Source: Vogesella margarita (lineage in GTDB: Bacteria > Pseudomonadota > Gammaproteobacteria > Burkholderiales > Chromobacteriaceae). From it: a stretch of DNA of 64,000 nucleotides. The stretch spans positions 124,001 to 188,000 of the forward strand of contig NZ_JAQQLE010000001.1 in the NCBI RefSeq assembly GCF_028548475.1. Direction: 5' to 3'. The notes below the pieces were generated by a model, which ran no database searches, was not told where the DNA came from, and worked only from the letters and a program-made list of their open reading frames with translations. The first letter of the stretch is position 1. Each line of letters opens with the position of its first letter. Below, in pieces: positions 1 to 64,000 of the stretch. A program made the translations under genes and the position numbers.

Positions 1-567
1 GTTAACGGCCGTGTTTTCACCGATAGAGGACTTCCACTCCGGCGACACCTTGGACAGATAGTTGGTGAAGATGAAGGTGGTGCCGGAGCCGTCGGAGCGG
101 CGTACCACGGTAATCTTCTGGTCAGGCAGCTTCACGCCCGGGTTCAGCTTGCCGATGGCGGCATCGTTCCAGTTGGCAACCTTGCCAAGGTAGATGTCGG
201 CCAGCAGCGGGCCGGTCAGTTTCAGCTGGCCGGCGCCGATGCCCGGTACGTTGACTACCGGAACCACGCCGCCGATCACGGTTGGGAACTGGGTCAGACC
301 GTGCTTGCTCAGCTCTTCCGGCTTCAGCGGCATGTCGGAGGCGCCGAAGTCAACGGTCTTGGACTGGATCTGTTTGATACCGCCACCCGAGCCGATCGAC
401 TGGTAGTTCATGTTGTTGTTGGTCTGTGCCTTGTACGCTTCCGCCCACTTGGCGTACAGCGGATACGGGAAGGTGGCACCGGCACCGGTGATGTCAGCCG
501 CAAACACATTGCTTGCAACAAAACCGGAAACCGCCAGCGCGGCAGCCCAACGAATAGAATGTTTCAT
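1..567 (-). CDS. pstS: Phosphate ABC transporter, periplasmic phosphate-binding protein PstS (N-terminal part; gene runs off the window)
   Basis: Binds inorganic phosphate in the periplasm and delivers it to the PstCAB importer. Only the first 189 codons are visible; the gene continues beyond base 1. The translation starts [16 protein letters not shown] and has a typical Sec signal peptide with likely cleavage after VFA. The mature part begins with [18 protein letters not shown], followed by [22 protein letters not shown] and [17 protein letters not shown], all characteristic PstS segments around the phosphate-binding site. The ATG at 567-565 is preceded by an AGGAG ribosome site. A possible Pho box lies 55 bp upstream of the start. 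The rest of a pst operon would be expected outside the window. Family identification is secure; transport specificity follows from the family. Confidence 0.95.
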
Positions 568-621
568 GCTTGCTCCTAGAGTTCACGACTTGTTTCGATG
601 TGCGCATCCTAAGGGAGGCTC

Positions 622-639
622 TTTGCAGAAATATTACAG
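622..639 (-). promoter_or_regulatory. Candidate Pho box upstream of pstS
   Basis: On the minus strand the sequence reads CTGTAATATTTCTGCAAA, two CTGnnAn heptads separated by an AT-rich tetramer. This resembles the PhoB box (CTGTCAT-N4-CTGTCAT), with the first heptad matching 6 of 7 and the second 4 of 7. The position, about 55-72 bp upstream of the pstS start codon, is suitable. The weak second heptad keeps this tentative. Confidence 0.4.
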
Positions 640-673
640 TCATGACCATGCACAGCAATGTAGTACCCGCTGA

Positions 674-679
674 TATAAT
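674..679 (+). promoter_or_regulatory. Candidate -10 box for tpiA-secG
   Basis: A perfect TATAAT hexamer sits 35 bp upstream of the tpiA start codon. No convincing -35 hexamer is visible at 16-18 bp upstream, so only the -10 element is proposed. Confidence 0.4.
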
Positions 680-713
680 TTGCCCATTAAAAACAGCACT
701 CGGGGTATTCGGC

Positions 714-1460
714 ATGACGGGCAAACTGGTAATCGGCAACTGGAAGATGAACGGACGGCTTGCGGCCAACCTTGCGCTGCTCGACGCGCTGCAGGCCAAT
801 GCGGCCGTGCAGGCGGCCCAGGTGGCGGTGGCGCCGCCGTTTGCCTACCTTGGCCAGGCCGCGACCGTGCTGGCAGGCAGCAATATCGCGCTGGCGGCGC
901 AGGATGTCAGTGCCTTTGACAAGGATGGTGCCTATACCGGCGAGGTCAGCGCCGCGATGCTGGCCGATGTCGGCTGTCGCTATGTGCTGATCGGCCACTC
1001 CGAGCGCCGCCAGTACTTTGCCGAAGACCATGCCTTGCTGGCGCGCAAGCTGCAGGCGGCCGTCGCCGCCGGTCTGATCCCGGTCTACTGCGTGGGCGAG
1101 ACGCTGGCCGAGCGCGAGGCTGATGCTTATAAGGCGGTTATTGCGGAACAGCTGGCGGTGCTGGGGGCATTGGCCGGTCACGACTATGTGGTGGCGTACG
1201 AGCCGGTGTGGGCCATCGGCACCGGCAAGGTGGCCAGCGTCGAGCAGATCGACGAGGTGCACCAGTTTATCCGGGAAACCGTGTTGCAATGCCATGGGGC
1301 TTCTGATAGTATTCGCGTCCTCTACGGAGGCAGCGTCAAGGCAGACAATGCGGATGCGATTTTATCGCTGCAAAGTGTCGGTGGCGCCTTGGTTGGCGGG
1401 GCATCCTTGGATGTTGAGAGCTTTGGGCGAATTTGCCAGGCTGCTAAAATAACGGTATAG
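714..1460 (+). CDS. tpiA: Triosephosphate isomerase
   Basis: Interconverts dihydroxyacetone phosphate and glyceraldehyde 3-phosphate in glycolysis and gluconeogenesis. The 248-residue protein has the usual family length and carries GNWKMNG near the N-terminus (catalytic Asn and Lys), IGHSERR (catalytic His), [11 protein letters not shown] (catalytic Glu) and the phosphate-binding LYGGSVK. The reading frame is open further upstream to 570, but [14 protein letters not shown] is the conserved family start and GGGG lies just upstream of the ATG at 714. secG follows after one base. Codons 16-20 contain a full copy of the dispersed word TTGCGGCCAACCTTG (760-774), read as LAANLA. Confidence 0.97.
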
Positions 1461-1461
1461 T

Positions 1462-1806
1462 ATGGAACTTCTGAATACATTAGCACTCGTCGCCATGTTG
1501 GTTTCTGCGCTGGCGATCATCATTCTTGTCCTGATGCAGCATGGCAAGGGTGCGGATATGGGTGCTGCTTTCGGTAGTGGTGCATCGGGTAGTCTGTTTG
1601 GTGCCACCGGTTCCGCGAATTTTCTGAGTAGGGCTACTGCGATTGCGGCAGTCGTATTCTTCTCGTCCTTGATGGTTATTGGTTTCTTTCACTCCTCGGC
1701 CAAGACGGAATTGGGCGTGATGGGTGGAGTATCCAGCCAGTCTGCATCGCCAATCCCGGGTGGCGCGGATAAAAGCAAGGCCTCTGGTTCTGTGATTCCA
1801 GAGTAA
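1462..1806 (+). CDS. secG: Protein translocase subunit SecG
   Basis: Small membrane subunit of the SecYEG protein-conducting channel, which aids the SecA-driven export cycle. The 114-residue product has two hydrophobic segments (about residues 2-22 and 52-74) separated by a Gly/Ala/Ser-rich cytoplasmic loop with the typical LMQHGKGADMGAAFGSGASG and SLFGATGSANFLSR stretches. The C-terminal tail is polar. It follows tpiA by one base and precedes a tRNA-Leu gene, an arrangement common in betaproteobacteria. Confidence 0.95.
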   Translation: MELLNTLALVAMLVSALAIIILVLMQHGKGADMGAAFGSGASGSLFGATGSANFLSRATAIAAVVFFSSLMVIGFFHSSAKTELGVMGGVSSQSASPIPGGADKSKASGSVIPE

Positions 1807-1824
1807 AAATTGAGTTTGTATAGT

Positions 1825-1910
1825 GCCGACATGGTGGAATTGGTAGACACGCTATCTTGAGGGGGTAGTGGCCATAGGCTGTGTGAGTTCGAGTCTCACT
1901 GTCGGCACCA
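1825..1910 (+). tRNA. tRNA-Leu (anticodon GAG)
   Basis: A complete type II tRNA of 86 nt including encoded CCA. The acceptor arms GCCGACA and TGTCGGC pair fully, the anticodon stem is CTATC/GGTAG with loop TTGAGGG, giving anticodon GAG. There is a long variable arm and a T-loop GTTCGAGTC. It decodes CUC and CUU. It lies 18 bp after secG and is followed by a terminator before nuoA. Confidence 0.96.
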
Positions 1911-1916
1911 CATTCA

Positions 1917-1951
1917 AAAAACAGGCCATCGGGAAACCGGTGGCCTGTTTT
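1917..1951 (+). terminator. Intrinsic terminator after tRNA-Leu
   Basis: Inverted repeat AAAACAGGCCA ... TGGCCTGTTTT with an additional CGG/CCG pairing around a GAAA tetraloop, ending in a T run. It should end the tpiA-secG-tRNA-Leu transcript. Confidence 0.85.
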
Positions 1952-1961
1952 ACTTGGAGCC

Positions 1962-1987
1962 AAGGAGGTCTTTGACCTCCTTTCTTT
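1962..1987 (+). promoter_or_regulatory. Hairpin with U tract in the nuoA leader
   Basis: Perfect 9-bp inverted repeat AAGGAGGTC-TTT-GACCTCCTT followed by TCTTTT, 17 bp before the nuoA start. It looks like a second intrinsic terminator or attenuator, and its left arm is a near-perfect Shine-Dalgarno sequence that is locked in the stem and has no start codon of its own. Confidence 0.5.
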
Positions 1988-2003
1988 TAGAGGTGCGCGG
2001 GAA

Positions 2004-2360
2004 ATGCTGCAAAATTACTTTCCCATTCTGATGTTCGTTGTCGTCGGCCTGCTGGTTGGCGTCGGTCCATTGCTTCTGGGGTGGCTGTTGGCCCCGAATC
2101 GTCCTGATCCTGAAAAGCTTTCTCCATACGAATGCGGCTTCGAAGCTTTCGAAGATGCGCGTATGAAGTTTGACGTCCGGTACTACTTGGTCGCCATTCT
2201 TTTCATTCTCTTCGATCTGGAAATTGCCTTTCTCTTTCCGTGGGCGGTTGTGCTCAAAGAACTGGGCATGTATGGCTTCGGCGTCATGATTGAGTTCATC
2301 ACGGTGCTGACCATCGGTTTCGTCTACATGTGGAAAAAGGGAGCTCTGGAATGGGAGTAG
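2004..2360 (+). CDS. nuoA: NADH-quinone oxidoreductase subunit A
   Basis: Membrane subunit of proton-pumping complex I, located at the junction between the peripheral arm and the membrane arm. The 118-residue product has three membrane helices and the conserved loop [21 protein letters not shown], which shapes the quinone access site. It is the first gene of a colinear 14-gene nuo operon. Its end overlaps the nuoB start by 10 bp. Confidence 0.97.
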
Positions 2361-2827
2361 AAGGCGTTCTTGAAAAGGGCTTTGTCACCACCACGGCTGA
2401 CAAGCTCATTAACTGGACCCGTACTGGTTCCCTGTGGCCGATGACCTTCGGTCTGGCCTGCTGTGCGGTGGAGATGATGCATGCGGGTGCCGCTCGTTAT
2501 GACCTCGACCGTTTCGGTATCGTGTTCCGTCCTAGTCCACGTCAGTCCGATCTGATGATTGTCGCCGGTACTCTGTGCAACAAGATGGCTCCGGCCTTGC
2601 GCAAGGTGTACGACCAGATGGCCGAGCCACGCTGGGTCATTTCCATGGGCTCCTGTGCCAATGGCGGCGGCTACTATCACTACTCTTATTCTGTCGTTCG
2701 CGGCTGTGATCGTATTGTTCCGGTTGATGTTTACGTGCCGGGCTGTCCGCCGACTGCAGAGGCGTTGCTTTACGGCATCATCCAGCTGCAGAACAAGATC
2801 AAGCGTACCAATACTATCGCCCGCTGA
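2351..2827 (+). CDS. nuoB: NADH-quinone oxidoreductase subunit B (N2 cluster)
   Basis: Carries the terminal 4Fe-4S cluster N2 that passes electrons to quinone. In the 158-residue product the four ligands are visible as the tandem Cys37-Cys38 (LACCAVEMM), Cys102 (MGSCANGG) and Cys132 ([10 protein letters not shown]). An upstream in-frame start at 2330 exists, but [11 protein letters not shown] at 2351 is the family start and is preceded by GGGAG. The gene overlaps nuoA by 10 bp, which suggests translational coupling. Confidence 0.97.
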
Positions 2828-2836
2828 GGTTAAACC

Positions 2837-3430
2837 ATGGCATCCAGAATGGAAGTGCTCAAGTCGGCGGTAGAGCGTGTGCTTGGCGACAAGGTTGTAT
2901 CGGCCAAGATTGCGCTCGGTGAGCTGACTATCGTCTGTAAATCCGTGAACGTGACCGAAGCAATGACCACATTGCGCGATCACCCAGAGCTGGCGTTCGA
3001 GCAGTGTATCGACGTCTGCGGCATGGACTACAGCACCTACCAAGACCAACCACAAGACGGCCCGCGTTTTGCGGTGGTTTATCATTTGCTGTCCCTGACG
3101 CACAACACCCGCCTGCGGGTGCGCGTGTTTGCGGAAGATGACGATTTCCCGGTCGTGCCGAGCGTGGTGGAAATCTGGAATACCGCCAACTGGTTCGAGC
3201 GCGAGGCGTTCGACCTGTTCGGCATCATCTTCGAAGGCCACCCGGACCTTCGTCGCATCCTTACCGACTACGGTTTTGTCGGTCATCCGTTCCGCAAGGA
3301 CTTCCCGCTGTCCGGTCATGTCGAAATGCGCTACGACGCAGCTCAGCAGCGCGTGATCTACCAGCCGGTCACCATCGAACCGCGTGAGATTACCCCACGC
3401 ATCATTCGCGAGGAGAACTACGGTGGCTGA
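2837..3430 (+). CDS. nuoC: NADH-quinone oxidoreductase subunit C
   Basis: Peripheral-arm subunit (30 kDa family) that with NuoD and NuoB forms the connecting module of complex I. The 197-residue product contains the family signature [20 protein letters not shown] and the following [17 protein letters not shown]. It is a separate protein here, not the NuoCD fusion of enterobacteria. The end overlaps the start of nuoD by 8 bp. Confidence 0.97.
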
Positions 3431-4676
3431 TATCCGTAACTACACCCTGAACTTCGGTCCGCAGCACCCGGCCGCGCACGGCGTGTTGCGCCTAGTGCTG
3501 GAGCTGGATGGCGAAGTGGTACAGCGTGCCGACCCGCATATCGGCCTGCTGCACCGCGGCACCGAGAAGCTGGCCGAGAGCAAGACTTTCATCCAGTCGC
3601 TGCCGTACATGGACCGCCTCGACTACGTGTCGATGATGTGCAACGAGCACGCCTACTGCCTGGCGATCGAAAAGCTGGCCGGCATCGAAGTGCCGGAGCG
3701 TGCCCAGTACATCCGCGTGATGTTTGCCGAGATCACCCGTATCCTCAACCACCTGTTGTGGATCGGCGCGCACTCCATCGACATCGGCGCGATGACCATG
3801 TTCCTGTACGCGTTCCGTGAGCGCGAGGACCTGATGGACTGCTACGAGGCAGTCTCCGGTGCCCGTCTGCACGCTGCCTACTTCCGTCCGGGCGGTGTTT
3901 ATCGCGACCTGCCGGACAGCATGCCGCAGTACAAGGCGTCCAAGATCCGCAACGCCAAGGAAATCGCACGCCTGAACGAGACCCGCAAGGGCTCGATGCT
4001 CGATTTCATCGAAGACTTCACCAACCGTTTCCCGGCCTGTGTCGACGACTACGAGACTCTGCTCACCGATAACCGTATCTGGAAGCAGCGTACCGTCGGT
4101 ATCGGCGTGGTTACCCCGGAACGTGCCAAGAACCTGGGCATGACCGGTCCGATGCTGCGTGGTTCCGGCATTGCCTGGGACCTGCGCAAGATGCAGCCGT
4201 ACGACGTGTACGACCGCATGGAATTCGACATTCCGGTTGGCGTCACCGGCGACTGCTACGACCGCTATCTGGTGCGTGTCGAGGAAATGCGCCAGTCCAA
4301 CCGCATCATCCAGCAGTGCGTAAAGTGGCTGAAGGCCAACCCTGGCCCTGTCATCACCGACAACCACAAGTTCGCCCCGCCTAGCCGCGAAGACATGAAG
4401 AGCAATATGGAGGAGCTGATCCACCATTTCAAACTCTTCACCGAAGGCATGCATGTGCCGGAAGGCGAAGCGTACGCCGCTGTAGAGCATCCAAAAGGCG
4501 AGTTCGGTATCTATCTGGTATCCGATGGCGCCAACAAACCTTATCGTCTGAAAATCCGTGCGCCGGGCTATGCCCATCTGGCCAGTCTGGATGAAATGTC
4601 TCGTGGCCACATGATCGCCGACGTTGTCGCGATCATTGGTACTCAGGACGTGGTATTTGGGGAGATCGACCGCTGA
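3423..4676 (+). CDS. nuoD: NADH-quinone oxidoreductase subunit D
   Basis: 49-kDa subunit that forms the quinone-binding cavity with NuoB. The 417-residue product starts with a GTG codon ([20 protein letters not shown]), which fits the family start and has AGGAG at 3411-3415; an open frame extends upstream to 3384 but without a family match. [20 protein letters not shown] and [12 protein letters not shown] are characteristic. The end shares four bases (ATGA) with the start of nuoE. Confidence 0.96.
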
Positions 4677-5176
4677 TGCTATCCGCACAATCGCTTGCAA
4701 AAATTGACTACGAACTGGCCAAGTATCCTGCCGACCAGTTCCGGTCTGCCATCATGGGTGCGTTGCGCATTGCACTGGTCGAGCGTCGTGAAACCGGCAA
4801 CACGCCGGAAGAGCGCTGCCTCAATGCCGACGTGATCGAATTCGTGGCCAACTACGTGGGCATCCCGCCGGTTGCCGCCTACGAAGTCGCCACCTTCTAC
4901 AACATGTACGACATGAAGCCGGTCGGCAAATACAAGCTGACCGTCTGCACCAACCTGCCTTGCGCGCTGCAAGGCGGCGTCAATGCCGCGCACTACATCG
5001 GTGAAAAGCTGGGTATCGGCATCGGTGAAACCACCGCCGACGGCAAGTTCACCCTGCTGGAAGGGGAGTGCATGGGCGCCTGTGGCGACGCACCGGTACT
5101 GCTGGTGAATAACCACAAAATGTGCAGCTTCATGACGCGCGAAGCTATCGATAAGAAACTGGCGGAGTTGGAATAA
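4676..5176 (+). CDS. nuoE: NADH-quinone oxidoreductase subunit E
   Basis: 24-kDa subunit with the 2Fe-2S cluster N1a, part of the NADH dehydrogenase module. The 166-residue product has the four ligands Cys91 and Cys96 ([11 protein letters not shown]) and Cys132 and Cys136 ([12 protein letters not shown]). Its start overlaps nuoD and its stop shares one base with the start of nuoF. Confidence 0.97.
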
Positions 5177-6471
5177 TGGCAGTTTTCGTCAATGGCGTGA
5201 TTTTCGAGGGCGTGGACACCGCCACTCCGGACTGCTGGCGCCTCGAGGCCTACATGGCTCGCGGTGGCTATCAGGCCCTCAAGAAGATTCTGGATAACAA
5301 GATCCCCCAGGAAGACGTGATCGCCGAAGTGAAGAACTCCGGTCTGCGTGGTCGTGGTGGTGCAGGTTTCCCGACCGGTCTGAAGTGGAGCTTCATGCCG
5401 CGTTCCTTCCCGGGTGACAAGTACGTCGTCTGCAATACAGATGAGGGCGAACCGGGCACGTTCAAGGATCGCGACATCATCATCTACAACCCGCACGCGC
5501 TGATCGAAGGCATGATCATTGCCGGCTACGCGATGGGTTGCAAGGCGGGTTACAACTACATCCACGGTGAAATCTTCGAGGCCTACGAGCTGTTCGAAGA
5601 GGCGCTGGACGAGGCACGCAAGGCCGGCCTCCTGGGACAGAACATCCTCGGTACCGACTTCAGCTTCGACCTGTTCGCGCACCACGGTTACGGCGCCTAC
5701 ATCTGCGGCGAAGAAACCGCGCTGCTGGAGTCGCTGGAAGGCAAGAAAGGCCAGCCGCGCTTCAAGCCGCCGTTCCCGGCCAGCTTCGGCTTGTACGGCA
5801 AGCCGACCACCATCAACAACACCGAGTCGTTCGCGTCCGTGCCGTTCATCATCCGTGACGGCGGCCAGAAGTTCCTGGAAGCGGGCAAGCCGAACAACGG
5901 CGGTACCAAGCTGTTCTCCATCTCCGGTCACGTCAACCGTCCGGGCAACTACGAGATTCCGCTGGGCACCCCGTTCGCCACGCTGTTGGAAATGGCAGGC
6001 GGCATGAAGGACGGCAAGAAGCTGAAGGCAGTGATTCCGGGCGGTTCGTCCGCACCTGTACTGCCAGGCGACGTGATGATGGAACTGACCATGGATTACG
6101 ACAGTATTTCCAAGGCCGGTTCGATGCTGGGTTCCGGCGCCGTCATCGTGATGAACGAGGACGTGTGCATGGTCAAGGCGCTGGAGCGTCTGGCCTACTT
6201 CTATCACGAAGAGTCCTGCGGCCAGTGCACGCCATGCCGTGAAGGCACCGGCTGGCTGTACAAGGTGATCCATCGCATCGCCAACGGCGAAGGCCGTGAC
6301 GGCGATCTGGAGCTGTTGGAATCTGTCGGGAACAATATGGCGGGCCGCACGATTTGCGCCCTGGCTGACGCAGCCGTGTTCCCTGTTCGTAGTTTCACCA
6401 AGCACTTCCGCAATGAGTTTGAACATCTCATTAAGCACAAGAAGGCCTTGGTGGATCACAAATGGTGTTGA
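5176..6471 (+). CDS. nuoF: NADH-quinone oxidoreductase subunit F
   Basis: Binds NADH and FMN and holds the 4Fe-4S cluster N3; entry point of electrons into complex I. The 431-residue product has the nucleotide-binding loop [13 protein letters not shown], the FMN segment [15 protein letters not shown], the conserved [14 protein letters not shown] and the cluster motif [15 protein letters not shown] near residue 350. The length fits the family. Confidence 0.98.
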
Positions 6472-6474
6472 GCG

Positions 6475-8829
6475 ATGCTTGAAATCGAAATCGACGGAAA
6501 AAAACTGACGGTCAATCAGGGCATCACCATCATGGATGCTGCCCATACCGCCGGTACACATATTCCTCACTTCTGCTACCACAAGAAACTGTCCATTGCG
6601 GCCAACTGCCGCATGTGCCTGGTGGAAGTCGAGAAGGCACCGAAGCCGCTGCCGGCCTGTGCCACTCCGGTAACCGACGGCATGAAGGTGCATACCGCCT
6701 CGCCACTGGCCAAGAAGGCCCAGGCTGGCGTGATGGAATTCCTGCTGATCAACCACCCGCTGGATTGCCCGATCTGCGACCAGGGCGGCGAATGCCAGCT
6801 GCAGGATCTGGCCGTGGGCTACGGTAATTCCTCGTCCCGCTATCAGGAAGAAAAACGCGCCGTGGTCGGCAAGGACATGGGGCCGCTGGTTTCCGCCGAG
6901 GAAATGAGCCGCTGCATCCATTGCACCCGCTGCGTCCGCTTTACCGAAGAGATCGGTGGCTACCAGGAAATCGGGATGGCCAACCGCAGCGAATTCTCGG
7001 AAATCCTGCCGTTCCTCGGCAAGACCGTGAATTCGGAAATCTCCGGCAACGTGATCGACCTGTGCCCGGTCGGCGCGCTGACTTCCAAGCCGTTCCGCTA
7101 CGCCACCCGTGCCTGGGAGCTGTCGCGCCGCAAGTCGGTCAGCCCGCATGACGGTCTGGGCAGCAACCTGATCGTTCAGGTCAAGCAGAACCAGGTAATG
7201 CGCGTACTGCCGCTGGAAAACGAAGACATCAACGAGTGCTGGATCGCCGACCGCGACCGTTTCTCGTACGAAGGCCTGAACAGCGCCGAGCGCCTGCAGA
7301 AGCCGATGATCAAGTTTGACGGCAAGTGGCACGAAACCGACTGGCAGACGGCACTGGACTACGTGGTCAAGGGCCTCAACGGCGTGGCCAACGACCACGG
7401 CAAGGACGCCATCGGCTTCCTGGCCAGCCCGCACAGCACTACCGAAGAACTGTACCTGGCGCAGAAACTGGCGCGCAGCTTCGGCGTGAACAATATCGAT
7501 GCCGCGCTGCGTCGCAGCGACAAGCGTGTCGTCGCTGCCCAGCAGGGCGCGCTGTGGCTGGGTTCCAGCATCGTCGAGCTGCTGGCCGCCAAGTCGGTAC
7601 TGATGGTGGGTTCCACCCAGCGCACGGAACAGCCGTTGCTGGCATCGCGTCTGCGCCAGTCGGTCAAGAAGGGCATGGCACTGAACGTGATCCATACCAG
7701 CGACGACGACCTGCTGACCCGCGTCAACGCCAAGCTGATCGTGTCGCCGCTGGCGCTGGTCAACGCGCTGGCCCAGGTGCTGAAAGCCGCGGTGGAAATC
7801 AAGTCCGCGTCGACCACGCTGGACCTGTCTGCGGCCAACGTTGGCGCCGAGGCACGCGCGATTGCCGACAGCCTGTGCGCCGCCGAATCCGCTGCCGTGG
7901 TGCTGGGCAACGTGGCACAGCATCACCCGGCATTTGCCGAGCTGCTGTCGCTGGCCCAGGAAATCGGCCGCGTGACCGGCGCCCGTTTCGGTATCGCTGC
8001 CGAAGCCGCCAACAGCGTCGGTGCCGACATTGCCGGTGTCAATCCGCAACGTGGCCCGATGGGCAACGCCGTGACTGCCGGTCTCGCCGCAAGCGAAATG
8101 CTGGCTGCGCCGCGCAAGGCTTACGTGCTGCTCAACAGCGAGATCGAAGCCGACGCCTACAACAGCCAGCAGGCCGTGGCCGCGATGAAGCAGGCAGCCA
8201 CCGTGATTGCGCTGACTGCATTCAAGGGTGAGGCACTGCTGGACTACGCCGACGTGCTGCTGCCGATCGCGCCGTTCTCCGAAACCGCCGGTTCCTTCGT
8301 CAACATGGAAGGCAAGCTGCAGCCGTTCAACGGTGTGGTGCGTCCGCTGGGCGAGACTCGTCCGGCCTGGAAAGTGCTGCGCGTACTGGGCAACATGCTC
8401 AACCTGTCCGGCTTTGACTTCAACAGCGCGGAAGACGTGCGTGCCGAACTGCTGGCGCAAGGCGACATCGCCGCGGCACTGAACAACCAGCTGAGCAGTG
8501 TTGCGGCCAACGTTGCTGCCGGCGACGCGCTGGTGCGTATCGGTGAAGTGCCGATGTACCAGGCCGATGCCATCTGCCGCCGTGCCGGCTCGCTGCAGAA
8601 GACCGCCGCGGCCGCCGCGCCCGTGATTGCCCTCAACCCGCAAGACATCGCCAAACTGGGTCTGGAAGCAGGTCAGCCTGCCATCGTCAGCCAGGGTGAG
8701 GCCGAAGTTCGCCTGCAACTGGTAGCCGACGCTGCCGTTGCCGCCGGTGCGGTCCGTGTCGCTGCTGCCCATCCGGCAACGCAGGCACTGGGTGGTCTGT
8801 TCGAACCGATTCAGATCAAGCGAGGATAA
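6475..8829 (+). CDS. nuoG: NADH-quinone oxidoreductase subunit G
   Basis: Largest peripheral subunit, a chain of iron-sulfur clusters followed by a molybdopterin-oxidoreductase-like domain without cofactor. In the 784-residue product one sees the 2Fe-2S domain (HFCYHKKLSIAANCRMCLVE), the His-Cys3 cluster (HPLDCPICDQGGECQLQD), and a 4Fe-4S motif (CIHCTRCVRFTEEIGG). The C-terminal half is Ala-rich. Three copies of the dispersed word GCGGCCAAC lie inside the gene (6598, 7831, 8503), the last being TTGCGGCCAACGTTG. Confidence 0.97.
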   Translation: MLEIEIDGKKLTVNQGITIMDAAHTAGTHIPHFCYHKKLSIAANCRMCLVEVEKAPKPLPACATPVTDGMKVHTASPLAKKAQAGVMEFLLINHPLDCPICDQGGECQLQDLAVGYGNSSSRYQEEKRAVVGKDMGPLVSAEEMSRCIHCTRCVRFTEEIGGYQEIGMANRSEFSEILPFLGKTVNSEISGNVIDLCPVGALTSKPFRYATRAWELSRRKSVSPHDGLGSNLIVQVKQNQVMRVLPLENEDINECWIADRDRFSYEGLNSAERLQKPMIKFDGKWHETDWQTALDYVVKGLNGVANDHGKDAIGFLASPHSTTEELYLAQKLARSFGVNNIDAALRRSDKRVVAAQQGALWLGSSIVELLAAKSVLMVGSTQRTEQPLLASRLRQSVKKGMALNVIHTSDDDLLTRVNAKLIVSPLALVNALAQVLKAAVEIKSASTTLDLSAANVGAEARAIADSLCAAESAAVVLGNVAQHHPAFAELLSLAQEIGRVTGARFGIAAEAANSVGADIAGVNPQRGPMGNAVTAGLAASEMLAAPRKAYVLLNSEIEADAYNSQQAVAAMKQAATVIALTAFKGEALLDYADVLLPIAPFSETAGSFVNMEGKLQPFNGVVRPLGETRPAWKVLRVLGNMLNLSGFDFNSAEDVRAELLAQGDIAAALNNQLSSVAANVAAGDALVRIGEVPMYQADAICRRAGSLQKTAAAAAPVIALNPQDIAKLGLEAGQPAIVSQGEAEVRLQLVADAAVAAGAVRVAAAHPATQALGGLFEPIQIKRG

Positions 8830-8832
8830 GTC

Positions 8833-9879
8833 ATGGAATTGCTGCAAAACTTGCTGGGGACCGAGGCCGGTCTGGCAGTGTGGACACTGCTGAAAATTCT
8901 GGCCATCGTTGCCCCGCTGATGATCGGTGTGGCCTACCTGACGCTGGCAGAGCGCAAGGTGATCGGCTACATGCAGATCCGTATCGGCCCTAACCGTGTC
9001 GGCCCGAAAGGGCTGCTGCAGCCACTGGCTGACGGTGTGAAGCTGCTGATGAAAGAGATCATCCTGCCGACCAAGTCGAGCAAGGGTCTGTTTCTGGTGG
9101 CTCCTGTACTGTCCATCATGCCGGCACTGGCGGCCTGGGCGGTGATCCCGTTCACCGACACCATGGTGCTAGCCAATATCGACGCGTCGCTGCTGTTCAT
9201 CATGGCGATCACCTCGATGGGCGTGTACGGCGTGATCGTGGCCGGCTGGGCGGGTAACTCCAAGTACTCCTTCCTGGGCGCGCTGCGTTCCTCGGCCCAG
9301 ATCGTGTCCTACGAGATCTCGATGGGCTTCGCGCTGGTCGGCGTACTGATGGTGTCCGGCAGCCTGAACCTGGTCGACATCGTCAACCAGCAGGGCCATG
9401 GTATCGGTGGCGGCTCGGCACTGTCGTGGAACTGGCTGCCGCTGTTCCCGCTGTTCCTCGTGTACCTGATTTCCGGCGTTGCCGAAACCAACCGTGCCCC
9501 GTTCGACGTGGCGGAAGGTGAATCGGAAATCGTGGCCGGTTTCCACGTGGAATACTCGGGTATGGCCTTCGCCGTGTTCTTCCTGGCGGAATACGCCAAC
9601 ATGATCCTGGTGTCGGCACTGACCGCCATCATGTTCATGGGCGGCTGGCTGTCGCCGTTCCCGGCTTCCTGGGGCGCGCTGGGCGCATCCGGCGTGATCT
9701 GGCTGCTGGTCAAGATTTCCCTGGTGCTGTTCCTGTTCCTGTGGTTCCGTGCCACCTTCCCGCGCTATCGCTACGACCAGATCATGCGTCTGGGCTGGAA
9801 AATCTTCATCCCGGTATCGCTGGTTTGGGTGCTGGTTGTCGGCGCCTGGATGATGAGCCCACTGTCGCTGTGGAACTGA
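8833..9879 (+). CDS. nuoH: NADH-quinone oxidoreductase subunit H
   Basis: Membrane subunit that links the quinone site to the antiporter-like subunits. The 348-residue, multi-helix product has the conserved [20 protein letters not shown] loop and [20 protein letters not shown], which faces the quinone chamber. The gene begins 3 bp after nuoG with GAGGATAAG as ribosome site. Confidence 0.98.
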
Positions 9880-9899
9880 TACGGATTGGATGAAATAGC

Positions 9900-10388
9900 A
9901 TGGAAATGATCCGAAATTTTTTCAAAACCTTCCTGCTGGTGGAGCTGGTGCAGGGCCTGATGGTGACCGGTCGTCACTTCTTCGCCCGCAAGATCACCGT
10001 CCAGTTCCCGGAAGAGAAGACCCCGATTTCGCCACGCTTCCGTGGCTTGCACGCCCAGCGCCGTTACGCCAACGGTGAAGAGCGTTGCATCGCCTGTAAG
10101 CTGTGCGAGGCGGTATGCCCGGCAATGGCCATCACCATCGAGTCGGAACAGCGCGACGACGGCACCCGCCGCACCTCGCGTTACGACATCGACCTGACCA
10201 AGTGCATTTTCTGCGGTTTCTGCGAAGAAGCCTGCCCGGTCGACGCCATTGTGGAAACGCACATTTTTGAATACCACGGCGAAAAACGTGGCGACCTCTA
10301 CTACACCAAGCCGATGCTGCTGGCGGTGGGTGACAAGTACGAGGCTGAAATTGCGGCCAACAAGGCTGCTGATGCCAAGTATCGCTAA
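9900..10388 (+). CDS. nuoI: NADH-quinone oxidoreductase subunit I
   Basis: Carries the two 4Fe-4S clusters N6a and N6b that lead to N2. The 162-residue ferredoxin-like product has two complete CxxCxxCxxxCP motifs: [16 protein letters not shown] and [16 protein letters not shown]. The N-terminus is an amphipathic segment that lies on the membrane. A copy of the word TTGCGGCCAAC lies near the 3' end (10351). Confidence 0.98.
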
Positions 10389-10397
10389 GGGGGAGAC

Positions 10398-11039
10398 ATG
10401 AGCTTTCAAGCTGTTGTGTTTTATGTGCTGTCGTTGATCCTGATCGTTGCCGCGTTCCGCGTGGTTACGGCCAAGAACCCGGTTCATGCGGCCTTGTATC
10501 TGGTGCTGGCGTTCTTTACCGCCTCCGGTCACTGGCTGTTGCTGCAGGCGGAGTTCCTCGCGATTGCACTGGTGCTGGTTTATGTCGGTGCGGTCATGGT
10601 GCTGTTCCTGTTCGTGGTGATGATGCTGGACATCAACATCGAGAAGCTGCGCGAAGGCTTCTGGCAGAACTTCCCGCTGGCCGGTACCGTGGCGCTGGTG
10701 ATGGTCGCCGAAATGGTGCTGATCCTGTCCAGCCCGGAGGCCAACCTTGCCGGCTTCAAGGCCGGTGCGGCGGTTGCGGCCGATGCCAGCAACGTGCGCG
10801 AACTGGGTCGCCAGCTGTATACCGTTTACCTGCTGCCATTCGAGGCCGCGGCAGTCGTGCTGCTGGTAGCGATGGTTGCCGCCATCGGCATCACCATGCG
10901 CAAGCGTGCAGACAGCAAATACATCAATCCGGCGGAGCAGGTGCGTGTGCGTCGTAACGACCGCGTGCGTGTGGTTCAGGTTCAGGCGGTAAAGCCTGAA
11001 GCGGACACTGCTTCTGACACTAACGAGCAACAGGCCTGA
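10398..11039 (+). CDS. nuoJ: NADH-quinone oxidoreductase subunit J
   Basis: Membrane subunit of complex I with five predicted helices; it contains the helix with the conserved [17 protein letters not shown]. The 213-residue product has a longer polar tail after the last helix, rich in Arg, Glu and Gln. GGGGGAGAC serves as ribosome site. It sits between nuoI and nuoK. Confidence 0.96.
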
Positions 11040-11058
11040 CGGCCGATTAGGAGGACAC

Positions 11059-11364
11059 GTGCTTTCACTCACACACTTCCTGGTTCTGGCCGGCATCCTG
11101 TTCGCCATCAGCGTGCTGGGTATTTTCCTGAACCGGAAAAACCTGATCATCCTGCTGATGGCCATCGAACTGATGTTGCTGGCGGTGAACTACAACTTCA
11201 TCGCGTTTTCGCACTATCTGTCTGATACGGCTGGGCAGATCTTCGTCTTCTTCATCCTTACCGTTGCGGCGGCAGAATCGGCGATTGGTCTGGCGATTCT
11301 GGTGGTGCTGTTCCGTAAACTGGACAGCATCAACGTAGAAGACTTGGGCAGCCTCAAAGGCTAA
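11059..11364 (+). CDS. nuoK: NADH-quinone oxidoreductase subunit K
   Basis: Small membrane subunit with three helices and two conserved buried glutamates (in [11 protein letters not shown] and [11 protein letters not shown]) that belong to the proton path. The 101-residue product begins with GTG; AGGAGG at 11049-11054 gives a strong ribosome site that fixes this start. Confidence 0.97.
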
Positions 11365-11399
11365 GGCAACCGGATACCACTTTAAAAAGCACGACAAAC

Positions 11400-13448
11400 A
11401 TGGATATGAAGAGCTTATACCTGCTGATTGCGCTCTCACCACTGGTGGGGTCGGTCATTGCAGGCCTGTTTGGATGGGCGATTGGTCGCCGTGCTGCACA
11501 CGTTGTTACCATTCTTGGCGTGGCAGTTTCGGCGGTTCTCTCGATTGGCGTACTGAAGGGCTTCCTTGACGGCAGCACCCAGGTATTCAATGCCCCTGTA
11601 TACACTTGGCTGACGGTCGGTGGTTTCGAGTTCTCCGTCGGTTTCCTCGTTGACTCGCTGACTGCGATGATGCTGGTGGTGGTGACCAGCGTGTCGCTGA
11701 TGGTGCATATCTACACCATCGGCTACATGCACGAAGACCCGGGTTACCAGCGCTTCTTCAGCTACATCTCGCTGTTTACCTTCTCGATGCTGATGCTGGT
11801 GATGTCCAACAACTTCATCCAGCTGTTCTTCGGCTGGGAAGCGGTGGGTCTGGTCTCCTATCTGCTGATCGGCTTCTGGTTCAAGCGTCCGACTGCGATC
11901 TTCGCCAACCTGAAGGCCTTCCTGGTCAACCGCGTGGGTGACTTCGGTTTCCTGCTCGGTATCGGCCTGGTGCTGGCCTACTTCGGCGGTTCGCTGAACT
12001 ACAGCGACGTGTTCGCTGCCGCGCCTGCGCTGGCCAGCAAGACCATCCAGATCATCCCTGGCGTGGAATGGTCGCTGCTGACCGTGACCTGCATCCTGCT
12101 GTTCATCGGCGCGATGGGTAAATCGGCGCAGTTCCCGCTGCACGTGTGGCTGCCGGACTCGATGGAAGGCCCGACCCCGATCTCCGCACTGATCCACGCG
12201 GCGACCATGGTGACCGCTGGTATCTTCATGGTATCGCGCATGAGCCCGCTGTTCGAAATGTCGGATACCGCACTGAACGTGGTGATGGTGGCCGGTTCGA
12301 TCACCGCGCTGTTCATGGGCTTCCTGGGCGTGGTGCAGAACGACATCAAGCGCGTGGTGGCTTACTCCACCCTGTCGCAGCTGGGTTACATGACCGTGGC
12401 GCTGGGCGCTTCCGCCTACTCGGTGGCCATGTTCCACGTGATGACGCACGCCTTCTTCAAGGCCCTGCTGTTCCTTGGCGCCGGTTCCGTGATCATGGGC
12501 ATGCACCATGACCAGGACATGCGCAATATGGGCGGTCTGCGCAAGTACATGCCGATCACCTGGATCACCTCGTTGCTGGGCTCGCTGGCGCTGATCGGTA
12601 CCCCGTTCTTCTCCGGCTTCTACTCCAAGGATTCCATCATCCTGGCCGTGGAAAACAGCAACCTGGCGGCTTCCGGTTTTGCCTACTTTGCCGTGATCGC
12701 CGGTGTGTTCGTGACCGCGTTCTACTCCTTCCGCATGTACTTCCTGGTCTTCCACGGCAAGGAACGCTGGATGGAAAACCACGCTCACCACGAGCATCAC
12801 GGTGACCACGACGACGAAGAGCCGTCCGATGACCACCACCATGGTCTGGGTCCGAACGACAAGCCGCACGAATCGCCGTGGGTAGTTACCCTGCCACTGG
12901 CACTGCTGGCGATTCCGTCGGTACTGATCGGCTTCTTCGCGATCCATCCACTGGTCGGCGGCGAGTTCTTCAAGGGCGTGATCTACACCAACCTGGAAGC
13001 TCATCCGGGTCTGGAGGCAGCGATGCACCACGCCCACGATGCGATGGCCATGGGCCTGCACGCCTTCGTGACCCTGCCGTTCTGGTTGGCCGCAGCCGGT
13101 GTGGCACTGGCCTGGTTCTTCTACATGAAGGCGCCGCACATCCCGGCCGCCATCAAGCAGAAATTCTCCGGCGTACACACGCTACTCGAGAACAAGTACT
13201 ACATGGACGAGCTGTACTTCGCCGTGTTTGCCAAAGGGTCGCGCGCACTGGGCACTTTCTTCTGGAAAGTCGGTGACATGCTGCTGATCGACGGCTTGCT
13301 GGTGAATGGCAGTGCCCGTCTGGTCGGCTCGGTATCCAGAGCGGTCCGCAAGCTGCAAACCGGTTTCATCTACAGCTACGCTGCGGTGATGATCATCGGG
13401 GTGCTGGTTCTGATGACGTACTGGTTCAAGCCGCTGATCCTCCGTTAA
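11400..13448 (+). CDS. nuoL: NADH-quinone oxidoreductase subunit L
   Basis: Largest antiporter-like, proton-translocating subunit of complex I, with the long lateral helix at its C-terminus. The 682-residue product has FFGWEAVGLVSYLLIGFW and MGKSAQFPLHVWLPDSMEGP with the conserved Glu and Lys of the proton channel. Between two membrane segments (about residues 455-490) lies a His/Asp/Glu-rich insert. A weak ribosome site precedes the ATG at 11400; an in-frame ATG at 11406 is an alternative. One copy of GGTTGGCCGCA lies at 13084. Confidence 0.97.
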   Translation: MDMKSLYLLIALSPLVGSVIAGLFGWAIGRRAAHVVTILGVAVSAVLSIGVLKGFLDGSTQVFNAPVYTWLTVGGFEFSVGFLVDSLTAMMLVVVTSVSLMVHIYTIGYMHEDPGYQRFFSYISLFTFSMLMLVMSNNFIQLFFGWEAVGLVSYLLIGFWFKRPTAIFANLKAFLVNRVGDFGFLLGIGLVLAYFGGSLNYSDVFAAAPALASKTIQIIPGVEWSLLTVTCILLFIGAMGKSAQFPLHVWLPDSMEGPTPISALIHAATMVTAGIFMVSRMSPLFEMSDTALNVVMVAGSITALFMGFLGVVQNDIKRVVAYSTLSQLGYMTVALGASAYSVAMFHVMTHAFFKALLFLGAGSVIMGMHHDQDMRNMGGLRKYMPITWITSLLGSLALIGTPFFSGFYSKDSIILAVENSNLAASGFAYFAVIAGVFVTAFYSFRMYFLVFHGKERWMENHAHHEHHGDHDDEEPSDDHHHGLGPNDKPHESPWVVTLPLALLAIPSVLIGFFAIHPLVGGEFFKGVIYTNLEAHPGLEAAMHHAHDAMAMGLHAFVTLPFWLAAAGVALAWFFYMKAPHIPAAIKQKFSGVHTLLENKYYMDELYFAVFAKGSRALGTFFWKVGDMLLIDGLLVNGSARLVGSVSRAVRKLQTGFIYSYAAVMIIGVLVLMTYWFKPLILR

Positions 13449-13489
13449 GGATCGGTACCGGAATCGATATAACAAATTAGGTTCTCGAT

Positions 13490-14986
13490 ATGTTTGCTAA
13501 TCCTTTGAGTCTGGTGATCTGGACCCCCATCGTAGCCGGCCTGCTGGTGCTGGCGACCGGTGGCGACCAGCGCGCACCGCTGGCGCGCTGGCTGGCGCTG
13601 GCTGGTGCCGTGCTGGGGTTCCTGGTATCGCTCCCGTTGTTTACGCAGTTCGACAACCTGCATGGCGGCATGCAGTTTGTCGAAAACATGCCGTGGATCG
13701 AATCCCTCGGTATCAACTACCACCTGGGGGTGGACGGCATCTCGATGCTGTTCATCGTGCTGAACAGCTTCACCACGCTGATGGTGATCCTGGCCGGCTG
13801 GGAAGTGATCCAGAAGCGCACCGCGCAGTACATGGCCGCGTTCCTGATCATGTCCGGCCTGATCAACGGTGCCTTTGCTGCGCTGGACGCGATCCTGTTC
13901 TACGTGTTCTTCGAAGGCATGCTGATCCCGATGTACCTGATCATCGGTGTGTGGGGCGGTCCGCGTCGCGTTTACGCGTCGATCAAGTTCTTCCTGTACA
14001 CGCTGCTGGGTTCGCTGCTGATGCTGGTAGCGTTCATCTACCTGTACTTCCAGGCCGGCAAGAGCTTTGACATCCAGGCCTTCCAGGCACTGAAGCAGAT
14101 CCCGCTGCAGGTGCAGATCCTGCTGTTCATCGCCTTCTTCCTGTCGTTTGCGGTGAAGGTGCCGATGTGGCCGGTGCATACCTGGTTGCCGGATGCCCAC
14201 GTGGAAGCGCCGACCGGCGGTTCCATGGTGCTGGCGGCGATCACGCTGAAGATCGGTGCCTACGGCTTCCTGCGATTCGCGCTGCCTATCGTGCCGGATG
14301 CCTCGATCGAGCTGTCCCCGATCATTATCGGCCTGTCGCTGGTAGCGGTGGTGTACATCGGTCTGGTGGCACTGGTGCAAACCGACATGAAGAAACTGGT
14401 GGCTTACTCCTCCATTTCCCACATGGGCTTCGTGACACTGGGCATGTTCCTGTTCACCGGCAGCCAGATGAATGCGTGGGCGGTGGAAGGTGCACTGGTA
14501 CAGATGGTGTCGCACGGTTTCGTATCCGCCGCGATGTTCTTCTGCATCGGCGTGATGTATGACCGCGTGCACAGCCGCAACATCGCCGACTACGGCGGTG
14601 TCGCAAACAAGATGCCGATCTTCGCTGCCTTCATGATGCTGTTCGGCATGGCCAACTCCGGTCTGCCTGCCACCTCCGGCTTCGTCGGCGAATTCATGGT
14701 CATCATGGGTGCGGTGCAGGTGAACTTCCTGGTTGCCGCGCTGGCCGCCACCACCCTGATCTTCGGTGCCGCCTACACCCTGTGGATGTACAAGCGCGTG
14801 ATTTTCGGTGAGGTGGGCAACCACCACGTGGAAGAGATGAAGGACGTCAACAAGCGTGAATTCCTGATTCTGGTGATCCTGGCCGTGACCGTACTGGGCA
14901 TGGGTCTGTACCCGCAGCTGTTCGTTGAAAAGATGCACCTGTCTGTCAATGAACTGATCGCGCACGTTGCGCAAAGCAAGCTCTAA
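13490..14986 (+). CDS. nuoM: NADH-quinone oxidoreductase subunit M
   Basis: Second antiporter-like proton-translocating subunit. The 498-residue membrane protein has the channel residues in FFEGMLIPMYLIIG (Glu) and FAVKVPMWPVHTWLPDAHVE (Lys) and the discontinuous-helix region. It follows nuoL after a 41-bp gap, one of the longer gaps in the operon. Confidence 0.98.
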   Translation: MFANPLSLVIWTPIVAGLLVLATGGDQRAPLARWLALAGAVLGFLVSLPLFTQFDNLHGGMQFVENMPWIESLGINYHLGVDGISMLFIVLNSFTTLMVILAGWEVIQKRTAQYMAAFLIMSGLINGAFAALDAILFYVFFEGMLIPMYLIIGVWGGPRRVYASIKFFLYTLLGSLLMLVAFIYLYFQAGKSFDIQAFQALKQIPLQVQILLFIAFFLSFAVKVPMWPVHTWLPDAHVEAPTGGSMVLAAITLKIGAYGFLRFALPIVPDASIELSPIIIGLSLVAVVYIGLVALVQTDMKKLVAYSSISHMGFVTLGMFLFTGSQMNAWAVEGALVQMVSHGFVSAAMFFCIGVMYDRVHSRNIADYGGVANKMPIFAAFMMLFGMANSGLPATSGFVGEFMVIMGAVQVNFLVAALAATTLIFGAAYTLWMYKRVIFGEVGNHHVEEMKDVNKREFLILVILAVTVLGMGLYPQLFVEKMHLSVNELIAHVAQSKL

Positions 14987-15006
14987 GAGGCCACAAGGAA
15001 TACGAA

Positions 15007-16461
15007 ATGAATTGGGCTGATCTCAATCTGATGCCGGCTTTGCCAGAGATGTTCCTGCTTGGGGCTCTGTCGGTAATCCTCATTCTTGACCTGTTTATCT
15101 CGGACGCCAAGCGCGGCATCACCTACGCACTGTCGCTGCTGACACTGCTGGTTTGTGCCGTGATCCAGGTTTCCACTTTCGAACCGTTCGCCACCGTTAC
15201 CCTCAGTGGCATGTTTGTCGATGATCCGCTGTCGGACATCGTCAAGGTCGCAATGTACGGCGTGACGGCACTGGTGCTGATCTACACCCGCCAGTACGTG
15301 AAGGACCGTGGCCTGTTCAAGGGCGAATACTTCACCCTGACCCTGTTCGCGCTCCTGGGCATGAACCTGATGGTGTCGGCCAGCAACTTCGTCAGCCTGT
15401 ACATGGGCCTGGAACTGCTGTCGCTGTCGCTGTACTCGCTGATCGCGCTGCAGCGTGAGTCCGGTCGCGCCATCGAAGCCGCGATGAAGTACTTCGTGCT
15501 CGGCGCGCTGGCTTCCGGCCTGCTGCTGTACGGTGTGTCGATGGTGTACGGTGCCACCGGTTCGCTGGAACTGGCCAAGGTTGCCCAGGCTATCGCCTCG
15601 GGCAGCGCCAACCAGACGCTGCTGGTCTTCGGCCTGGTGTTCATCGTGGCCGGTCTCGCGTTCAAGCTGGGCGCGGTACCGTTCCACATGTGGGTGCCTG
15701 ACGTTTACCAGGGCTCGTCCACCGCGATGACGCTGATGATCGGTGCTGCACCGAAGCTGGCGGCCTTCGTGTTCGTGATCCGCATCCTGGTACAGGGTCT
15801 GGGCGAAATGGTGGCCGACTGGCAGGGCATGCTGGTGATCCTGGCGGTGCTGTCGATGGCCATCGGTAACCTGACCGCCATTGCGCAGACCAACCTCAAG
15901 CGCATGCTGGCCTACTCGACCATTTCGCACATGGGTTTCCTGCTGCTGGGCCTGATCGCCGGCAACGCCGAAGGCTACTCCGCCGCACTGTTCTACGTAA
16001 TCGTTTACGTGCTAACCTCGCTGGCCGGTTTCGGCATCCTGCTGGGCCTGTCGCGTGCCGGTTTCGAGTGCGAAACCCTGGACGACCTGAAGGGTCTCAA
16101 CGGCCGCAACAGCTGGTACGCGCTGCTGATGCTGCTGGCGTTGTTCTCGATGGCCGGTATTCCGCCGCTGGCTGGCTTCTACGCCAAGTTTGCGGTGATC
16201 CAGGCTATCGTCAACGTCAACCTGCTGTGGCTGGCGGTGGTGGCGGTGATGATGTCGCTGATCGGTGCCTTCTACTACCTGCGTGCGGTCAAGGTCATGT
16301 ACTTCGACGACGTGCAGGACAACAGCCCGATCGCCATTCCTGGCGACATGAAGCTGGTGCTGTCGCTCAATGCCGTTGCGCTGCTGGTATTGGGTGCGAT
16401 GCCGGAACGTTTGATCGCGATGTGCGTCGAAGCGATGAAACAATCCCTCGTCGTCCTGTAA
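15007..16461 (+). CDS. nuoN: NADH-quinone oxidoreductase subunit N
   Basis: Third antiporter-like subunit, next to NuoK in the membrane arm. The 484-residue product has MGLELLSLSLYSLIAL and FKLGAVPFHMWVPDVYQGS with the conserved Glu and Lys. AAGGAA lies before the ATG. This is the last canonical nuo gene; a DUF2818 gene follows after 9 bp and is probably cotranscribed. Confidence 0.98.
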   Translation: MNWADLNLMPALPEMFLLGALSVILILDLFISDAKRGITYALSLLTLLVCAVIQVSTFEPFATVTLSGMFVDDPLSDIVKVAMYGVTALVLIYTRQYVKDRGLFKGEYFTLTLFALLGMNLMVSASNFVSLYMGLELLSLSLYSLIALQRESGRAIEAAMKYFVLGALASGLLLYGVSMVYGATGSLELAKVAQAIASGSANQTLLVFGLVFIVAGLAFKLGAVPFHMWVPDVYQGSSTAMTLMIGAAPKLAAFVFVIRILVQGLGEMVADWQGMLVILAVLSMAIGNLTAIAQTNLKRMLAYSTISHMGFLLLGLIAGNAEGYSAALFYVIVYVLTSLAGFGILLGLSRAGFECETLDDLKGLNGRNSWYALLMLLALFSMAGIPPLAGFYAKFAVIQAIVNVNLLWLAVVAVMMSLIGAFYYLRAVKVMYFDDVQDNSPIAIPGDMKLVLSLNAVALLVLGAMPERLIAMCVEAMKQSLVVL

Positions 16462-16470
16462 GGAATCAGC

Positions 16471-16767
16471 ATGGAAGTCAGCGTCATCGTTCTGTTACTG
16501 CTCGCGTTTGTTGCGGCCAACCTGCCATTCATGACTCGGCGTGTTGCCGGCGTATGGCGGGTCGCCAACAAGCACTTCGGCTGGCAGTTGCTGGAACTGG
16601 TGGCGTTGTACCTGCTGCTGGGCGTGCTGGCCCGGCTGCTGGAAGGCCGCTATTCCCCGGTACATGTGCAGAAGTGGCAGTTTTATGTCACCACCCTGTC
16701 GCTGTTCCTGGTGTTTGCGTTCCCCGGTTTCATCGGGCACTACTTCTGGAAAAAGCGCGGTATCTGA
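16471..16767 (+). CDS. DUF2818 family small membrane protein
   Basis: A 98-residue protein with three hydrophobic segments (about residues 3-20, 33-52, 68-88) and a basic C-terminus (WKKRGI). It resembles the DUF2818 proteins often found directly after nuoN in betaproteobacteria. The constant position suggests a role near complex I, such as assembly, but this is inference; no biochemical function can be read from the sequence. AAGGAA is the ribosome site. Codons 14-18 hold TTGCGGCCAACCTG (16511), a copy of the dispersed word, read as VAANL. Confidence 0.85.
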   Translation: MEVSVIVLLLLAFVAANLPFMTRRVAGVWRVANKHFGWQLLELVALYLLLGVLARLLEGRYSPVHVQKWQFYVTTLSLFLVFAFPGFIGHYFWKKRGI

Positions 16768-16782
16768 GCCGCTGCGCAGCAC

Positions 16783-16820
16783 AACAAAAACGCCACGATT
16801 TGATCGTGGCGTTTTTGTTT
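16783..16820 (+). terminator. Terminator of the nuo operon
   Basis: Perfect 17-bp inverted repeat around a TTG loop, with arms AACAAAAACGCCACGAT and ATCGTGGCGTTTTTGTT. A-rich and T-rich ends on both sides could make it work in both directions. It marks the end of the nuo-DUF2818 transcript. Confidence 0.92.
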
Positions 16821-17057
16821 GTCTACCGGCACAGAGGGCCTCGCTTCCGGATCGCTGATGCCGGGATGTCTGGAGATTGAAGGGTGCTGCTCCCGATCGC
16901 AGCGGGGCAGGGTAGTGCGGAGGGGCTGTCGCTATGCTGCGACCAACCTTGGCTACCTCAATGCGCAGACCGCTACCGAGCGGCTTCACTTCTGTACAGT
17001 TACAACCCGCGTCTCCCTGTGCGGCCAGAGTGCTCTCCGACTTGCTTTTCCAGAAAA
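16821..17057. other. Intergenic stretch without recognisable gene
   Basis: About 240 bp between the nuo terminator and the terminator of the minus-strand acyltransferase operon. Short open frames here show no family resemblance and no ribosome site. It contains a degenerate copy of the dispersed word (GCGACCAACCTTGG, about 16939). I see no promoter or RNA element. Confidence 0.5.
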
Positions 17058-17096
17058 CAAAAAGGGCAAGGTTGGCCGCAGCCATCCTTGCCCTTG
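17058..17096 (-). terminator. Terminator of the acyltransferase operon, with the dispersed word in its loop
   Basis: On the minus strand CAAGGGCAAGG pairs with CCTTGCCCTT and is followed by TTTGTTTT. The loop and right arm carry TGCGGCCAACCTTG, one copy of the dispersed 9-mer (17071-17079). It lies 20-50 bp after the stop codon of the minus-strand acyltransferase gene. Confidence 0.8.
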
Positions 17097-17111
17097 TGCC
17101 AGGGAAACGAC

Positions 17112-17978
17112 TCAGTAGAAGCGCGCCTGCCCCTGCGGCCGGGTCTTGAAGCGCTTGTGCAGCCAGAAATACTGTTCCGGTGCCTCCAGGATGCGCTGCT
17201 CCAGGAAGGCGTTCATGCGGCGGGTATCGGCTTCCAGATTGTCGCTGGGGAAGTTGTCCAGCGGCGGATGGATGTCGAGCACGAAGCGCGAGCCTTCGCG
17301 GCGGGCGATGGCCGGCACTACCTTGGCCTTGGCGATGCTGGCGATGCGCGACAGGCCGGTGATGGTGGCGGCGTCGGTGGCGAAGAACTTCACGAAGATG
17401 GCGTCGCGCGGGCCGAAGTCCTGGTCCGGCAGGTACAGGAACGGGGTGTGCTCCTTGCGCATCGCCTTGATGATGCTGCGCAGGCTCTCCTGTCGCGATA
17501 CGATGTAGGCGTTGTCGAAGCGGTTGCGGCCCTTGTAGAACTGCGCGTCCAGCGTCTTGTTCTTCTGGTGCGAATAGACGCTGACCAGCGGCACTTCCAG
17601 GTTCAGGCGCAATGCGCAGATCTCGAAGGCGACGAAGTGCGGGTAGAACAGCACCACGTCCTCGCCCGCCTCGCGCAGCCGGGTGATGTGTTCCAGACCG
17701 CGCACCTCCACCAGCTGGCGCAGGCGTTGTGGCGACGACCACCACACGATGCCGTACTCCAGCATCAGTTTCATCATTTCAGTGAAATGCTGCCGGATCA
17801 GCCGGCGGCGCTGTGTCGGCCCCATGTCGGGAAAGCACAGGCGCAGGTTGATCAGTCCGACGCGACGGCGCTCGCGGGCGAGCAGGTAGGCCAGTTGACC
17901 CAGGCTCCAGGCCAGGGCGTGGATGACGGGCAGCGGCAGCAGACGGATCAGCCACAGCAGGGCCAGGGCGAATTTCAT
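17112..17978 (-). CDS. LpxL/HtrB-family lysophospholipid acyltransferase (HX4E type)
   Basis: Member of the family that adds secondary acyl chains to lipid A from acyl-ACP at the inner membrane. The 288-residue protein has an N-terminal membrane anchor (about 3-33) and the catalytic HX4E motif as His114-FVAF-Glu119 (YPHFVAFEI). Downstream are YSHQKNKTLD and LPDQDFGPRDAIFVKFFAT, typical of this group. It forms a pair with a second family member upstream, 15 bp apart, so the two probably act on lipid A in sequence or at different positions. Which acyl chain each transfers cannot be told from the sequence. Both are oriented away from metK. Confidence 0.88.
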   Translation of the reverse strand: MKFALALLWLIRLLPLPVIHALAWSLGQLAYLLARERRRVGLINLRLCFPDMGPTQRRRLIRQHFTEMMKLMLEYGIVWWSSPQRLRQLVEVRGLEHITRLREAGEDVVLFYPHFVAFEICALRLNLEVPLVSVYSHQKNKTLDAQFYKGRNRFDNAYIVSRQESLRSIIKAMRKEHTPFLYLPDQDFGPRDAIFVKFFATDAATITGLSRIASIAKAKVVPAIARREGSRFVLDIHPPLDNFPSDNLEADTRRMNAFLEQRILEAPEQYFWLHKRFKTRPQGQARFY

Positions 17979-17993
17979 GCGGTATTCCAGTGG

Positions 17994-18875
17994 TTAGGCT
18001 TGATCGGGGGAGGGCGCGCCGGACGGCGTCTTGTAGCGGTTGTAGCTCCACAGGTACTGCTGCGGCCAACGCCGGATCAGCCGCTCGACATTGGCGTTGA
18101 CCACCGCGGCGTCGGCCTCGCGCTCGCCGCTGAAGGTCCCGACCTGGGGGCTGATGTGGATGTGGAAACCGGCGCCGTCAGGCAGGCGCTCGCCGGTGAA
18201 CCACAGTACGGCGACACCATTCATCTGCGCCAGCCGTGCCAGCAGTGTCATGGTGAACGCCGGCTTGCCGAAGAATGGCGCCCAGGCGCCTTCGCCGCTG
18301 CCGGGTACCTGGTCCGGCAGGATGATGGTGGCCTCGCCGGATTTCAGCGCCTTCATCAGCTGGCGCACGCCGGCGCCGGTGGCCGGTGCGGTGCGGCCTT
18401 TGCCGCGGGCACGGCCCTCGTTCATGATCGGCTCCAGCCAGGCCAGCTTCGGCGGGCGGTACATCGCGGTCAGCGGGAACGGCAGCCGCGCCGAGATGTA
18501 GCGTCCGGCAATGTCGTAGCTGCCGAGGTGCGGGGTGACGAAGATCAGCCCCTTGCCTTCGGCCAGCGCCGCTTCCACATGCTCCCAGCCGTCGCAGCCG
18601 GTAACCAGCGAGGTGATGTAGTCCGGCTCGCGGCACCAGGCGATGGCCAGTTCCAGCGCGCCCTTGCCGGTTTCTGCCGCACAGAGTTTGACGAGCGATT
18701 CGTAAAGCTGATAACTTCCAGCGATTTGACTGGTTTTGAGGTTTTCGCGTATGCGTTCGCGAAAACGCGGCGATAGGTAATAGAGGATTTTCCCCAGCAG
18801 GGCGCCCAGCCGGTGCAGTGCCGGTAGCGGCAACGCGGCCAGGGTCTGCAGGATGAGTCGTGCGATTCGGGTCAT
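17994..18875 (-). CDS. LpxL/HtrB-family lysophospholipid acyltransferase (HX4D type)
   Basis: A 293-residue paralogue of the following gene, with an N-terminal hydrophobic anchor and the active-site motif His116-LGSY-Asp121 (TPHLGSYDIAG). The segments LPDQVPGSGEGAWAPFFGKPA and WPQQYLWSYNRYK are typical of the lipid A late acyltransferase family. It is the first gene of the minus-strand pair and is divergent from metK (70 bp between start codons). A single copy of GCGGCCAAC lies near its 3' end (18062). Acyl specificity is unknown. Confidence 0.87.
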   Translation of the reverse strand: MTRIARLILQTLAALPLPALHRLGALLGKILYYLSPRFRERIRENLKTSQIAGSYQLYESLVKLCAAETGKGALELAIAWCREPDYITSLVTGCDGWEHVEAALAEGKGLIFVTPHLGSYDIAGRYISARLPFPLTAMYRPPKLAWLEPIMNEGRARGKGRTAPATGAGVRQLMKALKSGEATIILPDQVPGSGEGAWAPFFGKPAFTMTLLARLAQMNGVAVLWFTGERLPDGAGFHIHISPQVGTFSGEREADAAVVNANVERLIRRWPQQYLWSYNRYKTPSGAPSPDQA

Positions 18876-18945
18876 CGTGGTCTGCTGGAAAGTAAACGCG
18901 CTATTTTATCATTAACTCAAAGGCCATTATTCGGGAACGGACACA

Positions 18946-20115
18946 ATGAGCGAATATCTTTTTACATCTGAATCGGTATCTGAAGGCCATCCGGACAAGG
19001 TCGCGGACCAGATTTCCGACGCCATTCTGGACGCCATCCTGCGTGAAGACAAATACGCCCGCGTTGCGGCCGAGACCCTGGTCAATACCGGCCTGGTAGT
19101 GCTGGCCGGCGAGATCACCACCACCGCCAACGTCGACTATATCAAGATCGCGCGCGAAACCATCAAGCGCATCGGTTACGACAATACCGAGCTGGGCTTT
19201 GATCATCGCGGCTGCGCCGTGATGGTGTGCTACGACAAGCAGTCGCCGGACATCGCCCAGGGCGTCAACGAAGGCGAGGGCCTCGATCTGGACCAGGGCG
19301 CCGGCGACCAGGGCCTGATGTTCGGCTACGCCTGCGACGAAACCCCGACCCTGATGCCGTTCCCGATCTACTACGCACACCGTCTGGTGCAGCGTCAGGC
19401 GGAACTGCGCAAGGACGGCCGTCTGCCGTGGCTGCGTCCGGATGCCAAGAGCCAGATCACCTGCGTCTACGACAGCGAAACCGGTCTGCCCAAGCGCATC
19501 GACACCGTGGTGCTGTCCACCCAGCACGCGCCGGAAATCGACCACAAGACGCTGACCGAAGCCGTGATCGAGGACATCATCAAGCCGGTGCTGCCGGCGG
19601 ACATGATTACTGCCGAGACCAAGTTCCTGATCAACCCGACCGGCCGTTTCGTCATCGGCGGCCCGATGGGCGACTGCGGTCTGACCGGCCGCAAGATCAT
19701 CGTCGACACCTACGGCGGTGCCGCACCGCACGGCGGTGGCGCCTTCTCCGGCAAGGATCCGACCAAGGTTGACCGCTCCGCCGCCTACGCCGGCCGCTAT
19801 GTCGCCAAGAACGTGGTGGCTGCCGGTCTGGCGCGCCAGTGCCAGATCCAGGTTTCCTACGCCATCGGCGTGGCCGAGCCGACCTCGATCTCGGTGGACA
19901 CCTTCGGCACCAACGCCATTCCGAACGAGAAGATCGTCGAGCTGGTGAAACAGCACTTCGACCTGCGTCCGAAAGGCATCGTGCAGATGCTGGACCTGTT
20001 GCGTCCGATCTACACCAAGACCGCCGCCTACGGCCACTTCGGCCGCGAAGAGCCGGAGTTCACCTGGGAGCGTACCGACAAGGCGGCCGCGCTGCGCGCC
20101 GCTGCCGGCCTGTAA
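18946..20115 (+). CDS. metK: S-adenosylmethionine synthetase
   Basis: Makes S-adenosylmethionine from methionine and ATP. The 389-residue product has the family signatures [12 protein letters not shown] and [19 protein letters not shown] and the N-terminal [23 protein letters not shown] precedes the ATG. It begins a block with ahcY and metF that covers the activated methyl cycle: SAM synthesis, SAH hydrolysis, and supply of methyl-folate. Confidence 0.98.
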
Positions 20116-20135
20116 GCTACCCCTGTTGTTGTGCC

Positions 20136-20163
20136 AAAGGGCCTCGCAAGAGGCCTTTTTCTT
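20136..20163 (+). terminator. Terminator of metK
   Basis: Hairpin GGCCTC-GCAA-GAGGCC with flanking A run and a TTTTTCTTT tail, 20 bp after the metK stop. It separates metK from the riboswitch-controlled ahcY unit. Confidence 0.9.
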
Positions 20164-20199
20164 TGCCGCCGGGCGGCGGTCGCGGCGGCGTTGCTGTCG

Positions 20200-20214
20200 T
20201 TGCGGCCAACCTTG
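20200..20214 (+). repeat. Single intergenic copy of the dispersed word TTGCGGCCAACCTTG
   Basis: Full 15-mer between the metK terminator and the SAH riboswitch, followed by GCGGCA. It is not part of an evident hairpin here, so it cannot be explained as a terminator arm. Confidence 0.8.
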
Positions 20215-20245
20215 CGGCAGCAAGTTCTGCCATAATGGCGGGATT

Positions 20246-20301
20246 CCGGGGAGCGCTGCGAGGCCATGCCCCAGGCCCGGAAACGCAAAACGGCGCTCAC
20301 C
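20246..20301 (+). promoter_or_regulatory. SAH riboswitch upstream of ahcY
   Basis: The segment matches the S-adenosylhomocysteine riboswitch in order: CCGGGGAGCGCTGCGA, a short variable hairpin (GG-CCAT-GCC), CCAGGCCCGG that closes P1 with the first CCGGG, an A-rich linker, and AACGGCGCTCACC whose GCGCTC pairs with GAGCGC to make the pseudoknot. It lies 110 bp before ahcY, the known genetic context of this class, where ligand binding raises expression of SAH hydrolase. A CATAAT box (20231-20236) just upstream could be the -10 element. Two downstream hairpins (20316-20332 and 20344-20360) may form the expression platform. Confidence 0.93.
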
Positions 20302-20315
20302 TGCTTTTCATTGAA

Positions 20316-20360
20316 CGGCCCCGATCGGGCCGCTTCAGGATAACCCGTGCCGGGCACGGG
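20316..20360 (+). promoter_or_regulatory. Two GC-rich hairpins between SAH riboswitch and ahcY
   Basis: CGGCCC-CGATC-GGGCCG (20316-20332) and CCCGTGC-CGG-GCACGGG (20344-20360). No U tract follows either, so they are not intrinsic terminators; they may belong to the switching part of the leader or be incidental. Confidence 0.4.
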
Positions 20361-20410
20361 ATGCGCGGGTGAGCCATCCCTCCCGGCCTTCGTGACAAAG
20401 GAATACACGA

Positions 20411-21811
<1,401 letters not shown>

Positions 21812-21830
21812 TATTTGATGTCCGGTGAAA

Positions 21831-21867
21831 ACGGACAGGGCCGTAAAATGCCCTGTCCGTTTTTTTG
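21831..21867 (+). terminator. Terminator of ahcY
   Basis: Perfect 11-bp arms ACGGACAGGGC and GCCCTGTCCGT around CGTAAAAT, followed by TTTTTTTG. Confidence 0.95.
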
Positions 21868-21887
21868 TGCGGCCAACGTTGGCCGCA
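21868..21887. repeat. Perfect palindromic form of the dispersed word
   Basis: TGCGGCCAACGTTGGCCGCA, a perfect 20-bp palindrome placed directly after the ahcY terminator and 73 bp before metF. It is two head-to-head copies of GCGGCCAAC. The same 18-bp core recurs inside maiA (28246) and the methyltransferase gene (31178). Confidence 0.9.
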
Positions 21888-21960
21888 TGCCCCGTCAGCG
21901 GCGCCAGACCGATACGGGATGCCAGGGAAACCATCACCAACCTTGCCGCAAGAGCTTGCC

Positions 21961-22797
21961 ATGACCGAACGTAACCGTACCTTCAGCTTCGAATTCTTCC
22001 CGCCGCGCACCCCGGAAGGCGTGGCCAAACTGCGTACCACCCGCCAGCAGCTGGCGCAGTTCAAGCCGGAGTTCTTCTCCGTGACCTTCGGTGCCGGCGG
22101 CACCACCCGCGACGGCACGCTGTCCACGGTGCTGGAGATCCGCAACGAGGGCTACGCCGCGGCGCCGCACCTGTCCTGCATCGGCTCCACCCGCGACAAT
22201 ATCCGCTCGATCCTGAACGAATACCGCAACCACGGCATCCGCCACATCGTCGCGCTGCGCGGCGACATGCCGTCCGGCATGGTTGAGGCCGGCGAATTCC
22301 GTTACGCCAATGAGTTGGTGGCCTTCATCCGCGAAGAGCACGGCGATCACTTCCACATCGAGGTGGCCGCCTATCCGGAATTCCACCCGCAGGCCAAGTC
22401 CGCCGAGGACGACATCAACAACTTCGTGCGCAAGGTGAAGGCCGGCGCCAACTCGGCGATGACGCAGTACTTCTTCAATGCCGATTCCTACTTCCGCTTC
22501 GTCGACGAAGTGCAGGCGCGCGGCGTGGATGTGCCCATCGTGCCGGGCATCATGCCGATCGCCAACTTCGGCCAGCTGTGCCGCTTCTCCGACATGTGCG
22601 GTGCGGAAGTGCCGCGCTGGCTGCGCCTGCGCATGCAGTCCTATATGGACGACAGCGCGTCGATCCGCGCGCTGGGGCTGGACGTGGTCACCGAGCTGTG
22701 CGACCGCCTGCTGGCAAACGGCGCGCCTGGCCTGCACTTCTACACACTGAACCAGGCCGGCACGGTGTCGACGATCTGGCAGCGACTCGGTTTATAA
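21961..22797 (+). CDS. metF: 5,10-methylenetetrahydrofolate reductase
   Basis: Reduces methylene-THF to methyl-THF, the methyl donor for methionine synthesis. The 278-residue product has the family start with SFEFFPPRTPEG (catalytic Glu), FGAGGTTRDGT, ALRGDMP and the AAYPEFHPQA segment. The frame is open upstream to 21865, but that part is intergenic sequence containing the palindrome; the ATG at 21961 fits the family. It follows ahcY and metK in a methyl-cycle block. Confidence 0.96.
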   Translation: MTERNRTFSFEFFPPRTPEGVAKLRTTRQQLAQFKPEFFSVTFGAGGTTRDGTLSTVLEIRNEGYAAAPHLSCIGSTRDNIRSILNEYRNHGIRHIVALRGDMPSGMVEAGEFRYANELVAFIREEHGDHFHIEVAAYPEFHPQAKSAEDDINNFVRKVKAGANSAMTQYFFNADSYFRFVDEVQARGVDVPIVPGIMPIANFGQLCRFSDMCGAEVPRWLRLRMQSYMDDSASIRALGLDVVTELCDRLLANGAPGLHFYTLNQAGTVSTIWQRLGL

Positions 22798-22830
22798 TCG
22801 CGGCTGTTTTTTTCTGGAGTAGAGTTCTGC

Positions 22831-23379
22831 ATGACTGTCGACAAGCAAGCACCCGGCGTAGCGCCATCGCAGCAGGCATCACCGCTCAGCCGCGCGATTT
22901 TCTGGAGCCGCTGGCTGCAGTTGCCGATTTATCTGGGCCTGATCGTGGTACAGGGCGTGTACGCCTACAAGTTTCTGGCCGCGTTGTGGCATCTGCTGAG
23001 TGACCTGTCTGTCATGACGGAGACCCAGATCATGCTGGCGGTGCTGGGGCTGATCGATGTGGTGATGATTGCCAACCTGCTGGTGATGGTGACCGTCGGC
23101 GGTTACGAGACCTTTGTGTCCCGCTTGCGCATCGACGAGCATCCCGATCAGCCGGAATGGCTGAATCACGTCAATGCCTCGGTGCTCAAGGTGAAGCTGT
23201 CGATGGCGATCATCAGCATTTCGTCGATACATTTGCTGCAGACCTTCATCAACGCCAGCCAGCTGCCGGAGCACACCATCAAGTGGCAGCTGATGCTGCA
23301 TCTTGCCTTCCTGCTGTCGGCTGCCGCGATTGCCTATACCGACAAGCTGTTGTACTCCACGGCCCACCAGCCGCATTAA
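22831..23379 (+). CDS. UPF0114 (YqhA-type) membrane protein, TIGR00645
   Basis: A 182-residue integral membrane protein with about four hydrophobic segments and the family features YETFVSRL and [19 protein letters not shown]. The function of this conserved family is not established. TGGAGTAGAG precedes the ATG. It is followed by a terminator, convergent with the GGDEF gene. Confidence 0.87.
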
Positions 23380-23399
23380 GCGGCTGCTTTCCCGCCAGC

Positions 23400-23427
23400 A
23401 ACCGCAGCCCGTGCTGCGGTTTTTTCA
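23400..23427 (+). terminator. Terminator after the UPF0114 gene
   Basis: Arms AACCGCAG and CTGCGGTT with a short CCCGTG loop and a TTTTTTC tail. The tail lies at the 3' end of the convergent GGDEF gene. Confidence 0.88.
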
Positions 23428-25236
23428 TGCCGTTGCGGCGCTGACGCAGCGGTTGCGGCCCTGTTCCTTGGCCAGACGCAAGGCGTGGGCCGCCTCGCCG
23501 ATCAGGTCGTCGATGTCGTCGTGGCGGCGCAGGTCCAGCGTGGCACAGCCGATGCTGACGCTGACAAAGCTGGACACCCGCGACGCCGGATGCGGCAGCT
23601 GCAGCGCGGCAACCGCCAGACGCAGCTGCTCGGCGACGGCGGCAGCCTGCGCCGCGTCGTGCTGTGGCAGCAGCAGCAGCAGGGTGGCGCCCTTGGTGCG
23701 TACCGCGAGACCGGGACGCGTGAGCAGCTCGGCCTGCAGCAGCTGGGCGATGCGTTGCAGGCAGTCGTCGCCGGCGAGGTGGCCGGCGTGGTTGTTGTAG
23801 GCGGCAAACTGGTCGATGTCCAGCATCAGCGCCGACAGCGCCTGCTGGCACAGGAAGGCCTGCTCGAACAGTTGCTGTTTGTCCTGCAGCAGGCGGCTGA
23901 GATTGGCCAGGCCGGTCAGGCCGTCGCAATGGTTCTGTGCCTGCAGCTTGCAGTGGGCGGCCGCCAGCTGTTGCGTCAGCGCCTCCTGTTGCTGCTGCTG
24001 CTGGTGTCGCAGCAGCAGCCCGGACAGTTGCCCGGCAAACAGGCGCAGCAGGGTCAGCTCCTTGTCCAGCCAGTCGTGCTGACGGTTGACCACCTCGCAG
24101 CCGAAAATGCCTTGCAGTGGCGCGGTGTGATCGAGCGCGATCAGCACCAGGCTGCGGATGCCGTGTTCGGCTAGCAGCAGGCGTTCGCCGTGGCCGTCCG
24201 GCGGAATCTCCTCCAGCCGGCTGATGGTCAGCTGTGCCTGCTGTCGCAGTTGCGGTAGCAACCACGGCGAGTGCTGCAGGGGGGCCTGCAGGTAGAAGGC
24301 TTCGTTCGCCGGCAGCTGCTCGTTTTGCCAGCGGATGTGCTGCTGCAGTGCCTGCTGCTCATCCAGCAGCAGCAGATAGCAGCGGTCGATGCCCAGCAGG
24401 TGGCCGATCCGTGCCAGCGCATCGGCGATGGCGTCGTACTGCTCGTGCGGCGGCAGGTGCAGGAAACTGTGCGACAGCCTGGCCAGCAGCTGCTGCGAGC
24501 GGGTCAGCTGGTCGAGTTCGGTGGTGCGCTGGCTGGCCAGCTCGCTGAGCTGTTCGCGCTGTTTTTGTAGCTCGCTGCAGCGCTGTTGCTGCAGTTGCAG
24601 CTGTTCCTGCCAGTTCTGGCGATAGCGTTGCAGCTGTTTGCCCAGCAGGCTCAGCTCGCGTTCGCTGTCGGGCAGTCGCAGCGGCTGCTCCTTGTGCAGC
24701 TGTTCGAGCAGCTGTCCCAGCGGGCGCAGCAGGTGGCGCTGCATGAAGTGGCGGCACAGCAGCAGTATCAGCAGCATGGCGGCCATCAGGCTGGCGGCGA
24801 ACATCAGGCTGTCAAGGCGCAGTTGCCGCAATGGCTCCTGCTGGCCGAGGTGCAGGCGCAGGCTGGCCAGCGGCTGGTTGCCGGAGCGTTCGGACTGGAC
24901 CGGGAAATCGCGGATCCACTCGCTGTGTGCCGCCGGGTGTAGCTGGCTGCTCTGGCGCTGGCCGAGGTTGGTGATCAGTTCTACGCGGTTGACGCCGTCG
25001 AGCTGGTTGATGCTTTCCAGCAGCTGTTGGGTGTTGTGCTGGTCGAGATCCCATACGCTTTGCGCCAGCACGGCGACGAAGCGCTGCTCCACTAGTGTGT
25101 GCAGCTGCGCCAGCCGCTGTTCGATGTCGCGCAGGCCGAGCAGGTAGTGGATGCCGCCGCCGAGCGCGCCCAGCAACACCAGGCACAGCACGCCGCGCCA
25201 TTGCAGGCGGCTGGATAAGGAATTGGTAGCGGCCAC
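23425..25236 (-). CDS. Membrane sensor protein with GAF and degenerate GGDEF domain
   Basis: A 603-residue protein if translation starts at the GTG at 25236; the frame is open to 25311 but that region overlaps a GC-rich hairpin. Order: membrane helix (about 14-33), periplasmic sensor region, second helix (about 142-162), HAMP-like and Gln/Leu-rich coiled coil (about 170-250), GAF-like domain (about 255-410), GGDEF-like domain (about 440-595). The GGDEF domain keeps LDIDQFAAYNNHAGHLAGDD, the first metal-binding Asp region, but has TKGATLLLLLP in place of the GGDEF signature (nucleotides 23694-23680). It should not make c-di-GMP; it may act as a regulator or effector. Confidence 0.82.
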   Translation of the reverse strand: MAATNSLSSRLQWRGVLCLVLLGALGGGIHYLLGLRDIEQRLAQLHTLVEQRFVAVLAQSVWDLDQHNTQQLLESINQLDGVNRVELITNLGQRQSSQLHPAAHSEWIRDFPVQSERSGNQPLASLRLHLGQQEPLRQLRLDSLMFAASLMAAMLLILLLCRHFMQRHLLRPLGQLLEQLHKEQPLRLPDSERELSLLGKQLQRYRQNWQEQLQLQQQRCSELQKQREQLSELASQRTTELDQLTRSQQLLARLSHSFLHLPPHEQYDAIADALARIGHLLGIDRCYLLLLDEQQALQQHIRWQNEQLPANEAFYLQAPLQHSPWLLPQLRQQAQLTISRLEEIPPDGHGERLLLAEHGIRSLVLIALDHTAPLQGIFGCEVVNRQHDWLDKELTLLRLFAGQLSGLLLRHQQQQQQEALTQQLAAAHCKLQAQNHCDGLTGLANLSRLLQDKQQLFEQAFLCQQALSALMLDIDQFAAYNNHAGHLAGDDCLQRIAQLLQAELLTRPGLAVRTKGATLLLLLPQHDAAQAAAVAEQLRLAVAALQLPHPASRVSSFVSVSIGCATLDLRRHDDIDDLIGEAAHALRLAKEQGRNRCVSAATA

Positions 25237-25329
25237 TGCGGATCCCGTTTTGCTGCCTAAGGTGTTCTGGATGATAGCGGAATGGGGCTGTGGCAGGAAA
25301 TGCCCCCGCACGGGGCGGGGGCAGGGGGC

Positions 25330-25812
25330 TTACGGATTGAGGTGCGAGATCGGCAGCGAGGTGGTCTGCTTGAATTCCTTCAGCACGAAGCTGGACTTTA
25401 CGTCCTCCACGCCTGGCTGCTGCAGCAGGTCGTCCATCACGAAGCGGGAGAAGTGCTCCAGATCCTCGAAGTACACCTGCAGCAGGTAGTCCATCTCGCC
25501 GGTCATCGCGTAGCAGTTGACCACTTCCGGCCAGCGCTGCACCGCTTCCATGAAGCCCTGCAGATGGGCATTGCCGCGCTTTTCCAGCGTGACGCGCACG
25601 AAGGCCTGCAGGCCGAGGCCAATCTTGGCCGGGTCCAGCAGCGCCACGTACTGGCGGATGACGCCGGAGTCTTCGAGCTGCTTCAGGCGGCGCAGGCAGG
25701 GCGACGGCGACAGGGCCACCTTTTCCGCCAGTTCCACGTTGGTCAGCCGGCCATTGGCCTGCAATGCGGCCAACATTTTTATATCTGTCTTGTCCAGGGG
25801 TGCCGTAGGCAT
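25330..25812 (-). CDS. Lrp/AsnC-family transcriptional regulator
   Basis: A 160-residue protein with an N-terminal helix-turn-helix (LDKTDIKMLAALQANGRL, then VALSPSPCLRRLKQLE) and a C-terminal ligand-binding RAM/AsnC domain (MTGEMDYLLQVYFEDLEHF). The ATG at 25812 has GGAGATAAC before it; the longer open frame to 25884 lacks a ribosome site. It is divergent from hpd, so control of tyrosine degradation in response to an amino acid is a reasonable guess. A copy of GCGGCCAAC lies in codons 13-16 (25766). Confidence 0.9.
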   Translation of the reverse strand: MPTAPLDKTDIKMLAALQANGRLTNVELAEKVALSPSPCLRRLKQLEDSGVIRQYVALLDPAKIGLGLQAFVRVTLEKRGNAHLQGFMEAVQRWPEVVNCYAMTGEMDYLLQVYFEDLEHFSRFVMDDLLQQPGVEDVKSSFVLKEFKQTTSLPISHLNP

Positions 25813-26082
25813 GTTATCTCCTGATGATGGGTTTGCTCTGGAATATTGTTTTAAGTTTTTTATTTTCTCGGCACTATATCGCAAGAAAATTGCGGTTGAG
25901 TTTACTTAGAATGAAGCGCCTAAGCCAGACATTTTACACGGTGGCGCCAGATCGCCGGATATTGTCTACATCATGCGGCCGCGACTGGGTACGCTGCGCA
26001 ACGGCAAGCCCGCCGGCCCGCGCAGCCTTGGTGGCGGCACTACAGAGACAGCGTCGATGACGACGCGCAAGAGGAGAGATGA
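25813..26082. promoter_or_regulatory. Divergent control region between the Lrp-type regulator and hpd
   Basis: 270 bp between divergent starts. The part next to the regulator is strongly AT-rich (about 25840-25910, with runs of T and the dyad GCAAGAAAATTGC at 25881-25893), as expected for Lrp-family binding and for promoters. The half next to hpd is GC-rich. No single operator could be fixed. Confidence 0.45.
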
Positions 26083-27159
26083 ATGAAAATGGAACATCAA
26101 CTGATGAATCCGCTGGCAACCGATGGTTTCGAGTTTGTCGAGTACACCGCCCCCAACGCCGAAGGCGTCGACAAGCTGAAAGCGCTGTTCCTGTCGCTCG
26201 GCTTCATCGAGATCGCGCGCCATCGCAGCAAGAACGTCAGCCTGTTCCGCCAGGGCGACATCAACTTCATCCTCAACGCCGAGCGCACCCAGCCGGCCTC
26301 CGAGTTCGCGACCGTGCACGGCCCGTCCGCCTGCGCGATGGCCTGGCGCGTGAAGGACGCCGCCAAGGCGTATGAGTATGCGCTGGCCCACGGCGCCAAG
26401 CCCTACGTACGCCCGGTCGGCGCGATGGAGCTGAACATCCCGGCGGTGGAAGGCATCGGCGGTTCGGCCCTGTACTTCGTCGACCGCTATGGCCACGACA
26501 AGGACATCTACGAGATCGACTTCGTGCCGCTGGACGGCGTCGACCAGCACCCGGCCGGTGTCGGCCTGAAGGTGATCGATCACCTGACCCACAACGTGGT
26601 GCGCGGCAATATGGAGCACTGGGCCGGCTTCTACGAGAACATCGGCAACTTCCGCGAAATCCGCTACTTCGACATCGAGGGCAAGCTCACCGGCCTGGTG
26701 TCCAAGGCGATGACCAGCCCGTGCGGCAAGATCCGCATCCCGATCAACGAGTCGTCCGACGACAAGAGCCAGATCGAGGAATTCCTGAAGCAGTACAACG
26801 GCGAGGGCATCCAGCACATCGCGCTGACCACCGAGGACATCTACACTACGGTGGAAACGCTGAAGGCGCGCGGCACCCGCTTCCTCGACACCCCGGCTAC
26901 CTACTACGAGAAAGTGGACCAGCGCGTGCCGAACCACGGCGAGGATCTGGCCCGCCTGCAGAAGAACAGCATCCTGATCGACGGCGCGCCGGTGGAAGGC
27001 ATCCTGCTGCAGATCTTCACCGAGACCGTGATCGGTCCGATCTTCTTCGAGATCATCCAGCGCAAGGGCAACGAAGGCTTCGGCGAAGGCAACTTCCGTG
27101 CGCTGTTCGAATCGATCGAGGAAGACCAGATCCGCCGCGGCGTGCTGAAGGCCGACTGA
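26083..27159 (+). CDS. hpd: 4-hydroxyphenylpyruvate dioxygenase
   Basis: Fe(II) enzyme that converts 4-hydroxyphenylpyruvate to homogentisate in tyrosine catabolism. The 358-residue product has two vicinal-oxygen-chelate halves. Metal ligands are visible as His in VIDHLTHNV, His in EGIQHIALTTEDI and Glu in LLQIFTETVIGPIFFEIIQR, which also holds the conserved C-terminal helix. AGAGGAGAG lies 5-6 bp before the ATG at 26083. fahA and maiA follow; homogentisate dioxygenase, the intermediate step, is not in this window. Confidence 0.97.
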   Translation: MKMEHQLMNPLATDGFEFVEYTAPNAEGVDKLKALFLSLGFIEIARHRSKNVSLFRQGDINFILNAERTQPASEFATVHGPSACAMAWRVKDAAKAYEYALAHGAKPYVRPVGAMELNIPAVEGIGGSALYFVDRYGHDKDIYEIDFVPLDGVDQHPAGVGLKVIDHLTHNVVRGNMEHWAGFYENIGNFREIRYFDIEGKLTGLVSKAMTSPCGKIRIPINESSDDKSQIEEFLKQYNGEGIQHIALTTEDIYTTVETLKARGTRFLDTPATYYEKVDQRVPNHGEDLARLQKNSILIDGAPVEGILLQIFTETVIGPIFFEIIQRKGNEGFGEGNFRALFESIEEDQIRRGVLKAD

Positions 27160-27197
27160 GCCCGCCGCATCACCGCGTGAACGCATAGCAACACAAG

Positions 27198-27226
27198 GTT
27201 GGCCGCAGCAGATTGCTGCGGCCAAC
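27198..27226. repeat. Inverted pair of the dispersed word between hpd and fahA
   Basis: Perfect 13-bp arms GTTGGCCGCAGCA and TGCTGCGGCCAAC around a GAT loop. No T run follows on either strand, so it is a poor intrinsic terminator although it could fold in RNA. Confidence 0.85.
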
Positions 27227-27260
27227 GTGTATCGACACCGTTCCAGACGAGACCACCCAC

Positions 27261-28244
27261 ATGAAACTCGCCACCTACCAGAACAACACCCGCGACGGCC
27301 AGCTGATGGTCGTCAGCCGCGACCTCTCCCGCGCCGTTGCCGTACCGCACATCGCCGCCACCCTGCAACAGGCGCTGGACAACTGGGCGCAGGCCGAGCC
27401 GCAGCTGCAACGGGTCTACGCCGCGCTGAACCAGGGCGAGGCCGACGGCGCCGTCGCCTTCGAGCAGGCGCGCTGTCTGAGCCCGCTGCCGCGCGCCTAC
27501 CAGTGGGCGGACGGCTCCGCCTACCTCAACCACGTCGAGCTGGTGCGCAAGGCGCGCGGCGCCGAGGTGCCGGAGAGCTTCTACCACGATCCGCTGATGT
27601 ACCAGGGCGGCTCCGACGCCTTCCTGCCGCCGCGCTCGCCGATTCCGCTGCGCGACGAGGCGTGGGGGCTGGACTTCGAGGGCGAGGTGGCGGTGGTCAC
27701 CGGCGACGTGCCGCTGGGCGCCGATGCCGCCGCGTGCGCCGCCCACATCCGCCTGCTGATGCTGGTCAACGATGTGACCCTGCGCAACCTGATCCCGAAC
27801 GAACTGGCCAAGGGCTTCGGCTTCTTCCAGAGCAAGCCGGCGACCGCGTTCTCGCCGGTGGCGGTGACCCCGGATGAGCTGGGCGACGCCTGGCAGGACG
27901 GCAAGGTGCACCTGCCGCTGCTGGTCGACTACAACAACGCCTTCTACGGCAAGCCCAACGCCGGCGTCGAGATGCAGTTCAGCTTCCCGCAGCTGGTGGC
28001 GCACGTGGCCAAGACCCGCGAGCTGGTCGCCGGCTCCATCGTCGGCTCCGGCACCGTGTCCAACCACGACCGCAGCGTGGGCAGCTGCTGCCTGGCCGAA
28101 CAGCGCATGATCGAGATCATCGACACCGGCGCCGCGATCACCCCGTTCATGAAGGTGGGCGACACGGTGCGCATCGAGATGAAGGACGCCGCAGGCTTGA
28201 GCATTTTCGGCGCCATCGCACAGACGGTAGTCAAGCATGACTGA
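27261..28244 (+). CDS. fahA: Fumarylacetoacetate hydrolase (fumarylacetoacetase)
   Basis: Last step of tyrosine catabolism: splits fumarylacetoacetate to fumarate and acetoacetate. The 327-residue product has the metal-binding DFEGEVAVVTGD, the VNDVTLRNLIPNEL segment, and GSGTVSNHDRSVGSCCLAE. It is the short bacterial form. The frame is open to 27213 but this covers the inverted repeat; MKLATYQNN at 27261 is the family start. Its last 8 bp overlap maiA, so the two are translationally linked. Confidence 0.93.
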   Translation: MKLATYQNNTRDGQLMVVSRDLSRAVAVPHIAATLQQALDNWAQAEPQLQRVYAALNQGEADGAVAFEQARCLSPLPRAYQWADGSAYLNHVELVRKARGAEVPESFYHDPLMYQGGSDAFLPPRSPIPLRDEAWGLDFEGEVAVVTGDVPLGADAAACAAHIRLLMLVNDVTLRNLIPNELAKGFGFFQSKPATAFSPVAVTPDELGDAWQDGKVHLPLLVDYNNAFYGKPNAGVEMQFSFPQLVAHVAKTRELVAGSIVGSGTVSNHDRSVGSCCLAEQRMIEIIDTGAAITPFMKVGDTVRIEMKDAAGLSIFGAIAQTVVKHD

Positions 28245-28896
28245 CGCGGCCAACGTTGGCCGCACCCTGTACGGCTACTTCCGCTCCTCGGCTGCCTACC
28301 GCGTGCGCATCGCGCTGAACCTGAAAGGGCTGGCCTACGCGCAGGCGCCGGTCAGCCTGCTGCGCGGCGAGCAGCGCGGCGCCGATTATCTGGCGCTGAA
28401 TCCGCAGGGGCTGGTGCCGGCGCTGCTGGATAAGGGCGTGCTGCTGACGCAGTCGCTGGCGATCTGCGAGTACCTGGACGAAGCCTACCCGGACAGCGCC
28501 CGGTTGCTGCCGGATAGTGCTGTAGCGCGGGCGCAGGTGCGCGCGGTGGCGCAGGCAATCGCCTGCGACATCCACCCGCTCAACAACCTGCGCGTGCTCA
28601 ATTACCTGAAGGCCGAGCTGGGGCAGGGCGAGGATGCACGCAATGGCTGGTACCGGTACTGGGTGGCGACGGGCTTTGCCGCGCTGGAGCAGCAGCTGGC
28701 CGGCAGCGCCGGGCTGTGCTGCTTCGGCGACACGCCGACGCTGGCCGACGTCTGCCTGCTGCCGCAGGTATTCAATGCGCAGCGCTTTGCCGTGGACATG
28801 GACGCGTATCCGCTGCTGGCGCGCATTGCGGCCAACCTTGATGCCTTGCCGGCGTTTGCGGACGCCCATCCGTCGCGGCAGCCGGATGCACAGTAA
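28237..28896 (+). CDS. maiA: Maleylacetoacetate isomerase (zeta-class glutathione transferase)
   Basis: Isomerises maleylacetoacetate to fumarylacetoacetate with glutathione, between homogentisate dioxygenase and FahA. The 219-residue product has the zeta-class segment YFRSSAAYRVRIALNLKGL (residues 14-32), NPQGLVPAL, QSLAICEYLDE, and the C-terminal helical domain. The second to tenth codons are unusual: they are the palindrome GCGGCCAACGTTGGCCGC, read as AANVGR ahead of the conserved LYGYFRSSA. A second copy (TTGCGGCCAACCTTG, 28826) reads IAANLDA near the C-terminus. Confidence 0.95.
   Translation: MTDAANVGRTLYGYFRSSAAYRVRIALNLKGLAYAQAPVSLLRGEQRGADYLALNPQGLVPALLDKGVLLTQSLAICEYLDEAYPDSARLLPDSAVARAQVRAVAQAIACDIHPLNNLRVLNYLKAELGQGEDARNGWYRYWVATGFAALEQQLAGSAGLCCFGDTPTLADVCLLPQVFNAQRFAVDMDAYPLLARIAANLDALPAFADAHPSRQPDAQ
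28246..28263. repeat. Palindromic dispersed word inside the maiA N-terminus
   Basis: GCGGCCAACGTTGGCCGC encodes AANVGR at codons 4-9 of maiA, just after the fahA stop. The protein family does not need these residues; they precede the first beta strand. Confidence 0.9.
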
Positions 28897-28901
28897 TTTG
28901 T

Positions 28902-28928
28902 GAAAACTGCCATTATCGGCGGTTTTTT
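28902..28928 (+). terminator. Terminator after maiA
   Basis: AAACTGCC and GGCGGTTT arms around ATTATC, followed by a run of T. Confidence 0.75.
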
Positions 28929-28939
28929 CCGGAAAAGCC

Positions 28940-28968
28940 TTGACGTGAAAATTATGATCTGCTTTAAT
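28940..28968 (+). promoter_or_regulatory. Promoter of the tRNA-Phe pair
   Basis: TTGACG (28940-28945), a 17-bp spacer and TTTAAT (28963-28968), a close sigma-70 match placed 38 bp before the first tRNA-Phe. Confidence 0.75.
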
Positions 28969-29006
28969 GCATGCCTCTGATGCAGCACGCAAGTGCGAGG
29001 CAAAGA

Positions 29007-29082
29007 GGCCAATTAGCTCAGTTGGTAGAGCAACGGATTGAAAATCCGTGTGTCCTTGGTTCGATTCCGAGATTGGCCACCA
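29007..29082 (+). tRNA. tRNA-Phe (anticodon GAA), copy 1
   Basis: 76 nt with encoded CCA. Acceptor arms GGCCAAT/ATTGGCC, D-arm TAGCTCAGTTGGTAGAGCA, anticodon stem ACGGA/TCCGT with loop TTGAAAA giving anticodon GAA, T-loop GGTTCGATTCC. Identical to the second copy 23 bp downstream. Confidence 0.97.
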
Positions 29083-29105
29083 CTTTTCCCCTGCGCCAGA
29101 TGTTT

Positions 29106-29181
29106 GGCCAATTAGCTCAGTTGGTAGAGCAACGGATTGAAAATCCGTGTGTCCTTGGTTCGATTCCGAGATTGGCCACCA
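29106..29181 (+). tRNA. tRNA-Phe (anticodon GAA), copy 2
   Basis: Same 76-nt sequence as the first copy, with encoded CCA. The pair is a recent tandem duplication or kept identical by conversion; both are probably processed from one transcript. Confidence 0.97.
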
Positions 29182-29187
29182 GACATG

Positions 29188-29220
29188 AAAAGCCGCAACC
29201 TTAACGGGTTGCGGCTTTTT
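29188..29220 (+). terminator. Terminator of the tRNA-Phe transcript
   Basis: AAAAGCCGCAACC and GGTTGCGGCTTTTT arms around TTAACG. Confidence 0.93.
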
Positions 29221-29245
29221 GCATTCCAGGCAGTGTCTCCTGAAC

Positions 29246-29275
29246 GAAAAAACGGCGCCGCAAAGGGCGCCGTTG
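29246..29275 (-). terminator. Terminator of marC
   Basis: On the minus strand ACGGCGCC and GGCGCCGT flank a short loop and are followed by TTTTTTCG; it starts 20 bp after the marC stop. Confidence 0.8.
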
Positions 29276-29293
29276 TCGTGTTCTGTGCCGGCC

Positions 29294-29893
29294 TCAGGCC
29301 AGCTTCTTGATGTAGGCGGCGACGCCCCCCAGCAGCATCTCGATCGAGATCGCGGTCAGCACCAGCCCCATCAGCCGTTCCAGCGCGGTAATCGCCTGTT
29401 CGCCGAGCAGTTTCTGCAGGCGGCCGGAGAACAGGAATACCAGCAGCGTCACCAGCATGGTCAGCGTCAGCGCGCCGACCCACTCCAGTATCCGTTCCGG
29501 CTCACGCGTTGACATCAGCAGCACGGTGGCCATCGCCGACGGGCCGGCAATCAGCGGCACCGCGATCGGCACGATGAACGGCTCGCCGCTCAGCTGGTTG
29601 CCGCCGTGGCCGCCCTCGCCGGGGAAGATCATTTTCAGCGCGATCAGGAACAGGATCACGCCGCCGGCCACGCGCAGGCTCTCGTCGGTGAGGTGCATCA
29701 CCTCCAGGAAGCCCTTGCCGAAGAACATGAAGGTCAAGAGCACGCTGAAGGCGATGAAGCACTCGCGGAATACCACGCGGCGGCGGCGCTCCGGCTTCAC
29801 CTGCTTCAGCGCCGAGATGAACAGCGGAATATTGCCCAGCGGATCGGTGATCAGGATCAGCAGGATGGTGGCGGAGAGAAAGGATGTGTCCAT
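29294..29893 (-). CDS. MarC-family (UPF0056) integral membrane protein
   Basis: A 199-residue membrane protein with six hydrophobic segments. LITDPLGNIPLFISALK and PLIAGPSAMATVLLM are the repeated half-sites of the MarC family. The ATG at 29893 fits the family start; the frame extends to 29968 but through a hairpin. Function of the family is unsettled; the old link to multiple antibiotic resistance has not held up. Confidence 0.88.
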   Translation of the reverse strand: MDTSFLSATILLILITDPLGNIPLFISALKQVKPERRRRVVFRECFIAFSVLLTFMFFGKGFLEVMHLTDESLRVAGGVILFLIALKMIFPGEGGHGGNQLSGEPFIVPIAVPLIAGPSAMATVLLMSTREPERILEWVGALTLTMLVTLLVFLFSGRLQKLLGEQAITALERLMGLVLTAISIEMLLGGVAAYIKKLA

Positions 29894-29916
29894 GGCTGCC
29901 TCGGTGGGTGGATGGC

Positions 29917-29950
29917 AAAAGGGCGTGCGATGGATTATCGCACGCCCTTG
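29917..29950 (-). terminator. Terminator of the RlmL-type methyltransferase gene
   Basis: Perfect 12-bp arms AAGGGCGTGCGA and TCGCACGCCCTT, with TTTT after the arm on the minus strand. A second hairpin, GCCCCGTT-GCTG-AACGGGGC (29969-29988), lies between it and the gene. Confidence 0.85.
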
Positions 29951-29995
29951 CCTGGTGGCTACTGCCATGCCCCGTTGCTGAACGGGGCTGTCGCA

Positions 29996-32785
29996 TTATT
30001 CCTTGCGGTTGGAGCCGGCCACCAGCGGGAAGACGTAGACGCGGCACTCCAGTGCGCCGTTGTACAGCATCGGCCGCGCTTCGGCATTCAGGCGCATCAG
30101 GGCCGGCAGACGGCTGTCGGCGGTCATCAGGTGCGCGGTCCAGCCGGCAAAGTTGCGCTTCAGCCAGGTCGCCAGGCGCGGGTACAGCTCGGCCAGCGAA
30201 TCCTGCTCGTCGAGGCGGACGCCGTACGGCGGGTTGCATACCAGCAGGCCGCTGGCGGCCGGTGCCTGCAGTTCGGTGGCGTCGCCGTGGCTGAGCGTGA
30301 CCAGCGACTCCAGGCCGCAGCGCGTCAGGTTGTGGCGGGCAATCTCCACCATTTCCAGCGACGTGTCGTTGCCGTAGATCGCCAGCTTGTCCAGCTGCCG
30401 TACCGCCAGCTCGGCGTCATTGCGGATGCTGTGCCACAGCAGGTCGTTGTGGGTGTTCAGCTTTTCGAAGGCAAAGTTGCGCAGGCGGCCCGGCGCGCGG
30501 TTGAGCGCGATGTCGGCGGCTTCCACCAGGAAGGTGCCGCTGCCGCACATCGGGTCCAGCAGTGGCTGGCTGCCGTTGTAGCCGGCGCCAAGCAGGATGC
30601 CGGCGGCCAGGTTTTCACGCAGCGGTGCCTCGCCGGTTTCGTCGCGCCAGCCGCGCTTGAACAGTGCCTCGCCGCTGGTGTCGAGATAAATCTGCACGTC
30701 GAAGCCGGACAGGAACACGCGGATGCGGATGTCCGGACGGCGGGTGTCCACGCTCGGGCGCTCGTCGTTCAGTGCGCGGAAGCGGTCGCAGATCGCGTCC
30801 TTCACGATCAGCGACACGTAGTCAATGCTGCGCAGGCGGGCGTGGCCGTCGGTCTTCACCTTGATGGTGTTGCCGACGTCGAACAGCGCCGGCCAGTCGA
30901 TGCTCTTGGCAAGGGTGTAGATGTCGCGCTCGATCTGGAAGCTGCCTTGTGCCAGCTGTTGCAGCAGGCGGCTGGCGGTGCGCGAGTGCAGGTTGACCCG
31001 CATCATCACTTCCTGGTTGCCGGTGAAATGCACGCCGCCGTCGGTCAGCTGCAGGTCGATGCCGCCTTGCTGGCTGATTTCCTCGGCCAGCAGTTTTTCC
31101 AGACCGCGCGGGCAGCTGGCGAACAGTGCCAGCTGGCCTTGCTGCAGGACGCGGGCTTGCGGCTTGGCGTAGGGGGTGCGGCCAACGTTGGCCGCATCGC
31201 CGCGCTGTGGCGTGCTACCGCGCGGGGCGTCGCTGCGCTGCGGCGCATTGCCCTTGCCAAACAACGAGCGTGGTGCCTGCTCGTCACGCGGCGCACTGCG
31301 CTCGCGGTCGAAGCGCGGCTTGTCCTCGCGCGGCCACGGCTTGCGTTCGCCGTCGCGCGGCGCGCTGCTGCGGTCGAAGGTGCGGTCACGCTGGAAGCCG
31401 CCTTCGCGTGCGCCGCTTTGTTCGCCACGGGCGTCAAAGGTGCGGTTGCGCTGGAAGCTGCCTTCGCGGGTTTCTCCGTACGGGCGGTCGTCGCGGCGCG
31501 GTGCCTGCTCGCCGCTGTCGCGCGGCTCTTCGCGGCGCGGTGTCTTCAGGAACGATTTCGGACGCGCCGGCTCGGTGGCTTCGCGTCGCTCGGTGGCCGG
31601 AAAGCTGCGCGGCGCGCTGTCGCCCTCGTCACGGCGTGGCGTTTTCAGAAACGATTTCGGGCGTGGCGGCTCGGCCGGTTCGCGCCGTTCCGGCGCCTGG
31701 AAGTCCGGATGCGCCTTGCCGCGGATGCCGGCCACGCGGTCGCGGGTGTAGCTGCGTTCGCCGCTGGCGGCGGTATTGTCGCTGCTGGCCGGTGCAGGGC
31801 TGTCTTCGACGACTTTGCGGTTGCCGAACAGCACTTTCGGGGCGTTGCCTTCGGCGGCCGGGCTGCGCGGTGCGCTATCGCGCTGGAAGCCGCCTTCGCG
31901 TGGCTTGTCGCCACCGAAACGCGGTTTGTCATCGAAGCGCGGCTTGTTGAAACCGCCTTCGCGTGGTGCCTGGTCGCGGTCGCGCTGGAAGCCGCCTTCA
32001 CGCGGCTTGTCGCCACCGAAGCGTGGTTTGTCGGCGTCAAAGCGCGGCTTGTTGAAACCGCCGTCGCGTGGCGCCTGGTCGCGGTCGCGCGGGAAGCCGC
32101 CTTCACGCGGCTTGTCGCCGCCGAAGCGCGGTCTGTCGGCATCAAAGCGAGGCTTGTTGAAGCCGCCTTCGCGTGGCGCCTGGTCGCGGTCGCGCTGGAA
32201 GCCGCCTTCGCGTGGCTTGTCGCCGCCGAAGCGCGGTTTGTCGGCGTCAAAGCGCGGCTTGTTGAAACCGCCGTCGCGTGGTGCCTGGTCGCGGTCGCGC
32301 TGGAAGCCGCCTTCGGGTGGCTTGTCGCCACCGAAGCGCGGTTTGTCGGCGTCAAAGCGCGGCTTGTTGAAACCGCCTTCGCGCGGTGCCTGGTCGCGGT
32401 CGCGCTGGAAGCCGCCGTCGCGCGGCTTGTCGCCACCGAAACGTGGTTTGTCAGAGTCAAAGCGCGGCTTGTTGAAACCGCCTTCGCGAGGCTTGTCGCC
32501 TCCGAAGCGTGGCTTGTCAGCGTCAAAGCGTGGCTTGTTGAAACCGCCTTCGCGTGGCTGGTCGCCGCCGAAGCGTGGTTTGTCGCTACCGAAGCGCGGG
32601 TCCTTGTCGCGGGGGGCGCCGTAGCGACCTTCCTGCCGTGTATCGCCGGCGCGCGGTTGTTGGAATGGTTTGTCGCCACGCGGGCCGGTCGGGGCATTGT
32701 TCCCGGCTGGTGGCGTGGCGCGCTCGGCGGTCGGAGTGGGCTGACGGCGTTGCGCGGCGCGCTGGCGGGAACGGAAGGTCGACAT
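29996..32785 (-). CDS. rlmL: RlmL-type THUMP/SAM-dependent RNA methyltransferase with a 545-residue repetitive disordered N-terminus
   Basis: The C-terminal 384 residues (546-929) are a complete COG0116/RlmL-type enzyme: THUMP region (FASCPRGLEKLLAEEI onward), SAM motif LLDPMCGSGTFLVEAADIAL and catalytic VCNPPYGVRL. By family it would methylate 23S rRNA (m2G2445 type). Residues 1-545 have no fold: they are rich in Arg, Asp, Gly, Pro and Phe. Residues 79-307 consist of a 22-aa unit ((E/D)GGFNKPRFDADKPRFGG) seven times, alternating from the second on with a 13-aa unit (EGGFQRDRDQAPR). A later pair of RPKSFLKTPRR repeats follows. The linker at 531-537 is AANVGRT, encoded by the palindromic dispersed word. 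The ATG at 32785 leaves 115 bp to the divergent mutY. Enzyme part is sure; rRNA target is by family only. Confidence 0.88.
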   Translation of the reverse strand: MSTFRSRQRAAQRRQPTPTAERATPPAGNNAPTGPRGDKPFQQPRAGDTRQEGRYGAPRDKDPRFGSDKPRFGGDQPREGGFNKPRFDADKPRFGGDKPREGGFNKPRFDSDKPRFGGDKPRDGGFQRDRDQAPREGGFNKPRFDADKPRFGGDKPPEGGFQRDRDQAPRDGGFNKPRFDADKPRFGGDKPREGGFQRDRDQAPREGGFNKPRFDADRPRFGGDKPREGGFPRDRDQAPRDGGFNKPRFDADKPRFGGDKPREGGFQRDRDQAPREGGFNKPRFDDKPRFGGDKPREGGFQRDSAPRSPAAEGNAPKVLFGNRKVVEDSPAPASSDNTAASGERSYTRDRVAGIRGKAHPDFQAPERREPAEPPRPKSFLKTPRRDEGDSAPRSFPATERREATEPARPKSFLKTPRREEPRDSGEQAPRRDDRPYGETREGSFQRNRTFDARGEQSGAREGGFQRDRTFDRSSAPRDGERKPWPREDKPRFDRERSAPRDEQAPRSLFGKGNAPQRSDAPRGSTPQRGDAANVGRTPYAKPQARVLQQGQLALFASCPRGLEKLLAEEISQQGGIDLQLTDGGVHFTGNQEVMMRVNLHSRTASRLLQQLAQGSFQIERDIYTLAKSIDWPALFDVGNTIKVKTDGHARLRSIDYVSLIVKDAICDRFRALNDERPSVDTRRPDIRIRVFLSGFDVQIYLDTSGEALFKRGWRDETGEAPLRENLAAGILLGAGYNGSQPLLDPMCGSGTFLVEAADIALNRAPGRLRNFAFEKLNTHNDLLWHSIRNDAELAVRQLDKLAIYGNDTSLEMVEIARHNLTRCGLESLVTLSHGDATELQAPAASGLLVCNPPYGVRLDEQDSLAELYPRLATWLKRNFAGWTAHLMTADSRLPALMRLNAEARPMLYNGALECRVYVFPLVAGSNRKE
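31177..31196. repeat. Palindromic dispersed word in the methyltransferase linker
   Basis: Perfect 20-bp palindrome TGCGGCCAACGTTGGCCGCA, read on the minus strand as AANVGR at the junction of the disordered region and the THUMP domain. It has the same 18-bp core as the element in maiA. Confidence 0.9.
31865..32551 (-). repeat. In-frame tandem repeat, 105-bp period
   Basis: Coding repeat of the methyltransferase N-terminus. Five full 105-bp units lie at 31961-32485 (residues 101-275), with partial units on both sides. Each unit holds one 66-bp and one 39-bp subunit. Copies differ mostly at third positions and at E/D, R/P and K/R exchanges. Confidence 0.92.
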
Positions 32786-32900
32786 CTGAGGGTAATCCTT
32801 TCAAAACAATCCTCTATTCTAGCCGATTTCGCCGGCGACTTCTTGGTAGTCGCGGATGATTGGTTTACCATGCCCGGTTCGATTCGGAGTGGATGATGCG

Positions 32901-33971
32901 ATGACCTTGCAGTCGGCGTTTGCGGCGCGCCTCGTCGCCTGGCAGAAACAGCACGGCCGGCACGGTTTGCCGTGGCAGGTCAGTGATCCCTATCGCGTGT
33001 GGCTGTCGGAAATCATGCTGCAGCAGACGCAGGTGACCACGGTGCTGGGCTACTACGCGCGCTTTCTTGAGCGCTTCCCCGATCTGGCCACGTTGGCCGC
33101 GGCGCCGGTGGATGACGTGCTGGCGCACTGGAGCGGCCTCGGCTACTACACCCGCGCCCGCAACCTGCACAAGGCAGCGCAGCAGGTGATGGCCGACTTT
33201 GGCGGCGCGTTTCCGGCGCGGCGCGAGGCGATCGAGACGCTGCCCGGCATCGGCCGCTCCACCGCGGCGGCGATTGCCGCCTTTGCCTTCGGCCAGCGGG
33301 AAACCATACTCGACGGCAATGTCAAACGCGTGCTGACGCGCTGCTTCGGCGTCGACGGCTATCCCGGCGACAAGAAGGTCGAGGCGCAGCTGTGGACGCT
33401 GGCGGAGAGCCTGCTGCCGGCCGCCGACGGCGACATGGTCGCCTACACCCAGGGGTTGATGGATCTGGGCGCCACCGTCTGTACCCGCTCGCGGCCGGCC
33501 TGCGGTGTTTGCCCGATGGCGGACGGCTGCGTCGCCGCCCGCGACGGCCGCACCGCCGAGCTGCCGCAGCGCAAGCCCAAAAAGGCGCAGCCGGAACGGG
33601 AGACGGTGATGCTGATCGCGCTGCACCAGGGGCAGGTGCTGTTGCAGCGCCGGCCGCCTTCCGGCATCTGGGGTGGGCTGCTGTCGCTGCCGGAATTCGG
33701 GTCCACGCTGGCGATTGCCGACTGGCTGGTGGACAACGGCGACGGCGAGCTGCTGCCGGCGTGGCCGGAATTGCGCCACGTGTTTACCCATTTTCGCCTC
33801 ACCATCACGCCGCAGTGTGTGCCGCTGCAAAGCTTGGCCGCAAGCCATTGCGCCGAAGACGGCCAGGTCTGGCTGCCGCTGGCGCAGGCGCTGGACGCCG
33901 GCGTGCCGGCGCCGGTACGCAAATTGCTGTTGCAGGCCTTGCGGTCGCCGGCCGGCGCCACCATTGATTAA
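32901..33971 (+). CDS. mutY: A/G-specific adenine DNA glycosylase
   Basis: Removes adenine mispaired with 8-oxoguanine. The 356-residue product has SEIMLQQTQVTTV (catalytic Glu), the helix-hairpin-helix LPGIGRSTAAAIAAFAFG with the catalytic Asp in ILDGNVKRVL, and a 4Fe-4S loop C-x6-C-x2-C-x5-C (CTRSRPACGVCPMADGC). The C-terminal third is the NUDIX-like 8-oxoG recognition domain (RRPPSGIWGGLLSLPEF). The ATG at 32901 is the family start; GGAG lies upstream. It runs toward relA, 39 bp away. Confidence 0.96.
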   Translation: MTLQSAFAARLVAWQKQHGRHGLPWQVSDPYRVWLSEIMLQQTQVTTVLGYYARFLERFPDLATLAAAPVDDVLAHWSGLGYYTRARNLHKAAQQVMADFGGAFPARREAIETLPGIGRSTAAAIAAFAFGQRETILDGNVKRVLTRCFGVDGYPGDKKVEAQLWTLAESLLPAADGDMVAYTQGLMDLGATVCTRSRPACGVCPMADGCVAARDGRTAELPQRKPKKAQPERETVMLIALHQGQVLLQRRPPSGIWGGLLSLPEFGSTLAIADWLVDNGDGELLPAWPELRHVFTHFRLTITPQCVPLQSLAASHCAEDGQVWLPLAQALDAGVPAPVRKLLLQALRSPAGATID

Positions 33972-34010
33972 TCCCGAGACGCCATCACAGGCAGGGTGAA
34001 AGACTAGACC

Positions 34011-36218
34011 ATGGTTTCCGTTGTTCGATCTGTTGCCGATACGCTGGCCGATGCGGCCGATCCGGGGCGCTGGCTGGCGCAGTTGTCCAGCTCGGTCGCG
34101 CCCGACGATATGGCGATGCTGGAAAAGGCGTTTGCGGAAGCGCGCGAGCTGTACCGCGACAAGAAGCTGCCGAGCACCGGCGAGGACCTGTTCAGCCACG
34201 CGGTGGCGGCGGCGGCCATCGTCGCCGACCTCAACCTGCTGACCGACGCCATCGTCGCCACGCTGCTGTTCGCGGTGCCGGACTACCGTGCCGACTGGCA
34301 GGAGTGGTTGCCCAAGACGTTCAACCGCACCGTGCTGACGCTGGTGGAGGGCGGCAACCGCGTGCGCCGCCTCACCGAGATCGCGCGCATCGACAAGTTC
34401 GCCACGCCTGAAGACAGCGCGCGGCAGGCGGAAACCCTGCGCAAGATGCTGCTGGCGATGGTGGCCGACATCCGCGTGGTGCTGATCAAGCTGGCGTGGC
34501 GCACGCAGACCATGCACTACCTGCCGCAGTGCGACGAGCCCGTCCGCCGCCAGATCGCGCGCGAGACGCTGGAGCTGTTCGCGCCGCTGGCCAACCGTCT
34601 CGGCGTTTGGCAGATCAAGTGGGAGCTGGAAGACCTCGGCTTCCGCCATACCGATCCGGACAACTACAAGAAGATCGCCAAGCTGCTCGACGAGCGGCGG
34701 CTGGAGCGCATCGACTACATCGAGCGCGTGCTGGACACCCTGCGCGGCGAGCTGCGCCAAGCCGGCATCAAGGGTGACGTCGCCGGCCGGCCGAAGCACA
34801 TCTTCTCCATCTGGAAGAAGATGAAGAAGAAAAAGCTCGACTTCTCCGAGCTGTACGACATCCGCGCGGTGCGCATCCTGGTGGAAAAGCTGCAGGACTG
34901 CTACACCGTGCTCGGCCTGATCCACAGCATGTGGCAGCCGATACCCGGCGAATTCGACGACTACATCAGCAACCCGAAGGCCAACGACTACCGCAGCCTG
35001 CACACCGCGGTGATCGGCCCGGAAGACCGCGTGGTCGAGGTGCAAATCCGCACCTTCGAGATGCACGAGCACGCCGAATTCGGCGTCGCCGCACACTGGC
35101 GCTACAAGGAAGGCGGCAAGGGCGACAGCCAGTACGAGGAGAAGATCTCCTGGCTGCGCCAGCTGCTGGACTGGCGCGAGGACATGTCCGGCTCCGACCG
35201 CGAAGGGCTGGCCGACGCGTTCAAGACCGAGCTGTTCGCCGACACCATCTACGTGCTGACGCCGCAGGGGCGGGTGCTGGCGCTGCCGCAGGGCGCCACC
35301 GCCATCGACTTCGCCTACGCGCTGCATACCGACGTCGGCCACCACTGCCGCGGCGCCAAGGTCGAGGGGCACATCGTGCCGCTGTCCACCCCGCTGCAGA
35401 ACGGCCAGCGGGTGGAAATCCTCACCGCCAAGGAGGGCGGCCCGTCGGTGAACTGGCTGCACGAGGGCTGGGTCAAGAGCCATCGCGCGATCTCCAAGAT
35501 CCGTCAGTACATCCGCCAGCAGAACCTCGACGCGGTGCGCGAGACCGGGCGCCACATCTTCGAGCGCGAGCTGGCACGGCACCCCGGTGTGCAGCCCAAC
35601 CTCGCGCAGGTGGCGGAAAAACTGGGCTACGACAAGCTGGATGAGGTCTACGCCGCGCTGGGCCACGGCGAACTGGGCACCCGCGCCGTCAACCAGGCCT
35701 TCGTCAGCTTCGCGCCGCCGCCGCCGCCGGACGTCAACCCGGAAGACATCGTGCGCCGCAGCCGTGGCGGCCACGACGCCGGCGGCGTGCTGATCGAGGG
35801 CGTCGGCAACCTGATGACGGTGCTGGCCAAGTGCTGCCGCCCGGCGCCGCCGGACAGCGTGGTCGGCTTCGTCACCAAGGGCCGCGGCATCTCCATCCAC
35901 CGCAGCAGCTGCATCACGCTGAAGCGGCTGTCGGCCGACGTGCCGGAGCGGCTGATCGCCGCCGACTGGGGCGAGCAGAAGGGCAGCGTGTTCCCGATCG
36001 ACATCGACATCCTCGCCGGCGACCGCCCGGGGCTGTTGCGCGACATCTCCGACGTGTTCTCGCGCGAGAAGCTGAACGTGATCGGCGTGAATACGCTGTC
36101 GCGCGAGCAGAAGGCGCGTCTGCGCTTCACGCTGGAGGTGCGCCACGTGCGCGACATCAGCCGGGTGCTGGCGCACCTGATGGAAGTGCGCGGCGTGCAG
36201 GAAGCGCGCCGCGTGTAG
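34011..36218 (+). CDS. relA: (p)ppGpp synthetase RelA
   Basis: Makes the stringent-response alarmone on stalled ribosomes. The 735-residue protein has a degenerate hydrolase domain (LLFAVPDY where SpoT/Rel enzymes have the HD pair), a synthetase domain with GRPKHIFSIWKKM and the RelA-specific EXDD motif in GEFDDYISNPKAND, then a TGS domain (TPQGRVLALPQGATAIDFAY) and a C-terminal ACT domain. The missing HD and the EXDD motif mark it as RelA, not bifunctional SpoT. A terminator built from the dispersed word follows. Confidence 0.96.
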   Translation: MVSVVRSVADTLADAADPGRWLAQLSSSVAPDDMAMLEKAFAEARELYRDKKLPSTGEDLFSHAVAAAAIVADLNLLTDAIVATLLFAVPDYRADWQEWLPKTFNRTVLTLVEGGNRVRRLTEIARIDKFATPEDSARQAETLRKMLLAMVADIRVVLIKLAWRTQTMHYLPQCDEPVRRQIARETLELFAPLANRLGVWQIKWELEDLGFRHTDPDNYKKIAKLLDERRLERIDYIERVLDTLRGELRQAGIKGDVAGRPKHIFSIWKKMKKKKLDFSELYDIRAVRILVEKLQDCYTVLGLIHSMWQPIPGEFDDYISNPKANDYRSLHTAVIGPEDRVVEVQIRTFEMHEHAEFGVAAHWRYKEGGKGDSQYEEKISWLRQLLDWREDMSGSDREGLADAFKTELFADTIYVLTPQGRVLALPQGATAIDFAYALHTDVGHHCRGAKVEGHIVPLSTPLQNGQRVEILTAKEGGPSVNWLHEGWVKSHRAISKIRQYIRQQNLDAVRETGRHIFERELARHPGVQPNLAQVAEKLGYDKLDEVYAALGHGELGTRAVNQAFVSFAPPPPPDVNPEDIVRRSRGGHDAGGVLIEGVGNLMTVLAKCCRPAPPDSVVGFVTKGRGISIHRSSCITLKRLSADVPERLIAADWGEQKGSVFPIDIDILAGDRPGLLRDISDVFSREKLNVIGVNTLSREQKARLRFTLEVRHVRDISRVLAHLMEVRGVQEARRV

Positions 36219-36245
36219 CCGCTGACTCACATCTTGCCGTACCCC

Positions 36246-36290
36246 GACAAGGTTGGCCGCAAGTGTTGCGGCCAACCTTGTCTTGTTTTT
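36246..36290 (+). terminator. relA terminator made of an inverted pair of the dispersed word
   Basis: Perfect 17-bp arms GACAAGGTTGGCCGCAA (36246-36262) and TTGCGGCCAACCTTGTC (36266-36282) around GTG, followed by TTGTTTTT. Both arms contain the full 15-mer. Starts 28 bp after the relA stop. Confidence 0.92.
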
Positions 36291-36381
36291 GAGCCGGCGG
36301 GCACAAGCTGCCGGTGCACGGCCTGGCGGCGCGGGCGGGTCTGCGCCGGCGCCACGACTGGCGCCGCGCTATCATGACAGG

Positions 36382-36390
36382 GTTGGCCGC
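36382..36390 (-). repeat. Single copy of the dispersed 9-mer in the deoD leader
   Basis: GTTGGCCGC, 52 bp before the deoD start codon, right after a TATCAT box (36369-36374) that could be a -10 element. Confidence 0.7.
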
Positions 36391-36441
36391 GAGCGACGCG
36401 GAGGCGCGTGGCGCAAGGTGGCAAGACAGGGGAGAACAAAC

Positions 36442-37158
36442 ATGGCGACACCGCATATCGGCGCCGCAGCCGGCGACTTTGCCGGCATCGTGCTGATGCC
36501 GGGTGATCCGCTGCGCGCGCGGCTGATCGCGGACACCTATCTGCAGGACGCGGTGCAGGTCACCAGCGTGCGCAACGTGTTCGGCTACACCGGCAGCTAC
36601 CGCGGCAAGCGGCTGTCGGTGATGGCGCACGGCATGGGCATCCCGTCAGCCAGCATCTACGCTACCGAGCTGATCAGGGACTACGGCGTGGGCACCCTGA
36701 TCCGCATCGGCTCCTGTGGCTCGGTGGATGGCGCTCGTCTCGGGCTGCGCGACATCGTCATCGCCATGGGCGCCTGCACCGACAGCAAGGTCAACCGCCT
36801 GCGCCTGCTGGATCACGACTTTGCCGCCATCGCCGACTTCGAGGTGTTGCGTACCGCGGTGGAGACCGCCGCGCGGCTGGGCAAGCCGGTGCGGGTCGGC
36901 AACGTGTTCACGACCGACCTGTTCTACGGCGTGCAGCCGCAGTTGCTGGACGTGCTCAGGGGCATGAATGTCAATGCGGTGGAAATGGAAACGGCCGGCA
37001 TCTACGGTGTTGCGGCGCAATATGGCGCCCGTGCGCTGGCCATGCTCACGGTGTCGGACGTGATCCCGACCGGCGAGGCCATGGACGCCGAGGCCCGCCA
37101 GAACAGCTTTCAAGACATGATGGAGATCGCGCTGGAGACTGCGTTACAGCTGGATTGA
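36442..37158 (+). CDS. deoD: Purine nucleoside phosphorylase, DeoD type
   Basis: Cleaves purine (deoxy)nucleosides with phosphate to base and (deoxy)ribose 1-phosphate in salvage. The 238-residue product has [31 protein letters not shown] (phosphate site), [12 protein letters not shown] and [11 protein letters not shown] (active-site Asp), all typical of the hexameric DeoD type. GGGGAGAAC precedes the ATG; the open frame further upstream includes the relA terminator and is not translated. Confidence 0.94.
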
Positions 37159-37181
37159 GCGGCGCCGGTTGCGGCCTGCGA

Positions 37182-37204
37182 GCCACAGTTGGCCGCACTG
37201 TGGC
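37182..37204. repeat. Stem-loop presenting the dispersed word after deoD
   Basis: Arms GCCACAG and CTGTGGC enclose TTGGCCGCA, so the core word GTTGGCCGC lies in and next to the loop. No T run follows. Confidence 0.65.
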
Positions 37205-37234
37205 GCAAATTATACTGCGCCGCACAAAAAGTAC

Positions 37235-37263
37235 TTGCAAAACCCGAACCGGATCACCATAGT
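37235..37263 (+). promoter_or_regulatory. Candidate promoter of the small RNA before rplM
   Basis: TTGCAA (37235-37240), 17-bp spacer, CATAGT (37258-37263). A second possible promoter lies just upstream: TTGGCC (37189-37194), 16 bp, TATACT (37211-37216). Confidence 0.5.
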
Positions 37264-37268
37264 TACAA

Positions 37269-37375
37269 CTGCATCAGGACGTTACATGTTGTATGCGTTT
37301 TGGTGTTGTCTCCTCCATCCTCCTTCTATAGGTGGAACTTGGCGCGATCAATCTCTTGGTTGCGCCCTTTTTTTG
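37269..37375 (+). ncRNA. Candidate small RNA with anti-Shine-Dalgarno loop
   Basis: A roughly 105-nt unit between a candidate promoter and a clear intrinsic terminator, with its own second promoter for rplM placed downstream of it. It has no plausible ORF. The middle part is pyrimidine-rich and holds two CTCC motifs. CCATC (37315-37319) and GGTGG (37331-37335) pair to form a hairpin whose 11-nt loop contains CTCCTT, the complement of a Shine-Dalgarno sequence. Such loops are used by several riboregulators. It could instead be an attenuated leader of rplM. Confidence 0.45.
37341..37375 (+). terminator. Intrinsic terminator upstream of rplM
   Basis: GGCGCGATCAA and TTGGTTGCGCC pair along 11 bp with two G-U pairs around TCTC, followed by CTTTTTTT. 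It ends the candidate sRNA or attenuates an upstream transcript. Confidence 0.82.
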
Positions 37376-37446
37376 CCTGTTGTCCACCTCCAGTTACCGC
37401 AGCGGGTGTTTTTGGTCGCGATTCCCCGGCGAAAGCCAGCTTCGGT

Positions 37447-37475
37447 TTGACAGCGAAATAGTCTTGTAATAGACT
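37447..37475 (+). promoter_or_regulatory. Promoter of rplM-rpsI
   Basis: Perfect TTGACA (37447-37452), 17-bp spacer, TAGACT (37470-37475), 35 bp before the rplM start. It is the strongest sigma-70 match I see in the window, as expected for ribosomal protein genes. Confidence 0.82.
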
Positions 37476-37509
37476 CCGGAACTTTCAAGAATTACGATGG
37501 TAGAGTTCC

Positions 37510-37938
37510 ATGAAGACCTTTTCTGCCAAGCCGCATGAGGTAAAGCGCGAGTGGTTTGTGGTCGACGCCGAAGACAAGGTGTTGGGCCGTCTTGCCGCTG
37601 AAATCGCACGCCGCCTGCGTGGCAAGCATAAGCCGGAGTTCACTCCGCACGTTGATACTGGTGATTACATTGTTGTCGTTAACGCAGAAAAACTGCGCGT
37701 AACCGGTAACAAGGCACTGGACAAGAAATACTATCGCCACTCTGGCTACCCTGGTGGTATCTACGAGCGCAACTTCACCGAACTGCAAGACAAGTTCCCT
37801 GAGCGCGTTCTGGAGAAAGCCGTAAAAGGCATGCTGCCTAAGGGTCCGCTGGGTTACGCGATGATCAAGAAGCTCAAGGTTTACGCCGGCACCGAGCATC
37901 CACACACCGCGCAACAGCCTAAAGTGCTGGAAATCTGA
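37510..37938 (+). CDS. rplM: 50S ribosomal protein L13 (uL13)
   Basis: Early-assembly protein of the large ribosomal subunit. The 142-residue product has the family length and [47 protein letters not shown] and [10 protein letters not shown]. It is the first gene of the conserved rplM-rpsI operon, 17 bp before rpsI. Base usage is lower in GC at third positions than in neighbours, as expected for a highly expressed gene. Confidence 0.99.
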
Positions 37939-37955
37939 TCAGAGGCAATTAATAG

Positions 37956-38348
37956 ATGAACGGTAAATATTACTACGGTACCGGCCGTCGCAAGAGCTCT
38001 GTAGCTCGTGTGTTCATGCAAAAAGGCTCCGGCCAGATCATCGTTAACGGCAAGCCTGTCGACCAGTACTTCGCTCGCGAAACTGGCCGCATGGTAATCC
38101 GTCAGCCGCTGCAAATCACCGATCACCTCGAGTCCTTCGACATCATGGTGAACGTATGCGGTGGTGGCGAAACTGGCCAAGCTGGTGCGATCCGTCACGG
38201 TATCACCCGCGCCCTGGTTGACTTCAGTGCTGAACTGAAACCAACCCTGTCGCACGCCGGCTTCGTTACCCGCGATGCCCGTGAAGTTGAACGTAAGAAA
38301 GTCGGCTTCCGCAAGGCACGTCGTCGCAAACAGTTCTCCAAGCGTTAA
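37956..38348 (+). CDS. rpsI: 30S ribosomal protein S9 (uS9)
   Basis: Small-subunit protein whose C-terminal tail reaches the P-site tRNA. The 130-residue product has [20 protein letters not shown]-like [14 protein letters not shown] and the typical basic end [11 protein letters not shown]. It is second in the rplM-rpsI operon. Confidence 0.99.
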
Positions 38349-38365
38349 TCTGTTTGTACCGATCG

Positions 38366-38397
38366 AAAAAGCCACCCAGCAGGGTGGCTTTTTTCTT
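38366..38397 (+). terminator. Terminator of rplM-rpsI
   Basis: AAAAAGCCACCC and GGGTGGCTTTTTTC arms around AGCA. Confidence 0.95.
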
Positions 38398-38469
38398 TGT
38401 TGCAATGCCTTGCCGCACTCCTTACCATGTCGCCTTTGCGACATTTTTTTATATTGTTAGGAGCGCAGC

Positions 38470-39513
38470 ATGATCAAGGTGGGTATCGTTGGCGGCACCG
38501 GGTACACCGGCGTAGAGCTTTTGCGTCTGTTGGCCAACCATCCTTCGGCCAAGGTAACCGCGGTCACCTCGCGCAAGGAAGCGGGGATGACGGTCGCCGA
38601 GATGTTCCCGTCGCTGCGCGGCCGTGTCGATGTCGCGTTTTCCACGCCGGATGAAACCGACCTGAAAGCCTGCGACGTGGTGTTTTTCGCCACACCGCAC
38701 GGGGTGGCGATGGCGCAGGCGCGCGAGCTGCTGGACGCCGGCGTCAAGGTCATCGACCTCGCTGCCGATTTCCGCCTGAAAGACCCGGCCGAGTTCGCCA
38801 AGTGGTACGCGATGGAGCACAGCTGCACCGACCTGCTGGCCGAGGCGGTCTACGGTCTGCCGGAGGTGAATCGCGACGCGATCAAGAGCGCGCGCCTGAT
38901 CGGCATGGCCGGCTGCTACCCGACCTCGGTGCAGCTGGGTCTGTTGCCGCTGCTGGAGGGCGGCAAGCAGTATGTCGAAACCACCACCCTGATCGCCGAC
39001 TGCAAGTCCGGCGTGTCCGGCGCCGGGCGCAAGGCCGAGGTCGGTACCCTGTTTGCCGAGTCAGCCGACAACTTCAAGGCCTACGGCGTGAAGGGTCACC
39101 GCCACTCGCCGGAGATCGAGCAGGGCCTGTCGCTGATCCACGGCGCGCCGGTGAAGCTGACCTTCGTGCCGCACCTGACACCGATGATTCGCGGCATTCA
39201 TTCCACCATCTACGCCCGCATCAAGCCGGAAGGCCGCGATGTCGATTACCAGCAGCTGTTCGAGCAGCGCTTTGCCGCCGAACCGTTCGTCGATGTGATG
39301 CCGGCCGGCAGCTGCCCGGAAACCCGCTCGGTGCGCGGTGCCAATACCGCGCGTATCGCGGTGCATCGTCCGGGCAATGGCGATTTGCTGGTCATCCTGG
39401 TGGTGGAGGATAATCTGGTGAAAGGGGCGTCCGGCCAGTCGGTGCAGGTGATGAACCTGATGTTCGGGTTGCCGGAAAACGCCGGTCTGGACATCGTGCC
39501 CTTGCTGCCCTGA
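38470..39513 (+). CDS. argC: N-acetyl-gamma-glutamyl-phosphate reductase
   Basis: Third step of arginine synthesis: NADPH-dependent reduction of N-acetylglutamyl phosphate. The 347-residue product has the nucleotide-binding [17 protein letters not shown], the catalytic Cys in [16 protein letters not shown] and the catalytic His region [23 protein letters not shown] precedes the ATG. No other arg genes are nearby. Confidence 0.97.
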
Positions 39514-39603
39514 ACTTGAACACTCGCCAGACGACCCAATATCCGACTAAAATAGTAGGATGAAAGGCCGTCTTGCGGCCTGTCCCGTACCGTGAGGCTT
39601 AAA

Positions 39604-39954
39604 ATGACTGCTGCTGCTGAAACCCTGTCCCCGATCAACTTTACCGATAGCGCCTGCGCCAAAGTGCGCGACCTGGTGGCTGAAGAAGGTAATCCTGACC
39701 TGAAACTGCGCGTGTTCGTCACCGGCGGTGGCTGTTCCGGCTTCCAGTACGGTTTTACCTTCGACGAGATCGCCAACGAAGACGACACCACCATCGAGCG
39801 CGAAGGCGTGGTGTTCCTGGTCGACCCGATGAGCTACCAGTATCTGGTCGGCGCCGAAATCGACTACCAGGAAAGCATCGAAGGTTCGCAATTCGTGATC
39901 CGCAATCCGAATGCTGAGACCACTTGTGGCTGCGGTTCGTCCTTTTCGGTATAA
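39604..39954 (+). CDS. erpA: Iron-sulfur cluster insertion protein ErpA
   Basis: A-type carrier that delivers Fe-S clusters to apoproteins. The 116-residue product has the three conserved cysteines in [12 protein letters not shown] and [12 protein letters not shown]. The ATG at 39604 is preferred over the GTG at 39592 because of family length and GAGG upstream. It follows argC by 90 bp and is followed by its own terminator. Confidence 0.93.
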
Positions 39955-39976
39955 GGACGGCATTGCCAGCACCTGA

Positions 39977-40003
39977 AACCCGGACCTGGTGTCCGGGTTT
40001 TTC
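39977..40003 (+). terminator. Terminator of erpA
   Basis: AAACCCGGAC and GTCCGGGTTT arms around CTGGT, followed by TTC. Confidence 0.88.
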
Positions 40004-40021
40004 AACTTCAGGGACCTAACG

Positions 40022-40879
40022 ATGCAAAACAAGATGCCGCCCATCATCCTGCCCAAGATCGACTTCACCCGCGAGTTCGCGTTCAGCGACCAGGAGTTCG
40101 AGCGCATCCGGCAGCTGATCTACAAGGAAGCCGGCATTGCGCTGAACCCGACCAAGAAGGACATGGTCTACGGCCGCCTGGTGCGGCGCATCCGCGAGCT
40201 GAAGCTGAACAGCTTCGCCGCCTACATCGACTTTCTGCAGTCGATCGCCGGCAAGCGCGAGTTCGAGCAGTTCGTCAACGCGCTGACCACCAACCTGACC
40301 TTCTTCTTTCGCGAGGAGCATCACTTCCAGATCCTGGTGGCGCACCTGAAGACGCTGGCCGGCAAGGGCGAGATCACTATCTGGTGTGCGGCGTCGTCGA
40401 CCGGGGAAGAACCGTACTCGATCGCGATCGCGGCGCTGGAAGCGCTGGGCAGTGGCCACCGTATCCAGATCCAGGCTACCGACCTCGATACCAGCGTGCT
40501 GGAGGTTGGCCGCAAGGGCATTTACAGCGCCGACAAGATCTCGCGCCTGCCGGCCGGTCATGCCGCGCGCTATTTCGACAAGCTGCCGGACGGCAACTTC
40601 CAGGCCAAGGCGCAGCTGCGCGAGATGATCACCTTCTCGCGGCTGAACCTGGTCGACGCCAACTGGGCGCAGCGCAAGAGCTTCGACGCGATCTTTTGCC
40701 GCAACGTGATGATCTATTTCGACCGCGACACCCAGCTGGCGGTGCTGAAGAAGTTCCACCCGCTGCTGAAAGCGCACGGTCTGCTGTTCGTAGGCCACTC
40801 CGAGAACTTCTACTTTGCGTCGGACTATTTCACCCTGCGCGGCAAGACGGTGTACGAGCTGGCCCGGGGCAAAGTGTAA
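40022..40879 (+). CDS. cheR: CheR-type chemoreceptor glutamate methyltransferase
   Basis: Uses SAM to methylate glutamates of chemoreceptors. The 285-residue product has an all-alpha N-domain (LNPTKKDMVYGRLVRRIREL), FVNALTTNLTFFFREEHHF, the SAM-binding WCAASSTGEEPYSIAIA and FCRNVMIYFD. The start at 40022 is preceded by AGGGACC. No other chemotaxis gene is nearby, so it is an orphan here and might serve a dispersed or alternative system. It carries GAGGTTGGCCGCAAGGG (40502), read as LEVGRKG. Confidence 0.92.
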   Translation: MQNKMPPIILPKIDFTREFAFSDQEFERIRQLIYKEAGIALNPTKKDMVYGRLVRRIRELKLNSFAAYIDFLQSIAGKREFEQFVNALTTNLTFFFREEHHFQILVAHLKTLAGKGEITIWCAASSTGEEPYSIAIAALEALGSGHRIQIQATDLDTSVLEVGRKGIYSADKISRLPAGHAARYFDKLPDGNFQAKAQLREMITFSRLNLVDANWAQRKSFDAIFCRNVMIYFDRDTQLAVLKKFHPLLKAHGLLFVGHSENFYFASDYFTLRGKTVYELARGKV

Positions 40880-40921
40880 TCACGGATATTTACGCGGGCG
40901 GGGCCCGCGGCAAGGAACAAC

Positions 40922-41308
40922 ATGCAGGAAATGACCCCCTACGAGCTGCTCGGCGGCGCCGGCGTGGTGCGCTGGCTGACCGACCGCTTCTACGACATCA
41001 TGGACAGCGACCCGGCGGTGAAGCCGCTGCGGGACATGCATCCGGCGGACCTGACCGCCTCGCGCGAGAAGCTGTACATGTTCCTCTCCGGCTGGCTGGG
41101 CGGCCCGCCGCTGTTCATGGACACCTTTGGTCATCCGCGCTTGCGACAGCGGCACATGCCGTTCGCGGTGGACGGCGAGGCGCGCGACCAGTGGATGAAA
41201 TGCATGACGCAGGCGGTGAACGAGCTGGTGTGCGAGGACTGGCTGAAGGCCAGGCTACTGGAGGCGTTCTACAATACCGCCGACTTCATGCGCAATCGCG
41301 AAGACTGA
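40922..41308 (+). CDS. Group II truncated haemoglobin
   Basis: A 128-residue 2-on-2 globin. It begins TPYELLGGAGVVRWLTDRFYDIM, has FLSGWLGGPPLFMDTFG and HPRLRQRHMPF with the proximal haem His, and the Trp of helix G (QWMKCMTQAV), all features of the TrHb2 (trHbO) type. Proposed roles in the family are oxygen or nitric-oxide chemistry; none is shown here. AAGGAAC precedes the ATG. It is convergent with folB, with a shared terminator. Confidence 0.92.
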   Translation: MQEMTPYELLGGAGVVRWLTDRFYDIMDSDPAVKPLRDMHPADLTASREKLYMFLSGWLGGPPLFMDTFGHPRLRQRHMPFAVDGEARDQWMKCMTQAVNELVCEDWLKARLLEAFYNTADFMRNRED

Positions 41309-41324
41309 GCGATTTCCTGCCCCG

Positions 41325-41370
41325 AAAAACATTGCGGCCAACCTTGTACCAGGTTGGCCGCAATGTTTTT
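41325..41370. terminator. Bidirectional terminator built from an inverted pair of the dispersed word
   Basis: Perfect 20-bp arms (41325-41344 and 41351-41370) around TGTACC. Each arm holds ATTGCGGCCAACCT or its complement, and the ends are AAAAAC and GTTTTT, so it can serve the globin gene and, on the other strand, folB. Confidence 0.92.
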
Positions 41371-41385
41371 GCCGCGAGCGTAGGG

Positions 41386-41745
41386 TCAGCGCGGACGGTG
41401 GCCGCGTTCGATCATCACGCCGACGTGCTTCACGTCCGGCAGGATGTTGAGCTTGGTGACCGCCACCTTGGTCCACGGCGCGCCGAACTCCTCGCGCACC
41501 ATGCGGGCAATGTGCTCGGCCAGCGCCTCTATCAGCAGGAAATGCTGCTCGGCCAGCGACTGGCGGATGCGTTCCACCACCACGCCGTAGTGGATGGTGT
41601 CGCCAATGTCGTCGCTGTGGCAGGGGACTTCGCTGGGGATGCCGATCTCCAGATCCAGCAAGATAGTCTGGGGCGCCAGGCGCTCCCAGTCATAAACGCC
41701 GATCACTGTCTCGGCGCGCACTTCGCGCAAAAATATGATGTCCAT
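41386..41745 (-). CDS. folB: Dihydroneopterin aldolase
   Basis: Folate synthesis: converts dihydroneopterin to 6-hydroxymethyl-dihydropterin. The 119-residue product starts MDIIFLREVRAETVIGVYDWE (catalytic Glu), has the pterin-binding LIEALAEHIARMV and the catalytic Lys in AVTKLNILPDVKHVGV. It is divergent from plsY, a neighbour pair common in proteobacteria. Confidence 0.95.
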   Translation of the reverse strand: MDIIFLREVRAETVIGVYDWERLAPQTILLDLEIGIPSEVPCHSDDIGDTIHYGVVVERIRQSLAEQHFLLIEALAEHIARMVREEFGAPWTKVAVTKLNILPDVKHVGVMIERGHRPR

Positions 41746-41813
41746 CGCTGCGGGCTTTGGGTTTACTGCCCGATACCGTAAAATGCCAAGTCTTGCATTC
41801 TAGTGGATAAGCC

Positions 41814-42440
41814 ATGACCACAACAGCGTTTGCCTTTATTTTGGGCGCCTACCTGATCGGATCCCTGTCGTTTGCGGTGATCGTCACCCGCCTGATGGGG
41901 ATGGCCGATCCGCGCACCTACGGCTCGAAAAACCCCGGTGCCACCAATGTGCTGCGCTCCGGCAAGAAGCTGGCCGCGGTGCTGACGCTGCTGGGCGATG
42001 GCGTCAAGGGCTGGCTGGCGGTGTTCCTGGTCGCCAGTTTCGGCCCGGCCTACGGCCTGGGCGAGCAGCAGGTCGCCATGGCCGGTCTCGCGGTGCTGTT
42101 CGGCCACATGTGGCCGGTGTTCTTTGGCTTCAAGGGCGGCAAGGGCGTGGCCACTGCGGTGGGCGTGCTGCTGGCCTTCAGTCCGTGGCTGGCGCTGGCG
42201 GCGCTGGCCACCTGGCTGTTCATGGCCTTCGTGGTGAAGATTTCCTCGCTGTCGGCCATCGTCGCCTGCGTGCTGGTGCCGGTGTACGCCTACTTCATCG
42301 TCGGCCCGCAGAGCGTCTACTTCGGCACCTGCATCATCATCGCCATTCTGGTGGTGCACCGCCACAAGTCCAATCTGGTGAACCTGCTTACCGGCACCGA
42401 GGACAAGATCGGCAAGCCGGACGAACAGGGCAAGTCCTGA
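41814..42440 (+). CDS. plsY: Acyl-phosphate:glycerol-3-phosphate acyltransferase PlsY
   Basis: Transfers the acyl chain from acyl-phosphate to glycerol 3-phosphate, first step of phospholipid synthesis, in the inner membrane. The 208-residue protein has about five membrane segments and the three family motifs GSLSF, GSKNPGATNVLR and GHMWPVFFGFKGGKGVAT. The ribosome site is weak (GGATAA). Confidence 0.97.
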   Translation: MTTTAFAFILGAYLIGSLSFAVIVTRLMGMADPRTYGSKNPGATNVLRSGKKLAAVLTLLGDGVKGWLAVFLVASFGPAYGLGEQQVAMAGLAVLFGHMWPVFFGFKGGKGVATAVGVLLAFSPWLALAALATWLFMAFVVKISSLSAIVACVLVPVYAYFIVGPQSVYFGTCIIIAILVVHRHKSNLVNLLTGTEDKIGKPDEQGKS

Positions 42441-42442
42441 AC

Positions 42443-42486
42443 GTTGGCCGCAAACAAAAAGCCTGTCGTCAGCGACAGGCTTTTTT
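42443..42486 (+). terminator. Terminator of plsY, preceded by a copy of the dispersed word
   Basis: AAAAAGCCTGTCG and CGACAGGCTTTTTT arms (42456-42486). GTTGGCCGC (42443-42451) lies between the plsY stop codon and the hairpin but is not part of the stem. The T-rich and A-rich ends allow use from both sides, for plsY and the convergent photolyase gene. Confidence 0.92.
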
Positions 42487-42501
42487 GCGTATTGCGGCAC
42501 C

Positions 42502-43905
42502 TCAATCGCGGGCAAACAGCTTCAGTGCCGCTTCGCGCTGGACCGCGTGGTCGACGATGGGGGCCGGATAGTCGCGGCCGAGCACAAAACCAGGCGGCAG
42601 CGCTTTCGCCAGCCATGGCGCATGGATCGCCTTGTCGTCCAGCGCCGCCAGCTCCGGCACGTAGCGACGGATGAACTGGCCCTTGGCGTCGAACTTTTCC
42701 GATTGCGTCACCGGGTTAAAGATGCGGAAGTAGGGCTGCGCGTCGCAACCGGTGGACGCCGCCCACTGCCAGCCGCCATTGTTGGCCGCCAGATCGAAGT
42801 CCAGCAGCTTCTGCGCGAAATAGGCCTCGCCCCAGCGCCAGTCGACCAGCAGATCCTTGACCAGGAAGCTGGCGGCGATCATGCGCAGCCGGTTGTGCAT
42901 GTAGCCGCTGTGGTTGAGCTGGCGCATCGCGGCGTCCACCAGCGGGTAGCCGGTACGCCCCTCACACCAGGCTTCGAACAGCGCCGTGTCATTGGGGAAG
43001 GGCAGGCCGCGGTATTCCGGCTTGAAGCTGTCGCCGGCCACCGCCGGGAAATGCCACAGCAGCTGCTGGTAGAACTCGCGCCAGATCAGCTCGTTCAACC
43101 AGCACTCCGCGCCTTCCGACGGCTCCACCAGTGCCGCGCGCACCGCCTCGCGCACCGACAGCGTGCCAAAGCGCAGATGCGCGGACAGATAGGACACTCC
43201 CTTCACCGCCGGGAAGTCGCGCAGCGTCTTGTAATGCGCGATGCGGCGGCGGAAGTCGTCCAGCAGCGCCAGCGCGCCGCTGCGCCCGGTCTGCACCCGC
43301 AGCCCGTCCAGTGTCGCCTCGCCGAAACCCAGCTCCGCCAGTGTCGGCAGCGGGCGCAGTGCGTCCGGCGTCGCCAGTGCGCCGCGCAAGGCGGTACTGA
43401 CCTCCGCCGCAAGTGCCGGGTGAAAGCTCTGCCGCCAGCGCTTCATATAAGGGGTGTACACCGTGTACGGCTTGCCTTGGCCGGTGAGCAGCTGGTCCTG
43501 CTCGAAGATCACCGTATCCTTGTACAGCTGCAGCTGGCCAAGGTTGGCCGCAAGCTGTGCCGCCACCTCCTCATCGCGCTGCCGCGCGTACGGTTCGTAG
43601 TCGCGGTTGGTGTAGACGCTGCTGCACCCCAGCTCGCGCGCCAGCGCCGGGATCTCGTGCACCGGATCGCCATCCCGCCACAGCAGCTCGCCACCGGCGT
43701 CGCGCAGCGCCTGCTGCAACTCCGTCAGGGCGGCATGGATGAAGACCAGGCGTTTGTCGTCCGGCGGCAGGCTGGCCAGAATCCGGCGATCGAACACGAA
43801 CACGCAATGTACGCTGGCGCCGCTGCGCAAGGCAGCATTCAGCGCCGCGTTGTCACTGGCGCGCAAATCGCGGCGAAACCACATCAGAACGCTTGCTTGG
43901 CTCAT
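42502..43905 (-). CDS. phrB: Deoxyribodipyrimidine photolyase (class I CPD photolyase)
   Basis: Light-driven repair of cyclobutane pyrimidine dimers with FAD. The 467-residue product begins with the antenna-domain start VLMWFRRDLRASDNAAL and has the FAD/DNA-binding half with LRFGTLSVREAV, LIWREFYQQLLWHFP, YPLVDAAMRQLNHSGYMHNR and NGGWQWAASTGCDAQPYFRIFNP (kept here in shorter parts). Two copies of the dispersed word lie inside (42781 and 43543), the second as the full CAAGGTTGGCCGCAA, read in the gene as LAANLGQ. Confidence 0.95.
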   Translation of the reverse strand: MSQASVLMWFRRDLRASDNAALNAALRSGASVHCVFVFDRRILASLPPDDKRLVFIHAALTELQQALRDAGGELLWRDGDPVHEIPALARELGCSSVYTNRDYEPYARQRDEEVAAQLAANLGQLQLYKDTVIFEQDQLLTGQGKPYTVYTPYMKRWRQSFHPALAAEVSTALRGALATPDALRPLPTLAELGFGEATLDGLRVQTGRSGALALLDDFRRRIAHYKTLRDFPAVKGVSYLSAHLRFGTLSVREAVRAALVEPSEGAECWLNELIWREFYQQLLWHFPAVAGDSFKPEYRGLPFPNDTALFEAWCEGRTGYPLVDAAMRQLNHSGYMHNRLRMIAASFLVKDLLVDWRWGEAYFAQKLLDFDLAANNGGWQWAASTGCDAQPYFRIFNPVTQSEKFDAKGQFIRRYVPELAALDDKAIHAPWLAKALPPGFVLGRDYPAPIVDHAVQREAALKLFARD

Positions 43906-44208
43906 GGTTTTGACAGATTTATGTGTGAAAAAACAACAGATATTCAGGCTGTGCTTGATTGTGTTGCGAAAAGGAGACTGATGTTGTTTTTGTGTTTATC
44001 AAATAAAAACAATGGCTTGTGTTGTTTTTGCCTGGGGTTTTTCGTCGCCGGCAACACAAATGCGTAAAGCGCTTTTGTTTTTTTGCAACGCCCCGCTGTA
44101 TATTGCCATCCAGAAACCGCCGCCTAATCGCGGTGGTCAATACAGCCCCGCCGGGCCACAGGCTCTGGCAAAACACGGGCAGTGTACATGACCTCGAAAG
44201 GAACACAC
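43906..44208. promoter_or_regulatory. AT-rich divergent control region of phrB and the porin gene
   Basis: 303 bp, much more AT-rich than its surroundings. A porin promoter candidate is TTGTTT (44075-44080), 18 bp, TATATT (44099-44104), which leaves a leader of about 100 nt. The palindromic arms TTGTGTTG (44017-44024) and CAACACAA (44052-44059) could form a hairpin. A short ORF with a good ribosome site lies at 43981-44067. Confidence 0.5.
43981..44067 (+). CDS. Possible 28-residue Cys-rich peptide upstream of the porin
   Basis: ATG at 43981 with AAAAGGAG at 43969-43976, a strong ribosome site at good distance. The peptide is hydrophobic and Cys-rich (starts MLFLCLSNKNN, contains GLCCFCLGFFVAG). 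It lies upstream of the proposed porin promoter, so it would need its own promoter; none is clear. Could be chance in AT-rich DNA. Confidence 0.2.
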   Translation: MLFLCLSNKNNGLCCFCLGFFVAGNTNA

Positions 44209-45171
44209 ATGAAGAAGCTGATCGTTCTGGCTACTCTGGCTGCGCTGCCAGCTGCTGCAATGGCTGACGTTGTTATCTCCGGTAACCTGGCTGTTGGTAT
44301 CGTGAATACCAAAGAATCCGGCAAGGGTTCCCTGACTACCGAAAATCGCACTTCCGGCGAGATCAAGTTCGCTGGCAAAGAAGACCTGGGCAACGGCCTG
44401 AAATCCATCTGGCAGATCGCTACCAAGGTTGATCTGGCTGACTCCAAAGACGAAAGCGCTGCTGCTGCTAACGCTTGGGGTACTCGTGAGTCCTTCGTTG
44501 GTCTGCAAGGTGACTTCGGTACCGTGAAACTGGGTAACATCTACGACCTGCCAACTTCCGGTCAGCTGGCTATCTTTGAAGACCTGTCGGCTACTTACGA
44601 CTCCGCTATCTACGACCAAGGCACTCGTGTAAACAACACCATCGCCTACGTTACTCCATCGATCGCTGGCTTTACCGCTACTGTTCAGCACTCCTTCGGC
44701 GCTTCCAAAGATGCAGAAGCGAATAAAGAGCATGCACAGACCCTGAGCCTGGCCTACGAAGGTGAAGGCTTTGGCGTGTCCTACGACGGTCGTCGTACCA
44801 AGGATGCTGATCTGAACAAGACTGGCAAGCTGCACGAACTGAATGCTAACGTATCGCTGGATGCACTGAGCCTGGTGGCTGGTTATGCTCACGCTAAAGA
44901 AGCTGATGGCGCCAAGCGTAGCGGTTACGGTCTGTCCGCTTCTTACGCTATGGGCAACCTGACTCCGAAGTTCGGCTTCTGGAAAGAAGGCGATCTGAAA
45001 GAAGCTGACGGCGACAAGATCAACGACGGCCACAAGGCTTACACCGTTGGTGTTGAATACGCCCTGTCCAAGCGCACTCGCGCTGGCGCCCAGATCACCA
45101 AAGTTAACTACGACGATAACGATGCAGGTTCCCTGCGTCGCGCCATGGTTTACCTTGGTACCAAGTTCTAA
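44209..45171 (+). CDS. Gram-negative outer-membrane porin
   Basis: A 320-residue trimeric-type general porin of the betaproteobacterial family. Signal peptide MKKLIVLATLAALPAAAMA with cleavage before DVVISGNLAVG; the chain shows alternating beta-strand pattern, the constriction-loop region and the C-terminal Phe (VYLGTKF) that is needed for outer-membrane insertion. AAAGGAAC precedes the ATG. Codon use is strongly biased (GCT, GGT, AAC) and lower in GC than the neighbours, typical of very high expression. It is flanked by an AT-rich promoter region and a terminator. Substrate range is not readable. Confidence 0.93.
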   Translation: MKKLIVLATLAALPAAAMADVVISGNLAVGIVNTKESGKGSLTTENRTSGEIKFAGKEDLGNGLKSIWQIATKVDLADSKDESAAAANAWGTRESFVGLQGDFGTVKLGNIYDLPTSGQLAIFEDLSATYDSAIYDQGTRVNNTIAYVTPSIAGFTATVQHSFGASKDAEANKEHAQTLSLAYEGEGFGVSYDGRRTKDADLNKTGKLHELNANVSLDALSLVAGYAHAKEADGAKRSGYGLSASYAMGNLTPKFGFWKEGDLKEADGDKINDGHKAYTVGVEYALSKRTRAGAQITKVNYDDNDAGSLRRAMVYLGTKF

Positions 45172-45194
45172 TCATCGCTTGATGCTTTGATCTG

Positions 45195-45221
45195 AAAAGG
45201 CTGCTTCGGCAGCCTTTTTTC
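45195..45221 (+). terminator. Terminator of the porin gene
   Basis: AAAAGGCTGC-TTCG-GCAGCCTTTTTT, a UUCG tetraloop hairpin with a T run. Confidence 0.96.
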
Positions 45222-45305
45222 ATTGCAGTTGCCACGCAAAGCAGCAGCGCTAGCTGCAATATCATCATTTGTTGCGCCACCATGAATCCCGCCCCGTTTT
45301 CTTCG

Positions 45306-45311
45306 TATAAT
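45306..45311 (+). promoter_or_regulatory. Candidate -10 box for pilBCD
   Basis: TATAAT 30 bp before the pilB start; the -35 position (TGAATC) is poor. Confidence 0.35.
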
Positions 45312-45340
45312 CCCCCCATCCTTTTCTGGCGAATAATGTC

Positions 45341-47044
<1,704 letters not shown>

Positions 47045-47060
47045 CAGACAAGCGATCACT

Positions 47061-48278
47061 ATGCCCACGCCAAGCAAGAAGCCGCCTTCCCATGCCTTTG
47101 TCTGGGAAGGGCGCGACCGGGCCGGCAAGGCCATCCGCGGCGAGATCCGAGCCGAGTCGGAAACCGTCGCCCGTGCCCAACTGCGGCGGCAAGGGGTCAT
47201 CCCGACCAAGCTGAAAAAGCGCAGCGCCAGTCTGCGCCAGCGCATCACCGAAAAGGATGTGGCGCTGTTTACCCGCCAGTTGGCGACGATGATGAAGGCC
47301 GGCGTGCCGCTGCTGCAGGCCTTCGACATCGCGGCCAGGGGCCACAGCAATGCCGCCTTTGTGCGCATCCTGCTGGATGTGCGCTCGGAGGTCGAGTCCG
47401 GCAGCAACCTGGCCGATGCCTTTCGCAAGTATCCGCTGTATTTCGACAAGCTGTTCTGCAACCTGATCGCCGCCGGCGAGGCGGGTGGGGTGCTGGATGC
47501 GCTGCTGGACAAGCTGGCGACCTACAAGGAGAAGGTGATCGCCATCAAGGGTAAGATCAAGTCAGCAATGATCTATCCGGCGGCGATTATCGCCACCGCC
47601 TTCATCATTACCGCGGTGATCCTGATCTATGTGATTCCGGCGTTCAAGGAGCTGTTCTCCAGCTTCGGTGCCGACCTGCCGGCGCCGACGCAGATCGTGA
47701 TCTGGCTGTCCGATCTGTTTGTCGAGTACTGGTGGATGGTGTTCGGCTCCATCGCGGTGGTGATCATCGGCACCGTTAAGCTGTACCAGCGCTCGACCAA
47801 GATGCAGGTGGCGCTGGACCGTTTCGTGCTGAAGGTGCCGGTGATCGGCGACGTGGTGCGCAAGGCGACCATCGCGCGCTGGGCGCGGACGCTGTCGACG
47901 CTATTTACCGCCGGCGTGCCGTTGGTGGAAGCGCTGGACTCGGTGGCGGGCGCGGCCGGCAACCAGGTGTACGCCGATGCCACCAAGGTCATCCAGTCGG
48001 ACGTCAGCGCCGGCTCGACTCTCAACAACTCGATGCAACGCTCCAACCTGTTTCCCAATATGGTGCTGCAGATGACCTCGATCGGCGAGGAGTCCGGCTC
48101 ACTCGACTCCATGCTGGACAAGGTGGCGGATTTTTATGAAGACGAAGTCGACAATGCGGTGGCGTCGCTGTCCAGCCTGCTGGAGCCGATGATCATGATC
48201 ATTCTCGGCGTGCTGATTGGTGGCTTGGTGATCGCGATGTACATGCCGATCTTCCAGATGGGACAGGTGGTCGGTTGA
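47061..48278 (+). CDS. pilC: Type IV pilus inner-membrane platform protein PilC
   Basis: Polytopic platform protein that couples PilB to the pilin fibre. The 405-residue product has two T2SSF domains, each with the LFTRQLATMMKAGVPLLQAF / WARTLSTLFTAGVPLVEAL type repeat, and three long membrane helices (near 165-190, 220-240 and 375-398). This is PilC/PilG in the platform sense, not the Neisseria adhesin named PilC. Its last four bases overlap the pilD start (ATGA). Confidence 0.96.
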   Translation: MPTPSKKPPSHAFVWEGRDRAGKAIRGEIRAESETVARAQLRRQGVIPTKLKKRSASLRQRITEKDVALFTRQLATMMKAGVPLLQAFDIAARGHSNAAFVRILLDVRSEVESGSNLADAFRKYPLYFDKLFCNLIAAGEAGGVLDALLDKLATYKEKVIAIKGKIKSAMIYPAAIIATAFIITAVILIYVIPAFKELFSSFGADLPAPTQIVIWLSDLFVEYWWMVFGSIAVVIIGTVKLYQRSTKMQVALDRFVLKVPVIGDVVRKATIARWARTLSTLFTAGVPLVEALDSVAGAAGNQVYADATKVIQSDVSAGSTLNNSMQRSNLFPNMVLQMTSIGEESGSLDSMLDKVADFYEDEVDNAVASLSSLLEPMIMIILGVLIGGLVIAMYMPIFQMGQVVG

Positions 48279-49132
48279 TGCTGGGACTATTGGCGGAGCT
48301 GCCATTCGGTGGCCAGGTGGCGGTTGCGGCATTGCTGGGGCTGCTGCTCGGCAGTTTTCTCAACGTGGTGATCTATCGTCTTCCCTTGATGCTGGAACGG
48401 CGCTGGGCGGCGGAGTGCGCGCAGTGGCAGGGCAGCGAAGTGGCCGAGCAGCCGCCGTTCAACCTGCTGGTGCCGGCGTCGGCCTGTCCGCATTGCCAGG
48501 CGCCGATCCGCGCGTGGCAGAACATCCCGTTGTTGAGCTTTTTGTGGCAGCGCGGTCGGTGCAGTCATTGCCGGGCGCCGATTTCCTGGCGTTATCCGCT
48601 GGTGGAGCTGGCCAGCGGCCTGCTGTTTGCCGGCTTTGCCTGGCAGGACGGCTTGTCGGGCTGGTGGCTGGTGGCGTCGCTGTTTTCGGTGACGCTGCTG
48701 ACCCTCGCGCTGATCGATGCCCGTACCCAGCTGTTGCCGGATGACCTGACCCTGCCCTTGCTGTGGGCCGGCCTGCTGTACAACCTGTGGAGTGGCCGGG
48801 TGCCGCTGGCGGATGCGGTCATGGGCGCGGTACTGGGCTACCTGGCATTGTGGTCGGTGTACTGGCTGTTCAAGCTCGTGACCGGCAAGGAAGGCATGGG
48901 CTATGGCGACTTCAAATTGCTGGCGGCGCTGGGTGCCTGGCTGGGCTGGATGCTGTTGCCGCTGGTGATCCTGCTGTCGTCGGTGCTGGGCGCGGTGTTC
49001 GGCATCCTGTTGCTGCTGCTGTCGAAACATGAAAAAGGCCAGACCATGCCCTTCGGGCCGTATCTGGCGCTGGCTGGCTGGTGTGCCTTCGTATGGGGGC
49101 CTGCCATCATGCAGTGGTATCTCGGTGTCTAG
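48275..49132 (+). CDS. pilD: Prepilin peptidase PilD
   Basis: Membrane aspartic peptidase that removes the leader of prepilins and methylates the new N-terminus. The 285-residue product has the cytoplasmic tetracysteine loop (CPHCQAP and CSHCRAP), and the two catalytic Asp sites in ALIDARTQLLPD and GYGDFKLLAALGAWLG. Eight membrane segments are expected. It overlaps pilC and coaE at its ends. Confidence 0.96.
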   Translation: MMLGLLAELPFGGQVAVAALLGLLLGSFLNVVIYRLPLMLERRWAAECAQWQGSEVAEQPPFNLLVPASACPHCQAPIRAWQNIPLLSFLWQRGRCSHCRAPISWRYPLVELASGLLFAGFAWQDGLSGWWLVASLFSVTLLTLALIDARTQLLPDDLTLPLLWAGLLYNLWSGRVPLADAVMGAVLGYLALWSVYWLFKLVTGKEGMGYGDFKLLAALGAWLGWMLLPLVILLSSVLGAVFGILLLLLSKHEKGQTMPFGPYLALAGWCAFVWGPAIMQWYLGV

Positions 49133-49772
49133 CCCGGTAATCGGCCTGACCGGCGGTATCGGCGCCGGCAAGAGCACCGTCGAGGCGATGTTTGCCAGGT
49201 TGGGTATTCCCTGTGTCGATACCGACCGCATCGCGCATCAGCTGACCGCCGTCGGTGGCGCCGCGATGCCGGCGCTGGTAGCGCAGTTCGGTGCAGGGAT
49301 CCAGACGCCGGAGGGGGCGCTGGATCGCGCCGCGATGCGGCAGAAGGTGTTCGCCGATGCAGGCGAGCGGCAACGACTGGAGGCCATCCTCCATCCGCTG
49401 ATCCTGGCGGAAAGCCGGCGGCAGCTGGCATTGCAACAGGCGCCCTATATACTGCTGGCGGTCCCGCTGCTGTTTGAAACTGCCGCTTATCGAAACCTGG
49501 TGGCCGAAACGCTGCTGGTGGATTGCGAGCCGCAGTTGCAGCGCGAGCGGGTGATGCAGCGTAGCGGCTTGCCGGCAGAGCAGGTGGACGCCATCATCGC
49601 TGCGCAGATGCCGCGCGAACAGAGGCGGGCGCTGGCGGATGCCGTGCTTGATAATAGTGGCGATTTGGCGCTATTGTCGCTTCAAGTCGAGAACAAACAT
49701 CGTTATTATCTGCAACGTTTTGCTGCGGCCAACCTTGCTACCCCTTCAAATTCTGTGGATCCGGCGCTGTGA
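49125..49772 (+). CDS. coaE: Dephospho-CoA kinase
   Basis: Last step of coenzyme A synthesis. The 215-residue product starts with GTG and has the P-loop GLTGGIGAGKSTVEAMF, DTDRIAHQLT, and LLVDCEPQLQRERVMQR of the LID region. The frame extends upstream to 49029 inside pilD; the GTG at 49125 gives the family start directly before the P-loop and overlaps the pilD end by 8 bp. The C-terminus contains TGCTGCGGCCAACCTTGC (49721), read AAANLA. Confidence 0.94.
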   Translation: MSSPVIGLTGGIGAGKSTVEAMFARLGIPCVDTDRIAHQLTAVGGAAMPALVAQFGAGIQTPEGALDRAAMRQKVFADAGERQRLEAILHPLILAESRRQLALQQAPYILLAVPLLFETAAYRNLVAETLLVDCEPQLQRERVMQRSGLPAEQVDAIIAAQMPREQRRALADAVLDNSGDLALLSLQVENKHRYYLQRFAAANLATPSNSVDPAL

Positions 49773-50527
49773 CTAGTTTCGAGTTTCCTGTTACCGAACG
49801 TACCAGAACGCTGCTCCGGCTGGAGCAGCTCTACCAGCGCCTGGCCTTTTTCATGGCCCAGGACGAGCCGTACCAGCATCATGCCGCGCTGATGGCGTTG
49901 TTCGAGGTGCTGGAGGCGGCCGGCCGTACCGAGCTGAAGTCGGAGCTGCTGCAGGAGCTGGAGCGGCAGAAGCAGGCGCTGGAGAGCTGGCGCGAGAGCC
50001 CGGCCATCGAACAGGTGGCGCTGGAGCAGGTACTGGACGAGATCGAGCTGGCGTCGCAGAACCTGCTGGAGCTGAGCAGCCGCTTTGGCCAGCATCTGCG
50101 CGAGAACGAGTGGCTGATGGCGATCAAGCAGCGTTCCATCATTCCCGGCGGCACCTGCTCTTTCGATTTGCCTTCCTATCACCTGTGGCTGCAGCAGCCG
50201 GTGGCGCAACGTCGCGCCGACCTGCAGCGCTGGTCACTGCCGCTGATGCCGACGGCGCAGGCGGCGGCCATCCTGCTGAAACTGCTGCGCGACAGCGGCA
50301 AGCATTTTTCCTATGTTGCGCGCCGTGGTGCATTCCAGCAGATGTCCGGCGGCAAGGTGGTACAGCTGATCCGCGTCAGCTTTGACGAACGCTACCAGGT
50401 GGTGCCGGAAGTCTCCGCCAACAAGTACGCGCTGAATATCCGTTTTGTCGATGCCGGCACCGGCGAGGTGCGTTCGCGCCAGGTGGAGCAGGATATCGAG
50501 TTCACCCTGACCTTTTGCAAGTTCTGA
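49769..50527 (+). CDS. zapD: Cell division protein ZapD
   Basis: Z-ring associated protein that bundles FtsZ. The 252-residue product (YacF/DUF1342 family) starts with GTG overlapping the coaE stop, and has FEFPVTERTRTLLRLEQL, NEWLMAIKQRSIIPGGTC, FDLPSYHLWLQ and QQMSGGKVVQL. The coaE-zapD-yacG order is widely kept in proteobacteria. Confidence 0.95.
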   Translation: MTSFEFPVTERTRTLLRLEQLYQRLAFFMAQDEPYQHHAALMALFEVLEAAGRTELKSELLQELERQKQALESWRESPAIEQVALEQVLDEIELASQNLLELSSRFGQHLRENEWLMAIKQRSIIPGGTCSFDLPSYHLWLQQPVAQRRADLQRWSLPLMPTAQAAAILLKLLRDSGKHFSYVARRGAFQQMSGGKVVQLIRVSFDERYQVVPEVSANKYALNIRFVDAGTGEVRSRQVEQDIEFTLTFCKF

Positions 50528-50533
50528 TTTCCG

Positions 50534-50716
50534 ATGACCTCACCCACGATTGTTCCCTGTCCGCAATGCAAGACCCCGGTACGCTGGGGGCCGGACAGCC
50601 CGTACCGCCCGTTCTGCAGCGAACGCTGCAAGCTGATCGATCTCGGACAGTGGGCCGACGAACAGTATCGCGTACCGGCGACGCCGGATCTGCCGTTTGA
50701 CGAGCACCCCGATTGA
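50534..50716 (+). CDS. yacG: DNA gyrase inhibitor YacG (zinc-ribbon protein)
   Basis: A 60-residue protein with the four zinc ligands in [10 protein letters not shown] and [19 protein letters not shown], the YacG signature; the E. coli protein binds GyrB and inhibits gyrase. It follows zapD by 6 bp and ends the operon. Confidence 0.95.
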
Positions 50717-50735
50717 GCGCAGAGCGCCAGCAAGC

Positions 50736-50769
50736 AAAAAGCCGTTGCCCGCAAGGCAACGGCTTTTTC
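50736..50769 (+). terminator. Terminator of the pilB-yacG unit
   Basis: AAAAAGCCGTTGCC and GGCAACGGCTTTTT arms around CGCAA. The A-rich side also allows it to stop the convergent amiC transcript. Confidence 0.95.
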
Positions 50770-50785
50770 ATTATCGGCCGGTGAT

Positions 50786-52024
50786 TCAGGTGCGGGCCAG
50801 CACCGCTCCCTGTGCAAAATACTGGCGCACGCCGGACATGATCGCCTCCGCCATCTGCTGCTGGAAGGCCGGGCTGACCAGCTTCTTTTCTTCCTCGTAG
50901 TTACTGATGAACGCGGTTTCCACCAGGATGGAAGGGATGTCCGGCGCCTTGAGCACGGCAAAGCCGGCCTGTTCAACCTGCGGCTTGTGCAGGCGGTTGA
51001 GGCTGCCCATCTTGCCCAGCACCGACTTGCCCAGCTTGAGGCTGTCATTGATGGTGGCGGTCTGGGTCAGGTCGAACAGGGTGTGGGCGAGGTAGCGATC
51101 CTTGCCGCTGATCTTGACGCCGCCGATCAGGTCGGCGTCGTTCTGGCTCTTGGCCAGCAGCCTTGCCATGCTGCTGGTGGCGCCGTTTTCCGACAGCGCG
51201 AACACCGAGGAGCCGTTGGCGGTGCGGTTGGCGACGGCGTCGGCATGGATGGAGATGAACAGGTCGGCGCCGAGCTTGCGCGCCTTGGCCACGCGCACCC
51301 CCAGCGGGATGAACACGTCCTCGTCGCGCGTCAGGTGCGCCTTCATGTTCTTTTCGCCGTCGATCAGCTTTTTCAGCTGGCGGCTGATGCGCAGCACCAC
51401 GTCTTTTTCGTAGACGCCGGACGGGCCGACCGCGCCGGGGTCTTCGCCGCCGTGTCCCGGGTCGATCACCACGGTGATGATGCGGTTCTTGTCGGCACGG
51501 CCCTTGCTGCCCAGCGGCACCTGCTCGTTCAGCTGCCCCTTGTTGTAGTCCTGCAGCAGTGCCAGCAGCGGGTCGTCCTGCTGGCTGTTGGCCGGGTACA
51601 GGTCCACCACCAGCCGGTGCCGGTACTCGCCGATCGGCTGCAGCGAGAAGATCTGCGGCTTGACCTCGTTACGCAGGCTCAGCACCAGGCGCACGGTCGT
51701 GCTGTTGAACTGGCCGGCGCGCGCACTCTGGATGAAGGGGTCGGCGCTCTGGATCTGCTTGTTGATGTCCTGCAGGATGCCGGACAGCTGCATGTCTTCC
51801 AGGTCGATGACCAGCCGGTTCGGATCGGCGAGGCTGAAGTGCTTGTAGCGGATGGCTTCGCTGGCCTCGATGGTGACGCGGGTATAGGTCGACGACGGCC
51901 ACACCCGTACCGCCACGATCTGGCTGCTGCCGGCGAAGCCGATGCGGCTGACACTCAGGAAAAACGTGGCCGCGGCGGCGCCGATCAGCTGGCGGCGGCG
52001 GGGGTCGTGAGGCGGGAGAGACAT
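50786..52024 (-). CDS. amiC: N-acetylmuramoyl-L-alanine amidase AmiC
   Basis: Periplasmic zinc amidase that splits septal peptidoglycan for daughter-cell separation. The 412-residue product begins with a twin-arginine signal ([18 protein letters not shown]), has an AMIN domain (about 35-170) for septal localisation and an Amidase_3 domain with zinc ligands in [23 protein letters not shown] and the catalytic Glu in [15 protein letters not shown]. Its start overlaps tsaE by 40 bp, a common pair. Confidence 0.95.
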
Positions 52025-52476
52025 TGGTGTCCTGTTTCGCTAAAGGCTTGAAGACGATAGTTGCGACCAGCGTCGCAGACCGAGAGTTCCAGCACCAGGT
52101 CGGCAGGCGGCAGGCAGGCACCGGCTTTGTCCGGCCATTCGACGATGCACAGCGTGTCGGCCGCAAAGTAGTCGCCGAAGCCCGCATCGTGCCACTCGTC
52201 CGGGTCGGCAAAGCGGTACAGGTCGAAGTGGTGCACCGTTAGCGGCGGCAGGCTGTAGCTTTCCACCAGGGTGTAGGTCGGGCTTTTCACCCGTCCCGCA
52301 TGGCCCAGCGCCTGCAGCAGGCCACGGGTGAACGTGGTCTTGCCGGCGCCGAGGTCGCCGTGCAGTTGCAGCTGGATGCCGCCGTGCAACACTGCGGCCA
52401 ACGTGGCGCCCAGTTGCAGGGTGGCGCTTTCATCGGCAAGGAAGCCTTGCCGCAGGCTGGTATCATCCGTTGCCAT
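51985..52476 (-). CDS. tsaE: tRNA threonylcarbamoyladenosine biosynthesis ATPase TsaE
   Basis: ATPase partner of TsaB and TsaD in t6A modification of ANN-decoding tRNAs. The 163-residue product has Walker [10 protein letters not shown] (residues 40-48), [24 protein letters not shown] and IVEWPDKAG. Its 3' end overlaps amiC by 40 bp, and its ATG (52476-52474) shares two bases with the divergent ATG of queG. AGGAT lies 10 bp upstream, inside queG codons. One copy of GCGGCCAAC lies at 52394. Confidence 0.94.
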
Positions 52477-53554
52477 GAGTGAAATATCCTGTAAAAGCGA
52501 GAATTATCGCCAATTGGCCAGCCAAATCAAGGGATGGGCCAAAGAACTCGGTTTTGCCGACGCCCGCATCACGCGGGCGGCACTGCCGGCTGAGGCCGAA
52601 GCCAGCCTGCTGGCGTGGCTGGCGGCGGGCAACCACGGCGAGATGGACTACATGGCGCGCCACGGCGTGCTGCGCGTACGGCCAGCGGAACTGGTGCCGG
52701 GCACGGTGCGCGTGATCAGCCTGCGCATGCACTACTGGCCGGCGACGGCGCGGGTTGCCGAGGCGGTACTGGCCGATGGCTCGCGCGCCTACCTGTCGCG
52801 CTACGCGCTGGGCCGCGACTACCACAAGGTGGTGCGCAACCGGCTGCAGAAGCTGGCCGATCGCATCACGCAGGCGGTGGGCGAGCATGGCTACCGCGTG
52901 TTCACTGACAGCGCCCCGCTGGCCGAGGTGGCGCTGGCGGCACAGGCGGGGCAGGGCTGGCGCGGCAAGCACACCCTGCTGCTCAACAAGAAGCAGGGCT
53001 CGCTGTTCTTCCTCGGCGAGATTCTCACCGATCTGCCCTTGCCGGAAGATGACAGCGAGGACGGCCACTGCGGCAGCTGCACGCGCTGCATCACGGCCTG
53101 TCCCACCGGCGCCATCGTGGCGCCGTACCAGGTCGACGCCCGGCGCTGCATTTCCTACCTCACCATCGAGCTGAAGGGCGCGATACCGGAGCCGTTGCGG
53201 CCGCTGATCGGCAACCGCGTCTATGGCTGTGACGACTGCCAGCTGGCCTGCCCGTGGAACCGTTTCGTGGTGCACACGCGGGAAGACGATTTTGCCGTGC
53301 GTCACGGCCTGGACGACGTCAGCCTGCTGGAGCTGTTCGGCTGGGACGAGGCGACCTTCGCCAGCCGCATGGCCGGCAGCCCGATCTACCGTATCGGCTA
53401 CGCCAAATGGCTGTCCAATCTCGCCATCGGGCTGGGTAATGCGCCGTACGCGGCCGAGATTGTTGCTGCGTTGCAACAGCGAGTGGCGCATGCGGATGAC
53501 GTGGTGCGCGAATCGGTGGCTTGGGCGCTGGCGCAGCAACAGGGCAGGGCGTGA
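52475..53554 (+). CDS. queG: Epoxyqueuosine reductase QueG
   Basis: Cobalamin and Fe-S enzyme for the last step of queuosine synthesis in tRNA. The 359-residue product has 4Fe-4S motif 1 with Cys199, Cys202, Cys205, Cys209 (CGSCTRCITACPTGAI), motif 2 with Cys252, Cys255, Cys259 (CDDCQLACPWNRF), and a C-terminal HEAT-like tail. The frame is open upstream to 52328 within tsaE antisense; [19 protein letters not shown] at 52475 is the best start, though its ribosome site is weak and a TTG a few codons later is an alternative. Confidence 0.93.
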   Translation: MSEISCKSENYRQLASQIKGWAKELGFADARITRAALPAEAEASLLAWLAAGNHGEMDYMARHGVLRVRPAELVPGTVRVISLRMHYWPATARVAEAVLADGSRAYLSRYALGRDYHKVVRNRLQKLADRITQAVGEHGYRVFTDSAPLAEVALAAQAGQGWRGKHTLLLNKKQGSLFFLGEILTDLPLPEDDSEDGHCGSCTRCITACPTGAIVAPYQVDARRCISYLTIELKGAIPEPLRPLIGNRVYGCDDCQLACPWNRFVVHTREDDFAVRHGLDDVSLLELFGWDEATFASRMAGSPIYRIGYAKWLSNLAIGLGNAPYAAEIVAALQQRVAHADDVVRESVAWALAQQQGRA

Positions 53555-53584
53555 AAGGTTGGCCGCAAGCCTGCGGCCAACCTT
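53555..53584. repeat. Inverted pair of the dispersed word between queG and a GNAT gene
   Basis: Perfect 13-bp arms AAGGTTGGCCGCA and TGCGGCCAACCTT around AGCC in the 39-bp gap between convergent genes. No T run, so termination would be weak. Confidence 0.88.
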
Positions 53585-53593
53585 GGGCGCGGT

Positions 53594-54055
53594 TCAGTCC
53601 AGTGCGCGGGTGAAGTGGAAGGAGGAGATCACGAACTCCTTGCGCAGGTACAGCTTGTGCGCGGCGGTGCGCCAGGTGCCGGAATCCAGCACCAGGAAGC
53701 GGCAGCCCAGCGCGCGCGCCTCGGCCTCGCACCAGTCGATCAGCGCACTGCCGACCCCTTGCGAGCGCAGGCGTTCGTCGGTGACCAGGTCGTCGATGTA
53801 CAGGCGCAGGTCTTCGTAGGTGTTCTCGTAGACGCGGTGCAGCGCCAGGCCCACCACCTGCTCTTCCTCGTTCAATGCCGCTACCAGCCGTGCGCCGTAG
53901 CCGCAGATGCGCGCCATCTTGGCGACGTAGTCGGCAGCGTTCTCCGGCAGCATCGGCCGCAGCTGTCTATGCACCGCCAGTGCCGCGGCCAACGTTTGCG
54001 GCCGGGTGATGTGGCCGTGCTCGTCGCACAGCCGTTCGATGCGCAGCGTGCCCAT
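53594..54055 (-). CDS. GNAT-family N-acetyltransferase
   Basis: A 153-residue acetyltransferase with the acetyl-CoA loop RLRSQGVGSALIDWCEAEA and the preceding strand LYIDDLVTDE. The end (LVLDSGTWRTAAHKLYLRKEF) is typical of GNAT folds. Substrate unknown. The start at 54055 shares four bases with the stop of the MaoC gene, so the two form an operon. One copy of GCGGCCAAC lies at 53986, read on the minus strand. Confidence 0.87.
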   Translation of the reverse strand: MGTLRIERLCDEHGHITRPQTLAAALAVHRQLRPMLPENAADYVAKMARICGYGARLVAALNEEEQVVGLALHRVYENTYEDLRLYIDDLVTDERLRSQGVGSALIDWCEAEARALGCRFLVLDSGTWRTAAHKLYLRKEFVISSFHFTRALD

Positions 54056-54474
54056 CAGGCGGGACGCGACGGCGCGATGACCAGCGACTCGCCTTCCAGT
54101 ACCACATTGCCTTTCACCAGGCACTGGGTGGCGAACTTGACGCGCTTCTTCGCCGGGTCCAGCTCGGTCACGGTGACGCGGGCGGTGACGGTCTCGCCGA
54201 GGCGTACCGGTGCCTTGAACTTGGTCGATTGTGACAGGTAGATGGTGCCGTTGCCCGGCAGGCGGGTGCCGACCACGGTGGAGATCAGGCCGGCGGTGAG
54301 CATGCCGTGGGCGATGCGGGTCTTGAACATCGACGCTTCGGCGTATTCTTGGTTGATGTGCACCGGATTGTCGTCGCCGGAAACGGCGGCAAACATCAGG
54401 ATATCGGCCTCGGTGATGGTTTTGGCGTATTCGGCGCTGTCACCGATCTGGATATCTTCGAAGTAGACAGTCAT
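54055..54474 (-). CDS. MaoC-like (R)-specific enoyl-CoA hydratase
   Basis: A 139-residue hot-dog fold protein of the MaoC/PhaJ group. The hydratase motif is present as DILMFAAVSGDDNPVHINQE with catalytic Asp and His, followed by RIAHGMLTAGLISTVVGTRLP. GGAGCACAGC precedes the ATG at 54474. Such enzymes supply (R)-3-hydroxyacyl-CoA, for example for polyhydroxyalkanoate; the nearby etfBA and acyl-CoA dehydrogenase genes fit a fatty-acid context. Confidence 0.9.
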   Translation of the reverse strand: MTVYFEDIQIGDSAEYAKTITEADILMFAAVSGDDNPVHINQEYAEASMFKTRIAHGMLTAGLISTVVGTRLPGNGTIYLSQSTKFKAPVRLGETVTARVTVTELDPAKKRVKFATQCLVKGNVVLEGESLVIAPSRPA

Positions 54475-54779
54475 GCTGTGCTCCCTGTTTTGGCAAGAAA
54501 AGCCGCAAGTAGGCACCACGATAGCAGCACTTGCGGCAGGAATGTCCGGTCTGTCGGCGTGTTATGACATGCTCAATTGTTGCAGCGCATTCTGACATGC
54601 TTTACCTCAAATGCAAATTGCGGGGAAATGGCGTAATATTTGTGTCGCCCCTGTTGTACTGCAGTTTTTTTGTAGACAATTTACCAATTAAACGCTTGTT
54701 TGAGATTGCGCTGTCGCCTCGCGCCAAGCAGCCGCACATTGACGACAATTGTTCAACTCAGAGAGTTCGCTGGAGGAAT
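54475..54779. promoter_or_regulatory. Divergent control region between the MaoC gene and etfBA
   Basis: 305 bp. It holds a 9-bp direct repeat TGACATGCT at 54565-54573 and 54593-54601, 28 bp apart (centre to centre), a possible operator, and AT-rich DNA around 54620-54700 suited to a promoter of etfBA. No exact promoter pair can be fixed. Confidence 0.4.
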
Positions 54780-55529
54780 ATGAAAGCTCTAGTCGCTGTG
54801 AAACGCGTTGTTGATTACAACGTGAAAGTGCGCGTCAAGGCCGACGGCACCGATGTGGATGTCGCCAACGTCAAGTTCTCGATGAACCCGTTCGACGAGA
54901 TCGCGGTGGAAGAGGCCGTGCGTCTGAAAGAAGCCGGCAAGGTCTCGGAGATCGTGGTGGTATCGCTGGGGGTGAAGCAGTGCGAGGAAACCCTGCGTAC
55001 CGCACTGGCGATGGGCGCCGATCGAGCCATCCTGGTGGAAACCGATGCCGAGCTGCAGCCGCTGGCCGTGGCCAAGCTGCTGAAGGCGGTAGCCGAGAAA
55101 GAACAGCCGCAACTGCTGATCGTCGGCAAACAGGCGATTGATGACGACGCCAACCAGACCGGCCAGATGGTGTCGGCACTGCTGGGCTGGGCGCAGGGTA
55201 CCTTCGCCTCGAAAGTGGATGTCGCCGCGGAAACCGTGGACGTGACCCGCGAAGTGGACGGCGGTCTGGAGACCGTCAAGCTGCGCCTGCCGGCGGTGGT
55301 GACCACCGACCTGCGCCTGAACGAGCCGCGCTACGTCAAGCTGCCAAACATCATGGCCGCCAAGAAAAAGCCGCTGGACAAGACCTCTCCGGCCGAGCTG
55401 GGCGTCGACGTCGCGCCACGCCTGAAAACCCTGAAAGTGGCCGAGCCAGCCAAGCGCTCCGCCGGTATCAAGGTTGCCAATGCCGCCGAGCTGGTGGCCA
55501 AACTCAAAAACGAAGCAAAGGTGCTGTAA
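54780..55529 (+). CDS. etfB: Electron transfer flavoprotein beta subunit
   Basis: With EtfA accepts electrons from acyl-CoA dehydrogenases and passes them to ETF-quinone oxidoreductase. The 249-residue product starts [20 protein letters not shown] and has the AMP-binding region [16 protein letters not shown] and [25 protein letters not shown] precedes the ATG; the longer open frame upstream is intergenic. etfA follows after 3 bp. Confidence 0.97.
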
Positions 55530-55532
55530 GCC

Positions 55533-56465
55533 ATGGCTATTCTCGTTATCGCTGAACACGACAACCAGAGCCTGAAAGCAGGCACTCTGAATACCGTTAC
55601 CGCCGCCGCCAAGCTGGGCGAAGTGCACGTGCTGGTTGCCGGCCACAACGCCGCCGCCGCTGCCGATGCCGCCAAGTCCGTGGCCGGCGTGGCCAAGGTA
55701 CTGCTGGCCGACAATGCCGCCTACGCGCACGGCCTGGCCGAAAACCTGGCACCGCTGGTGGTGGAACTGGCCAAGGGCTACAGCCACGTGCTGGCCCCAG
55801 CAACCTCCTACGGCAAGAACCTGCTGCCGCGCGTCGCTGCACTCTTGGATGTGGCCCAAGTCTCCGACATCATCGCCATCGAATCCGCCGACACCTTCGT
55901 TCGTCCGGTGTACGCCGGCAACGTGCTGGCTACCGTGCAGTCCAGCGACGCCATCAAGGTGATCACCGTGCGTACTACCGCTTTCGAGGCGGCAGCTCAG
56001 GGCGGTGCGGCCAACGTTGAAGCCGTGGCCACCGTGTCCGACGCCGGTCTGTCCAGCTTTGTCGGTCAGGAGCTGACCAAGTCTGACCGTCCGGAACTGG
56101 GCGCCGCCAAGATCATCGTGTCCGGTGGTCGTGCGCTGGGTTCGGAAGAGCAGTTCAAGGCCGTGATCGAGCCACTGGCCGACAAGCTGTCCGCCGCCGT
56201 CGGCGCCTCGCGCGCCGCGGTGGACGCCGGTTACGCGCCGAACGACTACCAGGTCGGCCAGACCGGCAAGGTGGTGGCACCGCAGCTGTACGTGGCGGTG
56301 GGCATCTCCGGTGCCATCCAGCACCTGGCCGGCATGAAGGATTCCAAGGTGATCGTTGCGATCAACAAGGATGAAGAGGCGCCGATCTTCCAGGTAGCCG
56401 ACTACGGCATCGTTGGTGACCTGTTCACCGTCGTACCGGAGCTGATTGCCGAGCTGTCCAAGTAA
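55533..56465 (+). CDS. etfA: Electron transfer flavoprotein alpha subunit
   Basis: FAD-binding partner of EtfB. The 310-residue product has the C-terminal FAD domain with [39 protein letters not shown] and [21 protein letters not shown] copy of TGCGGCCAACGTTGA lies at 56006, read AANVEA. Confidence 0.98.
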
Positions 56466-56488
56466 TACCCGCAGTACCCATAAAACAA

Positions 56489-56512
56489 GGTGCGGTGCCA
56501 CGGTGCCGCACC
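56489..56512 (+). terminator. Hairpin after etfA
   Basis: GGTGCGG and CCGCACC arms around a 10-nt loop; without a T run it is at most a weak terminator. Confidence 0.4.
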
Positions 56513-56522
56513 ACACAAGAAG

Positions 56523-56613
56523 ACCGGCCATGACCGGTTCGTCGGGAGGAGTCCACACCGCGCTTTGCGCAGCGTGCGGCTTGTCCGTTGGCGGACACAT
56601 GGCCGGTTTTTTT
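56523..56613 (+). promoter_or_regulatory. Multi-hairpin RNA element ending in a terminator, upstream of the acyl-CoA dehydrogenase gene
   Basis: Outer arms ACCGGCCATG (56523-56532) and CATGGCCGGT (56598-56607) pair perfectly over 65 nt and the right arm is followed by TTTTTT. Inside are GTCCG-TTGG-CGGAC (56583-56596) and GCGC-TTT-GCGC (56560-56570). The left arm can also pair with CCGGT at 56534-56538, so two exclusive folds are possible. It matches no riboswitch class I know. It may be just an elaborate etfBA terminator. Confidence 0.45.
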
Positions 56614-56642
56614 GCACGAAAAATGACACAGAGGAGCTATCG

Positions 56643-58427
56643 ATGATTTACAAGGCACCCAGCAAAGACATTCGCTTTGCCCTGAACGAGCTGGCCGAAC
56701 TGCCGGCCGTGTGCACCCTGCCCGGCTACGAAGACTGCTCGGTCGAGCTGGTCGACGCCATCCTGGAAGAAGGCGCCAAGTTCGCCGAGAACGTACTGGC
56801 CCCGATCAACAAGCAGGGCGACAAGGGCGCCAAATGGTCGCCGGACTTTACCGTGACCGCCGCCGAAGGCTTCACGGAAGCGTGGCAGCAGTATGTGGAA
56901 GCCGGTTGGGTCGGCCTGCGCGCGCCGGCCGAATTCGGTGGCCAGGGCCTGCCGGCGCTGGTGGCGTTGGCCGCAGAAGAAATGTGGTGCTCGGCCAACC
57001 TGGCGTTCTCGCTGGCGCCGATGCTGACCCTGGGCGCGATCGAGGCGATCAATCACCACGCGTCCGACGAGCTGAAGGCGATCTATCTGCCGCGTATGTC
57101 GACCGGCGAGTGGACCGGCACCATGAACCTGACCGAGCCACAAGCCGGTTCCGACCTGGCGCAGGTGCGTTCGCGCGCCATCCCGGTCGGCGACGGCAGT
57201 TACAAGATCAGCGGCCAGAAGATTTTCATCACCTGGGGCGAGCACGACATGGCGGACAACATCGTCCACCTGGTGCTGGCCCGTCTGCCCGACGCCCCGG
57301 CCGGCGTGAAGGGCATCTCGCTGTTCATCGTGCCCAAATTCCTGGTCAACGCCGACGGCAGCCTCGGCGCGCGCAACGACGTGCGTTGCGTGTCGATCGA
57401 GCACAAGCTGGGCATCCACGGCAGCCCGACCGCGGTGATGAGCTTCGGTGACGACGGCGGTGCCATCGGCTATCTGGTGGGCGAGGCCAACAAGGGTCTG
57501 GCTTACATGTTCACCATGATGAACCATGCGCGCCTCGGTGTTGGCATCGAGGGCATGGCGGTGTCCGAACGCGCCTACCAGAAGGCTGTCGAATACGCGC
57601 GAGAGCGGGTACAGAGCCGTGCCGTCGGCAGCCCCGATCCGGCCGGCGTCGCCATCATCCGTCACCCGGATGTGCGCCGCATGTTGATGACGATGAAGGC
57701 GCAGATCGAGGCGCAGCGCGCGCTGGCCTTCTACGCCGCTGCCGCGCTCGACCGTGCCGCGCGCGATCCGGTGGCCAGCGAGGCGGCGCGCAGCCAGGCG
57801 CTGGTGAACTTCCTGATCCCTATCGTCAAGGGCTGGAACACCGAGCAGGCCAACGAGATCACCAGCCTCGCGATGCAGATCCACGGCGGCATGGGCTATA
57901 TCGAGGAAACCGGCGTGGCGCAGTACTGCCGCGACGCGCGCATCACCTCTATTTATGAAGGCACCACCGGCATCCAGGCGCTGGACCTGATCGGGCGCAA
58001 GACCGCCAGCGAAGACGGCGTGACCGCGCGCTGGCTGCTGGAGGAGGTCAAGGTCACCGCCGGCAAGCTGGCGGCGGCGGGCTACGCCAGCCTTGCGGCC
58101 AACCTTGAGGCCGCGGCGAAGGACGCGGAGCGCTGCGTCGCCTTCATTCTGGAAACCTTCGGCAGCCGGCCGCAGCTGGCGGCGGCCGGATCGGTACCTT
58201 TCCTCAAGCTGATGGGCATCGTGCTGGGCGGCTGGATGATGGGCCGCGCCGCACTGATCGCCCGCGCACAGCAGGGCGAGGACGGCGCCGATGCCGAGTT
58301 CCTGGCGGCGAAGATCGTCACCGCCCGCTTCTACGGTGAGCACCTGTTGCCGCAGACCGGCGGTCTGGCGGCGGCCATCGTCCACGGCGGCGACAGCGTG
58401 CTGGAGCTGGACGAAGCACTGTTCTGA
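56643..58427 (+). CDS. Acyl-CoA dehydrogenase (long form with C-terminal extension)
   Basis: Flavoenzyme that introduces the first double bond of beta-oxidation and feeds electrons to ETF, encoded just upstream. The 594-residue product has an N-terminal helical extension, the FAD/substrate segment MNLTEPQAGSDLAQVRSRA, FITWGEHDMADN, and IYEGTTGIQALDLIGRK with the catalytic Glu. The C-terminal about 120 residues are the extra domain of the long subfamily. GAGGAGCTATCG precedes the ATG at 56643. Copies of the dispersed word lie at 56966 and 58095 (TTGCGGCCAACCTTG, read LAANLE). Chain-length preference is unknown. Confidence 0.93.
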   Translation: MIYKAPSKDIRFALNELAELPAVCTLPGYEDCSVELVDAILEEGAKFAENVLAPINKQGDKGAKWSPDFTVTAAEGFTEAWQQYVEAGWVGLRAPAEFGGQGLPALVALAAEEMWCSANLAFSLAPMLTLGAIEAINHHASDELKAIYLPRMSTGEWTGTMNLTEPQAGSDLAQVRSRAIPVGDGSYKISGQKIFITWGEHDMADNIVHLVLARLPDAPAGVKGISLFIVPKFLVNADGSLGARNDVRCVSIEHKLGIHGSPTAVMSFGDDGGAIGYLVGEANKGLAYMFTMMNHARLGVGIEGMAVSERAYQKAVEYARERVQSRAVGSPDPAGVAIIRHPDVRRMLMTMKAQIEAQRALAFYAAAALDRAARDPVASEAARSQALVNFLIPIVKGWNTEQANEITSLAMQIHGGMGYIEETGVAQYCRDARITSIYEGTTGIQALDLIGRKTASEDGVTARWLLEEVKVTAGKLAAAGYASLAANLEAAAKDAERCVAFILETFGSRPQLAAAGSVPFLKLMGIVLGGWMMGRAALIARAQQGEDGADAEFLAAKIVTARFYGEHLLPQTGGLAAAIVHGGDSVLELDEALF

Positions 58428-58443
58428 GCCGTGATCGGTCTGT

Positions 58444-58486
58444 AAAAACCGCCGCTGCCGCAGTTGCGACAGCGGCGGTTTTTTCA
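58444..58486 (+). terminator. Terminator of the acyl-CoA dehydrogenase gene
   Basis: AAAAACCGCCGCTG and CAGCGGCGGTTTTTT arms around a 12-nt loop. Confidence 0.93.
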
Positions 58487-58664
58487 TGTGCTATTCACCG
58501 GTAATGGCGAGTGATGTCGATGTGTTGCCGATTGGTGGTCGGTGCAGAACAACTTGCCGGGCGCGCGCATTTTTTGTAAGGTTGACGCCAGCGTAAACAA
58601 GGGCTTAGGCGATGATGGCGACTGTATCCATTGTTCGGAAAAGCATCAGTCACGGCGAGCGGTC

Positions 58665-58694
58665 TTGCCGAAAAGGCCGAAAACAGGATATACT
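58665..58694 (+). promoter_or_regulatory. Candidate promoter of carA
   Basis: TTGCCG (58665-58670), 18 bp, TATACT (58689-58694), giving a leader of about 85 nt. Confidence 0.5.
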
Positions 58695-58708
58695 TGAAAA
58701 GTTTAACC

Positions 58709-58743
58709 GAACGGGACAAGCGCACGTCGCTATAGTCCCGTTT
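58709..58743 (+). promoter_or_regulatory. Hairpin in the carA leader
   Basis: AACGGGAC and GTCCCGTT arms around AAGCGCACGTCGCTATA (with an inner GCG/CGC pairing), followed by TGTTGT. It lies between the candidate promoter and carA and could be an attenuator responding to pyrimidine or arginine supply; the rest of the 359-bp gap (58487-58660) shows nothing clear. Confidence 0.4.
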
Positions 58744-58786
58744 GTTGTATCCATAAATCAAAAATATCATTATTAGGAGCCAGCCA

Positions 58787-59920
58787 GTGACAACCGTACC
58801 CGCGATTCTAGCCTTGGCTGACGGCACGCTGTTCAAAGGCGTCGCCATCGGAGCCAACGGCCACACCGTCGGAGAGGTGGTATTCAATACCGCCATGACC
58901 GGTTATCAGGAAATCCTTACCGACCCGTCCTATACCCGGCAGATCGTCACCCTGACTTATCCTCATATCGGCAACGTCGGCGCCAACTCGGAAGACACCG
59001 AGTCCGGCGCCGTCTTTGCATCCGGCCTGATCATCCGTGATCTGCCGCTGCTGCACAGCAACTTCCGTGCGGAAGAGTCGCTGTCCGATTATCTGAAGAG
59101 AAACAATGTCGTCGCCATCGCCGACATCGACACCCGCAAGCTGACCCGCATCCTGCGCGAAAAAGGCGCCCAGCCTGGCTGCATCATGGCCGGTGACATC
59201 GACGAGGCGAAAGCCGTCGAGCTGGCGCGCGGTTTCGGCAGCATGGCCGGCCAGGATCTGGCCAAGGTGGTCAGCTGCAAGGAAGCCTACGGCTGGACGA
59301 CACGCGAATGGCGTCTGGGCCAGGGCTATGTCGAGCAAACCGATACCCCGTTCCACGTGGTGGCCTACGATTTCGGCGTCAAGCGCAACATCCTGCGCAT
59401 GCTGGCCGAGCGCGGCTGCAAGCTGACCGTGGTACCGGCCGAGACGCCGGCCAAGGATGTGCTGGCGCTGAATCCGGACGGTGTGTTCCTGTCCAACGGC
59501 CCTGGCGATCCGGAGCCTTGCGACTACGCGATCAGCGCCATCCGCGACATCCTGGACACCAAGTTGCCGGTATTCGGTATCTGCCTCGGCCACCAGCTGC
59601 TGGGCCTGGCGACCGGCGGCAAGACTTCCAAGATGAAGTTCGGCCACCACGGTGCCAACCACCCGGTGCAGGATCTGGATTCCGGCCGCGTGATGATTAC
59701 CAGCCAGAACCACGGTTTCCAGGTCGACGAGTCCAGCCTTGCGGCCAACGTGCGGGTCACCCACCGTTCGCTGTTCGACCAGACGGTGCAGGGCATCGCG
59801 CTGACCGACCGTCCGGCGTTCTCGTTCCAGGGGCACCCTGAGGCGAGCCCGGGTCCGGAAGACGTGGCCTACCTGTTCGACCGCTTCATCGGCATGATGG
59901 CCGCGCACAAGCAGGCCTGA
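58787..59920 (+). CDS. carA: Carbamoyl-phosphate synthase, small (glutaminase) subunit
   Basis: Releases ammonia from glutamine for carbamoyl phosphate, the precursor of arginine and pyrimidines. The 377-residue product starts with GTG (AGGAG at 58774-58778) and has the class I amidotransferase triad: Cys266 in [11 protein letters not shown] and His/Glu in [13 protein letters not shown]. It is split from carB by a LysE-type gene. One copy of TTGCGGCCAACGTG (59739) reads LAANVR. Confidence 0.97.
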
Positions 59921-59936
59921 TCACGGAGGACGCATC

Positions 59937-60584
59937 ATGTTCGGCATCACTGACCTGAGCACCTACATACTCGGCACCATCTTCATCGTGCTGCTGCCGG
60001 GCCCCAATTCGATGTATGTGCTGTCGGTAGCGGCACAGCGCGGGGTACGCGCCGGCTTTGCCGGTGCTTGTGGCGTGTTCGTTGGTGATTTCGTGCTGAT
60101 GACCCTGGCCGCAACCGGCGCCGCCGGTCTGCTACAGGCCAATCCGGCGCTGTTTGCCATCGTCAAGTATGCCGGTGGTGCCTATCTGGCGTGGCTGGGC
60201 ATCGCCATGCTGCGTGGCGCCTGGGCCGGCTGGCAACAGCGCCGCCAGGGCCAGAGCGCGGCGACTGCGCCGGCGCTGGACATGAGCCGTCCGTTTTCCA
60301 GGGCCTTGCTGATCAGCCTGATGAACCCGAAGGCGATCCTGTTCTTCGTGTCGTTCTTCGTGCAGTTCGTCGATCCGGCCTATCCGTACCCGGCACTGAC
60401 CTTTGCCATCCTCGGCGCCATCGTGCAGCTGTGCAGCGCGCTGTACCTGACCACGCTGATCCTGGCCGGCAACCACCTGGCCGAGGCGTTCCGTCGCCGC
60501 CGTCGCCTGTCGGCGGCGCTGGGCGGGGCGGTCGGTGCCATGTTTATCGGCTTCGGCGCCAAGTTGGCCGCCGCCAGCCTGTAA
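59937..60584 (+). CDS. LysE/RhtB-family amino-acid exporter
   Basis: A 215-residue membrane protein with five to six helices and the family N-terminus LLPGPNSMYVLSVAAQRGVR, followed by GVFVGDFVLM and LMNPKAILFFVSFFVQFV. By family it exports an amino acid (the closest described type is the leucine exporter LeuE); the substrate is not known. ACGGAGGA precedes the ATG. It lies between carA and carB, same strand, 16 bp after carA, so it should be cotranscribed with arginine and pyrimidine precursor synthesis. Confidence 0.9.
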   Translation: MFGITDLSTYILGTIFIVLLPGPNSMYVLSVAAQRGVRAGFAGACGVFVGDFVLMTLAATGAAGLLQANPALFAIVKYAGGAYLAWLGIAMLRGAWAGWQQRRQGQSAATAPALDMSRPFSRALLISLMNPKAILFFVSFFVQFVDPAYPYPALTFAILGAIVQLCSALYLTTLILAGNHLAEAFRRRRRLSAALGGAVGAMFIGFGAKLAAASL

Positions 60585-60661
60585 TACCCGGCGTCTCCGG
60601 CAGCAGGCCGCGTCAGTCTGCCGGAGCGTGTAAAACTATTGAACAATATTGAGCGATTACC

Positions 60662-63871
<3,210 letters not shown>

Positions 63872-63877
63872 GCACGG

Positions 63878-63909
63878 TCAAAGGTTGGCCGCATGCGGCC
63901 AACCTTTGA
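63878..63909. repeat. 32-bp perfect palindrome after carB, inverted pair of the dispersed word
   Basis: Arms of 16 bp, TCAAAGGTTGGCCGCA and TGCGGCCAACCTTTGA, with no loop base. It can form a cruciform or RNA hairpin but lacks a T run. It starts 7 bp after the carB stop. Confidence 0.93.
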
Positions 63910-63958
63910 ACCCGGAGCAAAATCTCGTTACAATCACCGCTGAATCAAACGTCCAGCA

Positions 63959-63992
63959 AAGCCGCCGTCCCGTACGGCGGCTTGCGCTTTTA
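63959..63992 (+). terminator. Hairpin near the window end
   Basis: AAGCCGCCGT and ACGGCGGCTT arms around CCCGT, followed by GCGCTTTTA. It may end the car operon transcript or belong to the leader of the next gene, which lies outside. Confidence 0.5.
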
Positions 63993-64000
63993 TCACAGGG

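Follow-up and report, generated by a model that had tools for sequence, protein, structure and literature searches.

A long disordered N-terminal arm on the predicted 23S rRNA methyltransferase RlmL of Vogesella and its family

Introduction

In eukaryotes, the organisation of the nucleolus is linked to disordered tails of the enzymes that modify rRNA; bacteria do not have a nucleolus. In yeast, the polyampholyte KKE/D domains of Cbf5, Nop56 and Nop58 are reported to recruit rRNA-modification complexes to nascent rRNA and to aid the modification, and kappa values of 0.1-0.4 are described as the range for electrostatic self-association (PMC11528048). The GAR domain of fibrillarin is a disordered N-terminal arm rich in Arg, Gly and Phe on an rRNA methyltransferase; it clusters nascent pre-rRNA, and related enzymes are armless (PMC7194090). 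Loc1p, another disordered factor of yeast, catalyses the folding of RNA, and E. coli PUN proteins are defined by at least three PUN motifs (PMC11662656). The closest described enzyme is the L half of E. coli RlmKL. Helix 74 is unwound by RlmKL, an early-acting enzyme whose K domain strongly enhances L activity; the exchange N309A in RlmL abolishes m2G2445, and RlmL promotes 50S assembly even when catalytically dead (PMC11194073).

The window analysed here is a stretch of 64,000 nucleotides from Vogesella margarita (contig NZ_JAQQLE010000001.1, positions 124,001 to 188,000). An initial annotation had described one of its genes as an rRNA methyltransferase with a disordered, tandem-repeated N-terminal arm longer than the enzyme itself. 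No publication on an RlmL arm in the family of Vogesella was found in the literature searched.

Results

The 929-residue protein has the domain order RlmL_1st (residues 554-608), THUMP (620-702) and UPF0020 (711-915), with Pfam E-values of 7e-19, 9e-16 and 1.9e-48, respectively, all matches lying above the curated cut-offs. RlmKL is the closest NCBIfam model (E 2.7e-103) and is matched across its L half only, as profile positions 4-384 of 704 are covered and the score of 346.5 bits misses the full RlmKL cut-off of 466. A bifunctional RlmKL enzyme was ruled out by this score together with the absence of the C-terminal RlmK half. The closest solved structure in a PDB search is E. coli RlmKL (3v97, E 7.6e-71), whose L half, like unfused RlmL of other bacteria, agrees with it in domain order, fold and the catalytic NPPY motif. 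The predicted model of residues 550-924 fits 3v97 at Z 20, which is still well above the unrelated rows although AlphaFold was run on a 21-row alignment and the UPF0020 part 705-777 is of low confidence. The DPMCGSGT and NPPY motifs are intact, and the Asn of NPPY is probably the counterpart of N309 in E. coli RlmL. The methyltransferase assignment was thus borne out by Pfam, NCBIfam and PDB matches: the gene is rlmL and is predicted to encode the 23S rRNA m2G2445 methyltransferase. Two separate PF10672 methyltransferases are encoded elsewhere in the Vogesella genome, so that the RlmK-like activity is likely to be unfused. Among named records the enzyme of V. fluminis is closest (98% identity).

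Table 1. Positions of rlmL, its arm and the conserved motifs in the window
Feature	Position	Strand	Basis
rlmL, 929 aa	29996..32785	minus	ORF with ATG start and stop; Pfam/NCBIfam/PDB matches
RlmL catalytic region, residues 549-929	29999..31141	minus	Pfam, PDB, fold match
NPPY catalytic motif, residues 851-854	30224..30235	minus	invariant in alignments A1 and A2
Shine-Dalgarno-like GAAAGGA	32796..32802	minus	10 nt 5' of the arm's ATG; sequence
N-terminal disordered polyampholyte arm, residues 1-548	31142..32785	minus	composition, AlphaFold, family comparison
Repeat stretch, residues 62-303	31877..32602	minus	105-bp array 31878-32492, 66-bp array 32408-32584 (TRF)
Conserved basic tip MSTFRSRQRAAQRR, residues 1-14	32744..32785	minus	near-invariant in alignment A2; predicted helix 2-13
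YTRDRVAGIRGKAHPD, YxRDR-type motif, residues 346-361	31703..31750	minus	common to Vogesella, Chromobacterium, Aquitalea and a g8 genome
PRSLFGKG, PRxLF(G/S/A)K motif, residues 505-512	31250..31273	minus	recurs in other genera

The enzyme part starts at about residue 549, and the preceding arm of about 548 residues (545 in the initial annotation) is indeed longer than the enzyme. The interval 31865-32785 originally assigned to it does lie within the arm and covers residues 1-307 only, the arm continuing to about position 31142. The two arrays found by TRF have periods of 105 bp (5.9 copies, 92% matches, no indels) and 66 bp (2.7 copies). As had been described, the longer period equals 35 residues, made up of a 22-residue and a 13-residue unit. 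Residues 304-548 are close in composition to the repeat half and mostly without repeats. Throughout the arm Arg (17%), Pro (13%), Gly (12.5%), Asp (11%), Phe (8%), Lys (6%) and Glu (6%) are prominent, Ile, Leu, Val and Met together account for 2%, and Cys is absent. The disorder that had been read from this composition is also predicted by AlphaFold, which places residues 14-544 below pLDDT 50, and by the charge-hydropathy line, with the arm on the disordered and the enzyme on the folded side.

With 40% charged residues, an NCPR of +0.063 and a kappa of 0.066, the arm is a well-mixed polyampholyte with Phe at even spacing: its charges are better mixed than in every shuffle (200/200), and none of 500 shuffles reached the evenness of its aromatics. 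The label RGG-like is strictly wrong, as 0 RGG, 5 RG, 14 GGF and 8 FGG were counted, and these few RG sites with near-neutral charge differ from the clustered RGG/RG and strong positive charge of an RGG/GAR domain. The arm likewise differs from KKE/D-type domains, with their Lys doublets, acidic residues and kappa of 0.1-0.4, in containing 0 KK and in its lower kappa. With no RGG, charges near balance and such a kappa, the first suggestion of a composition like that of RNA-binding and condensate-forming proteins was not supported. Two non-overlapping PUN motifs were found in the window arm, with the enzyme part left out of the count, and 5-9 in the arms of Chromobacterium and Aquitalea. The Vogesella genome has no second gene with the same arm.

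An in-frame stop lies a few codons 5' of the arm's ATG. No ATG follows Met1, and only three start-like codons lie inside the arm, a GTG at each of residues 317 and 350 and a TTG at residue 507. In comparisons of five sister species, the enzyme gave a dN/dS of 0.04-0.15, the non-repeat part of the arm 0.11-0.28 and the repeats 0.06-0.11; the value for the repeats is rough, since aligning paralogous copies with one another pushes up dS. The more distant pair G006/G011 gave 0.23-0.24 for the arm and 0.19 for the enzyme. Between repeat copies, 22-25% of third codon positions and about 3% of first and second positions differ, and all TRF periods listed in 28 arms are multiples of three. Together, the evidence from selection, codon positions and periods leaves little room for an untranslated arm; the constraint acts at the protein level and the arm is therefore translated. 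An internal start near residue 545, which would leave the arm out of the expressed protein, was ruled out by the lack of an ATG after Met1 and by purifying selection across the whole arm. A local assembly error was ruled out as well, since arms of the same kind are present in single-contig (closed) genomes. A plus-strand open frame of 1096 residues (29606-32896) overlaps rlmL in antisense; it was rejected as a gene, because substitutions fall at third codon positions of the minus frame, and comes from the high GC and the repeats.

Arm length changes through in-frame gain and loss of repeats. Sister species with enzyme cores at least 96% identical have arms of 459-555 residues, and another pair has 421 and 631, each species being represented by one genome; several draft genomes split tip and enzyme between contigs, and draft copy numbers need care. 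The suggested variation in copy number is thus supported between species. The copies are not slippery identical DNA (22% of third against 2.9% of first and second positions differ). The signal of recent concerted evolution of the copies within Vogesella species is weak, the observed value being reached in 63 of 1000 permutations.

The enzyme was found in 58 of 61 genomes of the family, most of them with an arm 5' of it, including genomes of Vogesella, Chromobacterium, Aquitalea, Gulbenkiania, Crenobacter and Craterilacuibacter. The arm thus characterises the family and is no peculiarity of one strain. Arms of Vogesella have 421-652 residues, those of the Chromobacterium group 295-517 and those of Aquitalea 514-580; Gulbenkiania has 262, g8 has 77-325, Crenobacter/Craterilacuibacter have 41-54, and the genera g5 and g6 have 0. 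At positions 29294-36218 of the window the order is marC-rlmL-(divergent) mutY-relA, which is kept across the family. Loci that have an arm and loci that lack one, including those of g5, g6 and the armless L107 from outside the family, agree in the order relA-mutY-rlmL-marC, which indicates that the arm arose at its present place and not via rearrangement. On a tree whose deep forks are poorly resolved, g5 and g6 may either have lost the arm or never have had it. E. coli RlmL and Neisseria are armless, and RlmL without an arm is the rule elsewhere in the order Burkholderiales. Of 19 long upstream frames examined there, 18 are chance frames or short and one is a charged tail of 112 residues. 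A highly charged N-terminal RlmL tail of about 110 residues (MTDKRKPRGTLSISREDG...) is present in L286 (G285) of another family of the order, with one stop within the match. L105 (G349), from a family grouping with Chitinolyticbacter, has a 340-residue RlmL arm with its own 105-nt repeat (4.6 copies) and a different N-terminus, and these features suggest that this arm was probably acquired independently. Plasmid records gave matches to the enzyme only.

Most of the arm is poorly alignable, yet its first residues follow the consensus M-[SA]-x-F-R-[SA]-R-Q-R-A-x-x-R-R, in which M1, F4, R5, R7, Q8, R9, A10, R13 and R14 are near-invariant in alignment A2. This tip precedes an unconserved spacer of 40-650 residues. 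AlphaFold draws helix 2-13 at low confidence (pLDDT 43-48). Its core M..FR.RQR occurs once in the Vogesella genome, in rlmL, and the tip was found on no other protein of that genome. PRxLF[GSA]K or similar forms (FISR, FLSR) were found in several genera. In Chromobacterium, Aquitalea, Gulbenkiania and some g8 genomes LF.K-type motifs are clearly enriched; in Vogesella they are not more frequent than in shuffles. The arms of Crenobacter/Craterilacuibacter (L075, L073, L088) consist of 41-54 residues with the FRSRQR tip and a RHFIRP stretch, lack repeats and are a natural short version.

Repeat units turn over completely between genera while net charge and charge mixing barely change. The 20 arms of at least 400 residues have an FCR of 0.38-0.49 and an NCPR between +0.049 and +0.068 (mean 0.059, sd 0.0055 against 0.028 for independent draws), every long arm listed has better-mixed charges than all of its 200 shuffles, and the aromatics of these arms are more even than in nearly all of 500 shuffles; these shuffle and binomial tests overstate independence, given the repeat copying of one well-mixed unit and the kinship of the 20 arms. 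The L105 arm (NCPR +0.053, FCR 0.46) has a charge balance like that of the family arms. Tip and bulk electrostatics thus persist while the repeat units get replaced.

Discussion

The reading favored here, tentatively and with confidence somewhat short of even, is that the arm acts as a leash, a basic tip on a long flexible chain that would hold RlmL on nascent 23S rRNA or the pre-50S particle. The tip helix, perhaps together with the PRxLFGK and YxRDR motifs, would dock on nascent 23S rRNA or on an assembly partner. The chain itself, with its even Phe spacing, good charge mixing and slight positive charge, would stay extended and give reach; a kappa of 0.066, compared with the range of 0.1-0.4, favors an extended chain over electrostatic self-association. 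Weak, multivalent Arg/Phe contacts of the chain with RNA could then keep RlmL at its early pre-50S substrate, which might raise m2G2445 methylation and help the catalysis-independent part of RlmL in 50S assembly. Against such anchoring stand the near neutrality of the arm, whose repeat part may have weak RNA affinity, and the close relatives g5 and g6 and most of the order, which are without an arm.

The armless locus of g5 and g6 and the complete turnover of repeat units would also suit a solubility tail (entropic bristle) or a tolerated expansion, that is, a near-neutral passenger made by slippage and kept merely because it is harmless, being soluble, unstructured and Cys-free. This is unlikely in view of the near-invariant tip, the low dN/dS over the whole arm, the conserved motifs and the persistence throughout the family. 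The abundance of Arg, Phe and Gly and the even aromatic spacing bring to mind a condensate in which the repeats would gather RlmL with rRNA in a nucleolus-like cluster, as the GAR domain does on fibrillarin. Such clustering is likewise not a probable role, because RGG is missing, acidic residues nearly equal basic ones (net charge only +0.06), the low kappa speaks against an electrostatic route and aromatics are scarce in the Gulbenkiania and g8 arms (about 2-5%). It is more doubtful that the chain melts or anneals rRNA around helix 74 as an RNA chaperone in the manner of Loc1p, standing in for the stimulation by a fused RlmK that E. coli has and Vogesella lacks, since the majority of unfused RlmLs in the order are armless and only 2 PUN motifs occur in the window arm, even if the arms of Chromobacterium and Aquitalea have more.

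Among known systems, the eukaryotic domains invite comparison with the arm. It shares with KKE/D domains a strongly polyampholyte, slightly positive disordered tail on rRNA-modification machinery and differs from them in having Arg and Phe/Gly in place of Lys doublets, in being bacterial and tandem-repeated, and in its separate origin. The fibrillarin GAR domain is RGG-rich, positive and without acidic balance, and it belongs to another enzyme family; no common ancestry is claimed. A wider conjecture, which we regard as improbable, is that the arm is a bacterial counterpart of nucleolar disordered domains, selected for length, charge balance, charge mixing and aromatic spacing and not for sequence, so that unrelated repeats, also in a second family, would have converged on one polymer concentrating the enzyme at sites of rRNA synthesis. 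Arms of 0, 41-54, 77 and 173-650 residues form a natural series at one locus on one enzyme. This series opens bacterial tests of the role of disordered tails on rRNA-modification enzymes and of whether selection can act on a disordered region as a polymer even as the sequence changes.

Bacterial DEAD-box helicases and RluB likewise carry disordered, Arg-rich tails on rRNA-maturation enzymes; these are shorter than the RlmL arm, have other motifs and are C-terminal in the helicases. Tails of this kind also occur on other RNA enzymes of the Vogesella genome (G000:C1:384465, L212; G000:C12:10347, L215; G000:C1:423527, L237). One DEAD-box helicase ends in (RSERPE)n-like repeats, another has a GGY/RG-rich tail, and a RluB-like pseudouridine synthase has an N-terminal basic arm of about 200 residues.
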